From: Melioribacteraceae bacterium
GTDB lineage: Bacteria > Bacteroidota > Ignavibacteria > Ignavibacteriales > Melioribacteraceae
Assembly: GCA_021740785.1 (NCBI GenBank)
Contig: JAIOZI010000020.1
Span: 1 to 64,000 of the forward strand
DNA: 64,000 nt
Direction of reading: 5' to 3'
Below are positions 1 to 64,000 of this stretch, in pieces. The notes beneath the pieces were generated by a model. It saw only the letters and a program-made list of their open reading frames with translations, did not search any database and was not told the origin of the DNA. The number at the start of each line of letters is the position of its first letter. The first letter of the stretch is position 1. The position numbers and the translations under genes are program-made.

Positions 1-1
1 T

Positions 2-127
2 GCTCCTAGGTTTAACAGAGCGGCAAAACGATTGGCCGAATTATTAAATGAAACTCACACAATATTTCCGGGTACAAATTTACGCTTAATTTTCAAAACC
101 ACTGCACTTTCATTTTGCGGGGGGTAA
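2..127 (+). CDS. C-terminal tail of a protein cut by the window edge, possibly a transposase
   Basis: An open frame enters from the left edge and stops with TAA at 125-127, giving about 41 residues. The readable tail includes LAELLNETHTIFPGTNLRL. A Thr-x-x-x-(F/Y)PGT-(N/D)LRL-type ending recalls the end of some DDE transposases, but this is memory of a motif, not an alignment. The duplicated queE fragment and MITE just downstream make a mobile-element remnant plausible. The start lies outside the window, so length and family cannot be judged. Confidence 0.3.
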   Translation, partial: APRFNRAAKRLAELLNETHTIFPGTNLRLIFKTTALSFCGG

Positions 128-138
128 GGTGTTCTGAT

Positions 139-467
139 ATTACTATTTTTGACATCCTGTATTCTGCAGATAAATTATTGGTTAGAAAGGAATTACGATT
201 GTTAAACCCAAAAAAATCATTGGAAATAAATTTTTTGCCGTTTGTCACTCATAAAATGTTTTATAAAAACATTTAATGTTGCGGGGTTAACCCCGACAAT
301 TTGTAAGAAAAATATTTTACTCAAATAACGAATTCCAAAATTTCTATGGCTGAGTATTTGATATTTCACAACTTACAAATTGTCGGCACGAAGGGCAGAT
401 TTTCCAATGGAAAATCTGGGTTAAAAGTAAATGAAATATATTTTTCAATTCAGGGTGAGAGCTCAAG
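139..467 (+). pseudogene. Duplicated 5' end of queE, split by a MITE
   Basis: Bases 139-206 match the region just before and over the start of the intact queE (about 3740-3815). After an interruption, 421-467 continues the match through the codons for the first residues (VNEIYFSIQGESS). The match then ends and no rest of the gene follows. The break is a 214-bp MITE at 207-420 flanked by TTAAA on both sides. This is a non-functional partial duplicate. The intact copy, more than 3 kb away, gives the uninterrupted sequence and so fixes the insertion point to the base. Confidence 0.85.
207..420 (+). mobile_element. MITE copy 1, 214 bp, TTAAA target duplication
   Basis: The element begins CCCAAAAAAATCATTGGAAA and ends TTCCAATGGAAAATCTGGG. 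The ends are imperfect inverted repeats sharing CCCA and (C)ATTGGAAA. It is flanked by TTAAA (202-206 and 421-425), absent as a pair from the intact queE. It has no ORF of note. A second near-full-length copy lies at 4863-5077 and solo ends occur near 57.1 and 57.5 kb. The TTAA-centred duplication suggests mobilisation in trans by an unidentified transposase. Confidence 0.85.
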
Positions 468-537
468 AGCTGATCTACAAAATAAATGACCATATTTATT
501 CATCGTAATCAATATTTTTTCTTATAGATCATTTTTA

Positions 538-708
538 TCACAAAATCGTACTTAAAAAGTGGTTATTGGCAGCGGCAGTTTGACTTAAATTTATTGCTGT
601 AGTTCCAGTAGTGCCACATATTGGAGGGTCATTGCTTGCATATGAAATGGATAATATACTTAATAGGAGAATACTCATAACAACTAAATTCCTCTTAAAA
701 TATTTCAT
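538..708 (-). CDS. Small secreted peptide, 56 aa, unknown function
   Basis: A 57-codon frame starts at ATG 708 behind a good ribosome site (AGGAAGAG, about 7 bases away) and ends with TGA at 538-540. It starts 11 bases after the stop of the upstream T9SS cargo gene, so the two are probably co-transcribed. Residues 1-24 form a basic then hydrophobic signal peptide (MKYFKRNLVV..LLLSILSISYA). The mature part, about 32 residues, is rich in Thr, Ala and Asn with one Cys. No family is recognised. It has no counterpart after the second copy of the cargo gene. It could be the 5' remnant of a longer gene. Confidence 0.5.
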   Translation of the reverse strand: MKYFKRNLVVMSILLLSILSISYASNDPPICGTTGTTAINLSQTAAANNHFLSTIL

Positions 709-719
709 AATTCTCTTCC

Positions 720-1679
720 TTATTTTAATAATATCATAGATTTTGTTTTAACTGGTTTTGAATTTTGTAAAATAGAATAAAAATAAATTCCGCTTGAAAC
801 CGTTTGTTTGTATCTGTTTTTACCATCCCAGTAAATTGAATAATTGCCAGGTAAGTAATCTTTATTATTAAGTAATCTATTTACCTCTTTGCCCTCAACA
901 TTATAAATTATCAACGATAATGTAGCAAATCGAGAGAGAGAGAAGTTAATAGTTGTACCAGCATTAAAAGGATTTGGATAGTTTTGTTCAAGTTCTAATG
1001 TTGATGGGAAAATACTATTTTTATAATTTTCAACAGAGGTTATTACATTAGTTGTATCACCATATAATACGCCGTCAATTACAGCGCCTCTTAAATTACT
1101 ACTGCCTATGATATCACCTCCACCTAACCACACACAACCTAAACCTTTTGCTAGGTCTACTCCATGGCGAACTAAGCCAAGTGTATCAGTAGTATCAGGA
1201 GTAAAGTAATAGTATGTATTCATAACTGTATATATTTTCCCAAAATAGTTTTCTTCATATATTATACCAACTCTTGCCATTTCGTAACCTTGAACTTCAC
1301 CATTATCATAGTAAGTCTTCAATATCCACTGGTCACCTTTTTCTGCATTTAGTTTGAATGCTATCACATTATCCGACTCAAAAACTCTTCCCCAAACTTG
1401 GTTTAAGGTGTCAATTTTATATTGAATTGTATCTGGAAAAGGAACAGCTGGAACTGAGATAGGATTTATATACCTGCTTGTTTGTGTAATATAGACATTA
1501 CCAAAAGCATCTGTTGAATCATAATGATTGAATACTTGAGCAGTGTCAACATATAACGGGCCATCATAGAAAAAGTACTCCCACATATCGCCGTCGTGTT
1601 GGGGAAAATAATCTAAATTGCTTTCTGTCTGTGCTATAATACAAGAGGTTAGAACAAATATTAAAATAAAATTTTTCAT
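720..1679 (-). CDS. T9SS-type secreted protein, duplicate copy A
   Basis: 319 residues with a signal peptide (about 1-17, ending CIIAQ) and a C-terminal T9SS type A sorting domain (about 235-319) containing LEQNYPNPFNAGT, the usual SGIYFY segment and the terminal KTKSMILLK. Cargo of this kind is exported by Sec, crosses the outer membrane by T9SS and stays on the surface or is released. The middle region is of unknown function. The gene is a tandem duplicate of the one at 1969-2949: the first 75 residues and about 165 bp of upstream DNA are nearly identical, while the C-terminal halves differ clearly. Confidence 0.85.
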   Translation of the reverse strand: MKNFILIFVLTSCIIAQTESNLDYFPQHDGDMWEYFFYDGPLYVDTAQVFNHYDSTDAFGNVYITQTSRYINPISVPAVPFPDTIQYKIDTLNQVWGRVFESDNVIAFKLNAEKGDQWILKTYYDNGEVQGYEMARVGIIYEENYFGKIYTVMNTYYYFTPDTTDTLGLVRHGVDLAKGLGCVWLGGGDIIGSSNLRGAVIDGVLYGDTTNVITSVENYKNSIFPSTLELEQNYPNPFNAGTTINFSLSRFATLSLIIYNVEGKEVNRLLNNKDYLPGNYSIYWDGKNRYKQTVSSGIYFYSILQNSKPVKTKSMILLK

Positions 1680-1852
1680 TTTAGAACTCCATTATCAAGT
1701 TTTATTGAAACTATACTCCTTAAGCTAAGTAAAGCCGGAAAAGAAGATATACAAGTTTAACAAACTGTTCTTAAGGCATTTACATGAAGAAGTAAAGTAA
1801 ATGCTGCAAACAAATATGTTGCTTATAATTAATATAGACATTATAAAAATAA
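1680..1852. repeat. Duplicated upstream block, copy A
   Basis: This block is nearly identical to 2950-3117, with only a few substitutions (for example CATGAAG against CTTGTAG). It precedes the start codon of each duplicated T9SS cargo gene, so it carries the promoter of both and is part of a tandem duplication of roughly 1.26 kb. Confidence 0.85.
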
Positions 1853-1968
1853 TCATCTTCAAATGAATGTAAGTATAACTATGAATATCAAGAATATCAC
1901 CGGAGCCGGGAAAATCGCTCCAACCTGGTTAGGTGCACTGTATTGAATTTATTCATTGTTGTTATTCC

Positions 1969-2949
1969 TTATTTTATTAATATCATTTGTTTTGTTTGTC
2001 GGAACGATCCTTTGGAAACATATTTTGAATCCATAAAAATGGTATAAAAATAGACGCCGCTTGTGAGTTTCTGATTGTATTTATCTTTAGCATTCCAATA
2101 GATAGAATAATTTCCCGGAGGATAGTATTTGTTGGTAATTAGTTCCGTCACTTCTTCGCCATTAATATTGTAGATGAGCAATGATAAATTAGCAGGCTGA
2201 GAAAGTGAGAAATTTATATTTGTTCCGGCATTAAAGGGATTGGGATAATTTTGTCTAAGTTCAAATATCTTAGGTAAATTCTTTTCAATTAGTCCTTCAA
2301 CGGAGGTAATAATATTTGTTGTATCTCCATATAATACATCAGCAATAACAGCGCCTATTAAATATACACTGCCGGGAGATTCTCCGCCACCCTTCCAAAC
2401 ACAACCTAATCCTTTAGCTAAATCTTGTCCATAAATTACATATTCTTCTTGTGTATTTGCTGTATCTGATGTGAAGTAATAATATGTATCCATTATGGTA
2501 TATATTTTTCCAAAATAATTTTGTTCATAAATCGAACCTACTTTAGCCATAGCGTAACCCATTATTTCATCATTATCATAGTAAGTTTTCTGTATCCACT
2601 GTTCACCTTTTTCTGCATCCAATTTAAAGGCGATTACATTGTCTAACTCATGCACTCTTCCCCAAACTTGGTTTAAGGTGTCAATTTTATATCTCATTGT
2701 ATCCGCAAAAGGAACTGCCGGTGTTTGAATTGGATTTATATACCTGCTTGTTTGGGTAATATAGACATTACCAAAAGCATCTGTTGAATCATAATGATTG
2801 AATACTTGAGCAGTGTCAACATATAACGGACCATCATAGTAAAAGTACTCCCACATATCGCCGTCGTGTTGGGGAAAATAATCTAAATTGCTTTCTGTCT
2901 GTGCTATAATACAAGAGGTTAGAACAAATATTAAAATAAAATTTTTCAT
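1969..2949 (-). CDS. T9SS-type secreted protein, duplicate copy B
   Basis: 326 residues with the same signal peptide and N-terminal region as the copy at 720-1679 (only Phe/Tyr at residue 37 differs in the first 70 or so), and a T9SS sorting domain carrying LRQNYPNPFNAGT and ending QTKQMILIK. The mid-region differs by scattered substitutions, the sorting domain more strongly. Function of the mature domain is unknown. Each copy has its own matching upstream block (1680-1852 and 2950-3117), so each may have its own promoter. Confidence 0.85.
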   Translation of the reverse strand: MKNFILIFVLTSCIIAQTESNLDYFPQHDGDMWEYFYYDGPLYVDTAQVFNHYDSTDAFGNVYITQTSRYINPIQTPAVPFADTMRYKIDTLNQVWGRVHELDNVIAFKLDAEKGEQWIQKTYYDNDEIMGYAMAKVGSIYEQNYFGKIYTIMDTYYYFTSDTANTQEEYVIYGQDLAKGLGCVWKGGGESPGSVYLIGAVIADVLYGDTTNIITSVEGLIEKNLPKIFELRQNYPNPFNAGTNINFSLSQPANLSLLIYNINGEEVTELITNKYYPPGNYSIYWNAKDKYNQKLTSGVYFYTIFMDSKYVSKGSFRQTKQMILIK

Positions 2950-3117
2950 TTTAGAACTCCATTATAAAGTTTTATTGAAACTATACTCCTTAAGCTAAGT
3001 AAAGCCGGAAAAGAAGATATACAAGTTTAACAAACTGTTCTTAAGGCATTTACTTGTAGAAGTAAAGTAAATGCTGCAAACAAATATGTTGCTTATAATT
3101 AATATAGACATTATAAA
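2950..3117. repeat. Duplicated upstream block, copy B
   Basis: This is the partner of 1680-1852. The match stops near 3117 (TAGACATTATAA), which marks the edge of the tandem duplication. Confidence 0.85.
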
Positions 3118-3807
3118 CTCAAGGCTCATCCCGAAGAATCGGGATGTCCACTTTGTTACCATTTCCGGTTAAAATACAGTTGCCCCAAAGGGATAAATGC
3201 GTAACCAACCCCCTCTGCATTATGGGGATTTAATCGCTTTTTATTTTTTCTTAATAAAACATTATTTGTCATGTTCGTAATTTATCCTGGTTCGAGAACT
3301 ATCCGTCTAACGGACTCCCAATTCCCATCCCAATATTTGCAGTACGTGTATAATTTATATTCAGTACTCAAAAACTAAACGCTTGCTGCCCGGCAAATTT
3401 TGAGTCCGCTTAATTGCTGTTTGTAAGGATTTATTTTTATCTATAAGATTAGTTAGGTTACTTTCGAAATGTAAATCAAGAATAAAAGTAAATGGGTACA
3501 TGTTTCAACTCCCCATATAATGAGAATTTAGCACAACTTAAAAAAAACTTAATTAATTTCAAATCTTTTTCAATCTAAATATATTTTGGATTTTCCATTG
3601 GCAAATCTGTGATAAATTGAGGGGTTACGTTTTCAAGATTTTCCGAATTACATTTTCAATTTGTATCGATCGCTTCTGTTGAAATATCAAAGTATTTTGG
3701 ACTGCTATGATTGTTCACAATAAATGATCTACCGTTTTAAGGGGTATATTGCTATTTTTGACATCCTGTATTCTGCAGAAAAATTATTGGTTAGAAAGGA
3801 ATTACGA
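3118..3807. other. Long gene-free stretch upstream of queE
   Basis: About 690 bases without a credible gene. It holds a perfect hairpin, CATCCCGA-AGAA-TCGGGATG (3127-3146), and a fragment resembling the MITE end (3594-3612, GGATTTTCCATTGGCAAATC). From about 3740 it matches the duplicated copy at 139-206. I saw no tRNA or clear riboswitch. Confidence 0.6.
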
Positions 3808-4446
3808 TTGTTAAAAGTAAATGAAATATATTTTTCAATTCAGGGTGAGAGCTCGAAAGCAGGTTTACCGTGTGTTTTTGTGCGCTTAACGTACTGTAAT
3901 CTGCGCTGTACTTATTGTGATACCGAATACGCATTTTACGAAGGGAAGGATCAATCAATTGATGAAATCATCTCTGAAGTAAAAAAATTTAACTGTAATC
4001 TTGTTGAAATAACAGGCGGAGAACCGCTCGTTCAGGAAGAATCGATCGACCTGATGAAACGGTTATGTGATGATGGATTTGATGTCATGCTCGAAACAGG
4101 CGGAAGTTTATCGATCAAAAACATTGATGAACGGGTGATGATAATTCTTGATTTGAAAACTCCTTCAAGCGGAATGTTAAAGAAGAATCTTTATGATAAT
4201 ATCGATATCATTAAGCAAAGAGATGAAATTAAATTTGTAATAGGCTCAAGAGAAGATTACGAATGGACAAAAGAAGTAATCGAAAAATATAATCTTACTT
4301 CAAAATGCGGAATTCTTTTCTCGGTTGTATTCGGTAAACTGGAACCGGTGAAATTAGTAAATTGGATTTTGGAAGATAATCTTAATGTAAGATTTCAACT
4401 GCAGATGCATAAATTTATTTGGGAACCCGGTAAAAAAGGTGTGTGA
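3808..4446 (+). CDS. queE: 7-carboxy-7-deazaguanine synthase QueE
   Basis: A radical SAM enzyme that converts 6-carboxy-tetrahydropterin to 7-carboxy-7-deazaguanine in the queuosine/preQ0 pathway. The CX3CX2C iron-sulfur motif is visible in TYCNLRCTYCDTEYAF, followed by EITGGEPLVQ, the GGEP motif binding SAM. I chose TTG at 3808 as start because AAGGA sits 7 bases upstream and the family starts near LKVNEIYFSIQGE; this gives 212 residues, normal for QueE. An upstream ATG at 3724 would add 28 non-homologous residues. queD follows with a one-base overlap. Confidence 0.93.
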   Translation: MLKVNEIYFSIQGESSKAGLPCVFVRLTYCNLRCTYCDTEYAFYEGKDQSIDEIISEVKKFNCNLVEITGGEPLVQEESIDLMKRLCDDGFDVMLETGGSLSIKNIDERVMIILDLKTPSSGMLKKNLYDNIDIIKQRDEIKFVIGSREDYEWTKEVIEKYNLTSKCGILFSVVFGKLEPVKLVNWILEDNLNVRFQLQMHKFIWEPGKKGV

Positions 4447-4862
4447 TGAAAATTGCTAAAGAGTTTAAATGGGAAATGGGGCACCGGCTGCCTTTTCATA
4501 AAGGGAAATGTAAAAACCTGCACGGACATACATATAAATTACTCGTTGAATTTTCCGGCGATCTTGATGTGAACGGCATGGTGATGGATTATTATGATGT
4601 TAAAAAAGTAGTGGGACCAATAGTAGAAGAACTTGATCATTCCTTCATTATTAAAAATGATGATACGGAAGTGATTGAATTCTTACAAAAAATCAATTCC
4701 AAACATGTAGTGGTCAATTTTGAAACAACTGCAGAAAATATCTGCTATTATTTTTTAGATAAAATTTCTGATGCAGATCTGCCTTCAAATATCTCAAAAA
4801 TAATGGTGAAAGTATATGAAACTGAATCCACATATGCTGAAAGTGAACGAACGTTAATTTAA
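4446..4862 (+). CDS. queD: 6-carboxy-tetrahydropterin synthase QueD
   Basis: It makes 6-carboxy-5,6,7,8-tetrahydropterin from dihydroneopterin triphosphate, the step before QueE. About 138 residues. The zinc ligands are His13 (in EMGHRLPFH), His26 and His28 (LHGH), with catalytic Cys22. ATG 4446 overlaps the queE stop by one base; a GTG at 4443 would add one codon. The stop codon lies inside the ATTTAA target duplication of the downstream MITE. Operon with queE. Confidence 0.93.
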   Translation: MKIAKEFKWEMGHRLPFHKGKCKNLHGHTYKLLVEFSGDLDVNGMVMDYYDVKKVVGPIVEELDHSFIIKNDDTEVIEFLQKINSKHVVVNFETTAENICYYFLDKISDADLPSNISKIMVKVYETESTYAESERTLI

Positions 4863-5077
4863 CCTAAAAAATTCATTGAAAATGAATTTTTTACCGCTGG
4901 TCGCTCATTAAACGTTTTAATAAAACATTTAATGTTGCGGGGTTAATCCCGCCAATTTGTAAGAAAAATATTTTACTTAAATAACGAATGCCGAAATTTC
5001 TATATAGCTTAGTATCTGATATTTCTTAACTTACAAATTGTCGGCTCGAAGGGCAGATTTTCCATTGGAAAATCTGG
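4863..5077 (+). mobile_element. MITE copy 2, 215 bp, ATTTAA target duplication
   Basis: Near-full-length relative of the element at 207-420, in the same orientation, with ends CCTAAAAAATTCATTGAAAA and CCATTGGAAAATCTGG. ATTTAA flanks it at 4857-4862 and 5078-5083. It lies between the convergent genes queD and cobB, and the duplicated bases contain the stop codon of each gene. An internal inverted pair (CAATTTGTAAG / CTTACAAATTG) gives it hairpin potential. Confidence 0.85.
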
Positions 5078-5079
5078 AT

Positions 5080-5841
5080 TTAATTTATTCTTATTTCTTT
5101 CGCTTTTTCAACTATTTTGGGTAAAACTTCTCCGGCTTTCCCGAAGAAGGATTCATCTGCAATTCGAGTCATTTCCGTGCTTTCGATATTAACTTCAACA
5201 ATGAAAGCTCCGGATTGGCGCGCGGTTATAGGGATGTAAGCTGCCGGATAGACAATTGCCGAAGTTCCCACAACAAAGCAGATATCACAACCGGAGGCTT
5301 TCCTTTCCGCCTCCGAAAATACGTCCTGAGGTAAAAATTCACCGAACCAAACCACATCGGGACGAATCAACCCGCTGCATTTAGAACAACGGGGCGATTC
5401 ACTGCCCGATTCATTTTCCAGTTTAGATATTTCGTCGGGAGAAAAAAATGTTCTACAGTCAGTACAGTAATTTCTTTCAATATTTCCGTGAAGTTCCAAT
5501 ACATTTTTGCTTCCCGCGCGGTTATGAAGGTTGTCGACATTTTGAGTAACAACCGTCACTTCATCCACAAGCTTTTCAAATTGTTTAATTGCCTCGTGAC
5601 CTAAATTCGGTTTAGTATCATGTGCAATTTTTCTTCTGTATTGATACCACTCCCAAACCAATTTGGGATTGCGCATAAATGCATCAAAACTGGCAAGTTC
5701 TTCGGGTTTAAGTTTATTCCAAATACCGTCTTTACCGCGGAAAGTAGATATGCCGCTCTCAGCAGATATTCCCGCACCGGTAAAAAAAACCACTTTCTGT
5801 GCAGTCTTCAATTTTGAGAGAAAATGATCATTAAACTTCAT
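5080..5841 (-). CDS. cobB: Sir2-family NAD-dependent protein deacylase
   Basis: Removes acyl groups from lysine using NAD+. 253 residues, typical for the bacterial class III type. Visible motifs: GAGISAESGI (22-31), QNVDNLH (100-106), catalytic His118 in ELHGN, and zinc cysteines C126, C129, C152 and C155. Tyr66 and Arg69 (WYQYRR) match the YxxR pocket linked to desuccinylase/demalonylase activity. The next upstream gene is only 1 base away, so they probably share a transcript. The stop codon lies in the target duplication of the neighbouring MITE. Confidence 0.92.
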   Translation of the reverse strand: MKFNDHFLSKLKTAQKVVFFTGAGISAESGISTFRGKDGIWNKLKPEELASFDAFMRNPKLVWEWYQYRRKIAHDTKPNLGHEAIKQFEKLVDEVTVVTQNVDNLHNRAGSKNVLELHGNIERNYCTDCRTFFSPDEISKLENESGSESPRCSKCSGLIRPDVVWFGEFLPQDVFSEAERKASGCDICFVVGTSAIVYPAAYIPITARQSGAFIVEVNIESTEMTRIADESFFGKAGEVLPKIVEKAKEIRIN

Positions 5842-5842
5842 T

Positions 5843-6619
5843 TTATTCGGTCAATTCCTTTAACATTGCCATTGCTTCTTCTTTACGCTTTTCATCATCC
5901 TCATCTTGATTCGGACTGTTAAGCGCTTTTCTAAGCATGGCAATCGCAGCATTTTCTTGGTCGGCTTCAACCAGCGCAATTGCGTAATCAACATAGAACA
6001 TAACATAATCCGGTCTTAACTCAATTGCTTTTGCAAAATGATCCAAACCGATTTCCAATTCAGCCCATCCTAATCCAAGTACGGCTCTAGCCGGAGCCCA
6101 TTTCTCACTAATTTTTGCATGAGTCCTGCCCAGCACATAATGAGAAGTTGATAAAATTTCATCTCCGCCCGTTGCCAATTGTATGGCTTTTTCAGAATCA
6201 TCACGAACTTTATTTACAACATCCGCAACCGAAAAGACACCTTTAAAGAGTGCGATTCTACCATTTGCAATTGCACGACGCAAATATGTTTCGGATCTTT
6301 CAGGCGCCGCTTGAACTGCTTTATCCGCATAATCCAAAGCCATTTCGTATGTTTTAACCTGCTGCTCTTCCTGCTCACCGGTGCTTGCAGGCAGATGCTC
6401 GCCGATATCAACATATGCGCGGCTGATTCTCCAAAGTACTTCCCAATTATTCGGCTCTAATTTTTCGGCTTTTTTTAATACATCTAAAGCGGCTTGATTT
6501 AGAAATGACTTTGTTAAACTATCCGATTGAGATATCAATCTTTCTACGGACTGTGAATAAAGCGTAGATGACAGTACAAAAAATAAAATTACAAGCCCCC
6601 ATGATACTTTGGTTTTCAT
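5843..6619 (-). CDS. Exported TPR-like repeat protein
   Basis: 258 residues with a signal peptide (about 1-23, ending STLYSQ), so probably periplasmic. The rest is helical and TPR-like, for example LDVLKKAEKLEPNNWEVLW and a repeat near 190-240 (AKAIELRPDYVMFYVDYAIA). The arrangement recalls bacterial proteins similar to regulator of microtubule dynamics, known only by repeat type. It likely mediates protein contacts; partners are unknown. It lies in a minus-strand run between the yhaM-like gene and the sirtuin gene. Confidence 0.75.
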   Translation of the reverse strand: MKTKVSWGLVILFFVLSSTLYSQSVERLISQSDSLTKSFLNQAALDVLKKAEKLEPNNWEVLWRISRAYVDIGEHLPASTGEQEEQQVKTYEMALDYADKAVQAAPERSETYLRRAIANGRIALFKGVFSVADVVNKVRDDSEKAIQLATGGDEILSTSHYVLGRTHAKISEKWAPARAVLGLGWAELEIGLDHFAKAIELRPDYVMFYVDYAIALVEADQENAAIAMLRKALNSPNQDEDDEKRKEEAMAMLKELTE

Positions 6620-6645
6620 ATTCCGTCCCCTTGTTGAATTAATTA

Positions 6646-7635
6646 TTATTCGAATAAATTTTCCTTGAAATCTTTTTCGTTATCATTTTTACTTATGTAG
6701 AGAGATGTATTTGCAAGCGGCAGGTAACGAGTCCATATATTTTCTGATGTTTCTTCTGCTTGGATTGCAGATTTATACGCATTCGTTTTAGCGCTCAATT
6801 CATCCGCATGATAAAGCACGATAGCTTCTAAAGTTTTGGGTTCCACGGGTGAAGCAAATTCCAGTTTACCTTGGTGACTCAAAACCAAATGTATAATTTG
6901 ATCTTTTAATTTTTCGGGAAATCCTTCAATCTCTTTTGTTTTTGATTCTATTTCCATTGCCGCAATTACAATATGACCGAGCAGTTTACCTTTATCCGTA
7001 TAATCAAATCCTGTTTCGAATGTAAGTTCTTCAGTTTTGCCAAAGTCATGAAGCGCCGCACCTGCAATTAAAATATCCCGGTTAATCTCCGGATGAATAT
7101 CGCACATCAGGTCACAAATTTTTATAATTTCAAGAGTGTGCTCAATCAATCCGCCGATATATGCGTGGTGCCAAGCCTTACCTGCCGGCACTTTGGTATA
7201 CTTTTCAAATTTTTCGTCAGTTAAAATTTTATCGAGCAGCTCTTTAATAAGGGGCTCTTCCACTTTTTCCAATCTCTCTTTCAGCTCCGTAATCATTTCT
7301 TCCAGGCTGCGTTTAGATTTCGGGAGAAAAGATTCGTGTTTAACATTATCGGAGGGAATTGCTAGTCTTATCTTGTCGATTTTAACCTGTTTCTGTCCTT
7401 GAAAATCTTCAATAGTTCCGGCAACTTTTACAATTGAACCATCGGAAACGGTTTTTTCAAAATCCTCAAAATTATCCCACATCTTTGCAGTAACTTCAGC
7501 GGACTTATCCCTAAACATCAAATTGAGATAGGGTTTTCCTGCCCTTGTTAATTTTTTTTCTACCTTAGTAAGAATAAAAAATTGACTGATTTGTTCTCCA
7601 ACTTGAATATCAATAAGTTCTTTTTTACTTGGCAT
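6646..7635 (-). CDS. yhaM: YhaM-type 3'-5' exonuclease: OB fold plus HD domain
   Basis: 329 residues. Residues about 10-95 form an OB fold nucleic-acid binding domain (KPYLNLMFRDKSAEVTAKMW), followed by an HD phosphohydrolase domain with HHAYIGGLIEHTLEI and GAALHDFGKTEEL supplying metal-binding His/Asp residues. This order and length match the YhaM/CBF1 family of single-strand-specific exoribonucleases. Cytoplasmic. It is followed 26 bases later by the TPR gene in the same direction. Confidence 0.88.
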   Translation of the reverse strand: MPSKKELIDIQVGEQISQFFILTKVEKKLTRAGKPYLNLMFRDKSAEVTAKMWDNFEDFEKTVSDGSIVKVAGTIEDFQGQKQVKIDKIRLAIPSDNVKHESFLPKSKRSLEEMITELKERLEKVEEPLIKELLDKILTDEKFEKYTKVPAGKAWHHAYIGGLIEHTLEIIKICDLMCDIHPEINRDILIAGAALHDFGKTEELTFETGFDYTDKGKLLGHIVIAAMEIESKTKEIEGFPEKLKDQIIHLVLSHQGKLEFASPVEPKTLEAIVLYHADELSAKTNAYKSAIQAEETSENIWTRYLPLANTSLYISKNDNEKDFKENLFE

Positions 7636-7705
7636 ACCAAATAGCTATTAATAATGTGTGACAATAAATTAATTTAAGAAAAAAATCGATGCTAATCTAA
7701 GGATT

Positions 7706-8242
7706 TCAATCAGACTTTTTTTTAACAACATGCTCGGGAGGAAGATAGACAAGTATCGATCTATTGATAAATTCGATTGAAATTGCCAGCATACGGTTTT
7801 TTTCGGGAGTGAAATAAATCACCCCTTCAATTCCGTCGAATGGACCATTTACAACTTTAACCCTGGTGCCCACTTTCAATTCGTCGGCAATTGAAAACTC
7901 CGATTTTGATGAAAGCATTTTCTTCACACTTTCAATCTGCCAATCGGGGATAACAGCCGGTGCGCCGTCAAACATGATTGTTCGAATTACCGACTTCTGT
8001 ATAACTGCTTTAAATCTTTCTTTCGGCAAAGCTTTTATAAAAATATAACCTCTAAACAACGGTTCCGTAACTTTCTTTTTTCTATCGCTCCACTGTTTTA
8101 CGGTTGTAATCACCGGCAGATATGTTTCGATGTTTTCTGCCAAGAGTTCAGCTTCTGCTTTAAACTCATGGCGCGGTTTTGTATAAAGCGCATACCACTT
8201 TTTTTCGGATACAACTACATTTTCATTTTCAGTATTGGTCAT
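7706..8242 (-). CDS. NusG-like transcription elongation/antitermination factor
   Basis: 178 residues: an N-terminal NGN domain (KKWYALYTKPRHEFKAEAEL, then RGYIFIKALPKERF) and a C-terminal KOW domain (VGTRVKVVNGPFDGIEGVIY). The gene is not next to secE or ribosomal protein genes, so it is probably a specialised paralog like Bacteroidota UpxY or RfaH rather than housekeeping NusG. Such factors usually precede polysaccharide operons; none is visible here, so its target is unclear. Confidence 0.85.
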   Translation of the reverse strand: MTNTENENVVVSEKKWYALYTKPRHEFKAEAELLAENIETYLPVITTVKQWSDRKKKVTEPLFRGYIFIKALPKERFKAVIQKSVIRTIMFDGAPAVIPDWQIESVKKMLSSKSEFSIADELKVGTRVKVVNGPFDGIEGVIYFTPEKNRMLAISIEFINRSILVYLPPEHVVKKKSD

Positions 8243-8311
8243 ATTCTCTAGTAATTTATTTGTATAAGCCCCTTTAGAACTCTAAGACTGAGGAATGCAA
8301 ATGTAGCAAAA

Positions 8312-9904
8312 TTAATTCATACTTTTTTGAATCTGTTCAATCAAATCTTCATTTTCAAATGGCTTTGGGAGCATATAATCAACACCGAGTGCTTTGTATT
8401 TGTTTTTAATTTCTTTTGTAAACTCGGCTGAAATTACTATTACCGGTATATTCTTATTCGATTCCCTCTTTCTAATTGCTTCAAGCAGTTGTATTCCGTT
8501 CATCAGGGGCATTTCATGATCGGTGATAAGGAGAGAAGGAGATTTTTGCATCAGCATAGTCATTGCCTCATAACCGTTACTCGCCTGTACTATTTCATAA
8601 GTAGGAACTGCCATGTTAATAATTTTTAGATAGAGCGATCGAACAATTTTATCGTCTTCAACCAACATTATTATATTTTTAGCTTCCGGCATCGTGATAT
8701 GAAACTCCGATCCTTCTCCTTCTTTAGAATAAAACCAAATCTGACCGCCGTGTTTTTCAACAATTTCTTTAACCAGCATTAAACCCAACCCGCTTCCTTT
8801 TTCACCCTTCGTTCCTGCCGTCGAGTGCTTTTCGTCTATACGGAAAAGTTTTGATTGGTCGGCTTCGGGAATGCCGACTCCCTGGTCAGTAATTATCAAC
8901 TCAACCATCCCTTGCTTGAATTGATTGGCTGTGATGTGTACTGATTTTTTTTCGGGTGTGAATTTTATCGCATTGCTAATTAAATTAGTGATTACCTGCT
9001 GCATTAACCTGTCATCAACATTAACATGTAAGTCTTTGCTTATTTCGGTTTTGATATCGATGCTTTTTCGAATAGCCGCACCGGTTAACGACGAGACACA
9101 GTTGGAAACCATTGTGCGGAGTTTGATTCTCTGGGTGTCTATTTGGAGTCTGCCCGATTGCAGTCTTGACCAATCCAAAAGATGATTAACAAGCGCAAGC
9201 TGAGTTTTGGAAGCGTCATATATATAATTCAAATATTCCCGTCTCTCTTCGCGTGAAAGGTCTTCTTCATTTAAAAGTATCTCTGAAAATCCCAGCAGAC
9301 TCGTAAAAGGAGCCCTTAAATCATGTGAGACAATACTAATAAATTTATCCTTAGTCGAATTTAACTCCTGAAGTTTTTCAAGCGATTCCCTTAGTTCTGA
9401 TTCAACCTCTTTTATATCCGAAATGTTGCATAATAATCTGAAAATTTCTTCGGCGTTGCCGTCATCATCTCTTTTCACACAAATGTTTTCACGTATCCAT
9501 AACGTTCTTTCATCTTTATTAATTATTCTGTAAATAACTTTAAAAATATTCTTTTTGCCTCTGTTCTCAGCCTCGGTATAAATTCTTTTTACTTCACCCT
9601 TATCATCCTCGTGAACAATAAAAAGCAGTTGCCCGGGTTTCTTTTCTAAATCTTTCGCTTTATAACCGGTAAGTTTCTCTATCGTGCCGGAAATAAAATT
9701 TTGGGCTGAATCATTTGAATAAGTTATCGACCAGGAATAATCACTTGTTCTGACAAAAAAATTATTTATTTCTTCAAAAAAAATTAATTCTTCTTTGGAA
9801 TAATTTTCTGATAGTGATTCCTGGATTATATTAAGAATTTCATTGAGAGATTCTTCGTCTTTAGTTAGGTGTTTTAATTTTTCTCGGTCGAAAGAATTTT
9901 TCAT
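8312..9904 (-). CDS. Hybrid sensor histidine kinase: PAS, HisKA, HATPase, receiver
   Basis: About 530 residues from ATG 9904 (MKNSFDREKL); the longer frame to 9967 adds an unlikely hydrophobic/Tyr-rich leader. Order: PAS plus PAC (about 40-165), HisKA with the phospho-accepting His in SIVSHDLRAPFTSLLGF, HATPase with NLISNAIKFTPE, DQGVGIP and GSGLGLMLVKE, then a C-terminal receiver with the phosphorylatable Asp in LLITDHEMPLMNG. No membrane segment is seen, so it is a soluble sensor. Divergent from the TonB receptor gene at 10021. Signal unknown. Confidence 0.88.
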   Translation of the reverse strand: MKNSFDREKLKHLTKDEESLNEILNIIQESLSENYSKEELIFFEEINNFFVRTSDYSWSITYSNDSAQNFISGTIEKLTGYKAKDLEKKPGQLLFIVHEDDKGEVKRIYTEAENRGKKNIFKVIYRIINKDERTLWIRENICVKRDDDGNAEEIFRLLCNISDIKEVESELRESLEKLQELNSTKDKFISIVSHDLRAPFTSLLGFSEILLNEEDLSREERREYLNYIYDASKTQLALVNHLLDWSRLQSGRLQIDTQRIKLRTMVSNCVSSLTGAAIRKSIDIKTEISKDLHVNVDDRLMQQVITNLISNAIKFTPEKKSVHITANQFKQGMVELIITDQGVGIPEADQSKLFRIDEKHSTAGTKGEKGSGLGLMLVKEIVEKHGGQIWFYSKEGEGSEFHITMPEAKNIIMLVEDDKIVRSLYLKIINMAVPTYEIVQASNGYEAMTMLMQKSPSLLITDHEMPLMNGIQLLEAIRKRESNKNIPVIVISAEFTKEIKNKYKALGVDYMLPKPFENEDLIEQIQKSMN

Positions 9905-10020
9905 GATCAATCTTATGGAATAAGAATTAAATTGAATTATAAAATAAGAATAATAACTATATGTCACAATTAGAACTTAAAATCCATCCGATTTGTTATT
10001 GCTGAAAATATGAGGAGAAA

Positions 10021-12303
10021 ATGAAATTTACAGCAACAATTAATTTTATTTTACTGATGATATCATTTACGGTTTCTGCTCAAAACAGGGGCGGAAGCAT
10101 AACCGGGAAAGTAATTGATAAGATTACAAAAGAATCACTCCCCGGTGTAAATATTATAGTTGTCGGAACAGCGTATGGAACTGCAACAGATTTAGACGGT
10201 CAATTTTCGATTGACGATCTGCCCGTAGGTCTTTATCAATTAAAAGCTTCTTTTATCGGTTATGATCCGATTACAAAAACCGATGTTGTGGTTAATTCAG
10301 CCAGACCCGCATACGTTGAATTTCAAATGATTGAGTCTGTTATCGAGCTTGAAGGAGTTACTGTTACGTCAGATTTTTTTGAAATGGATCCAACCGAACT
10401 CAACAGTGTAACAAATTTTTCCTATGAAGAAATTCGCAGGGCGCCCGGCGGATTCGAAGATGTAGTGAGAGCTTTGTCAATTCTTCCCGGTGTAGCACAA
10501 CAATCACCCGGCAGAAATGATTTAGTTGTTCGCGGCGGAGCCCCTTCAGAAAACCTGTATGTAGTTGATGGCTTTGTTGTTCCCAACATTAATCACTTCG
10601 GCAGCCAGGGCGCAACCGGCGGACCGTTGAGTTATATCAATCTTGATTTTGTGAAAGAAACTTCTTTTTCTACCGGTGGATTTTCTTCCATTTACGGCGA
10701 TAAACTTTCTTCGGTATTAAAAATCGATCTGCGTAACGGCAGAACAGATCAGTTCGGCGGAAAAGCGTTGGTGTCGGCAACACAATTCGGATTGAATTTG
10801 GAGGGACCCGTTTCCGAAAAAGGGAGTTTTCTTTTTTCAATCAGAAGAAGTTATCTGGATTTTATTTTTGATGCCGCGGGATTTAACTTTGTTCCCGAAT
10901 ATTATGACCTGATTACAAAGTGGAATTACAATTTAAGTACATCTGACAGATTGTCCTTCCTCTTCGTCGGCGCTTATGACCGCGTGAAATTCAATAACAA
11001 AAACACGGAAGATATTTATGATAACGCAAGAATTCTCGGGAATGATCAAAATCAATATCTTGCCGGTTTGTCTTACAGACATCTGTTCAAAAACGGTTTT
11101 TCAACTTTAAGCTTCAGCAGAAACTATGTGAAATATGATTTTATTCAAAAGGATACCCTTTTAAACCCGGTATTTATTAATAAATCTATAGAAGCAGAAA
11201 ATGAATTAAAAGCCGATTTGGTTTATAAATTATCATCAACTTCCGAAATTAATGCTGGTTTCTCCGGTAAGCTGATTAATTTTGAAACTGACGTCAGGTT
11301 CCCCCCGTTCGTAACTACATTCGGAGAAGTGCTGACGGTAAACTCTTTATCGGCGAAAAAAGATTATTACAAAGGAGCATTCTACACACAATATTCGGAT
11401 GTACTTTTTAATCGATTAAGAATTACTTTAGGCGGACGCGCAGATTATTTCAGCGGAATTGAGAAGTCCTTTTATTTCAGTCCGCGTTTCCTCACATCTT
11501 TTATGATTAACGAAATTTCAAATATAAGTTTCAGTACAGGAATTTATTACCAGAATCCTTCTTATATATGGCTAAGCGGAAATCCACAGAACAACAATTT
11601 AACTGCAGTTCGTGTTGATCAATTTGTGCTTGGATACGAACACATGCTGAGGAGTGATATAAGAGTAAAAATAGAAGGCTTTTACAAGGATTACAAAGAT
11701 TATCCCACCAGCACATTGCGCCCATATTTAGTTTTAGCCAATACGGGAGCGGGTTACGCGGGGGCAGATAATAATTTTCAATCGTTTGGTTTAGAGCCGC
11801 TGGTAAGCAGCGGATCTGGTTATTCGAGAGGTCTTGAATTTTCGATGCAGAAAAAATCTTCCGAGATACCGCATTACGGGTTCTTTAGTTTGACATACAG
11901 CGAAACCTATTTCACTGCACTGGATGGAGTGGAGCGTGCAGGCAGTTATGATCAAAGATGGATAATGAATCTGAGTGCAGGTTATATCTTTAACCAAAAA
12001 TGGGAAGCAAGCATAAAATTCCGTTTAGCAACCGGCTTCCCTTATACGCCGTACAACAGCAACGGGACTCAAAGTATTTCTGATTTTAATACCGAAAGAT
12101 TCCCGGTTAATCACAGTCTGGATATTCGTTTTGACAGGCGATGGGATTTTGAAGGATGGGCATTGATAACTTATCTCGATATACAAAACATTTACAACCG
12201 TCAAAATGTAAATCAGAACAGATGGGATTACCAAAAAATGAAAGTGCGTGACGAAAGCTCAATTGGAATATTGCCTAGTATTGGTGTTAGTTTGGAATGG
12301 TGA
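10021..12303 (+). CDS. TonB-dependent outer-membrane receptor with carboxypeptidase-regulatory-like N-domain
   Basis: 760 residues. Signal peptide (about 1-20, ending TVSAQ), then a CarboxypepD-regulatory-like domain (ITGKVIDKITKESLPGVN to about residue 105), a plug domain (for example LVVRGGAPSENLYVVDGF) and a C-terminal beta-barrel ending in aromatic VSLEW. This is the usual Bacteroidota receptor design. There is no SusD partner and no substrate gene beside it, so the ligand is unknown. A ribosome site (GAGGAGAAA) directly precedes the ATG. Confidence 0.88.
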   Translation: MKFTATINFILLMISFTVSAQNRGGSITGKVIDKITKESLPGVNIIVVGTAYGTATDLDGQFSIDDLPVGLYQLKASFIGYDPITKTDVVVNSARPAYVEFQMIESVIELEGVTVTSDFFEMDPTELNSVTNFSYEEIRRAPGGFEDVVRALSILPGVAQQSPGRNDLVVRGGAPSENLYVVDGFVVPNINHFGSQGATGGPLSYINLDFVKETSFSTGGFSSIYGDKLSSVLKIDLRNGRTDQFGGKALVSATQFGLNLEGPVSEKGSFLFSIRRSYLDFIFDAAGFNFVPEYYDLITKWNYNLSTSDRLSFLFVGAYDRVKFNNKNTEDIYDNARILGNDQNQYLAGLSYRHLFKNGFSTLSFSRNYVKYDFIQKDTLLNPVFINKSIEAENELKADLVYKLSSTSEINAGFSGKLINFETDVRFPPFVTTFGEVLTVNSLSAKKDYYKGAFYTQYSDVLFNRLRITLGGRADYFSGIEKSFYFSPRFLTSFMINEISNISFSTGIYYQNPSYIWLSGNPQNNNLTAVRVDQFVLGYEHMLRSDIRVKIEGFYKDYKDYPTSTLRPYLVLANTGAGYAGADNNFQSFGLEPLVSSGSGYSRGLEFSMQKKSSEIPHYGFFSLTYSETYFTALDGVERAGSYDQRWIMNLSAGYIFNQKWEASIKFRLATGFPYTPYNSNGTQSISDFNTERFPVNHSLDIRFDRRWDFEGWALITYLDIQNIYNRQNVNQNRWDYQKMKVRDESSIGILPSIGVSLEW

Positions 12304-12333
12304 AAAATATTAATGTACGTTTTTAAAATGACA

Positions 12334-13314
12334 TCATAATATGTTCGAGAAATATAATTTATCGTCGGTTAAATTTATTTCCGGATTTGTTTTTTCAAGC
12401 AATGAAATTTTTTCAAGAAGTGATTTTAAAAACTCTTTGTGTTTTGGTGAATTCGGATTTCGCGGACGGTGTTCTCTTGCCGCAGTAATTTTTGAAACTT
12501 CTTTCATTAATTCCATTGTGTTTTCACTGAACCAGCATTCGGAAAACTTTTGCCAAATGTATTCAGTCGCAATTTTATTTGGATGTATTAAATCCCGTTC
12601 ATAAAATCTGTAATCTCTTAAATCATCCATCATTATTTCATAGGATGGAAAATAAAAAGCGCTTCTGTTATTAATCATTTTATTCACGGCTAATAGAAGC
12701 GACGCCTTACTCAATTGATTATTGATCGAACCGTCTTTCAAATGTCTTACGGGACTAACTGTAAAAATCACTTGTAATTTTGGATTTATCTCATGCAGCA
12801 AATCGATTATTTTTGCTAAATAGTTATTAATCTCATCAACGGATAATCTATATCGTAAAAATTTGTTCTGCGGAATTTTATGACAGTTGGAAACAATCAT
12901 TTTTCGTTCGATATGTTCATAAACATATGCTGTTCCAAAGGTAATAATCAGCCAGTCTGCCTGCCGAATATATTTCCCGGTTATATTTAATCCGTCATTT
13001 ATCTTTTTAAGTACTTCTTCAGGTTGGTGATGTGAGAAACAACTATGGTGACTAAAACTGTGATACTCTCCCTGATCAAAGATGAGATCATTCTCTGTAA
13101 ATGTTTTTTTTTCAACAAGTAGTTTTATTGAGTTATGAATCGATGCAGGATTATACAAAACGCCGAACGGGTTTTCCAAAACATGAAATCGACCTTGCTT
13201 AAAATATTGCGCAATGTTTTCGGCAAAGCATGACCCGATTGTAATTATTTTATCTTCATAGCTGATTTTAATTTCAGCCGGATCAACATTAATTTCTGTT
13301 CTGAACTGCATCAT
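12334..13314 (-). CDS. GSCFA-domain protein
   Basis: 326 residues. The name-giving GSCFAENIAQ is near residue 27, with the Ser probably the nucleophile of an SGNH/GDSL-like esterase fold; a late DLIHPNKIATEYIW supplies the Asp-x-x-His pair. The family is common in Bacteroidota and its substrates are not settled. No signal peptide is evident. A second ATG at codon 2 is equally possible. Divergently placed against the deacetylase pseudogene at 13355. Confidence 0.88.
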   Translation of the reverse strand: MMQFRTEINVDPAEIKISYEDKIITIGSCFAENIAQYFKQGRFHVLENPFGVLYNPASIHNSIKLLVEKKTFTENDLIFDQGEYHSFSHHSCFSHHQPEEVLKKINDGLNITGKYIRQADWLIITFGTAYVYEHIERKMIVSNCHKIPQNKFLRYRLSVDEINNYLAKIIDLLHEINPKLQVIFTVSPVRHLKDGSINNQLSKASLLLAVNKMINNRSAFYFPSYEIMMDDLRDYRFYERDLIHPNKIATEYIWQKFSECWFSENTMELMKEVSKITAAREHRPRNPNSPKHKEFLKSLLEKISLLEKTNPEINLTDDKLYFSNIL

Positions 13315-13354
13315 ATATGTTTTTCTTATTTTTGATGTTAATTTTGTTATCTAT

Positions 13355-13946
13355 ATGAAAAATATAAAAATCGCTTACTCAAAGGAATACATACTCCCGC
13401 TTCCTTCGGATCATAAGTTTCCAATACAAAAATACAAACTTATTCCTGAAAAGCTTTTAGATGAGAATGTAATTTCAGAAGCAAATTTATTTATTCCCTC
13501 TATGGCAAAGCGTGAAATAGTAGAATTGACACATACCAGCGAATATATTCGAAGAGAACGAAAAGGTTTTTACATTCAGCATGCACGGTGAGGCTAACTA
13601 TCCGCTTCGTAAAGAAAGAAGCGATCTCGATCTCCCGCTCAAATTCAATACTGGTGATGAAGAATACTTAAGTCTTCTTCAAGCTGTTCTGCCGAAATTA
13701 ATTGATGATTTTCAACTTGACTTTTTGTTCTACATTTCCGGTGTGGATGTGTTATCGACCGATAAATGGGGACGCCTTAACCTTTCCTTGAACGGATGTA
13801 AAAATCGTGATGAATTTGTATTGCGAACTTCCCAAAAACATTTTATTCCTCTTATGATTTCTATGGGCGGCGGTTATTCACCAAATATTGATGATATTGT
13901 TGAGGCTCATTGCAATACTTTCAGATCGGCATTCGATATTTTCTGA
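13355..13946 (+). pseudogene. Histone-deacetylase-family protein, broken by an internal deletion and frameshift
   Basis: The 5' part (13355-13591) encodes the family N-terminus, up to ELTHTSEYIRRE. The 3' part (read through 13946) starts in another frame at FTFSMHGEANYPLRKE and runs through SGVDVLSTDKWGRL and SMGGGYS, the family's C-terminal half. The centre of the fold is missing: the active-site His-His pair and the Asp-x-x-x-His zinc ligands are absent, and about 100 residues appear lost. The two parts are in different frames at the junction (about 13560-13580), so no active enzyme is possible. Confidence 0.9.
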
Positions 13947-13973
13947 ATTTGCAACTTACAATTTCTTGCTATC

Positions 13974-14007
13974 ATATCACAATATCGGCTAACGATATAT
14001 TGATAAT
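13974..14007. promoter_or_regulatory. Imperfect palindrome, possible PadR operator
   Basis: ATATCACAATATCG (13974-13987) and CGATATATTGATAAT (13993-14007) form an imperfect inverted repeat. The left arm reappears inverted at 14121-14139 next to the padR start. Two related sites in one intergenic region suggest cooperative autoregulation. Confidence 0.5.
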
Positions 14008-14090
14008 TTACTATAAATCATGTTTTTCAATTGATTTTCACAATCAGCGAACCAGTTGTGTTTTCCTTTTTTTTGAAATGAACAAATTTA

Positions 14091-14139
14091 TTGAAATCAG
14101 CTCTATTTTATATTATATTACGATATCGGATTGTGATAT
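14091..14139 (+). promoter_or_regulatory. padR promoter with operator at the start site
   Basis: TTG (14091-14093), exactly 20 bp, then TATATTAC (14114-14121), close to the Bacteroidota TTTG / TAnnTTTG pattern. CGATATCGGATTGTGATAT (14121-14139) begins where the -7 element ends and contains the inverted form of the site at 13974. The position fits repression. Confidence 0.5.
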
Positions 14140-14156
14140 TATAAATCGTAGGTCCC

Positions 14157-14492
14157 ATGGATGAGAAAATATTAACCCGTGATGTATTTATCAGCTTGCT
14201 AAAAATTCATATTTTGCAAGAAGCGCAGTTAAAGCCAGTCTACGGCAAGGATTATCAAAAAAAACTGGCTGAGCTGGGATATGAAATTTCCTTTGGAACG
14301 ATTTATCCGTTATTTCACAAACTTGAAAAATGGGGAATGCTAAAGGCGGAGGAATTTAATGTAAACGGGAAGGTGAGAAAGTATTATTCAACAACATTTC
14401 TCGGCAAAATTATTCTTCGTGAGACAAAAGAAAATATTTCCGGACTTTTATCCCTCCTGCTAGGCATCGATTCTAATGTCACAAAAAATTAA
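14157..14492 (+). CDS. PadR-family transcriptional regulator
   Basis: 111 residues with the PadR winged helix: GYEISFGTIYPLFHKLEKWGML is the recognition helix and wing approach, and KVRKYYSTTFLGK the family's RKYYxxT motif. The short length puts it in the one-helix dimerisation class. It lies alone, convergent with the aminotransferase gene at 14505, and so may regulate itself and a distant target. Confidence 0.85.
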   Translation: MDEKILTRDVFISLLKIHILQEAQLKPVYGKDYQKKLAELGYEISFGTIYPLFHKLEKWGMLKAEEFNVNGKVRKYYSTTFLGKIILRETKENISGLLSLLLGIDSNVTKN

Positions 14493-14504
14493 GAGAAGTG
14501 ATTT

Positions 14505-15617
14505 TCACCCCTTCAGCATCCTATCAAAAAATTCAACAAATTTTTCATGCTTAATCGAAACACAAATTCTTGAGTAACTCTCTGCACGTTGCTTATCGGA
14601 TTGAGTAAAGAACGGGAGCGCCACACTACCTATTCTATATTTTAGTAGTTCATCATATGTGCGGTTTACAATTACAAATATCCCGACCGGCTTCGAATGG
14701 CGGTAATACTCATCAGCCAATATCGAGTTTTCATGCAGGTATTCTATATTCTTCGTTATATCCGTAACAGTTTTTTGTTGAAATTCTTTTGCTGCTTTTT
14801 GTCCTTGCGGAGTAGATAAGATTTTTTGTACCAAAACCTGTGCAAAGGCATTAATTCCGTTTGTTGCATAAAGTAGATGAATATTAAACTCATCATTAAA
14901 TTCTTTATTCGTCGAGTGCATAAAGCCTAACCGCTGTCCGCTTAACCCGATCGATTTGCTGAAGCTGTCTGTAATTATCACATTCTCAAAATCGATAAGC
15001 TTTGCGTAAAAGTCATCATCGCTGCCGTAGAAAAGTTTACGGTAGGGGCTGTCCCATATCACGACTGTACCGTTGGCATTCAATAATGCAACTAGTCTCA
15101 GCAATTCTTCGTCGTCAAATTTATCACCCAGCGGATTGTTGGGATCGCAGATAATTACGGCTGAATTTTTTATTTCATCCAATTTAGATTCAAGTTCTTC
15201 GAAACTTTTGTAATCACTATAATCTACTCCGTTGATCGTCATAATCTTAGTGTAGGAACCCCAATAATACCGGGAGACGTAAATTTTATCTACATCCAAA
15301 CATTGTGTTACAAGGTCAAGCGCATTCATTCCTCCGTTAGTAATAAAAATATTCCCGGGTGATGAATTTCCCATGAAATAATAATGATTGATTGCTTTCC
15401 TCAGAGATTCTATTCCATTGTTCGATGGATAAACCTGTATTTCATTCGAATTGAAATCTATCAACGGAATAACTTCGGTAAGATCGATATTTACTACGGC
15501 ATTCACTCCCCGGTTTAAGTATAAATATTCTTTCCCGGTTTCTAAACTTTTCTTTTTTAACTGTTCGCCTATTCCTACAATGGACGAATAGGTTGCACCA
15601 CTCACCTTAGTTCTCAT
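14505..15617 (-). CDS. PLP-dependent aminotransferase, class I/II fold
   Basis: 370 residues. Fold-type I features: FITNGGMNALDLVTQ (cofactor-binding loop), CDPNNPLGD, WDSPYRKLFY, and the Schiff-base lysine in DSFSKSIGLSGQRLGF. The closest remembered families are aspartate/aromatic aminotransferases. Substrate is not decidable from sequence and no biosynthetic neighbours help. Cytoplasmic. Confidence 0.82.
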   Translation of the reverse strand: MRTKVSGATYSSIVGIGEQLKKKSLETGKEYLYLNRGVNAVVNIDLTEVIPLIDFNSNEIQVYPSNNGIESLRKAINHYYFMGNSSPGNIFITNGGMNALDLVTQCLDVDKIYVSRYYWGSYTKIMTINGVDYSDYKSFEELESKLDEIKNSAVIICDPNNPLGDKFDDEELLRLVALLNANGTVVIWDSPYRKLFYGSDDDFYAKLIDFENVIITDSFSKSIGLSGQRLGFMHSTNKEFNDEFNIHLLYATNGINAFAQVLVQKILSTPQGQKAAKEFQQKTVTDITKNIEYLHENSILADEYYRHSKPVGIFVIVNRTYDELLKYRIGSVALPFFTQSDKQRAESYSRICVSIKHEKFVEFFDRMLKG

Positions 15618-15752
15618 TTTATTATTCCTTAGTCTTGTAAATAAAGATCAACGGGTTGTAAATCTAGGAGGAGATTTTATTAGCGCTAAATTACTTGCAA
15701 CCGGAATTAAAATCAAAAAATTTTTACTGTAGATAAAAAATTTAAGCGGGAA

Positions 15753-15941
15753 TCAATCCTTCTCAATTTTCTTATCATCTTCTGATTCATCCTCATCTTC
15801 TCGGTCTTTAATAGATTTTCTAAAATCTTTAATTCCTTTACCTATACCTTTAGCAAGTTCCGGGATTTTCTTTCCCCCAAACAACAGGATTAAAACAAAC
15901 GCTATAATTATTATTTCAGCTGCGCCAAATGATCCGAACAT
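15753..15941 (-). CDS. tatA: Sec-independent translocase subunit TatA/TatE
   Basis: 62 residues: one N-terminal membrane segment (AAEIIIIAFVLILLFGG), the hinge KKIPELAKGIGKGIKDFRKS amphipathic helix, then an acidic tail. This is the standard TatA layout, forming the pore for folded proteins. tatC is not adjacent. Confidence 0.92.
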   Translation of the reverse strand: MFGSFGAAEIIIIAFVLILLFGGKKIPELAKGIGKGIKDFRKSIKDREDEDESEDDKKIEKD

Positions 15942-16278
15942 AAAATACCTTTTCCATTTTGTACTACTTTAGAATCTAGTTCATGGAATTTACGAATCTT
16001 AATTCAAATAAAAAACGAACTTTGCACTAAAGCTGAGTAATAAGCTGTGTTTATTAAAATTAGAATGAATTTCATCTTAAAATAAGAACCTTGTGGCTGA
16101 TACTTCATAAATAGAAAAAATGATTTTAATTTGATTTTTTTGCGACGGTTTAATACAATTTATTGAGTGACATAGTTAGCTGTTGTAGAATAATGCTTTA
16201 ATATAGACATATTGATCGAAAAGAAAGTTGCTAGGTATCGAGATTTTTTCATAAAGACAACCTGCCTGATTTTTAAAC
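15942..16278. other. Gene-free region between tatA and the tetR operon
   Basis: AT-rich divergent intergenic DNA with no ORF or clear repeat. It should hold the tatA promoter at its left side. Confidence 0.5.
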
Positions 16279-16331
16279 TTGACAAATCCAATTCAACACC
16301 TTATATTTATTAGTGAGTGTTAACAAACATT
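16279..16331 (+). promoter_or_regulatory. Promoter and operator of the tetR-RND operon
   Basis: TTG (16279-16281), 20 bp, TATATTTA (16302-16309), a good Bacteroidota-type promoter. TTAGTGAGTGTTAAC starts at 16310, the next base, and recurs as TTAGTTAGTGTTAAC at 16952-16966 (14 of 15 identical) and as the palindrome TTAGTTAACTAA at 17548-17559. Probably binding sites of one or both TetR proteins. Confidence 0.6.
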
Positions 16332-16346
16332 GTGAAAAGGAAAATT

Positions 16347-16931
16347 ATGGCGCGATTAACTACGGTAGAAAGACAGAAAATGATAATTGATGAAGCAATT
16401 AACATTATTCATGAAGGCGGGTATGAATCCTTGTCCATCCGCGAATTAGCCGGAAAAGTAAAAATCAGCGAACCGGCGATATACAGACACTTTTTGAATA
16501 AAGAAGATATAATACTTGGTATTTTATCCCGTATTGGAGAGTTTGATCATTTATTGGAAGAAAATTTAGCACTTGGAAATACGGCGGTTGAGAAGCTGCG
16601 AAAGTTTATTCAATTTCACTTCGATTTTCTTCAAAAAAACAAAGAGATGACCTCAATTCTATTTTCGGAAGATATTTTTAATCAAAGCAATCTTCTCAAA
16701 CAAAAATTACTTAAAATAATCAAATACAGGAAAAGTTTACTTACCTCAATTGTTGAACAGGGAAAAGCTGAAAATGAGTTTAAGCAAATCGGAACAAGCG
16801 ATGTTGTAACAATGATCTTGGGATTTATCAGGTTAACGGTTTTGGAATGGCGGCTCGGAGGTTTTGGATTTAATATTTCGAATAAAAGCGAAAAAACACT
16901 TGGTACAATAAAAGAAATGATCAGCAAATAA
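16347..16931 (+). CDS. TetR/AcrR-family regulator 1
   Basis: About 194 residues from ATG 16347, chosen because AAAAGGAAAA precedes it; a frame from 16317 would start inside the operator. The helix-turn-helix is YESLSIRELAGKVKISEPAIYRHF; the C-terminal helical ligand domain is variable. First gene of an operon with a second TetR gene, an RND transporter and three envelope proteins, hence likely the local repressor. Inducer unknown. Confidence 0.88.
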   Translation: MARLTTVERQKMIIDEAINIIHEGGYESLSIRELAGKVKISEPAIYRHFLNKEDIILGILSRIGEFDHLLEENLALGNTAVEKLRKFIQFHFDFLQKNKEMTSILFSEDIFNQSNLLKQKLLKIIKYRKSLLTSIVEQGKAENEFKQIGTSDVVTMILGFIRLTVLEWRLGGFGFNISNKSEKTLGTIKEMISK

Positions 16932-16951
16932 ATATTTTTTTAGTAAAAAAG

Positions 16952-16966
16952 TTAGTTAGTGTTAAC
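16952..16966 (+). promoter_or_regulatory. Second TetR-type operator
   Basis: TTAGTTAGTGTTAAC differs by one base from 16310-16324. It lies in the 46-bp gap between the two tetR genes, suggesting internal control or a second promoter. Confidence 0.55.
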
Positions 16967-16977
16967 TCATAATTGAA

Positions 16978-17559
16978 ATGAAGAAAAAAGAAATTAAAAA
17001 ATATCTGGCAATGAGATTTCAAGAGGAAGGATTTAGTTCGCTTCCGTTAGATGAACTAGCCTCGGAACTTAAGATCAGCAAGAAAACTATCTACAGGGAA
17101 TTCGGCGCCAAGCACGATTTAATTGATACAACAATAATGGATATGCTCAACGAAGCATACAGCAATGTAATTTCTGCAGTTGCAAATGAATCCCCATTTA
17201 TCGAAAAGTTCTATACAATTTTTGATACTGTAAAGAAAAATTTGAAATCGTTTGATGACATATCGCTTGCCGAATTAAAGCGGGCTTATCCTGATATATG
17301 GATCAAAGTCGCCCGGTTTAGAAAATACAATATTATCCCGATGCTGCTGCTTCTAATAAACAGCGGAAGAAAAAAAGGTGTACTGAATGATTATCCTGCC
17401 GAACTTTATCTAAAATTAATCTACGGTGCAATAAATGAAGTTACGAAAAGGAACGCCGAACACATTGAAAATGAACTCGATCTCTTAATGAAGATTGTAC
17501 TCAACGGCGCCCTTACTAAAAAGGGGAAAAGATTTTTAAATCAAAAGTTAGTTAACTAA
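16978..17559 (+). CDS. TetR/AcrR-family regulator 2
   Basis: 193 residues with the helix-turn-helix PLDELASELKISKKTIYREF. Different from the preceding TetR protein outside the DNA-binding domain. Its last codons overlap the palindrome TTAGTTAACTAA (17548-17559). The next gene starts 12 bases later. Two tandem TetR genes sharing near-identical operators could compete or form heterodimers (inference). Confidence 0.85.
   Translation: MKKKEIKKYLAMRFQEEGFSSLPLDELASELKISKKTIYREFGAKHDLIDTTIMDMLNEAYSNVISAVANESPFIEKFYTIFDTVKKNLKSFDDISLAELKRAYPDIWIKVARFRKYNIIPMLLLLINSGRKKGVLNDYPAELYLKLIYGAINEVTKRNAEHIENELDLLMKIVLNGALTKKGKRFLNQKLVN
17548..17559. promoter_or_regulatory. Third TetR-type site, perfect 12-bp palindrome
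   Basis: TTAGTTAACTAA overlaps the stop of the second tetR gene and lies 12 bases before the RND transporter start. It shares the TTAG...GTTAAC core of the two upstream sites. Confidence 0.45.
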
Positions 17560-17571
17560 AATGAGTGAAAT

Positions 17572-19878
17572 ATGAAATGCCCTAAAAACAAACATCTAAT
17601 CGGATCGATAATTGCTCTTGTATTAATTCTAATTGTATCCCTGTTATTCATGGATAGAATGATAGAAAATTCGAGAATGGAAACCGATCTTGATGAATAC
17701 ATGCCGTACGATCACCCTGCATTTGTTTTCAGTGATCAAGCCGAAGAAATATTTAATATTAATGACGGCATATTGATTGCCGTCGAAAATAAAGAAGGAA
17801 TATATAATCCCTCTACATTAAAAAAGATAAAAGACCTTACCCGCCAACTTCAAAAAATGGATGAGATTAATAAAGATGATGTTACTTCGCTTTATACTGC
17901 CGAAAATATTGTTGGAACCGAAGGGAGTCTGGATGTAAAAGATTTTTACAATAAAATTCCTCAAACCGAAGAAGAATTAAAGCAATTGCAATCAGCTGTT
18001 CGAAGCAATGAAATGGTTTTCAAACGAATTGTATCTGAAAATGAACAGATTGCACTCATCGTCGCGGAAATTGATGATGATGTTTTTACAATCGAATTCT
18101 ATCACGCAATTTTGGATTTGACAAAATCATACGAAGGACCTGAAAAACTGCATGTAGCCGGTGTTCCAATAGTAGAAGGAACTCTGGCTTATCTCGCGCC
18201 TAAAGATATGATGATAATGGTGCCGATCGTAATTGCGGTAATTATCCTGGTTCTTTATTTCGTAATGCGAAGTGTACGAAACACTATTTTCACTTTGTTG
18301 GTAGTTTTATTCAGTACAATTTGGGCGTTCGGATTAATGGCGGTTATCGGGATTCCGATTTACTCGGTTTCTACTATGATTCCCGTTATGCTTATTGCTA
18401 TAGGGGTTGCCGACGGCATCCATCTTTACAGTCATCTTGATCTCTATCTATTTGAACATCCTGATGCGAAAAAATTAGATGCAGTAAAAGATATGATCAA
18501 GGGGATGTGGAAACCGATTGTTATGACTTCGGTAACAACTGCTGTAGGATTCATCTCGCTTCTGACTTCCGAAGTCTATCCGATAAAATATTTCGGATTG
18601 TTTACGGCATTCGGAGTCTTGATGGCAATGGTGTTTTCGCTTGTTCTAATTCCGGCGTCGATCATCGTATTCGGACTGCCGAGAAGAAAAGTTCATCAAG
18701 AAAAATCTAAAGAAGAAAGCGGTAAGTTTTCTTATAAATTCGCTGAAGGCGCGGTGAAGTTTAAAGCGCTTGTTATTTCAGTTACCGTAATTATTATTGT
18801 TATATCAGTTATTGGGATAAACGAAGTTTGGATTAACTCCAGTTTTCTCGACAAGTTTGAAAAAGACAGCGATATAGTTCTAACCGATGCGTTTATAAAT
18901 CAACACTTCGGCGGTACGAATACATTAAATGTAATTCTCGAGTCCGATGATCAAGATAAATTCAAAGAACCGGAAGTTCAGCGGTTAATCGACAAAATGC
19001 AGGCTGATGTTGAATCGATTGATGTGGTAGGAAATTCATTTTCGTTGGCGGATTACATTAAAAGAATGAACAAAGTAATGAACGCCGATAATGAAGCCTA
19101 TAACACAATTCCAGAATCGCAAAATTTGATTGCTCAATATCTGCTTCTTTATGAAATGTCGGGCGACCCGGATAATCTATGGAAGGTTGTCGATTACGAT
19201 TACAAACTGGCAAACGTCAATGTTCAATTAAAAAGTGATAACTCAAAAGAAGTAAACCGCGCAATCGAGATACTCGATAAGTACAAAGCTGATTTCGAAA
19301 AATATAACGTTAATATTAATTATGCCGGTTCAGGTTACAAAGCGCTCGTATTTACCGATCTTATCCTCGAAGGGCAGATTACAAGTCTGCTTCTTTCTCT
19401 GCTGCTTATAATTATTCTTCTTTCGGTAATGTTCAGAAAAATTTCAATCGGTTTTATCGGATCGATACCGATAGTTATCACGGCTGTAATAAGTTTCGGA
19501 TTAATGGGCATATTCAATATAGCGTTAAGCACAACCACCGCATTAATTTCAAGCATTGCAGTCGGGATAGGAATTGACTACGCTGTTCACTTTATTGAAA
19601 GATATAAAATTTACGCGCTCGAATCGGGTAATAAAGAATTAACAATTAAAGAAACGATGCATCATTCCGGAAGAGCAATAAGTTTTAATGCTGTTGTAGT
19701 GATAGCAGGTTTCTTAGTCCTTTTGTTTTCCGTATTTCCGCCCAACAGGTCTCTTGGTGCATTGGTCTCCCTAAATATGTTTACAAGCTTTATCGGTACG
19801 GTTACAATAATGTTCTTAGTTCTTTATAAATCAAACATGTATTTCAAAAAGAAAAGGAATAGTAATGAGAATAAATAA
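17572..19878 (+). CDS. RND-superfamily transporter, MMPL type
   Basis: 768 residues. Two repeats, each a membrane helix, a periplasmic loop and five helices: first block about 10-400, second about 395-760. Motifs include GVADGIHLYSHL and GIGIDYAVHFIERY, the acidic residues expected to carry protons in helix 4 and its equivalent. This type exports lipids or hydrophobic compounds rather than acting with a MexA-like adaptor. Neighbours encoding LolA-like, YtfJ-like and barrel proteins point to lipid or outer-membrane traffic (inference). Confidence 0.88.
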   Translation: MKCPKNKHLIGSIIALVLILIVSLLFMDRMIENSRMETDLDEYMPYDHPAFVFSDQAEEIFNINDGILIAVENKEGIYNPSTLKKIKDLTRQLQKMDEINKDDVTSLYTAENIVGTEGSLDVKDFYNKIPQTEEELKQLQSAVRSNEMVFKRIVSENEQIALIVAEIDDDVFTIEFYHAILDLTKSYEGPEKLHVAGVPIVEGTLAYLAPKDMMIMVPIVIAVIILVLYFVMRSVRNTIFTLLVVLFSTIWAFGLMAVIGIPIYSVSTMIPVMLIAIGVADGIHLYSHLDLYLFEHPDAKKLDAVKDMIKGMWKPIVMTSVTTAVGFISLLTSEVYPIKYFGLFTAFGVLMAMVFSLVLIPASIIVFGLPRRKVHQEKSKEESGKFSYKFAEGAVKFKALVISVTVIIIVISVIGINEVWINSSFLDKFEKDSDIVLTDAFINQHFGGTNTLNVILESDDQDKFKEPEVQRLIDKMQADVESIDVVGNSFSLADYIKRMNKVMNADNEAYNTIPESQNLIAQYLLLYEMSGDPDNLWKVVDYDYKLANVNVQLKSDNSKEVNRAIEILDKYKADFEKYNVNINYAGSGYKALVFTDLILEGQITSLLLSLLLIIILLSVMFRKISIGFIGSIPIVITAVISFGLMGIFNIALSTTTALISSIAVGIGIDYAVHFIERYKIYALESGNKELTIKETMHHSGRAISFNAVVVIAGFLVLLFSVFPPNRSLGALVSLNMFTSFIGTVTIMFLVLYKSNMYFKKKRNSNENK

Positions 19879-20434
19879 AAATCATAATTTTATTAAAACT
19901 ATAAGCCGGTTAGTGATAATGATTTTCTTTTTATCGCTTTCGGTAAGCGCTCAAGTTGAGATAAATAAAAATCCGCCCGAAGTATTTTTGGATAAAGAAA
20001 ACGGCGGAAACATTGACGGATATTCGTGGTCAAGTAAAGAACTAAAAGGAAAAATTAACTTACTATTATATGTTGCGCCCGATCAACAGGGCAGTGTTCA
20101 AAAATTTCTTGAAAGGATCGACAAACGGAATTATCAAAAAGAAAGATTTCAAGTAACGCTCATTCTAAACACCGAAGCAACCTGGATTCCAAATTCACTT
20201 ATTGAAGATAAAGTCAGAGGTAAAGCTGAAGAAGATACGACAAAAATTTATGTACTCGATAAAGATGAAGTAGTATTGAACGAATGGAACTTATCAGAGG
20301 ATAATCCGAATATTCTTTTGATTAATGACGGCGGTCTCGTTGTCTTTCTTTATTCGGATGAATTAAACGAAGAGGTTGAAAACGAATTACTAAGCAGAAT
20401 TGAATTACAAATAAATAAAGGAGAATCAAAATGA
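19865..20434 (+). CDS. YtfJ-like periplasmic thioredoxin-fold protein
   Basis: 189 residues with a signal peptide (to about residue 29, SLSVSAQ). The layout resembles YtfJ: KELKGKINLLLYVAP, QVTLILNTEATWIPNSLIEDKV split over the middle, then TTKIYVLDKDEVVLNEW. No CXXC redox pair is present, as in YtfJ. Overlaps the transporter gene by 14 bases and the next gene by 4, so translation is coupled. Role in the transport system unknown. Confidence 0.75.
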   Translation: MRINKNHNFIKTISRLVIMIFFLSLSVSAQVEINKNPPEVFLDKENGGNIDGYSWSSKELKGKINLLLYVAPDQQGSVQKFLERIDKRNYQKERFQVTLILNTEATWIPNSLIEDKVRGKAEEDTTKIYVLDKDEVVLNEWNLSEDNPNILLINDGGLVVFLYSDELNEEVENELLSRIELQINKGESK

Positions 20435-21210
20435 AACTTACAAAAATAATAATGACATTACTGGTATTTGCTATTGGAATTACGATACATGCCCAGGAAA
20501 ATTTAACCGGACAGAAAATCATCGAAAACGTTTATTACCGTGAAACCGGTGAAGATGCGACATCAGAATTAACTATGACACTGATTAATTCGCGTGGAGA
20601 TGAAAGAGTCCGTGAAATCAAACAATACAGTAAAGATTTCGGGAAGGAAGAAAAGAGCATTATGTTCTTTCAAGCTCCGGCTGATGTAAGAAACACATCA
20701 TTTATGAATTGGAGCTATGATGAAGAAGGCAAAGACGATGATCAGTGGATATATCTTCCTGCGTTGAAAAAAGTAAAACGAATTTCAAGCGACAGCAAAA
20801 GCGATTACTTTATGGGATCCGATTTTACTTACGACGATCTCGGCGACAGGCACCCGTCAGAAGATACGCATAAATTACTGCGTGAAGAAAAATTAAACGG
20901 CGAAGACTGCTATGTTGTTGAAAGCATTCCGAAAGAAGAAAATTATATGTATTCGAAAACGGTTGTTTGGGTTAGTAAAGACAAATGGATCGGACTAAAG
21001 AAAGAGTTTTATGACGAAGACGGAGATCACCTTAAAAATCTTACCGTCGAAAAGTATGATAAGATAGACGGTTTTTGGACAATACTTCATTCCGTGATGC
21101 ACAATATTCAAAAAGATCATAGAACCATAATGAATCTGAAAGATGTAAAACTCAACACCGGTATTGATGATAACATGTTCACCGAAAGAATGATGAAGCG
21201 AGGTATCTAA
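20431..21210 (+). CDS. LolA-like outer-membrane lipoprotein-sorting family protein
   Basis: 259 residues, signal peptide 1-21 (ending TIHAQ). Contains the family's WSYDEEGKDDDQWIYLPALK and KRISSDSKSDYFMGSDFTYDD blocks. Members usually sit beside MMPL/RND transporters, as here, and are thought to shuttle a lipid or lipoprotein across the periplasm. ATGA overlap with the preceding gene. Confidence 0.82.
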   Translation: MKLTKIIMTLLVFAIGITIHAQENLTGQKIIENVYYRETGEDATSELTMTLINSRGDERVREIKQYSKDFGKEEKSIMFFQAPADVRNTSFMNWSYDEEGKDDDQWIYLPALKKVKRISSDSKSDYFMGSDFTYDDLGDRHPSEDTHKLLREEKLNGEDCYVVESIPKEENYMYSKTVVWVSKDKWIGLKKEFYDEDGDHLKNLTVEKYDKIDGFWTILHSVMHNIQKDHRTIMNLKDVKLNTGIDDNMFTERMMKRGI

Positions 21211-21211
21211 A

Positions 21212-22444
21212 ATGATTAGCAAAAAACTAATTGTTCCTTTGCTGTTGTTATTGTTTACGGTTAGTAATGCACAGGATTTATTTCTAAGCGGTTATGCCAG
21301 AACATATCTCGGCGCATTAACAACCGGCGAAAGTGAATATTCAATTATACAAAACACATTCGATCTGAATCTTGAACACAGCCGGGGCGACGTCTATTTT
21401 AAAGTGAACCCGTTTCTTTATCATTATTCAGACAAAGATTTGGAATTGGGATTTAGACAGGCGTATATGGATTTATACTTTGATTCCTTCGATTTACGAA
21501 TCGGAAAACAGCAGATTGTTTGGGGAAAAGCAGACGGCGTATTTATTACCGATATTGTTTCTCCGAAAGATATGAGAGAGTTTCTGCTCCCGGAATTCAG
21601 CGAAATCCGCGTAGGTGTAACTTCACTCAAGTTTAATTATTACTTAGGCAGCAGTGCTTTCGAACTTGTGTGGATCCCGGTTTTTACTCCGACACAAATG
21701 CCGGATCAAAATTCAATATGGGGCGTAAAACCTGATTACCCGCTTCCCTACAGCTTCAATTATGCAAATACCGATGTAAAAGATAAACTGTCGAATAGCG
21801 AGGTATTTGCAAAGTATTCGCTTCTTTCTTCCGCAATCGATTTTGAATTAATGGCGGCGTACTCATGGGATGATGATCCGGCTTTTCATTCTGAAAAAAT
21901 TCTTAACGCCGCTTCCGGCATTGTTGATTCAATTATAATAAAGCCGGAACACCACAGACTGACAACTTTAGGCGGAAGTTTTAGTACAACGATCGGACCT
22001 GCAGTACTCAGGGGAGAAGGTGCTTTTAATAACGGGAAACATTTTCAATCGACGAATCCTTTGAGCGCCGGCGGAACCGAAGAAAAGAATTATTTCCACT
22101 ATTTATTGGGAGTTGATTACAACATTGGCGATTTAAGACTAAGCAGCCAATTCATTCAGCAGGCAATCATGGATTACGATGATTTTTTAATTAACGATGA
22201 ATTTGAAAATACAATGACGTTTCTAGCATCTATGGATTTCTTAAGAGAAACACTTAATGTTGAACTGTTCACATACATCGGTTTGAATGATGGCGATGCG
22301 CTTATTCGTCCCAAAGTAACTTATGATTTTATTGACGGTTTTGAAATTATGTTTGGCGCTAATCTATTTGTCGGAGATGAAGGTCAGTTCGGAAGGTTTG
22401 ATAAGAACGATATGGTTTACACAAAAATTAAATACAGCTTTTAA
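21212..22444 (+). CDS. Outer-membrane beta-barrel protein, DUF1302-like
   Basis: 410 residues, signal peptide 1-20. Alternating strands with aromatic girdles and a terminal aromatic (IKYSF) mark an outer-membrane barrel. DLRIGKQQIVWGKADGVFITD fits DUF1302-type proteins, which pair with MMPL transporters and LolA-like proteins. It starts one base after the previous stop. Last gene of the operon that begins at 16347. Confidence 0.75.
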   Translation: MISKKLIVPLLLLLFTVSNAQDLFLSGYARTYLGALTTGESEYSIIQNTFDLNLEHSRGDVYFKVNPFLYHYSDKDLELGFRQAYMDLYFDSFDLRIGKQQIVWGKADGVFITDIVSPKDMREFLLPEFSEIRVGVTSLKFNYYLGSSAFELVWIPVFTPTQMPDQNSIWGVKPDYPLPYSFNYANTDVKDKLSNSEVFAKYSLLSSAIDFELMAAYSWDDDPAFHSEKILNAASGIVDSIIIKPEHHRLTTLGGSFSTTIGPAVLRGEGAFNNGKHFQSTNPLSAGGTEEKNYFHYLLGVDYNIGDLRLSSQFIQQAIMDYDDFLINDEFENTMTFLASMDFLRETLNVELFTYIGLNDGDALIRPKVTYDFIDGFEIMFGANLFVGDEGQFGRFDKNDMVYTKIKYSF

Positions 22445-22534
22445 GGTGACCAACATCCGTCAAAACGCTTAATGTGCCGGGCAGGAATTGTCATCATAGT
22501 ATTGTTTTTAACGGTAGAAGATTATTGAAATGAT

Positions 22535-23959
22535 ATGAAAAAGAATAATTTAACAACTCGATTAATTGCAGCAATGCTATTTGGTTTAATTTTATTCTAC
22601 GCCGGTGAATCCCATGCGCAAAGCAATTTTACCAACAAGTTGCCGTCGGGATTATCTGCTGGGTCTAACGTAATATTCAAGAAAGTTAATGAAAGCGATG
22701 TTGAAGAAAAAAATTATCTGCTCCCGGCAGTTGAAGTAATAGGGCTGAATCTTACGCTCGGCGCTGTTAACAATTATATTTTCGATCAGAATTTCGCAAA
22801 GATCAGCTTCGGGTCAATTAAGGATAATTTTAAAACCGGGTTTGCTTGGGATGAAGATAATTATCTAATGAATCAATTCTTTCACCCGTTTCATGGAGCG
22901 AATTATTTTAATTCAGCTCGATCAAATGGTTTGAGTTTTTGGGAATCGGTGCCATACACTTTAGGCGGCAGCCTCATGTGGGAATATTTTATGGAAAATG
23001 AACCTCCTTCCTACAATGATCTTATTAATACTTCGGTCAGCGGTATAACATTAGGCGAAATATCATACCGTGTTTCCAACTTAATTATTGATGAAAGCAC
23101 AGGCGGTTTTGAAAGATTTCTGCGGGAGTTCAGTTCAACTCTAATTAATCCGATGCAGGGTTTTAACCGCTTGATTAAAGGGAAAATGTGGAGACCCGGT
23201 AAAGCATCCAAAACGCCTGACTATACTTTAACGCTTTCAACCGGTGTTCATAATGTATTTTTCAGCAATAGAATAAATAACAGCAAATCATACTTCACCC
23301 TTCGAGCAAATCTTATTTACGGAGAGAAATTTTCAGTATCGTCACATAAACAACCGTTCGACTATTTCTCCCTACACACCGAGTTTAACTTTGCCGAGGG
23401 AGATGATATTCAAGGAATTTTTGCCAGCGGTGTTTTATGGGATGGAAAAATTAAATTATTCGAAAATTCAAAAAATATCATCGGGCTTTATAAAGAGATC
23501 GATATTCTTACAAATGTGATTTATAAACTTGCCGCAGCCAGTTTTACCGGACAAATAATTAATCAAAATCCGTTTTCTTCTTCTCTTATGCTGGAAACAA
23601 GCTTAAGCATATCTTCAATATTGATTGGCGCTACAAATTCCCGGTATGCTTCCGCTGAAGGAAAGGATTATAACCTTGGACCTGGTTTAAGCGGAAAGTT
23701 AGGTGCAGCTTTATTCATTGCAAATTTCGGTGAAATCTATGGTAATTATAAAAGGTATTGGATTCATACGCTAAGCGGCGCTGAAGGAGAAGAATTTGTC
23801 GGTTTGCTTATGACCGGCATAAATTATCACTTATTTGAAAAAACCGCACTCGGACTTGAATTCCTTCTTTATGAACGATACGGCGAATACAATTATTATC
23901 CTGATTACAGCAATTCAAATACAGCGGTAAGATTTTATGTCAAACAATCAATCAAATAA
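22535..23959 (+). CDS. DUF3943 outer-membrane-type protein
   Basis: 474 residues with signal peptide 1-29 (ESHAQ). The conserved block FHPFHGANYFNSARSNGLSF, followed by GGSLMWEYFMENEPPSYND, identifies the DUF3943 family; the rest reads as barrel strands. Function is unknown. 90 bp after the RND operon and possibly cotranscribed. Confidence 0.8.
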   Translation: MKKNNLTTRLIAAMLFGLILFYAGESHAQSNFTNKLPSGLSAGSNVIFKKVNESDVEEKNYLLPAVEVIGLNLTLGAVNNYIFDQNFAKISFGSIKDNFKTGFAWDEDNYLMNQFFHPFHGANYFNSARSNGLSFWESVPYTLGGSLMWEYFMENEPPSYNDLINTSVSGITLGEISYRVSNLIIDESTGGFERFLREFSSTLINPMQGFNRLIKGKMWRPGKASKTPDYTLTLSTGVHNVFFSNRINNSKSYFTLRANLIYGEKFSVSSHKQPFDYFSLHTEFNFAEGDDIQGIFASGVLWDGKIKLFENSKNIIGLYKEIDILTNVIYKLAAASFTGQIINQNPFSSSLMLETSLSISSILIGATNSRYASAEGKDYNLGPGLSGKLGAALFIANFGEIYGNYKRYWIHTLSGAEGEEFVGLLMTGINYHLFEKTALGLEFLLYERYGEYNYYPDYSNSNTAVRFYVKQSIK

Positions 23960-24036
23960 TTTTAACATAGATTGTGAAGCAACGTACTATTCGCACCAAT
24001 GCAACAGACTTTTAATCTGTGGATTAATGAAATGAT

Positions 24037-25254
24037 CTACAAATCAACAACCGCCATCATATAAAACCAAGTTGAGTTATCTTTACCAAAGTTCTCTTCA
24101 AAGATTTCACCCGGTAAAAATAATCCACCGCCGATTTCAAAATCCAAGTAATCATTATAGTCGTAAGTTAAAACAAGATCGAACTCTGTTCCGAAACTAT
24201 TTGATTTGGAATTATCGGCTAAAGTATAATCTCCAGCGGAATTAAAAATGTGTAAAGCCGATTTTATTTTTAGCTTATCAATTAATTTCAACCCTGCTTT
24301 AAAATGTATATCCATTAAGCCTACGCCAAAAGTATTGCCCGGGAAGTAATCCATATAACCGAGATACTTATGTCCGGCTCCAAACCAGCGGCTGAACTCT
24401 TTATACTTATTGTCAGCCGGATCATCATCGCCGCTGTAATAATCTATTCCCGCTCCCAACCATGGTTGAATTTCTGTACTAAAAGTGTAACGTGCATTGT
24501 AACCGGCAAAGAAAGCTGATAAACTTTGCGGACCATCATCTCTTTCATCGCCAAACTGTGAAATAAACTCAGCTTGATGCCAAATACCGTTAATAGTTCC
24601 GGTTAAATATGCACCGACAGCAAAGGCATTAAAGGGATAGGAAGCGGCGGTCGAACTTCGGTAAATTACAAACGGCTGGAGCTTGTGTCCTTCGATAAAT
24701 TGTAATTCCGCAAAAGCGCCCAAAACATTTTCATCGAGAGAATCTTCCGGCAACCACCTTTCGGCTGTTCTGAATGCAAACAAATCGAGTTTAGTCTCGC
24801 TGTCGCGGCTGAAATCAATTTGCAAAGAAACGCCGTCAAAACTTCTGCCGAGGTTATTCCAATTGTTTCTAGCCATTATCCGCTCGGTTCCGTATGACGC
24901 TTCCATTCTTCCCGCTTTCAGATTAATTGGAAGATCAAAAAGGTTGTTTACTTGCAGGTAAACTTGATGGACATCAACATTTTTCGTGTTGGAAATTGTG
25001 CTGGGCTCTTCGCCGAAAATTCTTGAATCTTGAACTTGAAAAAATGCCGTTAAGTTTTTTGTTGGATTAAATTTCACTCCCAAACGAGAACGTATTTCGC
25101 CGTAAGTGTGGAAGCCTGTATTGCTGTTGAAATCTTTGTCGCTAAAAATGTAACGGGGTCTTAATTGTGCAGAGAAATCTAGATCTGATTGTGCGAATAA
25201 GAACCCGCTCATAAAAAAAAGTACATTGATAATCGATAAAATAATTCTTTTCAT
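24037..25254 (-). CDS. Alginate-export-family outer-membrane porin
   Basis: 405 residues, signal peptide 1-21 (SGFLFAQ), then an 18-strand-like barrel. KAGRMEASYGTERIMARNNW and GRSFDGVSLQ are typical of the alginate_exp family. As the last gene of the nrf transcript, 63 bp after nrfA, it probably admits nitrite or another small anion to the periplasm (inference from context). Confidence 0.82.
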   Translation of the reverse strand: MKRIILSIINVLFFMSGFLFAQSDLDFSAQLRPRYIFSDKDFNSNTGFHTYGEIRSRLGVKFNPTKNLTAFFQVQDSRIFGEEPSTISNTKNVDVHQVYLQVNNLFDLPINLKAGRMEASYGTERIMARNNWNNLGRSFDGVSLQIDFSRDSETKLDLFAFRTAERWLPEDSLDENVLGAFAELQFIEGHKLQPFVIYRSSTAASYPFNAFAVGAYLTGTINGIWHQAEFISQFGDERDDGPQSLSAFFAGYNARYTFSTEIQPWLGAGIDYYSGDDDPADNKYKEFSRWFGAGHKYLGYMDYFPGNTFGVGLMDIHFKAGLKLIDKLKIKSALHIFNSAGDYTLADNSKSNSFGTEFDLVLTYDYNDYLDFEIGGGLFLPGEIFEENFGKDNSTWFYMMAVVDL

Positions 25255-25317
25255 TTTTTCTCCATATGCTGTATAAATTTTTTTTTAATGCTGAATTTCC
25301 ATCTATAGAGTTACTAA

Positions 25318-26799
25318 TTAATATTTTTTCAAAGTACCTTGTCTTTCCTTTGCCAGAGAATCCCATTCAACAACAGTTGTTCGAAGTAATTCTTCCTTAT
25401 CTTTTTCTAGCGCTGCCATCTTTAATCCTATTACTGCCTGAGCTTTCGCTTTTGTAGAATAATCCGGCAGTTCAATTGGATATGAAACCCCGCGCTTAAT
25501 TAGTATTTCAGCAAGAAGTCTTCTGGCATTCTCCGCCTTGCTTATTGAAGTTCCCAAAACTCTAAGAGCCTCTACTGGGGCATGGAATCCCATCCCGTTA
25601 GCGGCGGCGACCCAATCCCATCTCCATTGTGCGTGCCGGATAAATGTCAGCACTTCTTTCATTTCCTGTTCTGCTGCCCCATTATCCCAAGCGGCTTTAG
25701 CTTCAAGATGAACTTTTGCAAGTGTCTGCTCGGCAATTGTTCTTAATTCAGAAATTCGATCCTGTCTTTCATAAACATCCCGAACCAAGTCTTCCGTTTC
25801 TTCTCTATGACAAACCTGGCATGAGTTTGAAATATTCTGAAGCGGGCTGCTTATATGGTGATCGGTGAATTTAACACCGCCTTCACTCTTATACGGCATG
25901 TGACAATCGGCGCAGGATACTCCCCGCTTAGCGTGAATACCTGTCATGAATAATTCATAATCAGGATGCTGAGCTTTTAACATCGGCGCGCGGCTGAGTT
26001 TATGAGTCCAGTCGACAAATTCAATATTGTCATAATAAGCTTCCATATCATCAGCGCTGAACCCGTTATCCCACGGAAATGTCAAATAATTTTCAGGATC
26101 TTTTTTGAAATAATATTCCACATGACATTGAGCGCAAACGAGCGATCTCATTTCATTATGAGTAAAATCATTGATGTCTTTTCCTCTTCGTTCAAATGCT
26201 TCAATTAATGCGGGTCGTGAAATCCTTAACTCCATCGTTTCGTTATCGTGGCAATCCATACATCCTATTGGGTTGATAATCTCCTCACCTTTATCAATCC
26301 AGTCTCCTTTGTAAAATTCTTCGGGTCCGAGTTTTTGCATTACCCTGGGAACGTCCGGACTTTTACACGTCCAGCATGTCGCGGGCATCGGGCTTTCTTT
26401 AACACCGCCGGTTCGCAGAATATTTCTGATATCTTTTACGGCATAAGCATGTCCCCGTCCTTGATTATATTCTTTCGAAAAACCATATCCCGCCCACATT
26501 ACAACCAATTCGGGATGTTTCTCCAAATAATCGATCATTTTTGAGCCGCCGAATTTACTGGCATAGGTTGTGTCTAGAGTTTGTAGATAAGTCTCATATT
26601 CCCTTGGATAATTTTCGCCCCAAACTTCATTGCGCGTTTCATTTGCAGGAATCGGCTTTACGGTCTGAAGTGTGTAAGTCTCGCCTCTTCTTTCAACAAT
26701 AGATGATGCAAATAAGCCAAGGACAAATACCACAATAGCTGTCGCACCGAAAATCAACCAATTAATCCATGGTTTTCTTTTGTCGTTTTGATCTGTCAT
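25318..26799 (-). CDS. nrfA: Ammonia-forming cytochrome c nitrite reductase, catalytic subunit
   Basis: Reduces nitrite to ammonium with six electrons in the periplasm. 493 residues. An uncleaved N-terminal membrane segment (12-31) anchors it. Five hemes: CWTCK (142-146, the special lysine-ligated catalytic heme), CMDCH (180), CAQCH (222), CADCH (296) and CQVCH (327). The catalytic Tyr is in CHVEYYF and the His in TDHHIS or nearby. Overlaps nrfH by 4 bases. Confidence 0.97.
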   Translation of the reverse strand: MTDQNDKRKPWINWLIFGATAIVVFVLGLFASSIVERRGETYTLQTVKPIPANETRNEVWGENYPREYETYLQTLDTTYASKFGGSKMIDYLEKHPELVVMWAGYGFSKEYNQGRGHAYAVKDIRNILRTGGVKESPMPATCWTCKSPDVPRVMQKLGPEEFYKGDWIDKGEEIINPIGCMDCHDNETMELRISRPALIEAFERRGKDINDFTHNEMRSLVCAQCHVEYYFKKDPENYLTFPWDNGFSADDMEAYYDNIEFVDWTHKLSRAPMLKAQHPDYELFMTGIHAKRGVSCADCHMPYKSEGGVKFTDHHISSPLQNISNSCQVCHREETEDLVRDVYERQDRISELRTIAEQTLAKVHLEAKAAWDNGAAEQEMKEVLTFIRHAQWRWDWVAAANGMGFHAPVEALRVLGTSISKAENARRLLAEILIKRGVSYPIELPDYSTKAKAQAVIGLKMAALEKDKEELLRTTVVEWDSLAKERQGTLKKY

Positions 26800-27392
26800 T
26801 TTTCTCCCTTTCTATTTTTATTACTCTCTTTTAACCAATCCGGAATAATTGGATTTAATCCCGGAACCTGCGCATTGGGTGTAGACGACAAACTGTTAAC
26901 CCGTCCGTGCGGAACCTCCCTGTGGCAGTCCCAGCAAAATCTTTCACCGTTTTCCAATGTGCTTTCCGTTGTGAGGGCTCTCATCGATATTGGATGAATT
27001 ACATTCTCATGACAGCGTATACAATTTTCCTGCACAGCCCTTTGACCAGCTTCTTTTATTTGAATCACCTGCGGTTCCAGTCTGAATGTAAACATTGTTG
27101 CATGCCGTAATCCGTCGCTTGCTTTGAAATAATATTTTTCAATAAAATTGTTATGCGGTACGTGACAATCATTGCAGTTAGTGTCTCTGCCGTGACTACT
27201 TTTCTGCCATGTTGCAAATTGGGGAACCATTACATGACAATTAATACACGTCTCCGGTTTATCGGATAGGTATGAAACAGCGTTCGATGCATAAAAAATG
27301 TGAAATGAAATTCCTGTAATTATTCCCGACATTAGTAAAGCCGGCAGCCTCCAGCTTGGCGGTGGCATAAAAAATTGAATAAGTTTTTTCAT
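26796..27392 (-). CDS. nrfH: NrfH-type tetraheme quinol dehydrogenase
   Basis: Passes electrons from menaquinol to NrfA. 198 residues: one N-terminal membrane helix (about 16-36) and four heme motifs CINCH, CNDCH, CIRCH and CWDCH. The CINCH is followed by VMVPQFATW, as in NrfH/NapC. 6 bp after the NapH-like gene and overlapping nrfA. The C-terminal tail of about 25 residues is polar and Asn/Lys rich. Confidence 0.95.
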   Translation of the reverse strand: MKKLIQFFMPPPSWRLPALLMSGIITGISFHIFYASNAVSYLSDKPETCINCHVMVPQFATWQKSSHGRDTNCNDCHVPHNNFIEKYYFKASDGLRHATMFTFRLEPQVIQIKEAGQRAVQENCIRCHENVIHPISMRALTTESTLENGERFCWDCHREVPHGRVNSLSSTPNAQVPGLNPIIPDWLKESNKNRKGEK

Positions 27393-27398
27393 TATTTC

Positions 27399-28499
27399 CT
27401 ATTCTTTCATTTTGCTGCTTTCGTTGGATAGCTTGTTTAATTTCTCTATATCTGCCGTGCTTCGCGGGTGACCAAGGCTGTTTAAATTCTTTTGATACAT
27501 CAAATATTCTTCTTTCGATATGTTGTTCTGCCAATTACCTGAAACAATACCAAAACCTATTATTATTATATAAACAGCAACAATTCCAAATGCAACAAGT
27601 TTTTTCGAAATTTTTGTTTTATTCGTAATTGTTTTTAACTGAAGCGTGTCTTTAACCGGACAAGCATCAACACAGTTCATACATGTTGAACACTCATCTG
27701 AAAAAACTGTTTTTACACTGTCAACTTTTATAAATGACGGGCAGGCTTTATTGCATAATCCGCAGTCAATACACGAAACCGGATCGCGCTTAATTTTATT
27801 GGGGCTTAATAAACTTGTAATTCCAAGCAAAGCTCCGTAAGGACAAAGATACCTGCACCAAAAATTTCTAAAAATAATTGATAGTCCGAACAACACTGCA
27901 ATCACAATTAAAGAGAATCGAGAAATATCGGCAAAGAATAAGTACATCTTAACATCCGCAACTAAGTTGTATGGACTGTCAAGAAAGTACTTAAGTGAGG
28001 CTGCAGTCATGGCGAAAAATATTGAGTAAACAAAGAACGCAAGCAATAAGTATTTAATACTTCGCAGCGGGTAGTCTAATATCTTCGGTATCTTAATTCT
28101 TTTTTTGAAAAGCTTTTTGGCAACCTTGTCACCGAAGTCGCCTATTAGCTCGGATAAAAAACCAACCGGACACATCCAACTGCAGAATGCTTTTCCGAAA
28201 ATAAGCGAGACAGAAATTATACCGACAAGAATTACAAATCCTGCAGGATGAGCTTGATGAATTTCACCGGTTAAGAAGAAATAATAAAGACTCATAAGCG
28301 CGCTGATGGGTAAAAAGCCTTCAACTCCGGGCGGGCGGGATCCAACATCTGACGGATTACCGACACTAAGTGATTCAACAAAAAAGTGAAACTCAATTCC
28401 AATCCAAACACAGAGCAGTGCAAATCCCGCCTGTATCCAAAATCTATATTTTTGTACCGGTTTTTCGGTATTTCTATTTTCTTTTGTAAGTTTTTTCAC
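27399..28499 (-). CDS. NapH/CcoG-like membrane iron-sulfur protein
   Basis: 366 residues with about five membrane helices. Two CxxxCP motifs (CSWMCPVGF and CRYLCPYGA) face the membrane, followed by two ferredoxin-type clusters, CIDCGLCNKACP and CSTCMNCVDACP, and a final helix. NapH-like proteins carry electrons from quinol to periplasmic reductases. First gene of the nrf operon, so it may offer a second route into NrfH/NrfA (inference). The start is preceded by the 28510-28531 palindrome. Confidence 0.87.
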   Translation of the reverse strand: MKKLTKENRNTEKPVQKYRFWIQAGFALLCVWIGIEFHFFVESLSVGNPSDVGSRPPGVEGFLPISALMSLYYFFLTGEIHQAHPAGFVILVGIISVSLIFGKAFCSWMCPVGFLSELIGDFGDKVAKKLFKKRIKIPKILDYPLRSIKYLLLAFFVYSIFFAMTAASLKYFLDSPYNLVADVKMYLFFADISRFSLIVIAVLFGLSIIFRNFWCRYLCPYGALLGITSLLSPNKIKRDPVSCIDCGLCNKACPSFIKVDSVKTVFSDECSTCMNCVDACPVKDTLQLKTITNKTKISKKLVAFGIVAVYIIIIGFGIVSGNWQNNISKEEYLMYQKNLNSLGHPRSTADIEKLNKLSNESSKMKE

Positions 28500-28509
28500 G
28501 TCATTTCTT

Positions 28510-28531
28510 AATCAGATTATAAATTCCGATT
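28510..28531. promoter_or_regulatory. 22-bp palindrome at the nrf operon start site
   Basis: AATCAGATTATAAATTCCGATT matches the perfect palindrome upstream of the nar operon (49076-49097) at 19 of 22 positions. It begins right after the -7 element of the minus-strand promoter and lies 10 bases before the start codon, a repressor position. Candidate NsrR-type site. Confidence 0.65.
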
Positions 28532-28562
28532 ACAAATTAGCCTTTCTTACAAATTTTGTCAA
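28532..28562 (-). promoter_or_regulatory. Promoter of the napH-nrfH-nrfA-porin operon
   Basis: On the minus strand TTG (28562-28560), 20 bp, TAATTTGT (28539-28532). Same spacing as the divergent promoter beside it. Confidence 0.55.
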
Positions 28563-28585
28563 CAAAAAAATATATTCTCATCCTG

Positions 28586-28616
28586 TTGTATTTTTCACAC
28601 AAATAACATATTTTTA
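28586..28616 (+). promoter_or_regulatory. Promoter of the ferredoxin gene
   Basis: TTG (28586-28588), exactly 20 bp, TATTTTTA (28609-28616). The operator-like repeat begins at 28617. Confidence 0.55.
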
Positions 28617-28638
28617 AATCGGACTTATAGTTCTGCTT
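28617..28638. promoter_or_regulatory. 22-bp palindrome at the ferredoxin gene start site
   Basis: AATCGGACTTATAGTTCTGCTT keeps the outer arms of the palindromes at 28510 and 49076 (AATCrGA ... TTCTGmTT) with a diverged centre. It abuts the -7 element and lies 17 bases before the start codon. Confidence 0.5.
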
Positions 28639-28654
28639 ACAAGGAAAAAGCTAA

Positions 28655-29485
28655 ATGATTAGAGAAATTATAAAAATAGATGAGCATCTCTGCGACGGCT
28701 GCGGTGATTGTGTGCCATCCTGCCGCGAAGGGGCTCTTCAGGTAATTGACGGAAAGGTTAGATTAATCAGCGATTTGTTCTGTGACGGACTCGGTGCATG
28801 CATCGGGCACTGTCCCCAAGACGCCCTAACAATCGAAAAACGGGAAGCCGAACCATACAACGAAACAAAGGTGATGGATTATATAGTAAAAGGCGGACCA
28901 AATGTTATCAAGGCTCATCTCGAACATTTAATTGATCACAATGAACTTGATTATGTTACCGAAGCAATTGAGTACTTAAATAAAAATGAAATTCCCATCC
29001 CGGAATTGAAGAGGGAAAAAGCTGAACATTCAGGATGTCCCGGTTCGAAAGAAATGGAGATCGATACGACGGAAAACATTTCAGAAGCCGGAGCGCGGCA
29101 GTCGCATCTGGCAAACTGGCCTATTCAACTTCATCTTGCGAATCCGAACGCCGCATATTTCAAGAATTCTGATTTGCTCTTGTCTGCTGATTGCTGCGGA
29201 TTTTCTTATCCCGATTTTCATAAGGATTTTTTGAAAGGAAAATCGTTAATAATTGCATGTCCAAAACTTGATACCAACAAACAATCCTATTTTGATAAGC
29301 TGATTTCAATGATGGAAAATTCTAATCTTAATTCTATTACGATATTGGTTATGCAAGTTCCCTGCTGCAGTGGTCTGGTACAGATGGTTCAGCAGGCAGT
29401 TGAAATTAGCGGATGTGAAATTCCCGTTCATGTAAAAGTGATCGGCATTGACGGAACAATTTTGAAAGAAGCGCAAATAAATTAA
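28655..29485 (+). CDS. 4Fe-4S ferredoxin-type protein with Cys-rich C-terminal domain
   Basis: 276 residues. The N-terminus carries two cluster motifs, CDGCGDCVPSCREGAL (12-27) and CDGLGACIGHCPQDAL (about 43-58). The C-terminal half has paired cysteines: SADCCGF, IIACPKL and VPCCSGL. Proteins of this layout occur in anaerobes near hydroxylamine or NO detoxification genes, from memory. Divergent from the nrf operon with a related operator, so probably part of the same nitrosative response. Exact electron partner unknown. Confidence 0.75.
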   Translation: MIREIIKIDEHLCDGCGDCVPSCREGALQVIDGKVRLISDLFCDGLGACIGHCPQDALTIEKREAEPYNETKVMDYIVKGGPNVIKAHLEHLIDHNELDYVTEAIEYLNKNEIPIPELKREKAEHSGCPGSKEMEIDTTENISEAGARQSHLANWPIQLHLANPNAAYFKNSDLLLSADCCGFSYPDFHKDFLKGKSLIIACPKLDTNKQSYFDKLISMMENSNLNSITILVMQVPCCSGLVQMVQQAVEISGCEIPVHVKVIGIDGTILKEAQIN

Positions 29486-29675
29486 AATGATCGAATGTGG
29501 CTAAAGCCCTACATTCTTTGGGAACTATATTGTCCGGCCGCTAAAGCAGACGGCAATTGATAGTGTTTATTCCATCTATTTTTTTTACTTTGTAATTAAT
29601 TGCTCCGAGTTATTGTTTTACATGTGATGCTCAAACAATATTTATTGAAAAATAATGTTATTGAAAGGAAATAAA
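29486..29675. repeat. Intergenic region with GGCTAAAGCC-type repeat
   Basis: Contains TGTGGCTAAAGCCCTACATT and then CCGGCCGCTAAAGCAGACGGC, a short dispersed type; TGTGGCTAAAGGG also occurs near 62634. No gene seen. Confidence 0.35.
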
Positions 29676-30143
29676 ATGAAAAGACATGAGGCATTAATTC
29701 CGCTATCGCACGATCATCATCACGGTTTATTGCTCGCTCAATTGATTAAAAAGAACGCGCCGGAATACAAAGACCTACCCGCCGATCTAAATGGAAAAAT
29801 CGAATACACACTCACCGCATGGGAAAAAGAACTACGGTATCATTTTGAAAACGAAGAAAAAATTCTCTTCCCGGCTGTGAGAGGAGTTAATGATTCCATT
29901 GATAATCTGATCGATGAGATATTGGCGGAACATATTGAAATTGAAGATAGGATTCATTCACTTAAAGATTCCGAAAATAAGATTGATGATTTAGATACAC
30001 TCGGCATTCTGCTGAATAATCACATCAGAAAAGAAGAGCGGGAATTGTTCGTTTTAATTCAAGAATACATTGATGAAAAAACACTAAATGATCTTTCGAA
30101 TAAAATAATTTCCGCCGAGCAAACGTGCAAACTCAGGAGTTGA
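29676..30143 (+). CDS. Hemerythrin-domain protein
   Basis: About 155 residues from ATG 29676, preceded by GAAAGGA; the longer frame at 29655 lacks a ribosome site. Iron ligands: HDHHHGLLLA, HFENEEKILFP, EHIEIED and HIRKEERELF, the four-helix HHE pattern. Binds oxygen or NO through a diiron centre. 49 bp before the octaheme cytochrome gene. Confidence 0.87.
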   Translation: MKRHEALIPLSHDHHHGLLLAQLIKKNAPEYKDLPADLNGKIEYTLTAWEKELRYHFENEEKILFPAVRGVNDSIDNLIDEILAEHIEIEDRIHSLKDSENKIDDLDTLGILLNNHIRKEERELFVLIQEYIDEKTLNDLSNKIISAEQTCKLRS

Positions 30144-30192
30144 TTAAACATCAGCTCTATAAAATACATTCAAAGACATAATTGGAGGAATA

Positions 30193-31422
30193 ATGAAGTC
30201 AATCTATGTAGTAATATTATTGTTTTTGTTTGCACTGGTTGTAACAGGGCAGGATTGTATTGAATGCCATTACGAAGTAACACCAAAAGTTGTCTCGGAC
30301 TGGCAGATAAGCAAACATTCCGAGAATGATATCGACTGCTCTGTTTGTCATGGCAGTGAACATACCACGATGGAAGATTACGCAAAAGCGAAACTGCCCA
30401 CGTATGAAACTTGCGATATGTGCCATTCAACACAATCCGAACAGTACCAAAAGGGAAAGCATGCATTAGCCTGGGCGGCAATGAATGCGATGCCCACAAC
30501 TCACATGCAGCCGATGGGATTGATTGAAGGACAAAAAGGATGCGGCGGCTGTCATAAGATCGGAATTAAATCAGAAGATGAAATTCAAAAGATGAAAGCC
30601 GGGGGATCAACTTTTGGTCATGCTTCATGCGACGCATGCCATACCCGTCACACATTTTCCATCGAAGAAGCGCGCCAACCTCAGGCATGTCAAACATGTC
30701 ATCAAGGTTTCGATCACGCTCAATGGGAAATGTATTCAACTTCGAAACACGGCGTGCGCTACCTCTTAAAACAAAACGGAACTCTTCCTGAAAACACCGC
30801 AGCGCCGACTTGCCAAACTTGTCACATGCCTGAAGGCAATCACGAAGTTAGAACTGCATGGGGATTTCTTGCCGTTAAATTACCGTTACCCGAAGATGAA
30901 CAATGGGCAAGCGATCAAGCTACAATTTTAAAGGCGCTCGGAGCTTTAGACCCGCAAGGCAATCCGACAGAATTAGTGGAAACCATTAAAGCAGCCGATG
31001 TCGCAAGATTAACTGCTGAAGATTGGCAGAGAGAACGTGATAAGATGATTGGTATCTGCGGCGACTGTCATTCAGAAAATTTTGTAAAAGAGGAACTGCT
31101 GAAAGCCGATAATATGATTCGCGAAGCAGATAGATTAATGGCAGAAGCAATAAATGTAGTTGCCGGTTTATACACAGACGGTATTTTAGAGAAACCGGAA
31201 AGTTATCCCTACAATTACCCGATGCTTCTAACATTTCATGATGCCCCGACAGTTATCGAACAAGATTTGTTTGTAATGTTTCTTAAACATCGTATGAGAA
31301 CTTTTCAAGGTGCGTTTCATGCTAATCCCGATTATTCGCTTTGGTACGGCTGGAATGAGATGGTTCGCGACTTAACCAAAATAAAAGAAGCTGCCGAAAG
31401 TATGCGGATGGCAAAAAGGTAG
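30193..31422 (+). CDS. Octaheme c-type cytochrome, hydroxylamine oxidoreductase-like
   Basis: 409 residues with a signal peptide 1-19 and eight heme motifs in order: CIECH, CSVCH, CDMCH, CGGCH, CDACH, CQTCH, CQTCH and CGDCH. The spacing and the tail (NPDYSLWYGWNEMVRDL) match the HAO-like octaheme family. Family members without the tyrosine cross-link run in the reductive direction, from nitrite, NO or hydroxylamine towards ammonium. Beside nrfAH, a reductive or detoxifying role is likely (inference). Periplasmic. Preceded by GGAGG. Confidence 0.87.
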   Translation: MKSIYVVILLFLFALVVTGQDCIECHYEVTPKVVSDWQISKHSENDIDCSVCHGSEHTTMEDYAKAKLPTYETCDMCHSTQSEQYQKGKHALAWAAMNAMPTTHMQPMGLIEGQKGCGGCHKIGIKSEDEIQKMKAGGSTFGHASCDACHTRHTFSIEEARQPQACQTCHQGFDHAQWEMYSTSKHGVRYLLKQNGTLPENTAAPTCQTCHMPEGNHEVRTAWGFLAVKLPLPEDEQWASDQATILKALGALDPQGNPTELVETIKAADVARLTAEDWQRERDKMIGICGDCHSENFVKEELLKADNMIREADRLMAEAINVVAGLYTDGILEKPESYPYNYPMLLTFHDAPTVIEQDLFVMFLKHRMRTFQGAFHANPDYSLWYGWNEMVRDLTKIKEAAESMRMAKR

Positions 31423-31458
31423 ATTGAACTGCAACAATAACTATTAAGAAAAATATAT

Positions 31459-31503
31459 GCCGCAAATGCCTGGATAAGAATTGGCAATTCTAGCATTTGC
31501 GGC
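31459..31503. terminator. Hairpin between convergent genes
   Basis: GCCGCAAATGC (31459-31469) and GCATTTGCGGC (31493-31503) pair perfectly over 11 bp with a 23-base loop. Read on the minus strand it is followed by ATATATTTTTC, like a terminator for the gene at 31513-31901; it may work in both directions. Confidence 0.55.
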
Positions 31504-31512
31504 TGTAATATA

Positions 31513-31901
31513 CTACACAGTTTCTAATTCGTTGTATAAATTATGTATTTCTTCAACCATTTTTTCATAAACCTCATATTCATCTTCCAAATTAATCTTT
31601 GTATTTAATTGCTTTTTCAAATTGTAATCGGTAAGAGTTATATGTTTATCCGGTTCAACGCCGATATTATTCAAACATGCTTTTGCACATTTGAGTGGAC
31701 AGTCGTCAATTACAATTATCGGTCTTCCCGATAATGCTGTTTTTACAAGAGGTTTAACTTTTCCGCCGACGCCGGCAATGCAGGACATTTCAGCAACTTC
31801 TTCTTCATTTATTTTAGCAGCTATTTCATTAGCGATCTGGGCTACATTGCTGCTGCCGAGCATGAATAGATTATCGGCTTCTCTATATTTCTTCTTTCCA
31901 T
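31513..31901 (-). pseudogene. DGC-type (putative zinc-binding) protein with a frameshift
   Basis: From ATG 31901 the frame gives MERRNIEKPIIYSCS and then stops. The adjacent frame, from about 31856 to 31513, gives GSSNVAQIANEIAAKI, MSCIAGVGGKV and IDDCPLKCAKACL. Joined, they read as an ordinary DGC-domain protein (KPIIYSCSG-SSNVAQIAN). One base is missing near 31848-31858, within GGCAGCAGCAA. Either a real frameshift or a sequencing error. Such small cysteine proteins are often found in nitrogen and redox clusters. Starting at the internal ATG 31863 would lose the conserved CSG cysteine. Confidence 0.82.
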
Positions 31902-32572
31902 AATTTCAGACTAATTTTTTATCATTGTCAAAAGCATTTTCGTTTTCTCTTTCGCTGCCAATCCGTGTGGTACATCCCCGGTTTAACACTTGCAGTTAAA
32001 ATTTTGTCAAAAAGTGCTGATTTCAGCGCAAAAACACAATATTTCGATTATCACTCGAAGCATTGTAGATACAACCATGATGTTGACAATTCACATTACA
32101 TCTATTATATTAGTGAGTATATTTCATAAGATGTAGGACAATATCATGGCAAGATTCAGAAGAACCACAGCAAGGGACAAAACCTATCTCCAATATGTTA
32201 GCTCATACCGTAACGAGAAAAAACAACCCGCCACAAAAGTAATAGCCAACCTTGGTAATATCTCCGAGATGACTGAAACAGATGTAGAGCGATTAACCCT
32301 TTCCTTTATAAAAGCAGTAGAAGCCGAGGATAAATTTCCCATGAGCCGTTTTAGTTTAGGGAAGGGTTATCATTATGGTAGTTGTCTACCGGCAATAGCA
32401 ATATGGGAGCAATTGGGATTAGACGGAATAATAAATAATGCTGTATCAAGGAAGGTAAAGATACCGGTATCAAAAATTTCTCTAATTCAAACGGCAAATC
32501 GTTTTTCTGAGCCGAGCAGTAAATTAGCGTGCTATCGATGGCATAGTAACTCAATGTTTTCCCAACTAAAGG

Positions 32573-32578
32573 ACTTTG
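32573..32578 (+). repeat. Left target-site duplication of the IS21 element
   Basis: ACTTTG here and at 35099-35104. Confidence 0.85.
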
Positions 32579-32679
32579 TGTTTAGCGACATTTAGAATTA
32601 CCGATTAACGACAATTAGAATTCCCGAAAAAAAAACAGGAATTTTAACCATCCAAGAATAATGAAAAACGGAGAAAAGG

Positions 32680-34173
32680 GTGGTAACAGATAATCAAGTG
32701 AGGAAACTAATGAAGCTAAACCAAAGTGAAAAGAGAAAATCAATTACGGCAATAAAAGCGGGGATGGATGAAAAGACTGCAAGAAAGTATCTAAGGGAGG
32801 GTAAACTACCAAGTGAGTTACAGAAAAAGCATAATTGGAAAACGAGAAAGGATCCGTTTGAAAAAGAATGGGGAGTTCTAGAAAAAGAGTTGGAAATAAA
32901 TCCGGGATTAGAAGCGAAGACATTATTCGAGGATTTACAAAGAAAGCAACAAGGAAAATATTCGGACGGACAACTACGAACATTTCAAAGGAAAGTAAAA
33001 CAATGGAGAGCGCTCCATGGGCCGGGAAAGGAAATATTTTTCACACAAAAACACCAACCCGGTCAAATGTGTCAGTCAGATTTTACTCACATGGAAAAAC
33101 TGGGAATAACAATAGAACGGGAAAGATTCGAACATTTAATATATCATTTTGTATTACCCTACTCAAACTGGGAGAGCGGGACAATCTGTTTTTCGGAGAG
33201 TTACGAATCGTTGAGCGCCGGTTTTCAGAATGCGCTGTGGGAGCTAGGCGGAGTACCGGAAAAACATCAAACCGATAGTTTAAGTGCCGCAGTGCGGAAA
33301 CCAAATAATCAAGAAGAATTTACTGATCGTTATTCGGCTTTATTAAGACATTACAAAATATTGGGACAAAAAACCAATCCAAGCAAACCGCATGAAAACG
33401 GATCGATAGAGCAAAGACATAATAGGTTTAAGAAAGCATTGGAACAATCCTTATTGCTTCGAGGCAGTAGAGATTTTCAAAGTAGAAAAGAATATGATGA
33501 TTTTTTGAAAAAGCTATTCGAGCAATTGAATAGAGGACGCAAAACACGTTTTCTAGAAGAGGTAAAGCACTTGGGTTTGTTACCGAAGGCGCCGTTAGAA
33601 GCAGTCAAGACAATGAAAATAAAGGTCGGTAAATCAAGCACAATACGAGTAAATCATAATGTATATTCGGTAAAGAGCAGATTGATAGGCGAAGAAGTAA
33701 ATGTTCGGTTATATATGGAAAAACTGGAAATATGGTATGCTCAAAAGAAAGTCGATGAAATACCAAGATTGAAAGGCGTAGAGAAAAATAGAATTGATTA
33801 TCGACATGTAATTGGTTGGTTGGTTCGGAAACCGGGAGCGTTAACAAATTACATATACCGGGAAGAGATGTTCCCGAGCCACATGTTTAGAATGGCCTTT
33901 GACTTGATAGAGAGGAAACATCCTACAAAAGCAAACAAAGAATATTTGCAGATACTTTACTTGGCAGCAAGAGAGAATCAAACAAAAGTAGAATGGATAA
34001 TAGCCTACTTATTGGAAAAAGAGATAGATATAACGGAAAAGAAAGTAGAAGAATTACTGCAGAAAACCGAAGAAGAAATACTACGCCCGAAAAATGCAGA
34101 GATCGAAGCGATAAATTTGCATGGATATGATAATCTTCTGTCTTCGTTCAATGGTGGTAATTATGCCAAATAA
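32680..34173 (+). CDS. istA: IS21 transposase IstA
   Basis: 497 residues. GTG start preceded by GGAGAAAAG. An N-terminal helix-turn-helix (NQSEKRKSITAIKAGMDEKT) is followed by the rve integrase-like core with catalytic Asp in QMCQSDFTHME, a second Asp in PEKHQTDSLSAA and Glu in HENGSIEQRH. It cuts and joins DNA ends with IstB. Overlaps istB by 53 bases in another frame. Confidence 0.92.
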   Translation: MVTDNQVRKLMKLNQSEKRKSITAIKAGMDEKTARKYLREGKLPSELQKKHNWKTRKDPFEKEWGVLEKELEINPGLEAKTLFEDLQRKQQGKYSDGQLRTFQRKVKQWRALHGPGKEIFFTQKHQPGQMCQSDFTHMEKLGITIERERFEHLIYHFVLPYSNWESGTICFSESYESLSAGFQNALWELGGVPEKHQTDSLSAAVRKPNNQEEFTDRYSALLRHYKILGQKTNPSKPHENGSIEQRHNRFKKALEQSLLLRGSRDFQSRKEYDDFLKKLFEQLNRGRKTRFLEEVKHLGLLPKAPLEAVKTMKIKVGKSSTIRVNHNVYSVKSRLIGEEVNVRLYMEKLEIWYAQKKVDEIPRLKGVEKNRIDYRHVIGWLVRKPGALTNYIYREEMFPSHMFRMAFDLIERKHPTKANKEYLQILYLAARENQTKVEWIIAYLLEKEIDITEKKVEELLQKTEEEILRPKNAEIEAINLHGYDNLLSSFNGGNYAK

Positions 34174-34921
34174 AGAAGATATAAATACCCGGATAATCGA
34201 ATCGTTGAAAGCGTTACATCTTCCAACAATACGCAAAATATATAAAGAGCAATCAGAAACAGCGTTAAAAGAGTCATTAAGTTACGAAGAATATATCCTG
34301 GAGTTATTAGAGAGAGAAATAGAGGTAAGAAGGCAAAATCGAATAGACCGTTTGCTCAGGGCATCGAAACTACCTCTGGAAAAGACAATGGATAGCTTTG
34401 AGAGGGGAAGATTACCAAGAAGATTAGATATGCAAATCAGCGTATTGCTGGAAGGAAGTTTTTTGAATAGGAAGGAAAATGTATTAGCTTTTGGAAATCC
34501 CGGAAGTGGTAAAACACATTTACTTTGTGGAATTGCACACGCAATAGTGAGTCAATCTAGAAGCGTGTTATTTAAGTCATGCAGCCTTCTAGTCCAAGAA
34601 CTTCTGATAGCAAAACGAGATTTGAGACTACCACGAGTACTGAAACAGTTTTCAAAATATGAACTGATAGTAATCGATGATATCGGCTATGTGCAGCAAA
34701 GCCGTGAAGAAATGGAAGTTCTATTTACATTGTTAGCCGATAGATACGAAAGAGGAAGTATAATGCTAACGAGTAATCTTCCTTTTTCAAAATGGGAGCA
34801 GATATTTAAGGATCCGATGACAACGGCGGCAGCAATAGATAGGTTGGTGCATCATAGCGTAATATTGGAATTAAATTTACCGAGTTATCGGTTGGAAGAA
34901 TCAAAAAAGGAGAAAAAATGA
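34145..34921 (+). CDS. istB: IS21 helper ATPase IstB
   Basis: About 259 residues. AAA+ ATPase: Walker A in GNPGSGKTHLLCG, Walker B in LIVIDDIGYVQ, sensor segment LTSNLPFSKWEQIF. It regulates IstA and target choice. The reading frame can open at 34121, but ATG 34163 (MPNKEDINTR) or a nearby start is more likely; GGTGG precedes it, and I give an approximate start. The gene overlaps istA. Confidence 0.9.
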   Translation, partial: RSMVVIMPNKEDINTRIIESLKALHLPTIRKIYKEQSETALKESLSYEEYILELLEREIEVRRQNRIDRLLRASKLPLEKTMDSFERGRLPRRLDMQISVLLEGSFLNRKENVLAFGNPGSGKTHLLCGIAHAIVSQSRSVLFKSCSLLVQELLIAKRDLRLPRVLKQFSKYELIVIDDIGYVQQSREEMEVLFTLLADRYERGSIMLTSNLPFSKWEQIFKDPMTTAAAIDRLVHHSVILELNLPSYRLEESKKEKK

Positions 34922-34959
34922 TAGTACGGAAGAAAATCTGGATGGTGAGAAATTTTTCG

Positions 34960-35037
34960 AGCCGGGGCTAACTCCAGTCGCCCTACGGGCTCCTTCCGTT
35001 AGCCCCGGCTGAACCACCCCCCTAGGCTTACGCCTAG
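34960..35037. repeat. Two hairpins near the right end of the IS21 element
   Basis: AGCCGGGGCTAAC (34960-34972) pairs with GTTAGCCCCGGCT (34998-35010), 13 bp perfect. CTAGGC (35022-35027) pairs with GCCTAG (35032-35037). They follow istB and may terminate transcription before the element's end. Confidence 0.7.
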
Positions 35038-36856
35038 TGTAAGAATAATAACGGGAAATATAATTGTCGCTGAAAGGAAAAATAATTGACATTGATCAAC
35101 TTTGTTAGCTTCCCTGAGAAAGAAGAAGAAAAACTGCATACTTATTATCGCTCACTGGATTACTTGTGCAAAGCAAAGGAAAAGATAGAAAAAGAATTAT
35201 ACTATCAATTAAAAAGTTATGGAATAAATAACCGGTTGGTACTCTATGATATAACCTCGGTTTATTTTGAGGGTTTAGAAACCGAACTGGGCGAAAAAGG
35301 ATACTCAAGAGACAACCGCCCAGATGCCCAACAGATAGTAATCGGATTGGTAATGAGCCGTGACGGAATACCAATAGCCCACCATGTCTTTGAGGGTAAC
35401 CGTCCGGACAAAACAACGGTAGAGGAAGTTATAGAAGATTTGGAGAAACGTTTTTCAATTAAGGAGGTGGTTTTTGTTGGAGATCGTGGAATGCTGACGG
35501 TTGATAATCTTGAGTGTGTTAAATCTCGAGGCAATAATTATATGCTGGGTATGCATAAGCGAAATAGGCGAATAATAAAATATATAATGAAGCGAATAGA
35601 AAAGAAAAAGGAATTTCAAGAGATTACTTACGCTGATTTGAGTGACGAATTTAAGGAAGAGTATAGCGAAAATATAAGGCTGGTTGCCTGCTATAATCCG
35701 GATGTGGCAAAGCTTAATAAATCGACTCGAGAAAAAAACATCGGTAGTTTTGAAGAATTAAAAAACGAGACCTTGCTTGAAGGGAAATTAGACGAAATTA
35801 AGGAATCACACTTTAAGTTGAAGTCATATTTATCGAAGTATCATATGACTAAATTTTACAAAATAAATATTGAGAAAAAGGAATCGCTGGAATGCAGAAC
35901 GCCTAAGAAAACAGTGGCGAAAAAGCCCACCAAGGTTAGACAGAAGAAAGAAGAAATTTACAAAATACATATCGAGAAACAAGAGATGGTCATAGCAGAA
36001 GAGGCGGATTTAGACGGACGCTATTTTATCCAGACAGAAGTCGATAAGAGAGAATTTCCAACTCAAGAAGTTGTAGTATCTTATAAATCATTGCAGAAAG
36101 TAGAGCGGGCATTCAGAATTATAAAAAATGAATTGGATATCCGACCGGTCTTTGTTCGTCTTGAGAGTAGAATTAGAGGACATGTAATGATTTGCTTCTT
36201 CGCATTGTTGATAGAGATTTTATTAGAAAAGAAAATGTGTGAAATATTTCCCGAGCTTGAAGATGTTGATCTTAGGAAAGCGAACTTAAAAAAATCTAAA
36301 AGATGTCAAGATGATCCGTTAACAATGAAAACATTGACAGAGGAATTGGACACAATACGATTAATCCCATTATCGATAAATGCTCTTTCTTCTCACAGAA
36401 GTAGGAATGAAAAACCGAAGTATATAACCACTCAAATAGGTGATAATATAAAAAAATTCTTTTCTGCGATTGGAATTAAAAATGCAACGGAACCAACAAA
36501 ATTGAGGATTGATATAGGTAAAAAGAAGCGAGAAAATGGTCAACTGGAGCTTATTTTCGAAGAATAGAAAACGCAAATATAGTCTCCGGTTGTAAATGTA
36601 AAATAATCTCAAAAACCGGTTGTAGTACAACATGACAATTCTCACATGGCTAAGTCATTGTTTTTAAAATGGTTAGCTTTTACAAGTGTTAAACTTGGGC
36701 TACAAGGTCATATGAGTTAAAGAATATAAGATAAACAAATTGAGAATTCTTTTAATCTATTATTTTTAGGAAAATCTAATTGATTACACAGTACCCATAA
36801 TTTTTTTAATCGTTTCGAAGTAATAAAAACAAGTAAGGTGAGTTGTTTAAATGTTT

Positions 36857-37279
36857 CTAAAATCGAAACCAACCTGAAGCAAGTAATTCTTTAACGGTAT
36901 GATTATGTATAATATCGAAGAATTCATCCCTAACTCTACTCAACGAATCATGCATTGGGCATTTTCCTCCGAAATTACATTCCTTAAAACCGAAAAGACA
37001 CAATTTTAAGTCCGCTGTTTTATCAAGTTCAAGAATTACGTCAATGATTCTAATATTCGCAGGATCTTTCGCCAAACGGAATCCTCCCCCTTTACCTTTC
37101 TGTGAATATATTATACCGCTTTGCGTAAGAGACTGAAGTACTTTCGAAGTAAACTCCTTTGGAATGCGGAGCGCTTGTGAAATCTCTTTCAAGGATCGGA
37201 ACTCATCGTCATCAAACTTTGATAAATAAAGCACCGCCTTTATTCCGTATGTAACGTTTTTATGAAAGAACATATTCAA
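36857..37279 (-). CDS. Rrf2-family regulator, NsrR/IscR-like
   Basis: 140 residues. N-terminal winged helix (MFFHKNVTYGIKAVLYLSKF; SLKEISQALRIPKEFTSKVLQ recognition helix split by the family wing GKGGGFRLA), and three cysteines in CLFGFKEC and KCPMH, spaced CX6CX5C, which should hold an iron-sulfur cluster. NsrR senses NO this way. Its place between the nar/narK block and nrf/HAO genes makes a nitrosative-stress role likely. ATG at codon 3 is an alternative start. Confidence 0.85.
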   Translation of the reverse strand: MNMFFHKNVTYGIKAVLYLSKFDDDEFRSLKEISQALRIPKEFTSKVLQSLTQSGIIYSQKGKGGGFRLAKDPANIRIIDVILELDKTADLKLCLFGFKECNFGGKCPMHDSLSRVRDEFFDIIHNHTVKELLASGWFRF

Positions 37280-37451
37280 CTATGGTTGTCCGTGTAATAT
37301 TATAATTTTTTTCAAGACCCAGTCTCATAACTTTATCAACTAGTTTAAGCGATTGGTTGAATGAATAGATGAATGTATGATCGAAGTTCCAATCAGTCAT
37401 TCAACAAATCATCCAATCTCTGCAACACTTCCAGGTAACATTGCTGCCGGT

Positions 37452-38084
37452 TTATTTCATTTGTTTAAATTCATCTTTGTCAAACAATTTCATCGCTTGC
37501 GAGAAGAGAATATTTTCTTCTCTAAAAATGTGCAGTTTCATCGTTTCAATTATTGCAATACCTTGATCAAAAGCGGCTTCAAACGTTATCTCTTTTGAAC
37601 GTTGATCCGGCAAACGAGAACCCAATCCCAAAAAGTTGAAAACAATTGCTGCAGCCTGCGCTACTTTTATATGTTCATCTTCCATAATACTTATTCCGGT
37701 TAGAGAAGAATCTTTCGAATTGTGCTCGCCTATCTCAATAAGTTTTTTGTTCAAGAGAGGAAATAAATCTTTTTCTTCTTTCTGATTGTGCACCGGAACT
37801 TTCTCGTCAATAAACTCAAAGAAGTTTTTGAATTTCTCGTCGATATCTTCGTTGAACTGCCAATTGTTTTCACGCCATTTTAATAATGCTTCTTCAAACC
37901 CATTTAGAACAACTGAAAATGCATTGTGTTCATCAACGAGTTTTTGTAAAAACGGATTCATGTTTTCGTAAGGTACCGGTTCAATATTTTGGGGATCGTA
38001 AGCATCCGGCGGATCCATAGGCGAAAGTTCTTCGCCGGAATCTTTTTCAACAAATCTTTTTATCGGGTCGTCTGATTTATTCAT
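37452..38084 (-). CDS. Hemerythrin-like protein
   Basis: 210 residues: an N-terminal proline-rich lead of about 35 residues, then a four-helix HHE domain with ligands in VDEHNAF, HNQKEEKDLFP, MEDEHIKV and LHIFREENILF. Unlike the other hemerythrin in this window it has a long leader. 12 bp after narK1 in the same direction, so expressed with nitrate uptake; likely NO or oxygen binding (inference). Confidence 0.85.
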   Translation of the reverse strand: MNKSDDPIKRFVEKDSGEELSPMDPPDAYDPQNIEPVPYENMNPFLQKLVDEHNAFSVVLNGFEEALLKWRENNWQFNEDIDEKFKNFFEFIDEKVPVHNQKEEKDLFPLLNKKLIEIGEHNSKDSSLTGISIMEDEHIKVAQAAAIVFNFLGLGSRLPDQRSKEITFEAAFDQGIAIIETMKLHIFREENILFSQAMKLFDKDEFKQMK

Positions 38085-38096
38085 AGTTCATCTCCT

Positions 38097-39710
38097 TTAC
38101 GGATTTTTAATTTCCGCGTTTTTGCGAGTGTAATACCACCAATTCAAAAAGAAGCAAACAGCATAATAGAAAGTAAAGCCGTACATGGCGTATTCCGGAG
38201 TTCCGTTCTCAATCTGCTGCCCGAAAACTTTCGGAATAATAAACGCCCCGTAAGCGGCTATTGCGGAAGTCCAACCCAAAACAGGTCCCGCTTGTTCTTT
38301 ATTAAATATGTTCGGAATGCTTCTGAATGTAGATCCGTTCCCGATACCGGTTGTGAGAAATAAAACCATGAAACCGGAAAAGAACGGGATCCAATAATCT
38401 TCCGGCGTCGGACTCGCTTTTGCTTGAATGATAAAATAAGCTACAAAAGCCGCAGCAATAATTTGAACAACTGTAATATAGCCTGTCACTTTTACGCCGC
38501 TGTTAACTTTATCGGACAACCATCCGCCAACGGGACGGATCAACGCGCCGATCATCGGCCCGATAAAAACCCAAGTTAGAAAATCGGGTGCATTCGGATT
38601 TATATATGAAGGGTCCGCCTCGTTTGAATAAACAAAAATATCCTGGCTCAATTTCGGGAAGGCTGCGGAAAATCCGATGAACGAACCGAACGTCATCGTG
38701 TAAATGACAGTCATTATCCAGTTATGTTTGTTATTGAAAATGGCGAACTGCCTGTTGAGGTTTGAACGTATCTCGCTCGGAGTAGTGTATTTTATCAACG
38801 CAAGCGTAATTAAAATAACGACAGGTAAAACGATCCACATATTAAGATCGATGGCAACCAGCAGATATGCGCCGATTGCCGCGGCAATAAAACCGAGCAG
38901 AACAAGATATAATGATTTGGCTATTCCCTGCAGAGTACCAGGCAAGTTCGGAGTTCCCGTTATTACATTATTCATCCCGAAGAATGCGGCAATTGCAGAA
39001 ATAGTCAAGAATGGAACCCACACCCATCCGGCATTTTGGATTCCTGATAATCCTTCGTTCGAAACGATTTCGCCGGATTGATTAACTGCGCCGAAAAGAA
39101 AAATTCCCGTTACCCATGGAATTACTTTCTGCATAATACCAACACCGAGATTACCTATTCCCGCATTAAGACCGAGCGAAGTTCCCTGAACTTTCTTTGG
39201 GAAGAAGTAACTGATGTTGCTCATCGATGACGCAAAGTTACCGCCGCCGATACCCGAGAATGCAGCAAAAACCGCAAATGTTAAATATGGAGTATTAACA
39301 TCCTGCAATGCAACAGCCGTACCGATAACCGGTATCAATAAAAGTGCAGTTGTTATAAAGATTACATTTCTTCCGCCGCCGAGTGAAATTAAAAATGAAT
39401 TTGGAATACGCAGCGTTGCACCTGCGAGTCCGGCAATTGCCGGCAGAGTATAATAAAGCGTGTTGATCTCTTTTAACTTTTCGGTTATTTCATCGGGACT
39501 CATACCATCGGTTATCATTCCGAAATTGTAGCCGTACTCTTTCATCTTTGCCGCAATAATACTCCACATCATCCAAACGGCAAAAGCTAGCAGCAGCGCC
39601 GGAATTGAAATTGCAAGATTTCTGTAAGCAACTTTTTTCCCTTTCGAATTCCAGAACTGCTCGTTTTCTACATTCCATTCTTCAATATTAATAGGAGGCA
39701 ATTTTTTCAC
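38097..39710 (-). CDS. narK: NarK-type nitrate/nitrite transporter 1
   Basis: 537 residues, 12 membrane helices of the major facilitator type. The nitrate signature GIGGGNFASSMSNIS and a second one near 470 (GFMVLFLTTGIGNGSTFR) are present. The long loop after helix 1 (KMKEYGYNFGMITDGMSP) is normal for the group. 6 bp after the other narK gene. Moves nitrate in or exchanges it for nitrite. Confidence 0.9.
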   Translation of the reverse strand: MKKLPPINIEEWNVENEQFWNSKGKKVAYRNLAISIPALLLAFAVWMMWSIIAAKMKEYGYNFGMITDGMSPDEITEKLKEINTLYYTLPAIAGLAGATLRIPNSFLISLGGGRNVIFITTALLLIPVIGTAVALQDVNTPYLTFAVFAAFSGIGGGNFASSMSNISYFFPKKVQGTSLGLNAGIGNLGVGIMQKVIPWVTGIFLFGAVNQSGEIVSNEGLSGIQNAGWVWVPFLTISAIAAFFGMNNVITGTPNLPGTLQGIAKSLYLVLLGFIAAAIGAYLLVAIDLNMWIVLPVVILITLALIKYTTPSEIRSNLNRQFAIFNNKHNWIMTVIYTMTFGSFIGFSAAFPKLSQDIFVYSNEADPSYINPNAPDFLTWVFIGPMIGALIRPVGGWLSDKVNSGVKVTGYITVVQIIAAAFVAYFIIQAKASPTPEDYWIPFFSGFMVLFLTTGIGNGSTFRSIPNIFNKEQAGPVLGWTSAIAAYGAFIIPKVFGQQIENGTPEYAMYGFTFYYAVCFFLNWWYYTRKNAEIKNP

Positions 39711-39716
39711 CTTTGT

Positions 39717-41231
39717 CTATTCACTTTGAACATTATGTTTTGGACTCATATCAATATGTTCTAAAACATCGGGAGCTTCGGATTCCATTAATTTTTTAGT
39801 CGAAAGATGCAGCCAAACCAAACAAGCGGCGGATAGAATAAACATAAACATCCAGCAGCTTGTCCATAAGCCTGTACCTTCAAGCAGATAACCGAAAATA
39901 ATAGGCCCGAAGAAACCGCCGAGCCCGCCGAGCACTCCAACCATTCCACCCACAACGCCAACTTCATTCGGAAAGTGATCGGGAATTAATTTATAAACAC
40001 CTGCCTTACCGATTCCCCAAATACTTCCGATAAGAATCACGAGAACTGCAAATATCCAAACGTTTGCCTGGAAATAGATTCTTGTAACGCCTTTTGCAAG
40101 AAGTTCTTTTTTAGCGACTTTATCGCCGACTTCAACAACCGGTTCCTGCCAAACTTCCTTTGTCGGGAAGATCAACAATTCATCATCGACAATTTCGTTC
40201 TTTGCCGATTTTGAAATAACCGGGTATTCAACATCATCAACCATAATCAAACTATCGGTAACTTTTTCAACCGTGCCGCTTCTTTTATTCATTATTCCTT
40301 GTCCGGGCGAATAAATTTCCATTCTCGGCACGGTAAGCATAAGACTAATAACAACGGAAGCTGCCAATACAAAAAACATAACTTTACGCGCGCCCCATTT
40401 ATCCGACATCCAGCCGCCTAAAGCGCGAATAACACCGGAGGGAAAGCTAAACAGCGACGCAAATATCCCGGCAGTAACCAGAGGGAGGTAATAAACATTT
40501 ACAAAGTAAGGAACAAGCCATTGCGAGAAAGCAACAAAGCAGCCGAACACTAGGAAGTAATATAAACCGAACCGCCATACTTTAATATCTTTTAAAGGAA
40601 GAAGAAGTTGTTTAATAGTTTTATTGTTGCTCGCGGGTTTTTTGTTTTCTGTAAAGATGAGAAAAACAATTCCCATGAAAAGAAGTACCGCCGCATAGAT
40701 AACAGGTAAACTTCGCCAATTATCCAGCGTTGTTCCGTTATCGGTTAAATAATTCAGTAAAGTCGGGGCAAATAAAGTTGTAAGTGCAGCTCCCGCATTC
40801 CCTGCGCCGAAGATACCGAGCGCTCTCCCCTGCCAATTTTTCGGATACCAAACCGAAGTGTAAGCGATACCGATAGCAAAACTAATTCCGGTTAAACCGA
40901 ACAAAAAACTTAAAACCGCATACGAATAAAAATCATTTGCATAAGAAAGAAAAAACATCGGAACGGCTGAAAACAAGAGGAGTCCGCCGAAGACCGGTTT
41001 ACCCCCGAATTTATCTGTCAACATTCCTGCGGGCAAACGAAAAACTGAACCTGCCAAAACGGGAATACCCATCAGCCAGCCTATTTCAACCGGACCCCAG
41101 TCGAAGACTTGGTTGTCGACAAGAAAAGTAACCAGCACGCCGTTGAGCATCCAAGCTGCAAAACAAATAGTGAACGCGAGCGTGTTAAAGAATAATGTCT
41201 TATGAGCTTTTGAAGTAACGTTTTTTTCCAT
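39717..41231 (-). CDS. narK: NarK-type nitrate/nitrite transporter 2 with an extra periplasmic domain
   Basis: 504 residues, 12 helices; signature FGLTGISFAIGIAYTSVWYP. Between helices 9 and 10 (about residues 308-392) lies an inserted soluble segment of about 80 residues (YSPGQGIMNKRSGTVEKV to GDKVAKKELLAKGVTRIYF) not usual for NarK. VEVGDKVAKKELLAKG resembles a lipoyl-like barrel-sandwich. By topology it faces the periplasm. Together with the next narK gene it gives a paired system, often one nitrate/H+ symporter and one nitrate/nitrite antiporter. Confidence 0.87.
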   Translation of the reverse strand: MEKNVTSKAHKTLFFNTLAFTICFAAWMLNGVLVTFLVDNQVFDWGPVEIGWLMGIPVLAGSVFRLPAGMLTDKFGGKPVFGGLLLFSAVPMFFLSYANDFYSYAVLSFLFGLTGISFAIGIAYTSVWYPKNWQGRALGIFGAGNAGAALTTLFAPTLLNYLTDNGTTLDNWRSLPVIYAAVLLFMGIVFLIFTENKKPASNNKTIKQLLLPLKDIKVWRFGLYYFLVFGCFVAFSQWLVPYFVNVYYLPLVTAGIFASLFSFPSGVIRALGGWMSDKWGARKVMFFVLAASVVISLMLTVPRMEIYSPGQGIMNKRSGTVEKVTDSLIMVDDVEYPVISKSAKNEIVDDELLIFPTKEVWQEPVVEVGDKVAKKELLAKGVTRIYFQANVWIFAVLVILIGSIWGIGKAGVYKLIPDHFPNEVGVVGGMVGVLGGLGGFFGPIIFGYLLEGTGLWTSCWMFMFILSAACLVWLHLSTKKLMESEAPDVLEHIDMSPKHNVQSE

Positions 41232-41261
41232 AACTCTATGTTGATTTATTTATAATTGACA

Positions 41262-41378
41262 ATTTTCTTCCTCTGTGGTTCTCGGTGTAACAAAGGTGTA
41301 ATAAAAAAGGACACACAGAGTTCACGGAGAAGCACAGAGACTTGCCTGACGGCAGTCAGGAACCACGGAGAATCGTAT
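41262..41378. repeat. Dispersed palindromic repeat (CTCTGTGG...CCACGGAG type)
   Basis: TTCCTCTGTGGTTCTCGGTG (41267 on) is mirrored by CACAGAG and later AACCACGGAGAA; CCTGACGGCAGTCAGG forms a small hairpin near 41345. No gene. It separates narK from narI. Confidence 0.6.
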
Positions 41379-41431
41379 ATTTATTTCTTCTTTCAAAATA
41401 ATTTTTGATCCACCTCTCTTTATTTGTGATG

Positions 41432-42160
41432 CTAATTATTTCTAGGTTTATGAATTGTCCATTTTGTCTGTGTACTTCGAATTTGCTTTCTATCCCAATT
41501 CCAAATTACTTTTTGATAAGGACGCCACAAATAGCTAAGCGGATAAACGAGTACGTGAACAAGACGAGTGAACGGAATTATCAGAAATATTACGAATGCA
41601 AGAATTATGTGTAATTGAATAATGAACGGAAGCATTACAACCGCATCAATGTTCGGGCTGAATGTAAAAATGGATTTTAAGTAAGGCGAAAGAACAGTTG
41701 CAAACCAGGATGAGCCCCATCTGTATCCGAATGCAACCCAAAGTCCCAAAAATATTTCGGTGATCAAGAGCGCTTCTAAAAGTATATCTATCAGGCTTGT
41801 AACTTTTCTCAATCGTGCATCGGTTAGGCGTCTGTAAAACAAATTGATCAATCCCAGTAGTGTAACAACACCGCCGACAAAAGCACTGACCTCAAGAATG
41901 ATCAATCTTACCGGCTGTTGATTCCATGCTAAAATTGAACTCGGAAAAAGAAAAGCAATTAAGTGTCCGAAGAACAAAAACAATATTCCCCAATGAAACG
42001 GAACCGAGCCCCAATAAAGCTTCCTTGTTTCCAAAAACTGAGATGACAAGGAAGAAAATTTAAACTTTGTCGCCTTATACCTGTAAATCGTTCCGACAAA
42101 AAACATCAACAAAGCTGCATAAGGGAGTGCAATAAAAAATATTACGTTGAACGGAGTCAT
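41432..42160 (-). CDS. narI: Respiratory nitrate reductase, gamma subunit NarI
   Basis: Membrane cytochrome b that takes electrons from quinol. 242 residues, five helices. Heme-b histidines: VPFHWGILFLFFGHLIA (helix 2) and QLHIILAFVIFLIIPFTRLVH split over the last helix. 6 bp after narJ. Ends with a polar tail of about 30 residues. Confidence 0.93.
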   Translation of the reverse strand: MTPFNVIFFIALPYAALLMFFVGTIYRYKATKFKFSSLSSQFLETRKLYWGSVPFHWGILFLFFGHLIAFLFPSSILAWNQQPVRLIILEVSAFVGGVVTLLGLINLFYRRLTDARLRKVTSLIDILLEALLITEIFLGLWVAFGYRWGSSWFATVLSPYLKSIFTFSPNIDAVVMLPFIIQLHIILAFVIFLIIPFTRLVHVLVYPLSYLWRPYQKVIWNWDRKQIRSTQTKWTIHKPRNN

Positions 42161-42166
42161 TTTTGT

Positions 42167-42841
42167 TTATCCTAATTTTTCAATTTCCAATTCTTTTGTG
42201 ATTTGATTCGAAAAACTTTTGTCGTTGACCGGGATGTCGATAATCTCCGAAAAATCTTCTTCGAGCATGACCAGCAATGTTTGAATAGTTCGGCGGTATA
42301 TTAATCCGTAAGATTCATTTCTCTCAATTATCGTTCTATGATGTTTGTGATATACTTTGCTCTTCTTTTCAATATGTTTTGAATCAAACTCGGATTCGAT
42401 TTTTCGCAACGCCGGGTAGAGTATTAAAGAAATAATATCGGCGCGCAATTCTTCATCTTCTAATTTTGCGAGTAATCTTAAAACATTGGGAAGATGATCG
42501 CTCAATTCATTCCCGCAAGCATTGTCTGCTTTCTTATGTTCGTTGTTAAGATTAACAAGCAGTTCGCCTCTCTTATAATCATCGCCGAAAAGAACGTAAC
42601 CGAGATCAAGAGTTGTTAATGCTTGTACATCGAATGAACGTGTGTAGATTTCTTCCCACGATTTCGGATCCGCAGATTTTGCAAACACGGTAAAGTCATT
42701 AAACAATTTTGCCGCTTCGGGATAATTGGTATTCAAGTACTGCTGAACAGTATCTATTTTGCCTTTTAAAGAATCGCCCGGATATGCGAAGACATCCGCA
42801 TAAATCTCATAACTTCTATTTACATCAATCTTGCTTAGCAT
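42167..42841 (-). CDS. narJ: Nitrate reductase chaperone NarJ
   Basis: 224 residues, helical. Helps insert the Mo cofactor into NarG and is not part of the final enzyme. RSFDVQALTTLDLGYVLFGD is the characteristic NarJ stretch, with DDYKRGELLV following. Start ATG overlaps or abuts the narH stop. Confidence 0.9.
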   Translation of the reverse strand: MLSKIDVNRSYEIYADVFAYPGDSLKGKIDTVQQYLNTNYPEAAKLFNDFTVFAKSADPKSWEEIYTRSFDVQALTTLDLGYVLFGDDYKRGELLVNLNNEHKKADNACGNELSDHLPNVLRLLAKLEDEELRADIISLILYPALRKIESEFDSKHIEKKSKVYHKHHRTIIERNESYGLIYRRTIQTLLVMLEEDFSEIIDIPVNDKSFSNQITKELEIEKLG

Positions 42842-44395
42842 TTATAATCCTCTCTGCGGTGTTTCTTTGAAACCGAACCCCGTTGAACCTTTTGTATCAC
42901 CGGCGTTTTCAAGCATTTCAATTGCCTGTTCTCTATGTGCAGGCGGAATGTTAAATCTATCATCAAACTTGGCAAGTGAAGTTAAGCGATAAATATCATC
43001 TGCAATTTCTGCAGTTAATTTTACTTCGTTCAAAGTATCGTTTGTTAAACCGGCATCAACATCACCGACGGTTACGTGTCTCCTGTGAACTCTTACTGCA
43101 AGCTGCTTTTTGAGTACCTCAATTAATTTTTCTTCATTGCCGGTTCCGAAAAGATTAGCCATATATTTAACAGGGAAACGAGCTTGTTCAACCGTCTGCA
43201 TAATTGTTTTTGAAGTTGTATCGTACCGGTGATTCTTATCCCAAAACTTCGCAATCGGATCTAGCTTTACCGCTTGTCCGCTGTCATCGGTTGTGCTGAG
43301 TGAAGCCATAACAGGGAGCATCGGCGGAACGTAAAAGAGCATCGGCAGCGTTCTGTATTCGGCGTGAAGCGGAAGAGCCAATCCCCATTCTTTTACAAAT
43401 TTATAAACCGGTGAAGTCTGAGCCGCTTTAATTGTTGAATCAGCAACACCGTTTTCTTTTGCATTTCGAATCACTTCTTCGTCAAACGGATCGAGTATCA
43501 AATCAAGTTGACTGTCAATTAGTTCTTCATCGGAAACTGATGCGGCTTCTTCGATTTTATCGGCATCATAAAGTAAAACTCCGAGATAACGAATTCTTCC
43601 GACGCACGAATGCATACAAGCCGGCGCATGCCCGGCTTCCAAACGGGGATAACATAAAATACATTTTTCCGATTTGCCGGTGTTCCAATTGTAATATGAT
43701 TTTTTGTACGGACAAGCAGTAACACACATTCGCCATGCGCGGCAGACTTTTTGGTTTATTAGCACAACTCCGTCTTCGCCCCGTTTATAAATTGCGCCGG
43801 ACGGACACGAAGCAACGCAGGCGGGATTCAAACAATGGTTGCAAATTCTCGGCAGGTAAAACATCGCCATCTTTTCCAATTGAAACATTGCCTCCTGCTC
43901 TGCTTTACTTAAATTTTCCAGATTGGGATCGCGACGGGCATATTCGGGTGTTCCGCTTAAATCATCATCCCAATTCGGTCCCGATTTTATATCGAGCGGT
44001 TTACCGGTTACAAGCGAAACCGGTCTTGCAGTCGGCTGATCATCGCCCGCGGGTGATTCAATCAAATCGAGATATTTATAAGTCCACGGTTCATAATAAT
44101 CATCGAGTACCGGCAGATGAGGATTGTGAAAAATGTTAAGCAGTCCTTTGTATTTCCCTGAACCGCGCAGTGAAATTTTTTCTTTACCGTTTTTCTTCCA
44201 CCCGCCTTTGTAAATATCCTGGTCTTCCCATTTAGTGGGATAGCCGGTACCGGGTTTTGTCTCGACATTATTCCACCACATATATTCGGCGCCTTTCCTG
44301 TCGGTCCAAATATTTTTACAAGCTATCGAACAAGTGTGGCACCCGATACATTTATCGAGATGAAATACCATTGCTATTTGTGAGCGTACATCCAT
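42842..44395 (-). CDS. narH: Respiratory nitrate reductase, beta subunit NarH
   Basis: 517 residues from ATG 44395 (MDVRSQIAMVFHLDKC), preferred over the longer frame to 44431, which adds an Asn/Lys-rich lead. Four clusters: CIGCHTCSIACK, CNHCLNPACVASCP, CRAWRMCVTACPYKK (Trp in place of a Cys, the mark of the 3Fe-4S cluster) and CILCYPRLEAG with CMHSCVGR. Transfers electrons from NarI to NarG. Upstream lies a 160-bp gap with a repeat. Confidence 0.95.
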   Translation of the reverse strand: MDVRSQIAMVFHLDKCIGCHTCSIACKNIWTDRKGAEYMWWNNVETKPGTGYPTKWEDQDIYKGGWKKNGKEKISLRGSGKYKGLLNIFHNPHLPVLDDYYEPWTYKYLDLIESPAGDDQPTARPVSLVTGKPLDIKSGPNWDDDLSGTPEYARRDPNLENLSKAEQEAMFQLEKMAMFYLPRICNHCLNPACVASCPSGAIYKRGEDGVVLINQKVCRAWRMCVTACPYKKSYYNWNTGKSEKCILCYPRLEAGHAPACMHSCVGRIRYLGVLLYDADKIEEAASVSDEELIDSQLDLILDPFDEEVIRNAKENGVADSTIKAAQTSPVYKFVKEWGLALPLHAEYRTLPMLFYVPPMLPVMASLSTTDDSGQAVKLDPIAKFWDKNHRYDTTSKTIMQTVEQARFPVKYMANLFGTGNEEKLIEVLKKQLAVRVHRRHVTVGDVDAGLTNDTLNEVKLTAEIADDIYRLTSLAKFDDRFNIPPAHREQAIEMLENAGDTKGSTGFGFKETPQRGL

Positions 44396-44429
44396 GATTT
44401 TTATTTTATGTTTGTTATTGTTTTTAATC

Positions 44430-44545
44430 AATTAAGTATCAATGGAACGCAGATGACGCTGATTAAACAGATCTTCACAGATTTTAAATCTGCGATAATC
44501 TTGCCTCATCTGTGTATGCCCGTCTTTGACGGGTCATCAGCGTTC
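44430..44545. repeat. Palindromic repeat between narG and narH
   Basis: AACGCAGATGACGCTGATTA (from 44445) pairs in part with CATCAGCGTT (44534-44543); CAGATTTTAAATCTG (44478-44492) and GCCCGTCTTTGACGGGT (44519 on) are inner hairpins. Such repeats are dispersed in related genomes (from memory). It sits inside the nar operon. Confidence 0.6.
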
Positions 44546-44554
44546 AATTACAGG

Positions 44555-47500
44555 TCAAAACTCCACTTTCGACATCTTCTTAACCACAACGTGCGTATCA
44601 CGGTTGGGTGCAGTCGGTCCCCAATAATTAAAGTGATACGAAAACTGTCCGTAACCGCCTGCGAGCAGATTCGGTTTTAAGTGTGTACGCGTAACACTGT
44701 TATTTCCGCCGGCTCTTTTGTTTCCTCTTTCCGGTGATTTTGGAATTGTAATTGTTCTTTCAACGGTATGATAAACAATGCATACGCCTTTAGGAATTCT
44801 GCTGCTGACTACTGCCCGTGTACAGTAAACTCCGTTATCGTTATAAACCTCCACCCAATCATTATCTCGTATTCTTAATTCATCGGCATCCTCTTCGCTC
44901 AACCAGCATGGTTCGCATCCCCTTGAAAGAGTGAGCATTCTTAAATTATCCATATAGGTTGAATGAATATGCCATTTGCCGTGAGGAGTTAGACAATTGA
45001 GCGCTTTCGCATCTTTGTTTTTTAAAGTTTCTTTTAAGTCGCCGAATACTTCCGGTCTTGGCGACGGTTTATAAGTTGGAAGATGCTCACCGAATTTAAT
45101 ATACATTTCGTGATCGAGATAGAAATGCTGCCTGCCGGTTAATGTTCTCCACGGTACTAATCTCTCTACATTATAAGTGAATGCCGAGTAAGCCCTGCCG
45201 TTGTTCATCAAACCGGACCAAACCGGGGAAGTATTGTATCTTCTCGGCTGAGCCTGCAGGTCTTTAAAATCCATTCTTACATCTTTACTTCCCTCGGCTA
45301 AATCCGATAAAACCAAGCCGGACTTTTCTTCCATGAAATCATAAGCGCGTTTGGTTAACTCTCCGTTTGTTAATGAGGATAGGTGAAGCACAGCGTTTGC
45401 TGCCGAAATTGCTTCCTTTAAAGACGGATAAACTTTTCCGTCAACCTTTTCTTTCGGGAAATAATTCGAGGTTAACATATCATCATAAAAGTCTTCACAC
45501 TGATAATGATTACCGTGAGCGCCGAGTCCCGTTTTCTTAATATTATCACCGAGTGAAATAAATTTATCGTAAATCTTTGTGTAGTCTCTTTCAACTACGG
45601 CAATCTTGTGCATAGTTTTACCGGGAACCGCTTCGCATTCACCGGTGAACCAATCTTTCATTTCAGGCTGTGTGATTTCATCTGCGGAATCGTGAGAGAG
45701 AGGAGCTGTTATGATGTCCGTCTGCGGTTCGTTGAAATGAGTTTTTGCTAGTTTACTTGTTTTCTGTGCAACAGCTTTAAAAATTTCCCAATCCGATTTC
45801 GATTCCCAAACCGGCGCAATAGCAGCCGAGAGCGGATGAATGAACGAGTGCATATCGGTACTGTTCAAATCATCTTTTTCGTACCAGGAAGCGGCAGGCA
45901 AAACTATGTCGGAATATAACGCCGATGAATCCATTCTAAAGTTCAGGTCAACCACCAAATCCATTTTGCCTACCGGCGCAACTTCATGCCATTTTAATTC
46001 TTCGGTTTTCTCTTCGTTATCTTTTGCTATAGTATTGTTGTGAGTTCCGAGATAATGCTTGAGTGCATATTCGTGTCCTTTCATACTTCCCGATATTGCA
46101 TTGCCGCGCCAGATGTACCAAACACGGGGGAAGTTTATCTCGTTATCGGGATCTGCAATTGAATATTCCATTTCTCGATTTTTTAATTTCTCTAAAACAA
46201 ATTTCTTTATTTCTTCAGGATCTTTTGAGCCGGCTTCTTTGCTTAACTCTAATGTGTTTTTGTTGAATTGCGGATAGAAAGGCATCCATCCCATGCGAAC
46301 AGATTTGAAGATCAAATCGCCCATATGTTTATTCGTTAGCTCATTATCCGGACCGGTGCTGTATTTTGAGGTAAGTCCGTCATAGCGATACTGACAGGTA
46401 TTAATGTAATGCCAGATTGGAGTTTGCTGAAGCCGCGATGGACCGATCCAATCTTTAGCAAAAGCAATTGCACCCCAAGAATCGGAAGGAGCTAATTTTT
46501 CCTGTCCCACATAGTGATTCAATCCTCCGCCGTTTTTACCGATGCACCCGGTTAACATTAACGACATAATTCCTGCACGGTACATAAGGTTATTATGATA
46601 CCAATGGTTCACACCCGCACCGATAATAATCATACACTTACCTTCGGTTGCCTCTGCGGTGTTTGCCCATTCTCTTGCATAACTGATTACTGTTTTAGAA
46701 TCAATGCCGGTGAAAATCTCCTGCCAGGCAGGTGTGTAAGCAGCATCTTTATCAGAATAATCTACCGGGTAATCGCCTTCCAATCCTCGACTGACGCCGT
46801 ACTGCGCCATTGTTAGATCGTAAACGGTTGTAACGGCAATAATTTTCTTCCCGTCTTTTGTTTGAATCAATTTTACAGGAACGCCGCGTTGACGTTTTTG
46901 ATTCAATCCGTATTCGACAAATTCTATTTGTAAGATTTCGTCATTATTATCAATCAAAGTGAGCAAGGGATCAAACTTGGAATTGTCGGTTGAGTTTTCG
47001 TACTTCATATTCCAACCGCCCTTTTCTTTGTCCCATCTGTGACCCATACTTCCTTTCGGGACGACAAGCTTGCCGGTCCCTGAATCGATGTTTAAAAATT
47101 TCCAATCACCGTTTGAAATATCTTTGTAATCCTCAATTTGATTCGCTCGAACTAATCGATCAGGTTTATAAGTTCCGTTTTCATTTTTTAATTCAACAAG
47201 GTAGGGTGAGTCAGTGTATTTTTTTACGTAATCAATAAAGTAAGGAGCTTTCTTTTCGTGATGAAATTCTTTTAGAATTACGTGAGTAACCGCCATCCAA
47301 AAAGCGCCGTCGCTTCCGGCATGAAGCGGTATCCACTGGTCTGCATATTTAGCAACTTGATTGAAATCGGGCGCGAATACAACAGCCTTAGTACCGTTAT
47401 GTCTTGATTCCGCGAAAAAGTGACAGTCGGGTGTACGCGTCATATTCAAGTTAGCGCCCATCACAGCAATCATTTTTGAGTTGTACCAGTCTGCGCTTTC

Positions 47501-48166
47501 GCATACATCGGTTTGCTCGCCCCAAATTTCGGGTGAAGCGTTCGGCAGATCGCAGTACCAATCATAAAAGCTTAAGTTCACTCCGCCGAATAATTGAAGA
47601 AACCTGCTGCCGGCTGCGTAACTTAACATCGACATTGCGGGAATAGGTGAGAAACCGATTACTCTATCGGGTCCATATTTTTTAGCCGTATAGATATTTG
47701 CTGCTGAAATAATTTCGAGAACTTCATCCCACGAAGTTCTTCTGAATCCCCCTTTACCGCGGGCTGTTTGGTATTCTTTCCTTTTTCCTTTGTTGTTCTG
47801 TAAATTTTCCCATGCTTTCAAAGGATCGCCCGTTTTTTCTTTTTCCTCTCTGTAGGCATCAATCAATGCTCCTCTAATAAGAGGATATTTAATTCTAAGC
47901 GGACTGTACAAATACCACGAAAATGAAATTCCTCGTTGGCAGCCGCGCGGTTCATAAGGGGGCAGGGTGCTTTCGAGTAAAGGATAATCTAATTGCTGCG
48001 TTTCCCAAACAACGATGCCGTCTTTAACATGAATCTGCCAAGAGCAGCCACCCGTGCAGTTTACACCGTGAGTGCTTCTGACTATTCTATCGTGTTGAAA
48101 ACGGTTACGGTAAAATTCCTCCCACTTTCTCGTATCGGGAGAAACGATGTCTTTAATCCAGCTCAT
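44555..48166 (-). CDS. narG: Respiratory nitrate reductase, alpha subunit NarG
   Basis: Molybdenum enzyme reducing nitrate to nitrite. 1203 residues, normal for NarG. The FS0 cluster ligands HGVNCTGGC (33-41) and a Cys in RGCQRG, then the Mo-coordinating Asp in [20 protein letters not shown]. No twin-arginine signal, so the catalytic side is cytoplasmic. Gene order on the minus strand is cytochrome, narG, narH, narJ, narI. Confidence 0.97.
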
Positions 48167-48183
48167 ATAATCACGCCATGTAT

Positions 48184-49011
48184 TTATATTCGAAAAAAGT
48201 TAACACTATGTTTTTTTACTTTTCTCCACCTCCAAAGGAAAAAGAGAAAAACAATATTCAAACCAAATATTGAAACTGCTAAGAAAATAATATTTCCGTT
48301 CCCGGAAAAATTTTGATATAAATTCCAATCATCGGAATAATATAAAAAGGCTAGTAAATCTTTAACTTCCTGATCAGCAAGAGGTTTATTGGCGAAACTG
48401 TTTACCATTGCAGGGAACGGGGGGTTTCTGATAATACCGTCAACTCCTGCCGGGCTTAAACGGGTAAAAGAAACCGTCAAATCTTTAGCTAAGGTTCCTC
48501 CTGTAAGCATTCCCGGCAGCTGCACGTTATGGCAAACAATACATGGGGCACCGCCATTTTCAAATTTTACGGTTCCCTCGAATAATTTTTTCCCTCTATC
48601 TATATCCGCTTGGGTTATGGCTGTGGGATCAAAAATTTGTTTTGGTGTTCTTATATTGGGATTATTTGGGTCGGGACTATTTGTGGAAATGTATTCAATC
48701 ACTGATTTTATTTCGCTTTCATTTAAGGGCTGATCCGGCATTATTACTTTATTGTTCTCTTCAAAAACGGCTGCTGCTAATGAATCTCCCGACTTAATTA
48801 ATGATTGGGAAGATTGAATAAATTTAACAATCCAGTTCTGCTCCCTTCTTTGATGAACATTTGCTAAGTCCGGACCGACTCTTTTCCCTTCGCCTATTGT
48901 GTGGCATGCTGTGCATTTTTCGAAGAAAATTTTTTCTCCGCCGCCCTGGGCGATCAGCGGACTGAAAACAATAATATTAATTACCGTTAATAATAGAATC
49001 TTCCTTTTCAT
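48184..49011 (-). CDS. Membrane-bound diheme cytochrome c
   Basis: 275 residues: signal peptide (1-21, SPLIAQ), cytochrome c domain with CTACH (about 33-37), second with CIVCH (about 158), a hydrophobic helix near 240-262 and a basic tail. Matches the narC-type cytochrome found ahead of narG in some bacteria. It may hand electrons to or from the quinol system. 17 bp before narG. Confidence 0.85.
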
Positions 49012-49075
49012 AAAGATAATCCCAAGTAAATTACGATAAATTTATAACTAGAACAGAAGTCAATAGAGAGTATTA

Positions 49076-49097
49076 AATCAGAATATATATTCTGATT
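49076..49097. promoter_or_regulatory. Perfect 22-bp palindrome upstream of the nar operon
   Basis: AATCAGAATAT followed by ATATTCTGATT, 11+11 bp without mismatch. 65 bp upstream of the cytochrome start. Two related sites flank the nrf/ferredoxin promoters. Candidate site for the Rrf2/NsrR-like or another nitrogen-oxide regulator. Confidence 0.7.
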
Positions 49098-49376
49098 AAC
49101 AACATATTATTTCTTATGCATAATAGCAAAAGAAAAATTAAAAAAATCAGGAGAACTATTCTTGCATTTTTTACTTCTTCGATCTTTTATCTGTGAGCAA
49201 TATGGTTGCTTCCCCCGGATAATAATTTTACCAAAAGGGGGCATGGTGAATATCGTTCCTTTATTCTCACTTTCACGGCATAATCGAAATGATTTAACTC
49301 TTCCACCTATCATCAAGAAACTGTTAGATTACTGCAACTTCCAATTCGAAAGCGCCGGTAAGATTCGGGATAACTA
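49098..49376. other. Region without a recognised gene
   Basis: Holds only short unconvincing frames ahead of the DUF5694 remnant, whose missing 5' part should have been here. Nothing else seen. Confidence 0.4.
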
Positions 49377-49891
49377 TTGCTCTCGGGAGTTTTGAGGGAT
49401 ACTACAACCGAAATAGAGCTGTTTGTTAAAAATATTGCTCAATTTAAAACGACAAAAATAGTGGTGGAATTAAAAACCTGGTCTCAACCAAAAGTTGATT
49501 CCTTATATAACGAATACTTAAAAGGGAATTATGAACTACCGATATACGAAAGTTATCAAGCAGGTTTTCGTCTAGCCAAATTATTGAAACACACAAAAGT
49601 TTACTGCATAGACGTATGGGGAAATATTGATGAATATCTAGAGGGAGATAATAGAAATGTGTTTAAATCAAAAGCAAGAAAACTTTCTTTGCTGGAAAAG
49701 CTGCAAGAATTTTCAGAAACATACAACGAATAACAGAAAGCACTGATGACAGAATTTTCGTCCTTTACGGTTTGGGACATTTATTTCTACTGAAAAATTA
49801 TTTGGAAGCATCTCAAAAATATAACGTGATCCCGGTATTAGATTATCTCAACCAAAGGATTTCGGAGCAGACATATTTTCAAATAAATTAA
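49377..49891 (+). pseudogene. DUF5694-family protein remnant
   Basis: 49377-49733 encodes LRDTTTEIELFVKNIAQFK, TKIVVELK and GFRLAKLLKHTKVYCIDVWG, the family's middle part. From about 49703 another frame continues with RIFRNIQRITESTDDRIFVL, YGLGHLFLL and VLDYLNQR to TAA 49889-49891, the C-terminus. The N-terminal GTYHF region is missing, and the junction at about 49703-49712 deletes roughly 60-80 residues with a frame change. Non-functional. Confidence 0.8.
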
Positions 49892-50375
49892 TAGATCGAT
49901 TAGCGATTGAATAAAAACAATCATTCAATCACGCAATCCTGTGCAACCCGTCCACCGAAGTCTGCGTGACGCAGATGGATAAAACGAATGATTTTGGCTG
50001 CCCGCTTACCAACGATAAGACACAAGAATAACTTGATACAATAGATTACAAATAACAGCTCTTATTTGGGATAATTCAAATGAAACTTTCCTACCGACCT
50101 TCTACTTCTAATTGCTTTAATGAGAATATTCCGCAAAATAAATCATTGCAAACGCAAAAATAAATCGTACATGTAAGCTTTACCGGAATAATTTATCCGA
50201 CTTTATATTTCACACATGAGAAATTACGGGCATAAGTAAATCCTTTATTATGTGTTTCTAATCTCTTAACAAGATTTTTTGCATTGTGATTCTATGATTG
50301 GTATTTAACTGCTGCTATTAATTAACCGCGTATTACTTACTCGATAATAAACTTCAATAAAAAATATAAGTTCAC
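49892..50375. other. Gene-free region with a small hairpin
   Basis: AT-rich. TCTGCGTGACGCAGA (49963-49977) is a short hairpin in a GTCCACCGAAG...-type dispersed motif. No gene seen. Confidence 0.5.
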
Positions 50376-50406
50376 TTGACATTACAAAAATTATTTACTA
50401 CCTTTA
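50376..50406 (+). promoter_or_regulatory. Promoter of the T9SS protein gene
   Basis: TTG (50376-50378), 20 bp, TACCTTTA (50399-50406), in line with the other promoters of this window. It leaves a leader of about 170 bases before the start codon. Confidence 0.5.
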
Positions 50407-50578
50407 AGCGGAACAAAAATTCTTATTAAATATTTTTGTTTTGTATTCAATTTTGGACCATTGAACATAAGCCTCACACTCTCCATCGTTCATCCGCTTT
50501 CTTATTTATTCACTGTATTTGTCTTCGCTAAAAATAATGCCGCTTTGAAATAATTTAAAAAGTCCTTTGGAGGTAATT

Positions 50579-52063
50579 ATGTTTTCACTTAAATCAAATA
50601 AGCTCTTCCGGTATTCTGTTATGCTTACTTTTTTATTATTTGCACAAATTCAGGCTCAAGCGCCCGATATTTTATGGTCGAAATCATACGGCGGGCTTGG
50701 CGATGATTGGATTAGTCAGTCTATCGTCCCGACACCGGAGGGCGGCTTTATAATGACAGGATGGTATTCCAGAGATAGTAGTGATACAGATGTTTGGCTC
50801 TTAAAAACCAATGCTGACGGCGATACACTTTGGACTAAAACTTTCGGCGGCAGTGCAATTGATTATGGGAGTGATATTGTTATTACTTCGGAGGGAGATT
50901 TCGTAATAGCCGGAATTACAGAATCCTTCGGCGCCGGTGAAGACGATTGGTGGCTTATCAAAACCGATGCAGACGGAAATGAAATTTGGAATAGAACCTT
51001 CGGCGGTGCAGAGGATGATGAGGATATTTCGATAAGTAAAACTACAGACAACGGTTACATATTGACGGGCCAGCATGCCGTTTCCGCTGACGGGCAGGTC
51101 CGGCTGCTGAAAGTTGATGCAGAGGGTGATATTATTTGGGAGAATTATTCTTTCCCCAATGCCGAAGATGGCAGCGCCGGTCATTGCGTAAAGCAAACTG
51201 CAGATGGCGGTTATATTATTGTAGGTGAAAACGATGATCTGGGTATTTGGCTTATTAAAACAGATCCAAATGGAAATATGGAATGGAATAATAGTTTCGG
51301 CGGTACGACTACACCGTGGGGAGATGAGGGATATGTTGTAGAACAAACTTCAGACGGCGGATACATAATCGGAGGCGAAACCGAATCATTTGGACCCTCT
51401 GCCGACAGCTCTACTTATGCATGGCTGATTAAAACCGACTCTGCCGGAGATTCCATTTGGACCAGAAAATTCTTTACGGATTTGCCTGATAGTATCGGCG
51501 CTTCAATGGGTTATGGAAATTCAGTTATACAGACTAATGACGGCGGTTACGTTTTTACCGGCTTTCGTGGACCGAATTTAGCGAACCTGGAGTTATTCTT
51601 AACAAAAACAGATGGAAATGGATTCGAGCAGTGGACGGCAATTGTTGAAGATGCAGCCGGTATGTGTCTTACTCAAACTGAAAATGGAGATTTCATTGTT
51701 GGCGGTTTAACTTACTCACAGGCAGGAGATATTGACATTTTCTTAGCGCGGTTCGAAGCCGACCCTACCGGCTTGAATGATGATGTTAGCCCGGTACCGG
51801 TTAATTATAGGCTAAATCAAAATTACCCGAATCCGTTTAATCCGTCAACAAAAATTTCATATTCAATCCCGGAGCCCGGTCTTGTTACACTAGAAATCTT
51901 TGATGTGCTCGGCAGAGAAATTCAGACTTTAGTCAACGAGTTTCAAAAACCGGATAATTACGAATTGGACTTTACTGCGGGTGAACTTTCAAGCGGCGTT
52001 TACTTTTATACATTGAGAGCAGGTGAATTTTCTAAAACTAAGAAGATGATCTTGTTAAGGTAA
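50579..52063 (+). CDS. T9SS-secreted propeller-like repeat protein
   Basis: 494 residues from ATG 50579, with GGAGG 5 bases before. Signal peptide (about 1-24, AQIQAQ). About seven repeats of the kind GGYI-x-G-x-T-x(S)-x-x-DxWLIKTDxxGD-x-xW-x-x-xFGG make a beta-propeller-like body. A linker leads to the T9SS sorting domain (YRLNQNYPNPFNPSTK, ending KTKKMILLR). Surface or released; ligand unknown. Confidence 0.87.
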   Translation: MFSLKSNKLFRYSVMLTFLLFAQIQAQAPDILWSKSYGGLGDDWISQSIVPTPEGGFIMTGWYSRDSSDTDVWLLKTNADGDTLWTKTFGGSAIDYGSDIVITSEGDFVIAGITESFGAGEDDWWLIKTDADGNEIWNRTFGGAEDDEDISISKTTDNGYILTGQHAVSADGQVRLLKVDAEGDIIWENYSFPNAEDGSAGHCVKQTADGGYIIVGENDDLGIWLIKTDPNGNMEWNNSFGGTTTPWGDEGYVVEQTSDGGYIIGGETESFGPSADSSTYAWLIKTDSAGDSIWTRKFFTDLPDSIGASMGYGNSVIQTNDGGYVFTGFRGPNLANLELFLTKTDGNGFEQWTAIVEDAAGMCLTQTENGDFIVGGLTYSQAGDIDIFLARFEADPTGLNDDVSPVPVNYRLNQNYPNPFNPSTKISYSIPEPGLVTLEIFDVLGREIQTLVNEFQKPDNYELDFTAGELSSGVYFYTLRAGEFSKTKKMILLR

Positions 52064-52065
52064 GG

Positions 52066-52737
52066 ATGAATTATCATTATTTTCATAAACACAGTAAAAA
52101 TAACAAGGTAAATTCAAATATGATAAATCTAAAAACCAGCATGCCGGTTAAACTTAAAAAACCATGCTATGATTTCTTTTTATTTTCGTTATTAGTATCG
52201 ATGGTTTTTCTAACTTCTTGTGATGTTGCTGATTCTGAAAATGAACCTACCGGCGAAGAGACGCCCTATTTTTCTTATCAAATTAAAGAAAATCAAGCGG
52301 TAATGGTAAATTGTGAAAAAATCAACTTTATAGCCGAATCCGGAGGTGATTATGTTCAACCCATATTTGCTGCATCCGCATCAACTAATTCCACTTTTTC
52401 CTATGCGTTTTACGGTTCTGCGGAAATAATTGATACACTTAGTACCGGTGAATATCCAATTATTCCATACACCGGGTGGGCGTCTCAAATACCGATGCAT
52501 TTTAGTTTAAAAGTTCCGCGTACTAAAGGTGGAAACGATTTTTACTTGACTATCAACTCCGATTCACCCGAACATAAACATCTAATAGATTTAATTGAAA
52601 AAAAGGGGCTCGAAAATGGAATGAGAGTCTATTTTGTCCAGGGATCATATAATCTTCAAGCGAAAAATGTTGTTGATAGTGATACCGTAAATATATCTGG
52701 TAAATATTTTTTTAAGCTCTTGACAATTGAAGAATGA
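52066..52737 (+). CDS. Lipoprotein of unknown function
   Basis: Up to 223 residues. A lipobox FLTSC lies after a hydrophobic stretch (FFLFSLLVSMVFLTSC), so the protein is lipid-anchored. The first ATG leaves an overlong lead; ATG 52120 with AAGG upstream or ATG at codon 26 gives a more usual signal peptide. The mature part has alternating strands and no family that I recognise. 2 bp after the T9SS gene, so a probable partner of it. Confidence 0.65.
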   Translation: MNYHYFHKHSKNNKVNSNMINLKTSMPVKLKKPCYDFFLFSLLVSMVFLTSCDVADSENEPTGEETPYFSYQIKENQAVMVNCEKINFIAESGGDYVQPIFAASASTNSTFSYAFYGSAEIIDTLSTGEYPIIPYTGWASQIPMHFSLKVPRTKGGNDFYLTINSDSPEHKHLIDLIEKKGLENGMRVYFVQGSYNLQAKNVVDSDTVNISGKYFFKLLTIEE

Positions 52738-53370
52738 GACTGCGATAATAAACAAAGTGATGTTTTACCATAACTTGGACATTAGCAACTTAACAACAGT
52801 AAAAATCGAGGAAATTAGAAGCTAAGCAAATTTTTGATGAAGCTCTGTGTAAGGATACTCAAAAAAAAATATGTAGTGTACCACTGAGATCTTTAAGTGC
52901 TTGCATTTACACAACTTATCCTTCTCAGATTGATACGGTTATAATTATATCTTAAATCAAGAAAAGCATCACCGGAAGAAGACTTTTAAGGATGAACATT
53001 TCATTTGGAGTTTGTGGATATGTTTCAAGTTGAGTATAAGCAAAAGTATTTTTTTTGATTGGGTAAAAGAATAATACTGCATATTCAGAGCTTGAGTTGT
53101 ATTGGGTGTATGATAATTTCACCGCTTCGCGGTATTAAGGTGTGTTAAGTTTCTTTTTATAAAAATGTCATCCATTCGGGATTCGATCCTGATATAAGAG
53201 ATTTGATACTAGAGTAATGCTGAAAGCGTGAAATAAAACTTTGAACAGTTAGCGGGACATGTCCCTCCTTACCCCTCGATAACTTGAAATAAAAAAATCA
53301 TTAATTCATTTGCTGAAAACCAAAAATATTTGTATTATTCAATTGTTTAATAGAATAATGGAGCAATTGA
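52738..53370. other. Gene-free region
   Basis: About 630 bases. It includes the palindrome GGGACATGTCCC (53254-53265) and the hairpin ACCGCTTCGCGGT (near 53118). No gene could be supported. Confidence 0.5.
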
Positions 53371-54030
53371 ATGACAGGCAGAGAGTTTAAGGATATCACG
53401 TTTCAGCAATTTGCAAATATTGCGAATGCATTTTCAAGTCCAAAGCGACTCGAAATAATCGACGTACTTTCACAAGGCGAGCGAGATGTAGAATCTTTGG
53501 TAAAACAAACCAACATGAGCTTTGCAAACACTTCTCGTCATCTTCAAATTCTAAAAAATTCTCATCTAATTAAGTCCCGGAAGGAAGGCGTGAGGGTTTA
53601 TTACTCTCTTGCGGATAGGGAAGTATATAATTGCTGGAGGAGTCTTCAATCATTAGCCGAAAAGACAACAGCGGAAATCCGCGAGGTTACAAGATTATTT
53701 TTTGATGAGAGGTTAGCGCTCGAACCGATTTCAATGACGGAACTTTCGGAACGATTGGAAAAGGGAAATATCACTTTGATTGATGTGCGTCCGAAAGAAG
53801 AATATGAAAGCGGTCACATCCGTAAAGCGGTAGGAGCTACTTTGGATAACATCAAATCGGGGAAACTTAATTTCCCGAAGAGCAAAAAAATTGTTGCATA
53901 CTGCAGGGGGAAATACTGTGTTCTTGCCGCCGAAGCCGCAAAGTATCTTAACAGCAAGGGATACAAAGTAACAATAATGAAAGAGGATATTAACAGTTGG
54001 CAGGAATCAGGATTACCGGTTGAAAAGTAA
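53371..54030 (+). CDS. ArsR-family regulator fused to a rhodanese domain
   Basis: 219 residues. The winged helix (FANIANAFSSPKRLEIIDVL; VKQTNMSFANTSRHLQILKN) is followed by a rhodanese domain with the active Cys in VAYCRGKYCVLA. The catalytic loop is CRGKYC, with a second Cys. The fusion is known from sulfur-sensing regulators. First gene of a six-gene operon, so it probably senses persulfide or thiol state and controls the operon. Confidence 0.9.
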   Translation: MTGREFKDITFQQFANIANAFSSPKRLEIIDVLSQGERDVESLVKQTNMSFANTSRHLQILKNSHLIKSRKEGVRVYYSLADREVYNCWRSLQSLAEKTTAEIREVTRLFFDERLALEPISMTELSERLEKGNITLIDVRPKEEYESGHIRKAVGATLDNIKSGKLNFPKSKKIVAYCRGKYCVLAAEAAKYLNSKGYKVTIMKEDINSWQESGLPVEK

Positions 54031-54058
54031 ACGGTAAAAGAATAAAGTGGAGGAACCA

Positions 54059-55300
54059 ATGACAGGAAAAAATATAGTAATACTCGGTGGTGGTATCGGC
54101 GGAATTGTAGCGGCGAATGAACTAAGAAAAAAACTGCCTAAAAATATTAAGATCACGTTAATCGAAAAGAACAGCACACATTCTTTTGCAGCTTCATATC
54201 TCTGGTTGATGGTTGACCAAAGAAAAGCGGATAAAATAACCGCTCCTTTAAATACACTGGTGAGCGAAGGGGTTGATATTATTTATGAAGAGGCAAAGTC
54301 TATCGATATTTCAAGCAAACTAATTCAAACTGAAAATCAAAAAATAGACTATGACTATTTAATAATTGCCGCGGGCGCTAAATTAGAGAGCAAATTCCTG
54401 AATATGCTCGATCAAGATATTCATAATTTTTTCACATTCGAAGGAGCTAGAAAACTAAGGGATAAACTGAATCAAATTGAATCGGGCGAAATAGTTTTAC
54501 TGATTGAAGCAATGCCGTACAAATGTCCCGGCGCTCCTTATGAAGCAGCAATGTTGATCGCTGACCATATTGCGAAACGCGGGTTTAACGAAAGCGTTAA
54601 AGTAAGTCTGTACACACCCGAACCGCAGCCGCTGCCTGTTGCCGGTCCCGAGCTTGGGAATTCAGTTAGTCAAATACTGGAAAGTAAAAATGTAAGATTA
54701 TATACTGATCACCAGTTAACTGAGGTAAGCGAAAGAGATAAAAGAATTATCTTTCAAAACGGAGCGGAACAAAAGTATGACTTGCTGATTGTTGTTCCGA
54801 AACATGTGCCGCCCGAAGTAATAGGTAATTCGGGACTTGCCGACGAGAGTAATTGGGTGCCTGTCGATAAAAACAGCCTGCGGACAAATGCCGAAAATGT
54901 TTATGCTATAGGCGATGTTACTTCAATTACAATACCTGGTAAATGGAAGCCGGGTAAACCGATGAAGCTTCCTAAAGCAGGTGTTTTTGCCCACTCACAA
55001 GCTTTAACTGTCTCGGATATTATTGCATCGGAAATTTTGGGAAAAGAATCGAAAGAGATTTTCTGCGGCGACGGATTCTGCATGCTCGAAGCCGGAGAAG
55101 ATTTAGCCGGGTTTGCATACGGTGATTTCTTCGGTGAACCGAACCCAAAAGTCAAGATGAAGAAACTCGGCAAGCTATGGCATCTCGGAAAAGTTCTATT
55201 CGAAAAATGGTGGCTTGCACCTATTGGATTTACAAAATCATTTTATAGAATGGTTCTTATTCTCGGCGGAAAATTGCTTGGCATTCCAATAAAATTATAA
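54059..55300 (+). CDS. FAD/NAD-dependent oxidoreductase, sulfide:quinone oxidoreductase-like
   Basis: 413 residues from ATG 54059, preceded by GGAGG. FAD-binding GGGIGGIVAANEL (about 9-21), a middle Cys in MPYKCPGAPYEAAM where SQR has its KCxGAPxK, the second FAD site YAIGDVTSI, and a further pair CGDGFCMLE near the end. Likely oxidises sulfide or another thiol and passes electrons to quinone. SQR or a related NADH-type flavoprotein. Confidence 0.85.
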   Translation: MTGKNIVILGGGIGGIVAANELRKKLPKNIKITLIEKNSTHSFAASYLWLMVDQRKADKITAPLNTLVSEGVDIIYEEAKSIDISSKLIQTENQKIDYDYLIIAAGAKLESKFLNMLDQDIHNFFTFEGARKLRDKLNQIESGEIVLLIEAMPYKCPGAPYEAAMLIADHIAKRGFNESVKVSLYTPEPQPLPVAGPELGNSVSQILESKNVRLYTDHQLTEVSERDKRIIFQNGAEQKYDLLIVVPKHVPPEVIGNSGLADESNWVPVDKNSLRTNAENVYAIGDVTSITIPGKWKPGKPMKLPKAGVFAHSQALTVSDIIASEILGKESKEIFCGDGFCMLEAGEDLAGFAYGDFFGEPNPKVKMKKLGKLWHLGKVLFEKWWLAPIGFTKSFYRMVLILGGKLLGIPIKL

Positions 55301-55327
55301 TTTTGTCACAAAACTAAAAGGAAAAAT

Positions 55328-55852
55328 ATGCGGCTGAATAACGTAGATTTAGAAAAAATACAAAACTTTGAAGACCAGATTAAAAACGATCCTTCCACAG
55401 CAAAAAAAACTCAGGTAATTAAAGGCGAGTGGATAGCGAGTGACAGCGAGGTTCAATTTCAATCGAGTATAGAATTTGAGGGAGGCACAACTTTACTCAA
55501 AGTTGATAACCCGACATTTATGGGAGGCGGAGGAAATTTCCCCGGTCCAATGCATTACTGCTTCTTCGGATTAGCATCATGTTACATGGGTACTTTTGCA
55601 ACAATGGCTGCAATGCTCGGCATTAAAATAAAAAGCTTAACTACCAGAGTTGAGGCGGATATTAATTTTTCCCGCGTCTTCGGGGTTAGTGAAGAACCAA
55701 CAATTGATGAAGTACGAGTAATAATAAATATTCAAAGTGATGCGCCTGAGGATAAAATTAAAGAAGCGGAAAAGTTAGCTTTAGAAAGATGCCCTGTTGT
55801 TTTTACTTTGAGGAATCCTGTTAAACTTGTTCCTAAACTGGAAATTTCATAA
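55328..55852 (+). CDS. OsmC-family peroxiredoxin-like protein
   Basis: 174 residues. The two reactive cysteines are in GLASCYMGTF and ALERCPVVFTL, the standard OsmC pair. Reduces organic hydroperoxides or persulfides with thiols. 27 bp after the flavoprotein gene. Confidence 0.87.
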   Translation: MRLNNVDLEKIQNFEDQIKNDPSTAKKTQVIKGEWIASDSEVQFQSSIEFEGGTTLLKVDNPTFMGGGGNFPGPMHYCFFGLASCYMGTFATMAAMLGIKIKSLTTRVEADINFSRVFGVSEEPTIDEVRVIINIQSDAPEDKIKEAEKLALERCPVVFTLRNPVKLVPKLEIS

Positions 55853-55884
55853 CAAACGTAATTCTAACAAAGGAAAAATTAATT

Positions 55885-56115
55885 ATGATGAACGGAATGG
55901 AATTTGGCGGAATGTGGTTCGGCTGGTTATTCTGGTTAGTTATTCTAGCTGTTATTGTTTGGGCGGTTGTTACCGTAGTTAATAAAAACCAGAACAACAC
56001 TAATGGAAATACTCTCCGGCACGGAGATGCTCTGGAAATATTAAAAGAACGATATGCCCGCGGAGAAATTAACCGTGATCAATTTGAACAAATGAAACGA
56101 GATTTAACTTCTTAA
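55885..56115 (+). CDS. Small SHOCT-domain membrane protein
   Basis: 76 residues: one membrane helix (WLFWLVILAVIVWAVVTVV) and a C-terminal SHOCT motif (LEILKERYARGEINRDQFEQ). SHOCT motifs bind protein partners at the membrane. ATG at codon 2 is an alternative start. Preceded by AAAGGA. Confidence 0.82.
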   Translation: MMNGMEFGGMWFGWLFWLVILAVIVWAVVTVVNKNQNNTNGNTLRHGDALEILKERYARGEINRDQFEQMKRDLTS

Positions 56116-56127
56116 GCATAGGAAAAA

Positions 56128-56697
56128 ATGAAAGTAAGAGACAGCGCAATGCCGAACGAAGATATGTGGAATTCATTTTTCGATCCGCCGGAAATACTTA
56201 GCAAACTTAAATTAAATAAAGAAGTAAAAGATGCTGTTGAATTTGGATCCGGTTACGGTACTTTTAGTATTCCGGCATCTTTAATCATAAACGGCAACCT
56301 ATATGCAATTGATATTGAATCCGAAATGATTGGGTTACTCAAAAAGAAAATGAGCGCACAAGAGATTGCAAACATAAAACTATTACATAAAGATTTTATG
56401 AAAGAGGGAACCGGCTTAGCGGATAATTCAGTTGATTACGTTATGTTATTTAATATTTTACATACAGAGAAGCCCGAAAAATTATTAAGTGAGACTTATC
56501 GTATTTTAGCAATCGGAGGCAAAGCTGCTGTTATTCACTGGATTTATTCAGCCGATACTCCGCGCGGTCCGTCCTTAGAGATACGACCTACTCCCGAAAT
56601 GTGCATCAGATGGTTAACGAATAGCGGGTTCTCTTTAAATAATGAAATAATCGATCTTCCGCCTTATCATTACGGATTAATCGGAGTGAAAACTTGA
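56128..56697 (+). CDS. Class I SAM-dependent methyltransferase
   Basis: 189 residues. SAM-binding motif VEFGSGYGTFSIPA, the acidic post-motif AIDIES, and motif LFNILHTEKPEKLL. Substrate unknown; a thiol or sulfide methylation role would suit the operon but is inference. 12 bp after the SHOCT gene. Confidence 0.82.
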   Translation: MKVRDSAMPNEDMWNSFFDPPEILSKLKLNKEVKDAVEFGSGYGTFSIPASLIINGNLYAIDIESEMIGLLKKKMSAQEIANIKLLHKDFMKEGTGLADNSVDYVMLFNILHTEKPEKLLSETYRILAIGGKAAVIHWIYSADTPRGPSLEIRPTPEMCIRWLTNSGFSLNNEIIDLPPYHYGLIGVKT

Positions 56698-56725
56698 ATA
56701 AAATAAATTAGGAGTTATTTTTTTT

Positions 56726-57079
56726 ATGAAAATACTTATCATTATTAACGACGCACCTTACGGAACAGAGAAAGCATACAACGCACTAAGAATTGCGATG
56801 AACATTCAAAAAGAAAGTCCCGAAACAGAAGTTAGTATATTTTTAATGGCAGATGCGGTTGGTTGTGCTCTTCCAAATCAAACTACACCTTCGGGTTACT
56901 ATAATATTCAGATTATGATGAAATCGGTTATAAGAAAGGGAGCCGTTGTTAGAGCATGCGGCACCTGTATGGATGCGCGGGGATTTGCGGAAATTAAATT
57001 AATTGACGGAGTAGAACGAAGTAATATGAAGGAACTAACCGAACTAATATTAAAAGCAGATAAGGTTATCAATTATTAA
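56726..57079 (+). CDS. DsrE/YchN-family sulfur-carrier-like protein
   Basis: 117 residues. LIIINDAPYGTEKAYNALRI opens the fold, and VRACGTCMDARG holds the Cys pair that could carry sulfur. Length and pattern match YchN-like small DsrE proteins. Last gene of the operon, ending just before a block of palindromic repeats. Confidence 0.86.
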   Translation: MKILIIINDAPYGTEKAYNALRIAMNIQKESPETEVSIFLMADAVGCALPNQTTPSGYYNIQIMMKSVIRKGAVVRACGTCMDARGFAEIKLIDGVERSNMKELTELILKADKVINY

Positions 57080-57851
57080 TCCCGGATTTTCCAATGAAAA
57101 ATCTGCCCTCAAAAACGACAAGTTAATTTTGCAAATTGTAGGGGACGAATACCTTGCCTGCCGGCAGGCGGGTTTTCGTCCCCTACAAACCTTCTTTCCC
57201 CGCGGCATTTACGACAAAGAACACCGGAATCAAGCATGCCTGTCTAAGCTTCGAGATAACCGGTCAATTAATAAAACACAAAAATTCATTAAAAAAGCAT
57301 TTCTCATTTGTATAGCCCACTTCTTTTTAAATATCAATATCTGTTGGATAATTATGATTTTGATAGGTTTAATGGATTCTAAGTAGGGACAGTTCACGAG
57401 CTGTCTCTACAAATCATTTGGGCAGAATCATCATCAGTTACCAATAAAAAATTATGAACAAAGTAGGGGACGAAAACCTGCCGGCAGAGTCTGTTGCAGA
57501 ACTAATAAACCCGGATTTTCCATTTGAGAATCCGCCCTTCAAGCCGACAATTTGTAAGTTAATAAATTGAGCCCCGTATCTTTTCTATACGGGGCAATAT
57601 TTTACACATCCTCAAATATGCCTCCTTCTAACATCCGTTTATTTTTAACAACAGCAATTTCAATAACCCGTAAAAATCTTTTGTCGCAATAACTATTGCC
57701 AAAGTGTTGTCAGTTTGCTAAATTAATACTTAAATAAAACAGACGAGATGATTTGCTAAATCATTCTTCCTGTAAAAAGATATGTTTTTATTGATCTATT
57801 GAAAATATCTCGACCATATTTACACTTTACTATCATAATTGCAGAGATTAG
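57080..57851. repeat. Cluster of palindromic repeats and MITE ends
   Basis: No gene. Partial MITE ends lie at 57081-57118 and 57510-57565, both inverted relative to the full copies. GTAGGGGACGAA (57138-57149) pairs with TTCGTCCCCTAC (57175-57186) around GCCTGCCGGCAGGC. GTAGGGACAG (57383-57392) pairs with CTGTCTCTAC (57401-57410). Half of the first palindrome is repeated near 57464. GCCCCGTAT (57571-57579) pairs with ATACGGGGC (57587-57595) and is followed by AATATTTT, like a terminator. Confidence 0.75.
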
Positions 57852-58544
57852 ATGAAAAAAATTAAAATACTTTTAATTGAGGATAACAGACTTCTCCGCG
57901 AAGGTATTTCTGCAATGTTGAAAAAGAAGGATGATATGCATGTGGTAGCTACGGTTGGTGATGGTGAAAATATTTTGAAGATGATAGGTAAGTCAAAACC
58001 GGATATTGTTCTGCTTGATCTTGGATTGCGAAGTCAAAACAGTCTGCATGTTGTAAAATTGATTTCAAAAAATTACGAAAAAACTAAAATAATTGTGATG
58101 GACCTTATCCCGTCGCAGGATGATGTTTTAGAGTATGTTCAAGCAGGTGTTTCCGGTTTCATTCTCAAAGATGCGAACATTGAAGATTTCTTCAAAACAA
58201 TCAGATCAGTACATGAAGGCGTGCAAGTTCTGCCTCCCAATTTAACCGGTTCGCTGTTTTCACAAATTGTCGAACATGCGATAAACGGAGATAAACCTTC
58301 AAAAGTTTTTGATGCAGTCCGGATGACTAAACGTGAACGTCAAGTAATTGAATTAATTTCCGATGGTTCAACAAATAAAGAGATCGCACAAAAACTTCAT
58401 CTTTCAACTTTTACCATTAAGAGTCATGTACACAACATTCTTGAAAAATTAGCGCTTAATTCCCGCGTTCAGATTGCAAAACATGCACATTTTTCAGATG
58501 GGTATAAGCCCACGAAAGAGACAAATTCTTCTAACAGCAAATAA
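57852..58544 (+). CDS. NarL/LuxR-family response regulator
   Basis: 230 residues: receiver (about 4-120) with phospho-Asp in DIVLLDLGLRS and Lys in GFILKDA, then LuxR helix-turn-helix with TKRERQVIELISDGSTNKEI and STFTIKSHVHNILEKL. No cognate kinase is adjacent; the hybrid kinase at 8312-9904 is far off. 345 bp before the KaiC-like gene. Confidence 0.88.
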   Translation: MKKIKILLIEDNRLLREGISAMLKKKDDMHVVATVGDGENILKMIGKSKPDIVLLDLGLRSQNSLHVVKLISKNYEKTKIIVMDLIPSQDDVLEYVQAGVSGFILKDANIEDFFKTIRSVHEGVQVLPPNLTGSLFSQIVEHAINGDKPSKVFDAVRMTKRERQVIELISDGSTNKEIAQKLHLSTFTIKSHVHNILEKLALNSRVQIAKHAHFSDGYKPTKETNSSNSK

Positions 58545-58915
58545 TTCCAGCCACAAATCTACACGGAAAGATTTAATCCGTTTTTCATCCTTTTGGACTA
58601 TACTATTCTTCCCAAAATGTTGTTAATATCAATTGTGAAAAAATGATAAGCCGGAAATATTCTGTTTTTATCGAATAATGAATGTGTGATCAATTGTAAT
58701 TAATGAACAGCAATGTTCGTTGCACATAAATAAAAATAAGTCGTCTTACTCATGTGTCATGCCCGAAATTTTTAATCGGGCATGTATTAGAGAATTGGAG
58801 AGATTCCCGGCACAAACATGCCGCGCCTTCGGCGGGTAAACGGGAATGACAGGCTGCTTTCAAGATTTTGTGTAACGTGAGTAAATAATTGGAAATAATT
58901 TCAGGAGATAATCTG
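58545..58915. repeat. Intergenic region with a hairpin repeat
   Basis: CATGCCCGA (58749-58757) and TCGGGCATG (58766-58774) form a hairpin, and a second inverted pair (ATTCCCGG, CGGGAATGACAGG) follows to 58853. Otherwise AT-rich and gene-free. Confidence 0.6.
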
Positions 58916-60631
58916 ATGAACAAAAACAAAACAAAATTTCAACGAAAAACTCTTACGAAAGCTCCCACAAGCATAAAAGGATTGGATGAAATAACCGGCG
59001 GAGGTTTGCCTAAAGGGAGACCCACATTAATGTGCGGCGATGCCGGATGTGGAAAAACTTTGTTTGCAATGGAGTTTCTTGTGCGCGGCGCCACTGTTTA
59101 TAATGAGCCGGGTGTATTCATTTCCTTTGAGGAAACCGAAAAAGAGTTAACGGCAAATGTTGCCTCTCTGGGTTTCGATTTAAATGATCTCGTATCAAAG
59201 AAAAAGATTTGGCTTGAACATATTTTTATAGATCGCGGCGAAATTGAAGAGACGGGCGAATATGATTTGAAAGGATTATTCGTTCGAATTCACCGTGCAA
59301 TAGAAAGCATAAAAGCCAAACGAGTAGTGTTGGATACAATAGAATCTCTCTTTTCGGCGCTTCCAAATCCGACTATTATTCGTACCGAACTTAGAAGATT
59401 ATTCGGGTGGTTGAAAAAGAAAGGCGTTACCGCAGTAATAACAGGCGAACGAGGTACCGGCAGTTTAACCCGCCAAGGATTGGAAGAGTATGTCTCGGAT
59501 TGTGTAATTCTTTTGGATCATCGTGTAAGCGATCAATCATCTATACGGAGATTACGAATAGTAAAATACCGTGGTTCAACCCACGGCACAAATGAATATC
59601 CCTTTCTCATTGATGAAGATGGCTTTTCAATTTTGCCTGTAACATCCTTGGGGTTAAATCATATCTCTTCCAACGAAAGAATTTCAACCGGAATTCCGCG
59701 CTTGGATACAATGTTTTCGGGAAAAGGCTATTACCGCGGCAGTACTATTCTTGTTTCGGGTACGGCAGGTACTGGTAAAACAAGTTTGGCAGCGCAGTTT
59801 GTTGAAGCGACATGTAAGAGAAGTGAACGTGTTTTATACTTCGCTTTTGAAGAATCGCCAAGTCAATTTATGCGTAATATGTCTTCCATCGGTATGAACT
59901 TAGAACCGTTTGTAAAAAAAGGGATTCTTCATTTTCATGCTACACGTCCTACGCTGTATGGATTGGAGCATCACCTTACAACCACGATAAAGTTAATTAA
60001 CAAAGTTAAACCGCATGTTGTTGTTCTTGACCCGATTGATGCATTTGTAATGGGAGAAAATCAATCCGAAGTAAAAATTATGCTGCTGCGGCTTGTAGAT
60101 TTTCTGAAAGAAAAAAATATAACCGCACTTTTCGCAAGTCTGACTAATGGCGGTGAAAATCAAGAACTTACCGATATGTCAATATCCTCACTAATTGATA
60201 CATGGCTGCTTCTGCGTGATATTGAAATTGGCGGAGAACGAAATAGGGGATTATACATTCTTAAATCACGGGGTATGTCGCATTCCAATCAGATCCGTGA
60301 ATTTAAATTAACAGACAAAGGAATAGATTTACTCGACGTCTATGTTGGTCCGGAAGGAGTTTTAACCGGCACAGCGCGTATATCGCAGGAAGAAAAAAAC
60401 AATGAGGAACAATTTCAACGTCAGCAGGAAATTGAGCGTAAACAATCTTCATTAGAACTTAAGCGTGCCGCAAAAGATGCACAGATAGTTGTGCTGCAAT
60501 CCGAATATAAAGCCGAAGAATCTGAAACACTAAAGAATATTGAGATGGAAAAAGCAAAAGCTAAAAGATTCGAGCAATATCAGAAGAAAGTTGCGGAAAG
60601 CAGAAAAGCGGATTTATCGTCCAGTGCTTAA
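58916..60631 (+). CDS. KaiC-like double-domain ATPase
   Basis: 571 residues from ATG 58916, chosen for CAGGAGA upstream. Two RecA/KaiC domains: Walker A in GDAGCGKTLFAMEF (about 43) and GTAGTGKTSLAAQF (about 287); catalytic glutamates in FISFEETEKEL and YFAFEESPSQF. Both repeats carry GLDEITGGGLPKGRP/GIPRLDTMFSGKGYYRGS lead-ins. The end (about 490-571) is a charged coiled coil. KaiB and KaiA are not present, so this is a signalling ATPase of the wider KaiC family, perhaps tied to the LuxR regulator. Confidence 0.88.
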   Translation: MNKNKTKFQRKTLTKAPTSIKGLDEITGGGLPKGRPTLMCGDAGCGKTLFAMEFLVRGATVYNEPGVFISFEETEKELTANVASLGFDLNDLVSKKKIWLEHIFIDRGEIEETGEYDLKGLFVRIHRAIESIKAKRVVLDTIESLFSALPNPTIIRTELRRLFGWLKKKGVTAVITGERGTGSLTRQGLEEYVSDCVILLDHRVSDQSSIRRLRIVKYRGSTHGTNEYPFLIDEDGFSILPVTSLGLNHISSNERISTGIPRLDTMFSGKGYYRGSTILVSGTAGTGKTSLAAQFVEATCKRSERVLYFAFEESPSQFMRNMSSIGMNLEPFVKKGILHFHATRPTLYGLEHHLTTTIKLINKVKPHVVVLDPIDAFVMGENQSEVKIMLLRLVDFLKEKNITALFASLTNGGENQELTDMSISSLIDTWLLLRDIEIGGERNRGLYILKSRGMSHSNQIREFKLTDKGIDLLDVYVGPEGVLTGTARISQEEKNNEEQFQRQQEIERKQSSLELKRAAKDAQIVVLQSEYKAEESETLKNIEMEKAKAKRFEQYQKKVAESRKADLSSSA

Positions 60632-60744
60632 AAAAAACATTAGGCGGGATTATAAAGCCCTCAAGTTGATTTTGCTATGTACTTACAAATAGAACATTAG
60701 ATTAAAATTTGAGCTTAAGTGTCAAACAATAAAGGAGAAACATC

Positions 60745-60879
60745 ATGAGTAAAGGTCAAAACAGCAAAAGCGGTTCGAAGAAAGAACCTGCTAAAACAAT
60801 GAAGGAAAAAAAAGCGGCAAAGAGAGAGAAAAAAAACGATAGAAATAATCATGGTCTGCTTGATGATATAAAAAAATAA
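60745..60879 (+). CDS. Small basic protein, 44 aa
   Basis: ATG 60745 with AAAGGAGA 5-8 bases upstream; TAA at 60877-60879. Nearly half of its residues are Lys/Arg or Ser/Asn (KKEPAKTMKEKKAAKREKK), ending NNHGLLDDIKK. No family recognised. The strong ribosome site supports it. Possibly nucleic-acid binding. 113 bp after the KaiC-like gene. Confidence 0.6.
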   Translation: MSKGQNSKSGSKKEPAKTMKEKKAAKREKKNDRNNHGLLDDIKK

Positions 60880-60946
60880 AGGACTTAGTAATGATGGTAA
60901 GGTGAGAATACAAAACGCTTTCCAAATAAAATGGAAATTTTGAAAT

Positions 60947-61786
60947 ATGATAAAAGTGAAAAAAATACCTTCACTAAAAGCTAAAATCAAGCAATACAAA
61001 GAGAAGACAAAATCGAAATATTCCATTGACTCAATATTTGCTAAATTTTTTATAGAAGTATATTCTATTACAGCCTTTGCAATCCGCTTTTTCAAAGAGG
61101 TTTTAAAGCCGCCTTATGAATTCGGCGAATTTATGAAGCAGTCATTTCTGATTGGTTATAAATCTCTTCCCTTGATAGCAATTACGGGATTTATTATTGG
61201 GTTAGTGCTGACGATTCAGTCAAGACCAACGTTAGCAAAGTTCGGCGCAGAATCATGGCTGCCTGCAATGGTTGCGGTTTCACTGATAAGAGAAATTGGA
61301 CCGGTAATTACTGCATTAATTTTTGCAGGCAAGGTTGGTTCGGGAATCGGAGCTGAACTGGCATCTATGAATGTAACCGAACAAATTGACGCTATGCAGG
61401 TTTCTGACACAAACCCGTTTAAATATCTTGTTGTTACAAGAGTTCTTTCAGCCACTCTTATGCTCCCGCTTCTCGTAGTTTTTGCTGATGCCGTCGGTTT
61501 GCTTGGGACTTATGTCGGTGTTAACCTTAAAGGAAATGTAAGCTCTTTATTATTCTTTCCTAAGGTTTTTCAAAGTATAGAATTCAGTGATCTTTTCCCC
61601 GCATTTATTAAAACATTTGTATTCGGTTTTGCTATCGGACTGATTGGATGTTACAAAGGATATACTTCAAATAAAGGAACCGAGAGTGTCGGTAAAGCGG
61701 CAAACTCTGCTGTAGTATTATCGTCTTTAATGGTTTTCATAATTGATATGATTGCGGTACAAATTACAAGTTTACTTCAATACTAA
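60947..61786 (+). CDS. mlaE: MlaE-family ABC permease
   Basis: 279 residues, about five or six membrane helices, with the family core VSLIREIGPVITALIFAGKV and GSGIGAELASMNVTEQIDAM. Part of the Mla system for phospholipid transport between membranes. 17 bp before mlaF. Confidence 0.92.
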   Translation: MIKVKKIPSLKAKIKQYKEKTKSKYSIDSIFAKFFIEVYSITAFAIRFFKEVLKPPYEFGEFMKQSFLIGYKSLPLIAITGFIIGLVLTIQSRPTLAKFGAESWLPAMVAVSLIREIGPVITALIFAGKVGSGIGAELASMNVTEQIDAMQVSDTNPFKYLVVTRVLSATLMLPLLVVFADAVGLLGTYVGVNLKGNVSSLLFFPKVFQSIEFSDLFPAFIKTFVFGFAIGLIGCYKGYTSNKGTESVGKAANSAVVLSSLMVFIIDMIAVQITSLLQY

Positions 61787-61803
61787 AATAGGCAGCTAAG
61801 AGA

Positions 61804-62583
61804 ATGACCGAAGTTACAACTTCAATAGAAAAAGAAAATGATTTTCAGCAGGATGATTCTGTTGTAGTTGAAATGCAGCATCTCAAAAAATCTTTTGGGA
61901 ATAATCATGTACTTCGGGATATAAACCTGGTTATAAACAAAGGAGAAAACCTTGTAATACTTGGTCAATCCGGAACGGGCAAATCCGTGCTTATAAAGTG
62001 CATTGTGGGCTTAGTTCAGATTGACGACGGTAAATTAATAATTTTCGGGCAGGATGTTTCCGAATTGGAAAATAATGAATTGGTACAAATGTATAAGAGA
62101 ATCGGTTTCCTTTTTCAGAGCGGTGCTCTTTACGATTCGATGTCGGTAAGAGAAAATTTAGAATTTCCCTTAAGAAGAAAAAAGCGGTTGATGAAAACTG
62201 GTGAGCTTGATTCGATAATTAAAGATGCATTGGAAGATGTCGGTTTAGATGATGCAATCGACTTGACACCTTCCGAACTTTCCGGGGGAATGCGTAAACG
62301 TTTGGGATTAGCAAGAACGTTAATTCTAAAACCCGAGATAATGCTTTATGATGAACCGACAACAGGTCTCGATCCTATTACTTCAAAAGAGATAAGCAAC
62401 CTAATACTGGAAGTGCAAAATAAATATAATACGTCGTCAATAATTATTACTCATGATATTGATTGCGCTAAACTTACGGCTAACAGAATAATAGTAATTA
62501 AAGATGGTGTGTGCTGCGCAGAAGGATCGTATGCGGAGCTTGAAAAATCAGAAGATCCATGGATTAGATCGTTCTTTGAATAA
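61804..62583 (+). CDS. mlaF: MlaF-family ABC transporter ATPase
   Basis: 259 residues. Walker A GQSGTGKSVLIK, signature LSGGMRKRLGLARTL, Walker B IMLYDEPTTGLDPIT, and the His in IIITHDIDCAKLT. Drives the Mla transporter. The N-terminal 20 residues are Glu/Thr-rich and variable. Confidence 0.93.
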   Translation: MTEVTTSIEKENDFQQDDSVVVEMQHLKKSFGNNHVLRDINLVINKGENLVILGQSGTGKSVLIKCIVGLVQIDDGKLIIFGQDVSELENNELVQMYKRIGFLFQSGALYDSMSVRENLEFPLRRKKRLMKTGELDSIIKDALEDVGLDDAIDLTPSELSGGMRKRLGLARTLILKPEIMLYDEPTTGLDPITSKEISNLILEVQNKYNTSSIIITHDIDCAKLTANRIIVIKDGVCCAEGSYAELEKSEDPWIRSFFE

Positions 62584-62638
62584 AATTGTGTATGGGATAG
62601 TATGTTATGTGTTGTATAAGACACAATAGCCTGTGGCT

Positions 62639-62798
62639 AAAGGGTCTGTTGCATAACTGTCATTCTGAACGGAACGAAGTGGAGTGAAGAATCTCACCTT
62701 AAATAAAATGAGAATATCAGCAATTTAAGATTGAGATTCCTCACTCACTCAAAAACAGTTCGTTCGGAATGACAATTTATTCAGTTGCGAAACAAACT
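62639..62798. repeat. Inverted-repeat element with GTCATTCTGAAC / GTTCGGAATGAC ends
   Basis: GGGTCTGTTGCATAACTGTC (from 62645) with CATTCTGAAC is mirrored by GTTCGGAATGAC and CAGTTGCGAAACAAACTCT. A MITE-like or REP-like unit of about 160 bp with long imperfect arms, between mlaF and mlaD. Confidence 0.65.
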
Positions 62799-62979
62799 CT
62801 AAAGAGGCTGTTTGAAAATTGGTTGTCAAGGAGGGAACTCATCCCCAAACCCCTTCTCTTATAAAGAGAAGGGGCTTAAAAGCTGTTTTTAAAAAGTCCC
62901 TCTCTTTTCAAGAGAGGGATTTTCCCAAAGGGATGCCTGCGGCAAGGGTGAGTTCCTAGTTCTCACACAGCCTCTTTAG
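62799..62979. mobile_element. MITE-like element, 181 bp, CTAAAGAGGCTGT ends
   Basis: CTAAAGAGGCTGT (62799-62811) and ACAGCCTCTTTAG (62967-62979) are perfect 13-bp inverted ends. Inner hairpins: CCCCTTCTCTTATAAAGAGA and CCCTCTCTTTTCAAGAGAGG. GGAACTCATCC / GGGTGAGTTCC form another pair. Flanks were not matched to a target duplication. Confidence 0.7.
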
Positions 62980-63141
62980 GTCGGACAAAAAAATGAATTT
63001 ATTTCTGTAACACAAATTAGCAGACGGGAATGACAATTTTTAGTCAAGCATAAGAATCAAAAACTAAAGAAAACTGAAAATATGACTGTTGGCTTATGCA
63101 AGCATAAATAAAAAGAAAAGCAAAAAGTAAGAGTTGAGAAA

Positions 63142-64000
63142 ATGATAAAGAAAACAGGCAATAAAATCAAATTGGGAATATTCATTTCCCTTGGAGTGAT
63201 GCTGTTGATTGTCGGAATTTACTTCATCGGCGAAGGTCAGCAATTATTCAGAACTACATTCAGCGTAACAGGTGTGTTTAAAGACGTGGCGGGACTTCAA
63301 GCCGGCAACAATGTAAGATTATCCGGCGTAAATGTGGGTACCGTAAAAAACATCGTTATTGTTAGCGATACTTCTGTAAGTGTAGAAATTTTAATTGATG
63401 AAAGCATACGGGAATTTATCAAAAAAGATGCAGTTGCAATTATCGGTTCCGAAGGACTAATGGGAAATAAAGCTTTGATAATAAATCCCGGCACAGGCAA
63501 AAAACAAGTAATAGAGAACAACGACATTATCCAAACAATTCAACCGGTTACAATTGACGACATAATGATAGAGTTGTATACAACTATGGGAAACACCTCA
63601 AATATCACAAGTGATCTAGCGAGTATGACCCAAAACATTGAGTCGGGAGAAGGAACAATTGGAAGATTAATAATGGATAAAAAGTGGCGGGAGAGTTTTG
63701 AAACTACTTTTATAAACCTGAGAGAAGGCTCGGCACATTTCAGAAACCTTATGTCAAAAGCAAATGAGATCGACGAGATTATATTGTCCGTAAAGGAAAC
63801 GATAAAAAATACATCCGATATTACACGTGATTTGGCAAGCATTTCAGGAAACATTGAATCCGGTCATGGTACTCTCGGTCGATTTTTGATGGATCAAAGT
63901 ACGGCAAATAATCTTGATTCAACTATAATTTTTTTGAAAGACGGATCTAAGAACCTTAACATTCTTTTAAAAGAAGCAAAAAGCAGTTGGCTGCTATGGG
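63142..64000 (+). CDS. mlaD: MlaD-family lipid-binding protein, cut by the window edge
   Basis: 286 residues visible. A basic N-terminus with one membrane helix (about 9-29, LGIFISLGVMLLIVGIYFIG), then the MCE domain (VTGVFKDVAGLQAGNNVRLSG split over residues 42-63, GSEGLMGNKALIINPG about 115-130). Two repeats in the C-terminal helical region: SDLASMTQNIESGEGTIGR and RDLASISGNIESGHGTLGR. Transfers lipid in the periplasm with MlaE/MlaF. The repeats separate it from mlaF by 558 bp. Confidence 0.9.
   Translation, partial: MIKKTGNKIKLGIFISLGVMLLIVGIYFIGEGQQLFRTTFSVTGVFKDVAGLQAGNNVRLSGVNVGTVKNIVIVSDTSVSVEILIDESIREFIKKDAVAIIGSEGLMGNKALIINPGTGKKQVIENNDIIQTIQPVTIDDIMIELYTTMGNTSNITSDLASMTQNIESGEGTIGRLIMDKKWRESFETTFINLREGSAHFRNLMSKANEIDEIILSVKETIKNTSDITRDLASISGNIESGHGTLGRFLMDQSTANNLDSTIIFLKDGSKNLNILLKEAKSSWLLW

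Follow-up and report, generated by a model that had tools for sequence, protein, structure and literature searches.

Bacterial MITEs are described in the main text of a review (PMC10969869) as short, non-coding and foldable sequences with inverted ends and short direct repeats, located mostly between genes, and an element of this common kind lies in the 64,000 nucleotides of a Melioribacteraceae bacterium analysed here (the window, meaning the whole stretch). In the literature excerpted, the described systems nearest in kind are MITEPye1, with IS1182-type ends, and the Tn3-type TIMEs. MITEPye1 of Paracoccus yeei (excerpts of PMC11578231) is likewise non-autonomous and intergenic, with IS-family-like ends and long stem-loops, but it is present in 1-3 copies per chromosome, whereas the ends of the window MITE are of IS1380 type and its genome holds about 90 right ends. 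TIMEs (excerpts of PMC4133298) are alike in length (~260 bp), in their 5-6 bp duplications and in being thought to be mobilised in trans, but they carry 38-bp Tn3-type ends and are usually single copy, whereas the window MITE begins with CCCA and is found in many copies. In the IS1380 family, 5-bp direct repeats are reported for IS1247 (excerpt of PMC3281130) and were seen here at one locus, L144 (L149 has 4 bp and L142 none), and CCC ends like those of the MITE occur on elements in three relatives; IS1380 elements, however, carry a transposase gene and measure ~1.4-1.7 kb, whereas the window MITE is 0.2 kb long and empty. The main text of the MITE review does not use the term IS1380, the family to which the ends of the window MITE point, and a further difference is that relatives of this MITE in eight genomes retain one hairpin chain. 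Among the open-access literature matches listed, as excerpted, none described an IS1380-type MITE family or a link of MITEs to IS1380 in Ignavibacteria. The element is thus of an ordinary kind, unusually well documented by its own locus; beyond the ordinary are a hairpin chain common to several genera and an oriented target.

Alignment to the intact gene copy in the same window revealed bases 207-420 to be a 214-bp insertion that splits a duplicate of the queE 5' end, the uninterrupted version holding a single TTAAA, the empty site, at 3811-3815 (Table 1). With the 214 bp and one TTAAA removed the flanks join flush (137-206 against 3746-3815, 97% identity; right flank 420-478 against 3810-3868, 92%), and the two copies align with no indel except the duplicated TTAAA. 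This confirmed the insertion, its exact boundaries and the TTAAA duplication as proposed in the first-pass annotation; the shared ends CCCA and CATTGGAAA were also as claimed, inverted terminal repeats (CCCA....CATTGGAAA) being present at both ends. The statement that copies differ in length by one base did not hold, as the queE copies are free of any other indel and the second MITE of the window (4863-5078), at 216 bp, is longer by two. The sequences themselves show the insertion with its duplication, how many copies there are, which target is preferred and the likeness of the ends to IS1380-family elements of relatives.

The two genes following the intact copy match Radical_SAM and PTPS in a profile search, and the names queE and queD are given to them by inference; with the start of queE near 3808, the insertion falls within the first codons of the spare fragment. 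Using 3500-3870 as the query, 32 bp of the missing left part of the fragment were found near the start of contig C115, where they adjoin the other end of the IS seen at window 1-137. Because this missing part sits beside the IS end, the duplication is taken to span ~150 bp (about 3716-3868), and the spare queE fragment has received two insertions, an IS and the MITE. Duplication first and insertion after, the order given in the first-pass annotation, is the simplest one, since the other queE copy has one clean TTAAA, although a precise excision from that copy might have left an identical site. Between both queE copies, window segments 716-1847 and 1965-3117 are 81% identical over 1157 bp including flanking DNA; neighbouring paralogous ORFs on the minus strand (720-1679 and 1969-2949) gave weak Por_Secre_tail matches below the cut-off.

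Table 1. Features of the window, and PF13701 elements of related genomes with CCC-type inverted ends
Feature	Position	Strand	Basis or remark
MITE copy, 214 bp	207-420	+	left end CCCAAAAAAATCATTGGAAA, right end ...CAGATTTTCCAATGGAAAATCTGGG
Left target-site duplication, TTAAA	202-206	.	queE-copy alignment, copy flanks
Right target-site duplication, TTAAA	421-425	.	queE-copy alignment, copy flanks
Interrupted second copy of queE 5' end, right part of ~150 bp duplication	138-478	+	alignment
Uninterrupted copy of the duplicated stretch	3716-3868	+	left limit read by eye
Left end, with terminal inverted repeat and H1 (hairpin imperfect in window copy)	207-236	+	alignment, pair counts
Hairpin H2 (CATAAAATGTT...AACATTTAATG)	250-278	+	self inverted repeat, pair counts
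H3, palindrome CGGGGTTAACCCCG	282-295	+	
Hairpin H4, arms GACAATTTGTAAG (295-307) / CTTACAAATTGTC (372-384)	295-384	+	interior varies between families
Right-end hairpin H5 CAGATTTTCCAATGGAAAATCTG	396-418	+	adjoins last GG
Another copy of this MITE, 216 bp	4863-5078	+	TTTAA on both sides (4858-4862, 5079-5083)
Related element, truncated right end	57510-57560	-	
Related element, truncated right end	57081-57109	-	
Right-end palindrome remnant, isolated	3589-3609	.	
Right end of a different multicopy IS, end ...GTGTTCTGA	1-137	+	cuts queE fragment; TAT on both sides by eye
L144, 1486 bp	G044		ends CCCAAAATTGTCAATAGAGA / CCCAAAATTGTCATTAGAAA; ATAAT on both sides
L142, 1438 bp	G149		ends CCCAGATATTTCAGTAGAAT / CCCAGATTTTGCAGTAGGAA; no duplication
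L149, 1411 bp	G111		ends CCCTAAAAACTCAATAAAAA / CCCTAATCATGCAATAGAAA; TTAA (4 bp)

No ORF of at least 60 codons was listed inside 207-420. At the second copy both convergent ORFs have their stop codons within the TTTAA, whose duplication keeps the two ORFs whole. A terminator scan of window 1-5600 gave 5 matches where 3.2 were expected; one coincides with the palindrome at the right end of this second copy (5054-5076) and none falls within 207-420, and promoter-like sites numbered 25 against 28.2 expected in the same stretch.

Subsequently, further copies were sought in the genome of origin (G000; 4.85 Mb in 115 contigs, 99.88% complete). Scoring of the best 40 among 193 candidate places gave, in every case, an alignment at 90-100% along almost the entire element. 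The right-end pattern with up to 3 mismatches yielded 93 forward and 96 reverse, i.e. 189 strand matches, where a single copy may match both strands because the right end is palindromic; the reversed pattern yielded 0. A hand count at 0-1 mismatch gave 91 distinct right ends, broken copies included, 65 without mismatch and 26 with one. We read 51 near-whole copies, 49 with distinct flanks, whose lengths were 216 bp (30 copies), 215 bp (12), 214 bp (5), 217 bp (1) and 220 bp (1). Their 5-bp flanks are identical in 39 of 49, agree at four of five positions in 9 and at three of five in 1, copy boundaries being allowed to move by up to 3 bp; a control with swapped flanks, in which boundaries were not re-fitted, agreed in 317 of 2352 cases (13.5%), and at unshifted BLAST boundaries an exact 5-bp duplication was found in 25 of 30. 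The many 200-230 bp copies with TTAA-type target duplications that had been predicted elsewhere in the genome were therefore found, 48 of the 49 measuring 214-217 bp, and 207-420 belongs to a multicopy MITE family. Left uncounted were copies cut by contig ends (L031, L033, L036, L041, L044, L046, L047, L050, L053, L057, L058, L059, L062), right ends whose element could not be recovered in full (e.g. L032, L042, L048, L051, L052, L055, L063, L064) and the L091 copy, which is broken by an IS. Pairwise identity of the genome copies averages 91% (range 79-98%), and the MITE copies therefore do not stem from one fresh burst.

These copies bear on the converse reading of the queE locus, namely that the 214 bp are ancestral and were lost from the intact copy by precise deletion. 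Such an excision would leave the same single TTAAA and thus an identical picture at this locus, but similar sequence (mean identity 91%) stands at dozens of sites with 5-bp duplications of their own, and we regard a loss as extremely improbable. A second pair of filled and empty sites was found in a genome repeat, L008 and L014 being filled and L034 empty with a single ATTAG. In this repeat of ~300 bp the MITE always occupies a single site and is spread along with the repeat as its passenger (L008, L014, L005, L032, L041, L046, L050, L053, some showing only the MITE right end; L034 is empty near 1263), and an ORF beside it in L008 looks IstB-like by eye. At G000:C78:42931-42957 (L055, L169) two facing right ends alone form a perfect 27-bp palindrome, CCCAGATTTTCCATTGGAAAATCTGGG, between TTTAA and TTAAA, and at G143:C241:14484-14524 two left ends face each other 28 bp apart; such facing ends suggest solo ends or collapsed elements.

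The target is mostly TTWAW in the orientation of the element. Across the 49 copies the duplicated bases are T (44 of 49), T (49 of 49), A/T/G, A (48 of 49) and A/T/G, and the outer positions are lopsided, with T first in 44 and A fifth in 23 (left flank) or 24 (right flank), which suggests that the two element ends are not equivalent. The near-invariance of the right end is in part a product of how copies were chosen, since some were fetched through an exact right-end match. Outside ORFs of at least 100 codons, which cover 76% of the loci, lie 46 of the 49 copies. With these ORFs as stand-ins for genes, 26 sites have close neighbours on both sides, and in 20 of them the neighbour on the right is oriented towards the element, a bias noticed after looking. 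By hand count the duplicated bases include the stop codon of a neighbouring ORF in 8 of 46 cases, whereas non-coding sites of the window that resemble the target do so in 6.5% (P 0.009, likewise noticed only afterwards).

We consider it probable that a multicopy MITE was moved in trans, most likely by an IS1380-family transposase, into the already duplicated queE 5' end. Having no gene of its own, the MITE would depend on a trans-acting transposase that binds both inverted ends (CCCA...CATTGGAAA) and joins the element to the spare fragment at a TTWAW-type site cut with a 5-bp stagger, whereupon repair would leave two copies of TTAAA; the IS1380 family as the most likely source of this transposase and the cut-and-join chemistry are what we infer. 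The first-pass annotation had called for a transposase gene with matching ends; none was found in the genome of origin, where three Pfam families (PF13701, PF01609 and PF21804) were searched. PF13701 gave 0 matches in the 115-contig assembly, so the partner is absent from it or lost in it, and none of the loci examined held an element longer than 306 bp that has MITE-like sequence at its two ends together with a duplication. Similar ends were instead found on IS1380-family elements of related genomes.

Among ten full-length or nearly full-length PF13701 elements of the order, three (L142, L144, L149) have CCC-type inverted ends and seven gave none in a search of ends starting with CC; when the search was widened to 28 loci, two (L144, L149) showed ends accompanied by a duplication. 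The transposases of L144 and L142 score 265.7 and 263 bits against the NCBIfam IS1380 model (cut-off 180). In 42 comparisons of IS ends (L142, L144, L149, L105) with MITE ends, over ~20 bp only, 10-17 of 20 positions agree, with a maximum of 16 for the family of the window. The probability of the best agreement is about 3e-7 to 6e-6 given only the first C, or about 6e-6 to 1e-4 given CCC, under assumed base frequencies and uncorrected for the 42 comparisons; the search for IS ends used the symmetry of the IS but was confined to those beginning with C or CC, and for L105 the end was chosen through a MITE-like pattern, so that the comparison is not fully independent. G149 holds both the IS1380 element L142 and three matches to the MITE model, and in the MITE-rich G143 a PF13701 remnant is followed, 13 bp past its stop, by an inverted end TTAAA-CCCATATTTATCATTAGAAA. 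From the similarity of the ends in these relatives, IS1380 is the likely mobiliser. The 60-bp ends fold at -11.7 (left) and -7.5 kcal/mol (right) in L144 and at -2.7 and -1.9 in L142; strong hairpins like those at the MITE ends are thus not shared by these IS ends in general. TTAA is the target mostly used by piggyBac elements, with IS1380 as their outgroup (excerpt of PMC10813416).

Another family that makes duplications of ~5 bp, e.g. of the ISH3 or IS1634 type, might have moved the MITE, its likeness to IS1380 ends being chance or convergence. This would agree with a genome of origin that is without PF13701 and with the distribution across the order, where PF13701 was found in 39 of 164 genomes (26 above the cut-off) and is not enriched beside the MITE (4 of 12 MITE genomes against 35 of 152 others); G149 has a PF13701 gene beside MITE relatives, and G143, G142 and G034 have partial matches. 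The genome also contains two PF01609 genes, namely an IS1634 transposase on C48 (NCBIfam 336 bits) and another DDE_Tnp_1 gene at window 35086-36567, and duplications of 5-6 bp for IS1634 and 4-5 bp for ISH3 have been reported (excerpt of PMC2266710). The ends of the C48 element and of the IS at window 1-137 are, however, both unlike CCCA...CATTGGAAA, whereas the IS1380 ends of two relatives agree with the MITE at 16-17 of 20 positions, and a mover from another family seems unlikely to us.

The candidates within the genome were rejected individually as partners. The C48 IS1634-type element, which sits within a MITE copy, has ends CCGACTTGTGA.../...TCACAAGTCAGG that do not match CCCA...CATTGGAAA. 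This insertion occupies 729-2737 of L091 (G000:C48:843-4637), with the transposase at 979-2469, and its direct repeat is 116 bp when exact or ~150 bp with one mismatch by eye; long, variable repeats have been reported for IS1634 and IS1549 (excerpt of PMC2266710). For the DDE_Tnp_1 transposase no matching ends were seen beside the gene by eye; in window 34121-36567 an ORF looking by eye like an IstB-type ATPase precedes this transposase ORF (5e-11), the longest shared flank being 9 bp. The IS at window 1-137 shows nine right ends, each at a contig end and all GTGTTCTGA before diverging; its transposase tail (window 2-124) matches PF21804 at 23.8 bits, under the cut-off of 27, and its two ends at window 1-137 and G000:C115:1-140 (L239) are TCAGAACACCTTACCCC / TCAGAACTCCTTACCCC. 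It was rejected because its ends, TCAGAACNCCTTACCCC, differ from CCCA...CATTGGAAA. Tn3 and IS200/IS605 types were set aside on their features. IS200/IS605-type and REP elements are not known to make a target-site duplication, and an origin of this type does not agree with the 5-bp duplications.

Beyond the genome of origin, a DNA search at E <=0.001 matched 22 of 146 genomes, the own genome included, many by short stretches; G143 carries the element at 84-86% identity and several other genomes match over the left ~93 bp. An exact scan with the left 34 bp, which may leave out records of the own genome, gave 35 stretches, all from MAGs that bear the label Ignavibacteria, Ignavibacteriales, Melioribacter or Bacteroidetes. 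Model R1, built on the left 93 positions (cut-off E <=1e-4, rough E-values, strict filters), matched 12 of 164 genomes of the order, in 9 of 68 genera, eight of the twelve having supplied training rows; of the four new genomes G149 is strong (1e-12) and the other three range from 8e-6 to 7e-5. The one MITE relative read in G149 has TTAAA on both sides.

An alignment of 20 elements, drawn from the eight genomes that supplied training rows, revealed a common layout: CCC/GGG at the termini, then a hairpin at the left end, in most elements a GC mini-hairpin, H2, GGGGTTAACCCC, H4, a second GC mini-hairpin and a right-end hairpin, the inner part of H4 differing between element families. Scored on the fold of one of the 20 rows, hairpins H1, H2, H4 and H5 pair in 92.4% of cells versus 85.3 when shuffled, with both sides changed in 21 of 52 pairs (10.9 shuffled) and in 67 cells (22.4 shuffled; no more than 17 in slid versions). 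Little variation, and no such support, comes from the mini-hairpins, H3 and the terminal CCC/GGG, where 2 pairs changed on both sides, as many as in 70 of 500 shuffles. Compensatory changes can also arise without selection, by template switching within hairpins, and are therefore not proof of function. The rate of change at paired positions is half that at unpaired ones (3.8% versus 7.6%), and the window copy folds strongly as RNA (z -6.2), on the other strand (-5.2) and as DNA (-5.4).

A plus-strand transcript would be expected to tolerate G-U better than A-C. Counted at the 82 pairs of the consensus fold in 49 copies, there were fewer G-U than A-C combinations (59 versus 95; distinct changes 28 versus 35), besides 22 compensated changes and 117 other mismatches, so an RNA role of the plus strand is unsupported; the A-C excess would fit a minus-strand transcript, hardly so by distinct changes. 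Retention by the host as a structured RNA or a REP-like 3' end element, rather than as something merely selfish, would agree with the strong folding of both strands (z -6.2 and -5.2), the compensatory changes (21 of 52 pairs against 10.9 in shuffles), the 46 of 49 copies outside ORFs of at least 100 codons with the right neighbour facing the element in 20 of 26, and, on the minus strand, an excess of A-C over G-U (95 to 59) in the tolerated direction. Gene-poor placement is, however, also expected from selection against gene disruption, a clear transcript-strand signal is lacking (59 versus 95; distinct 28 versus 35), 117 further changes are other mismatches and Rfam gave no match at E <=1 in window 1-6000, which makes retention by the host very unlikely. 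It is quite unlikely, in our estimate, that the relatives in several genera of the order form a lineage of miniature elements whose entire body, beyond the ends, is a fixed hairpin chain rebuilt by compensatory changes as the sequence drifts. In that case the hairpins may work as DNA, since no transcript strand is clearly preferred; they might, for instance, act on a single-stranded intermediate during replication or transposition. If true, such a mode would be unusual for an element with IS1380-type ends.

Movement of a multicopy MITE in trans, most likely by an IS1380-family transposase, thus remains our preferred account of the queE locus, which offers a clean two-site picture of one insertion together with an oriented target rule (mostly TTWAW) valid across the family. 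Miniature elements would thereby be linked to the IS1380 family in Ignavibacteria. Moreover, the compensatory changes in the hairpins pose the question of why an element with short IS-type ends has palindromes along its whole length.
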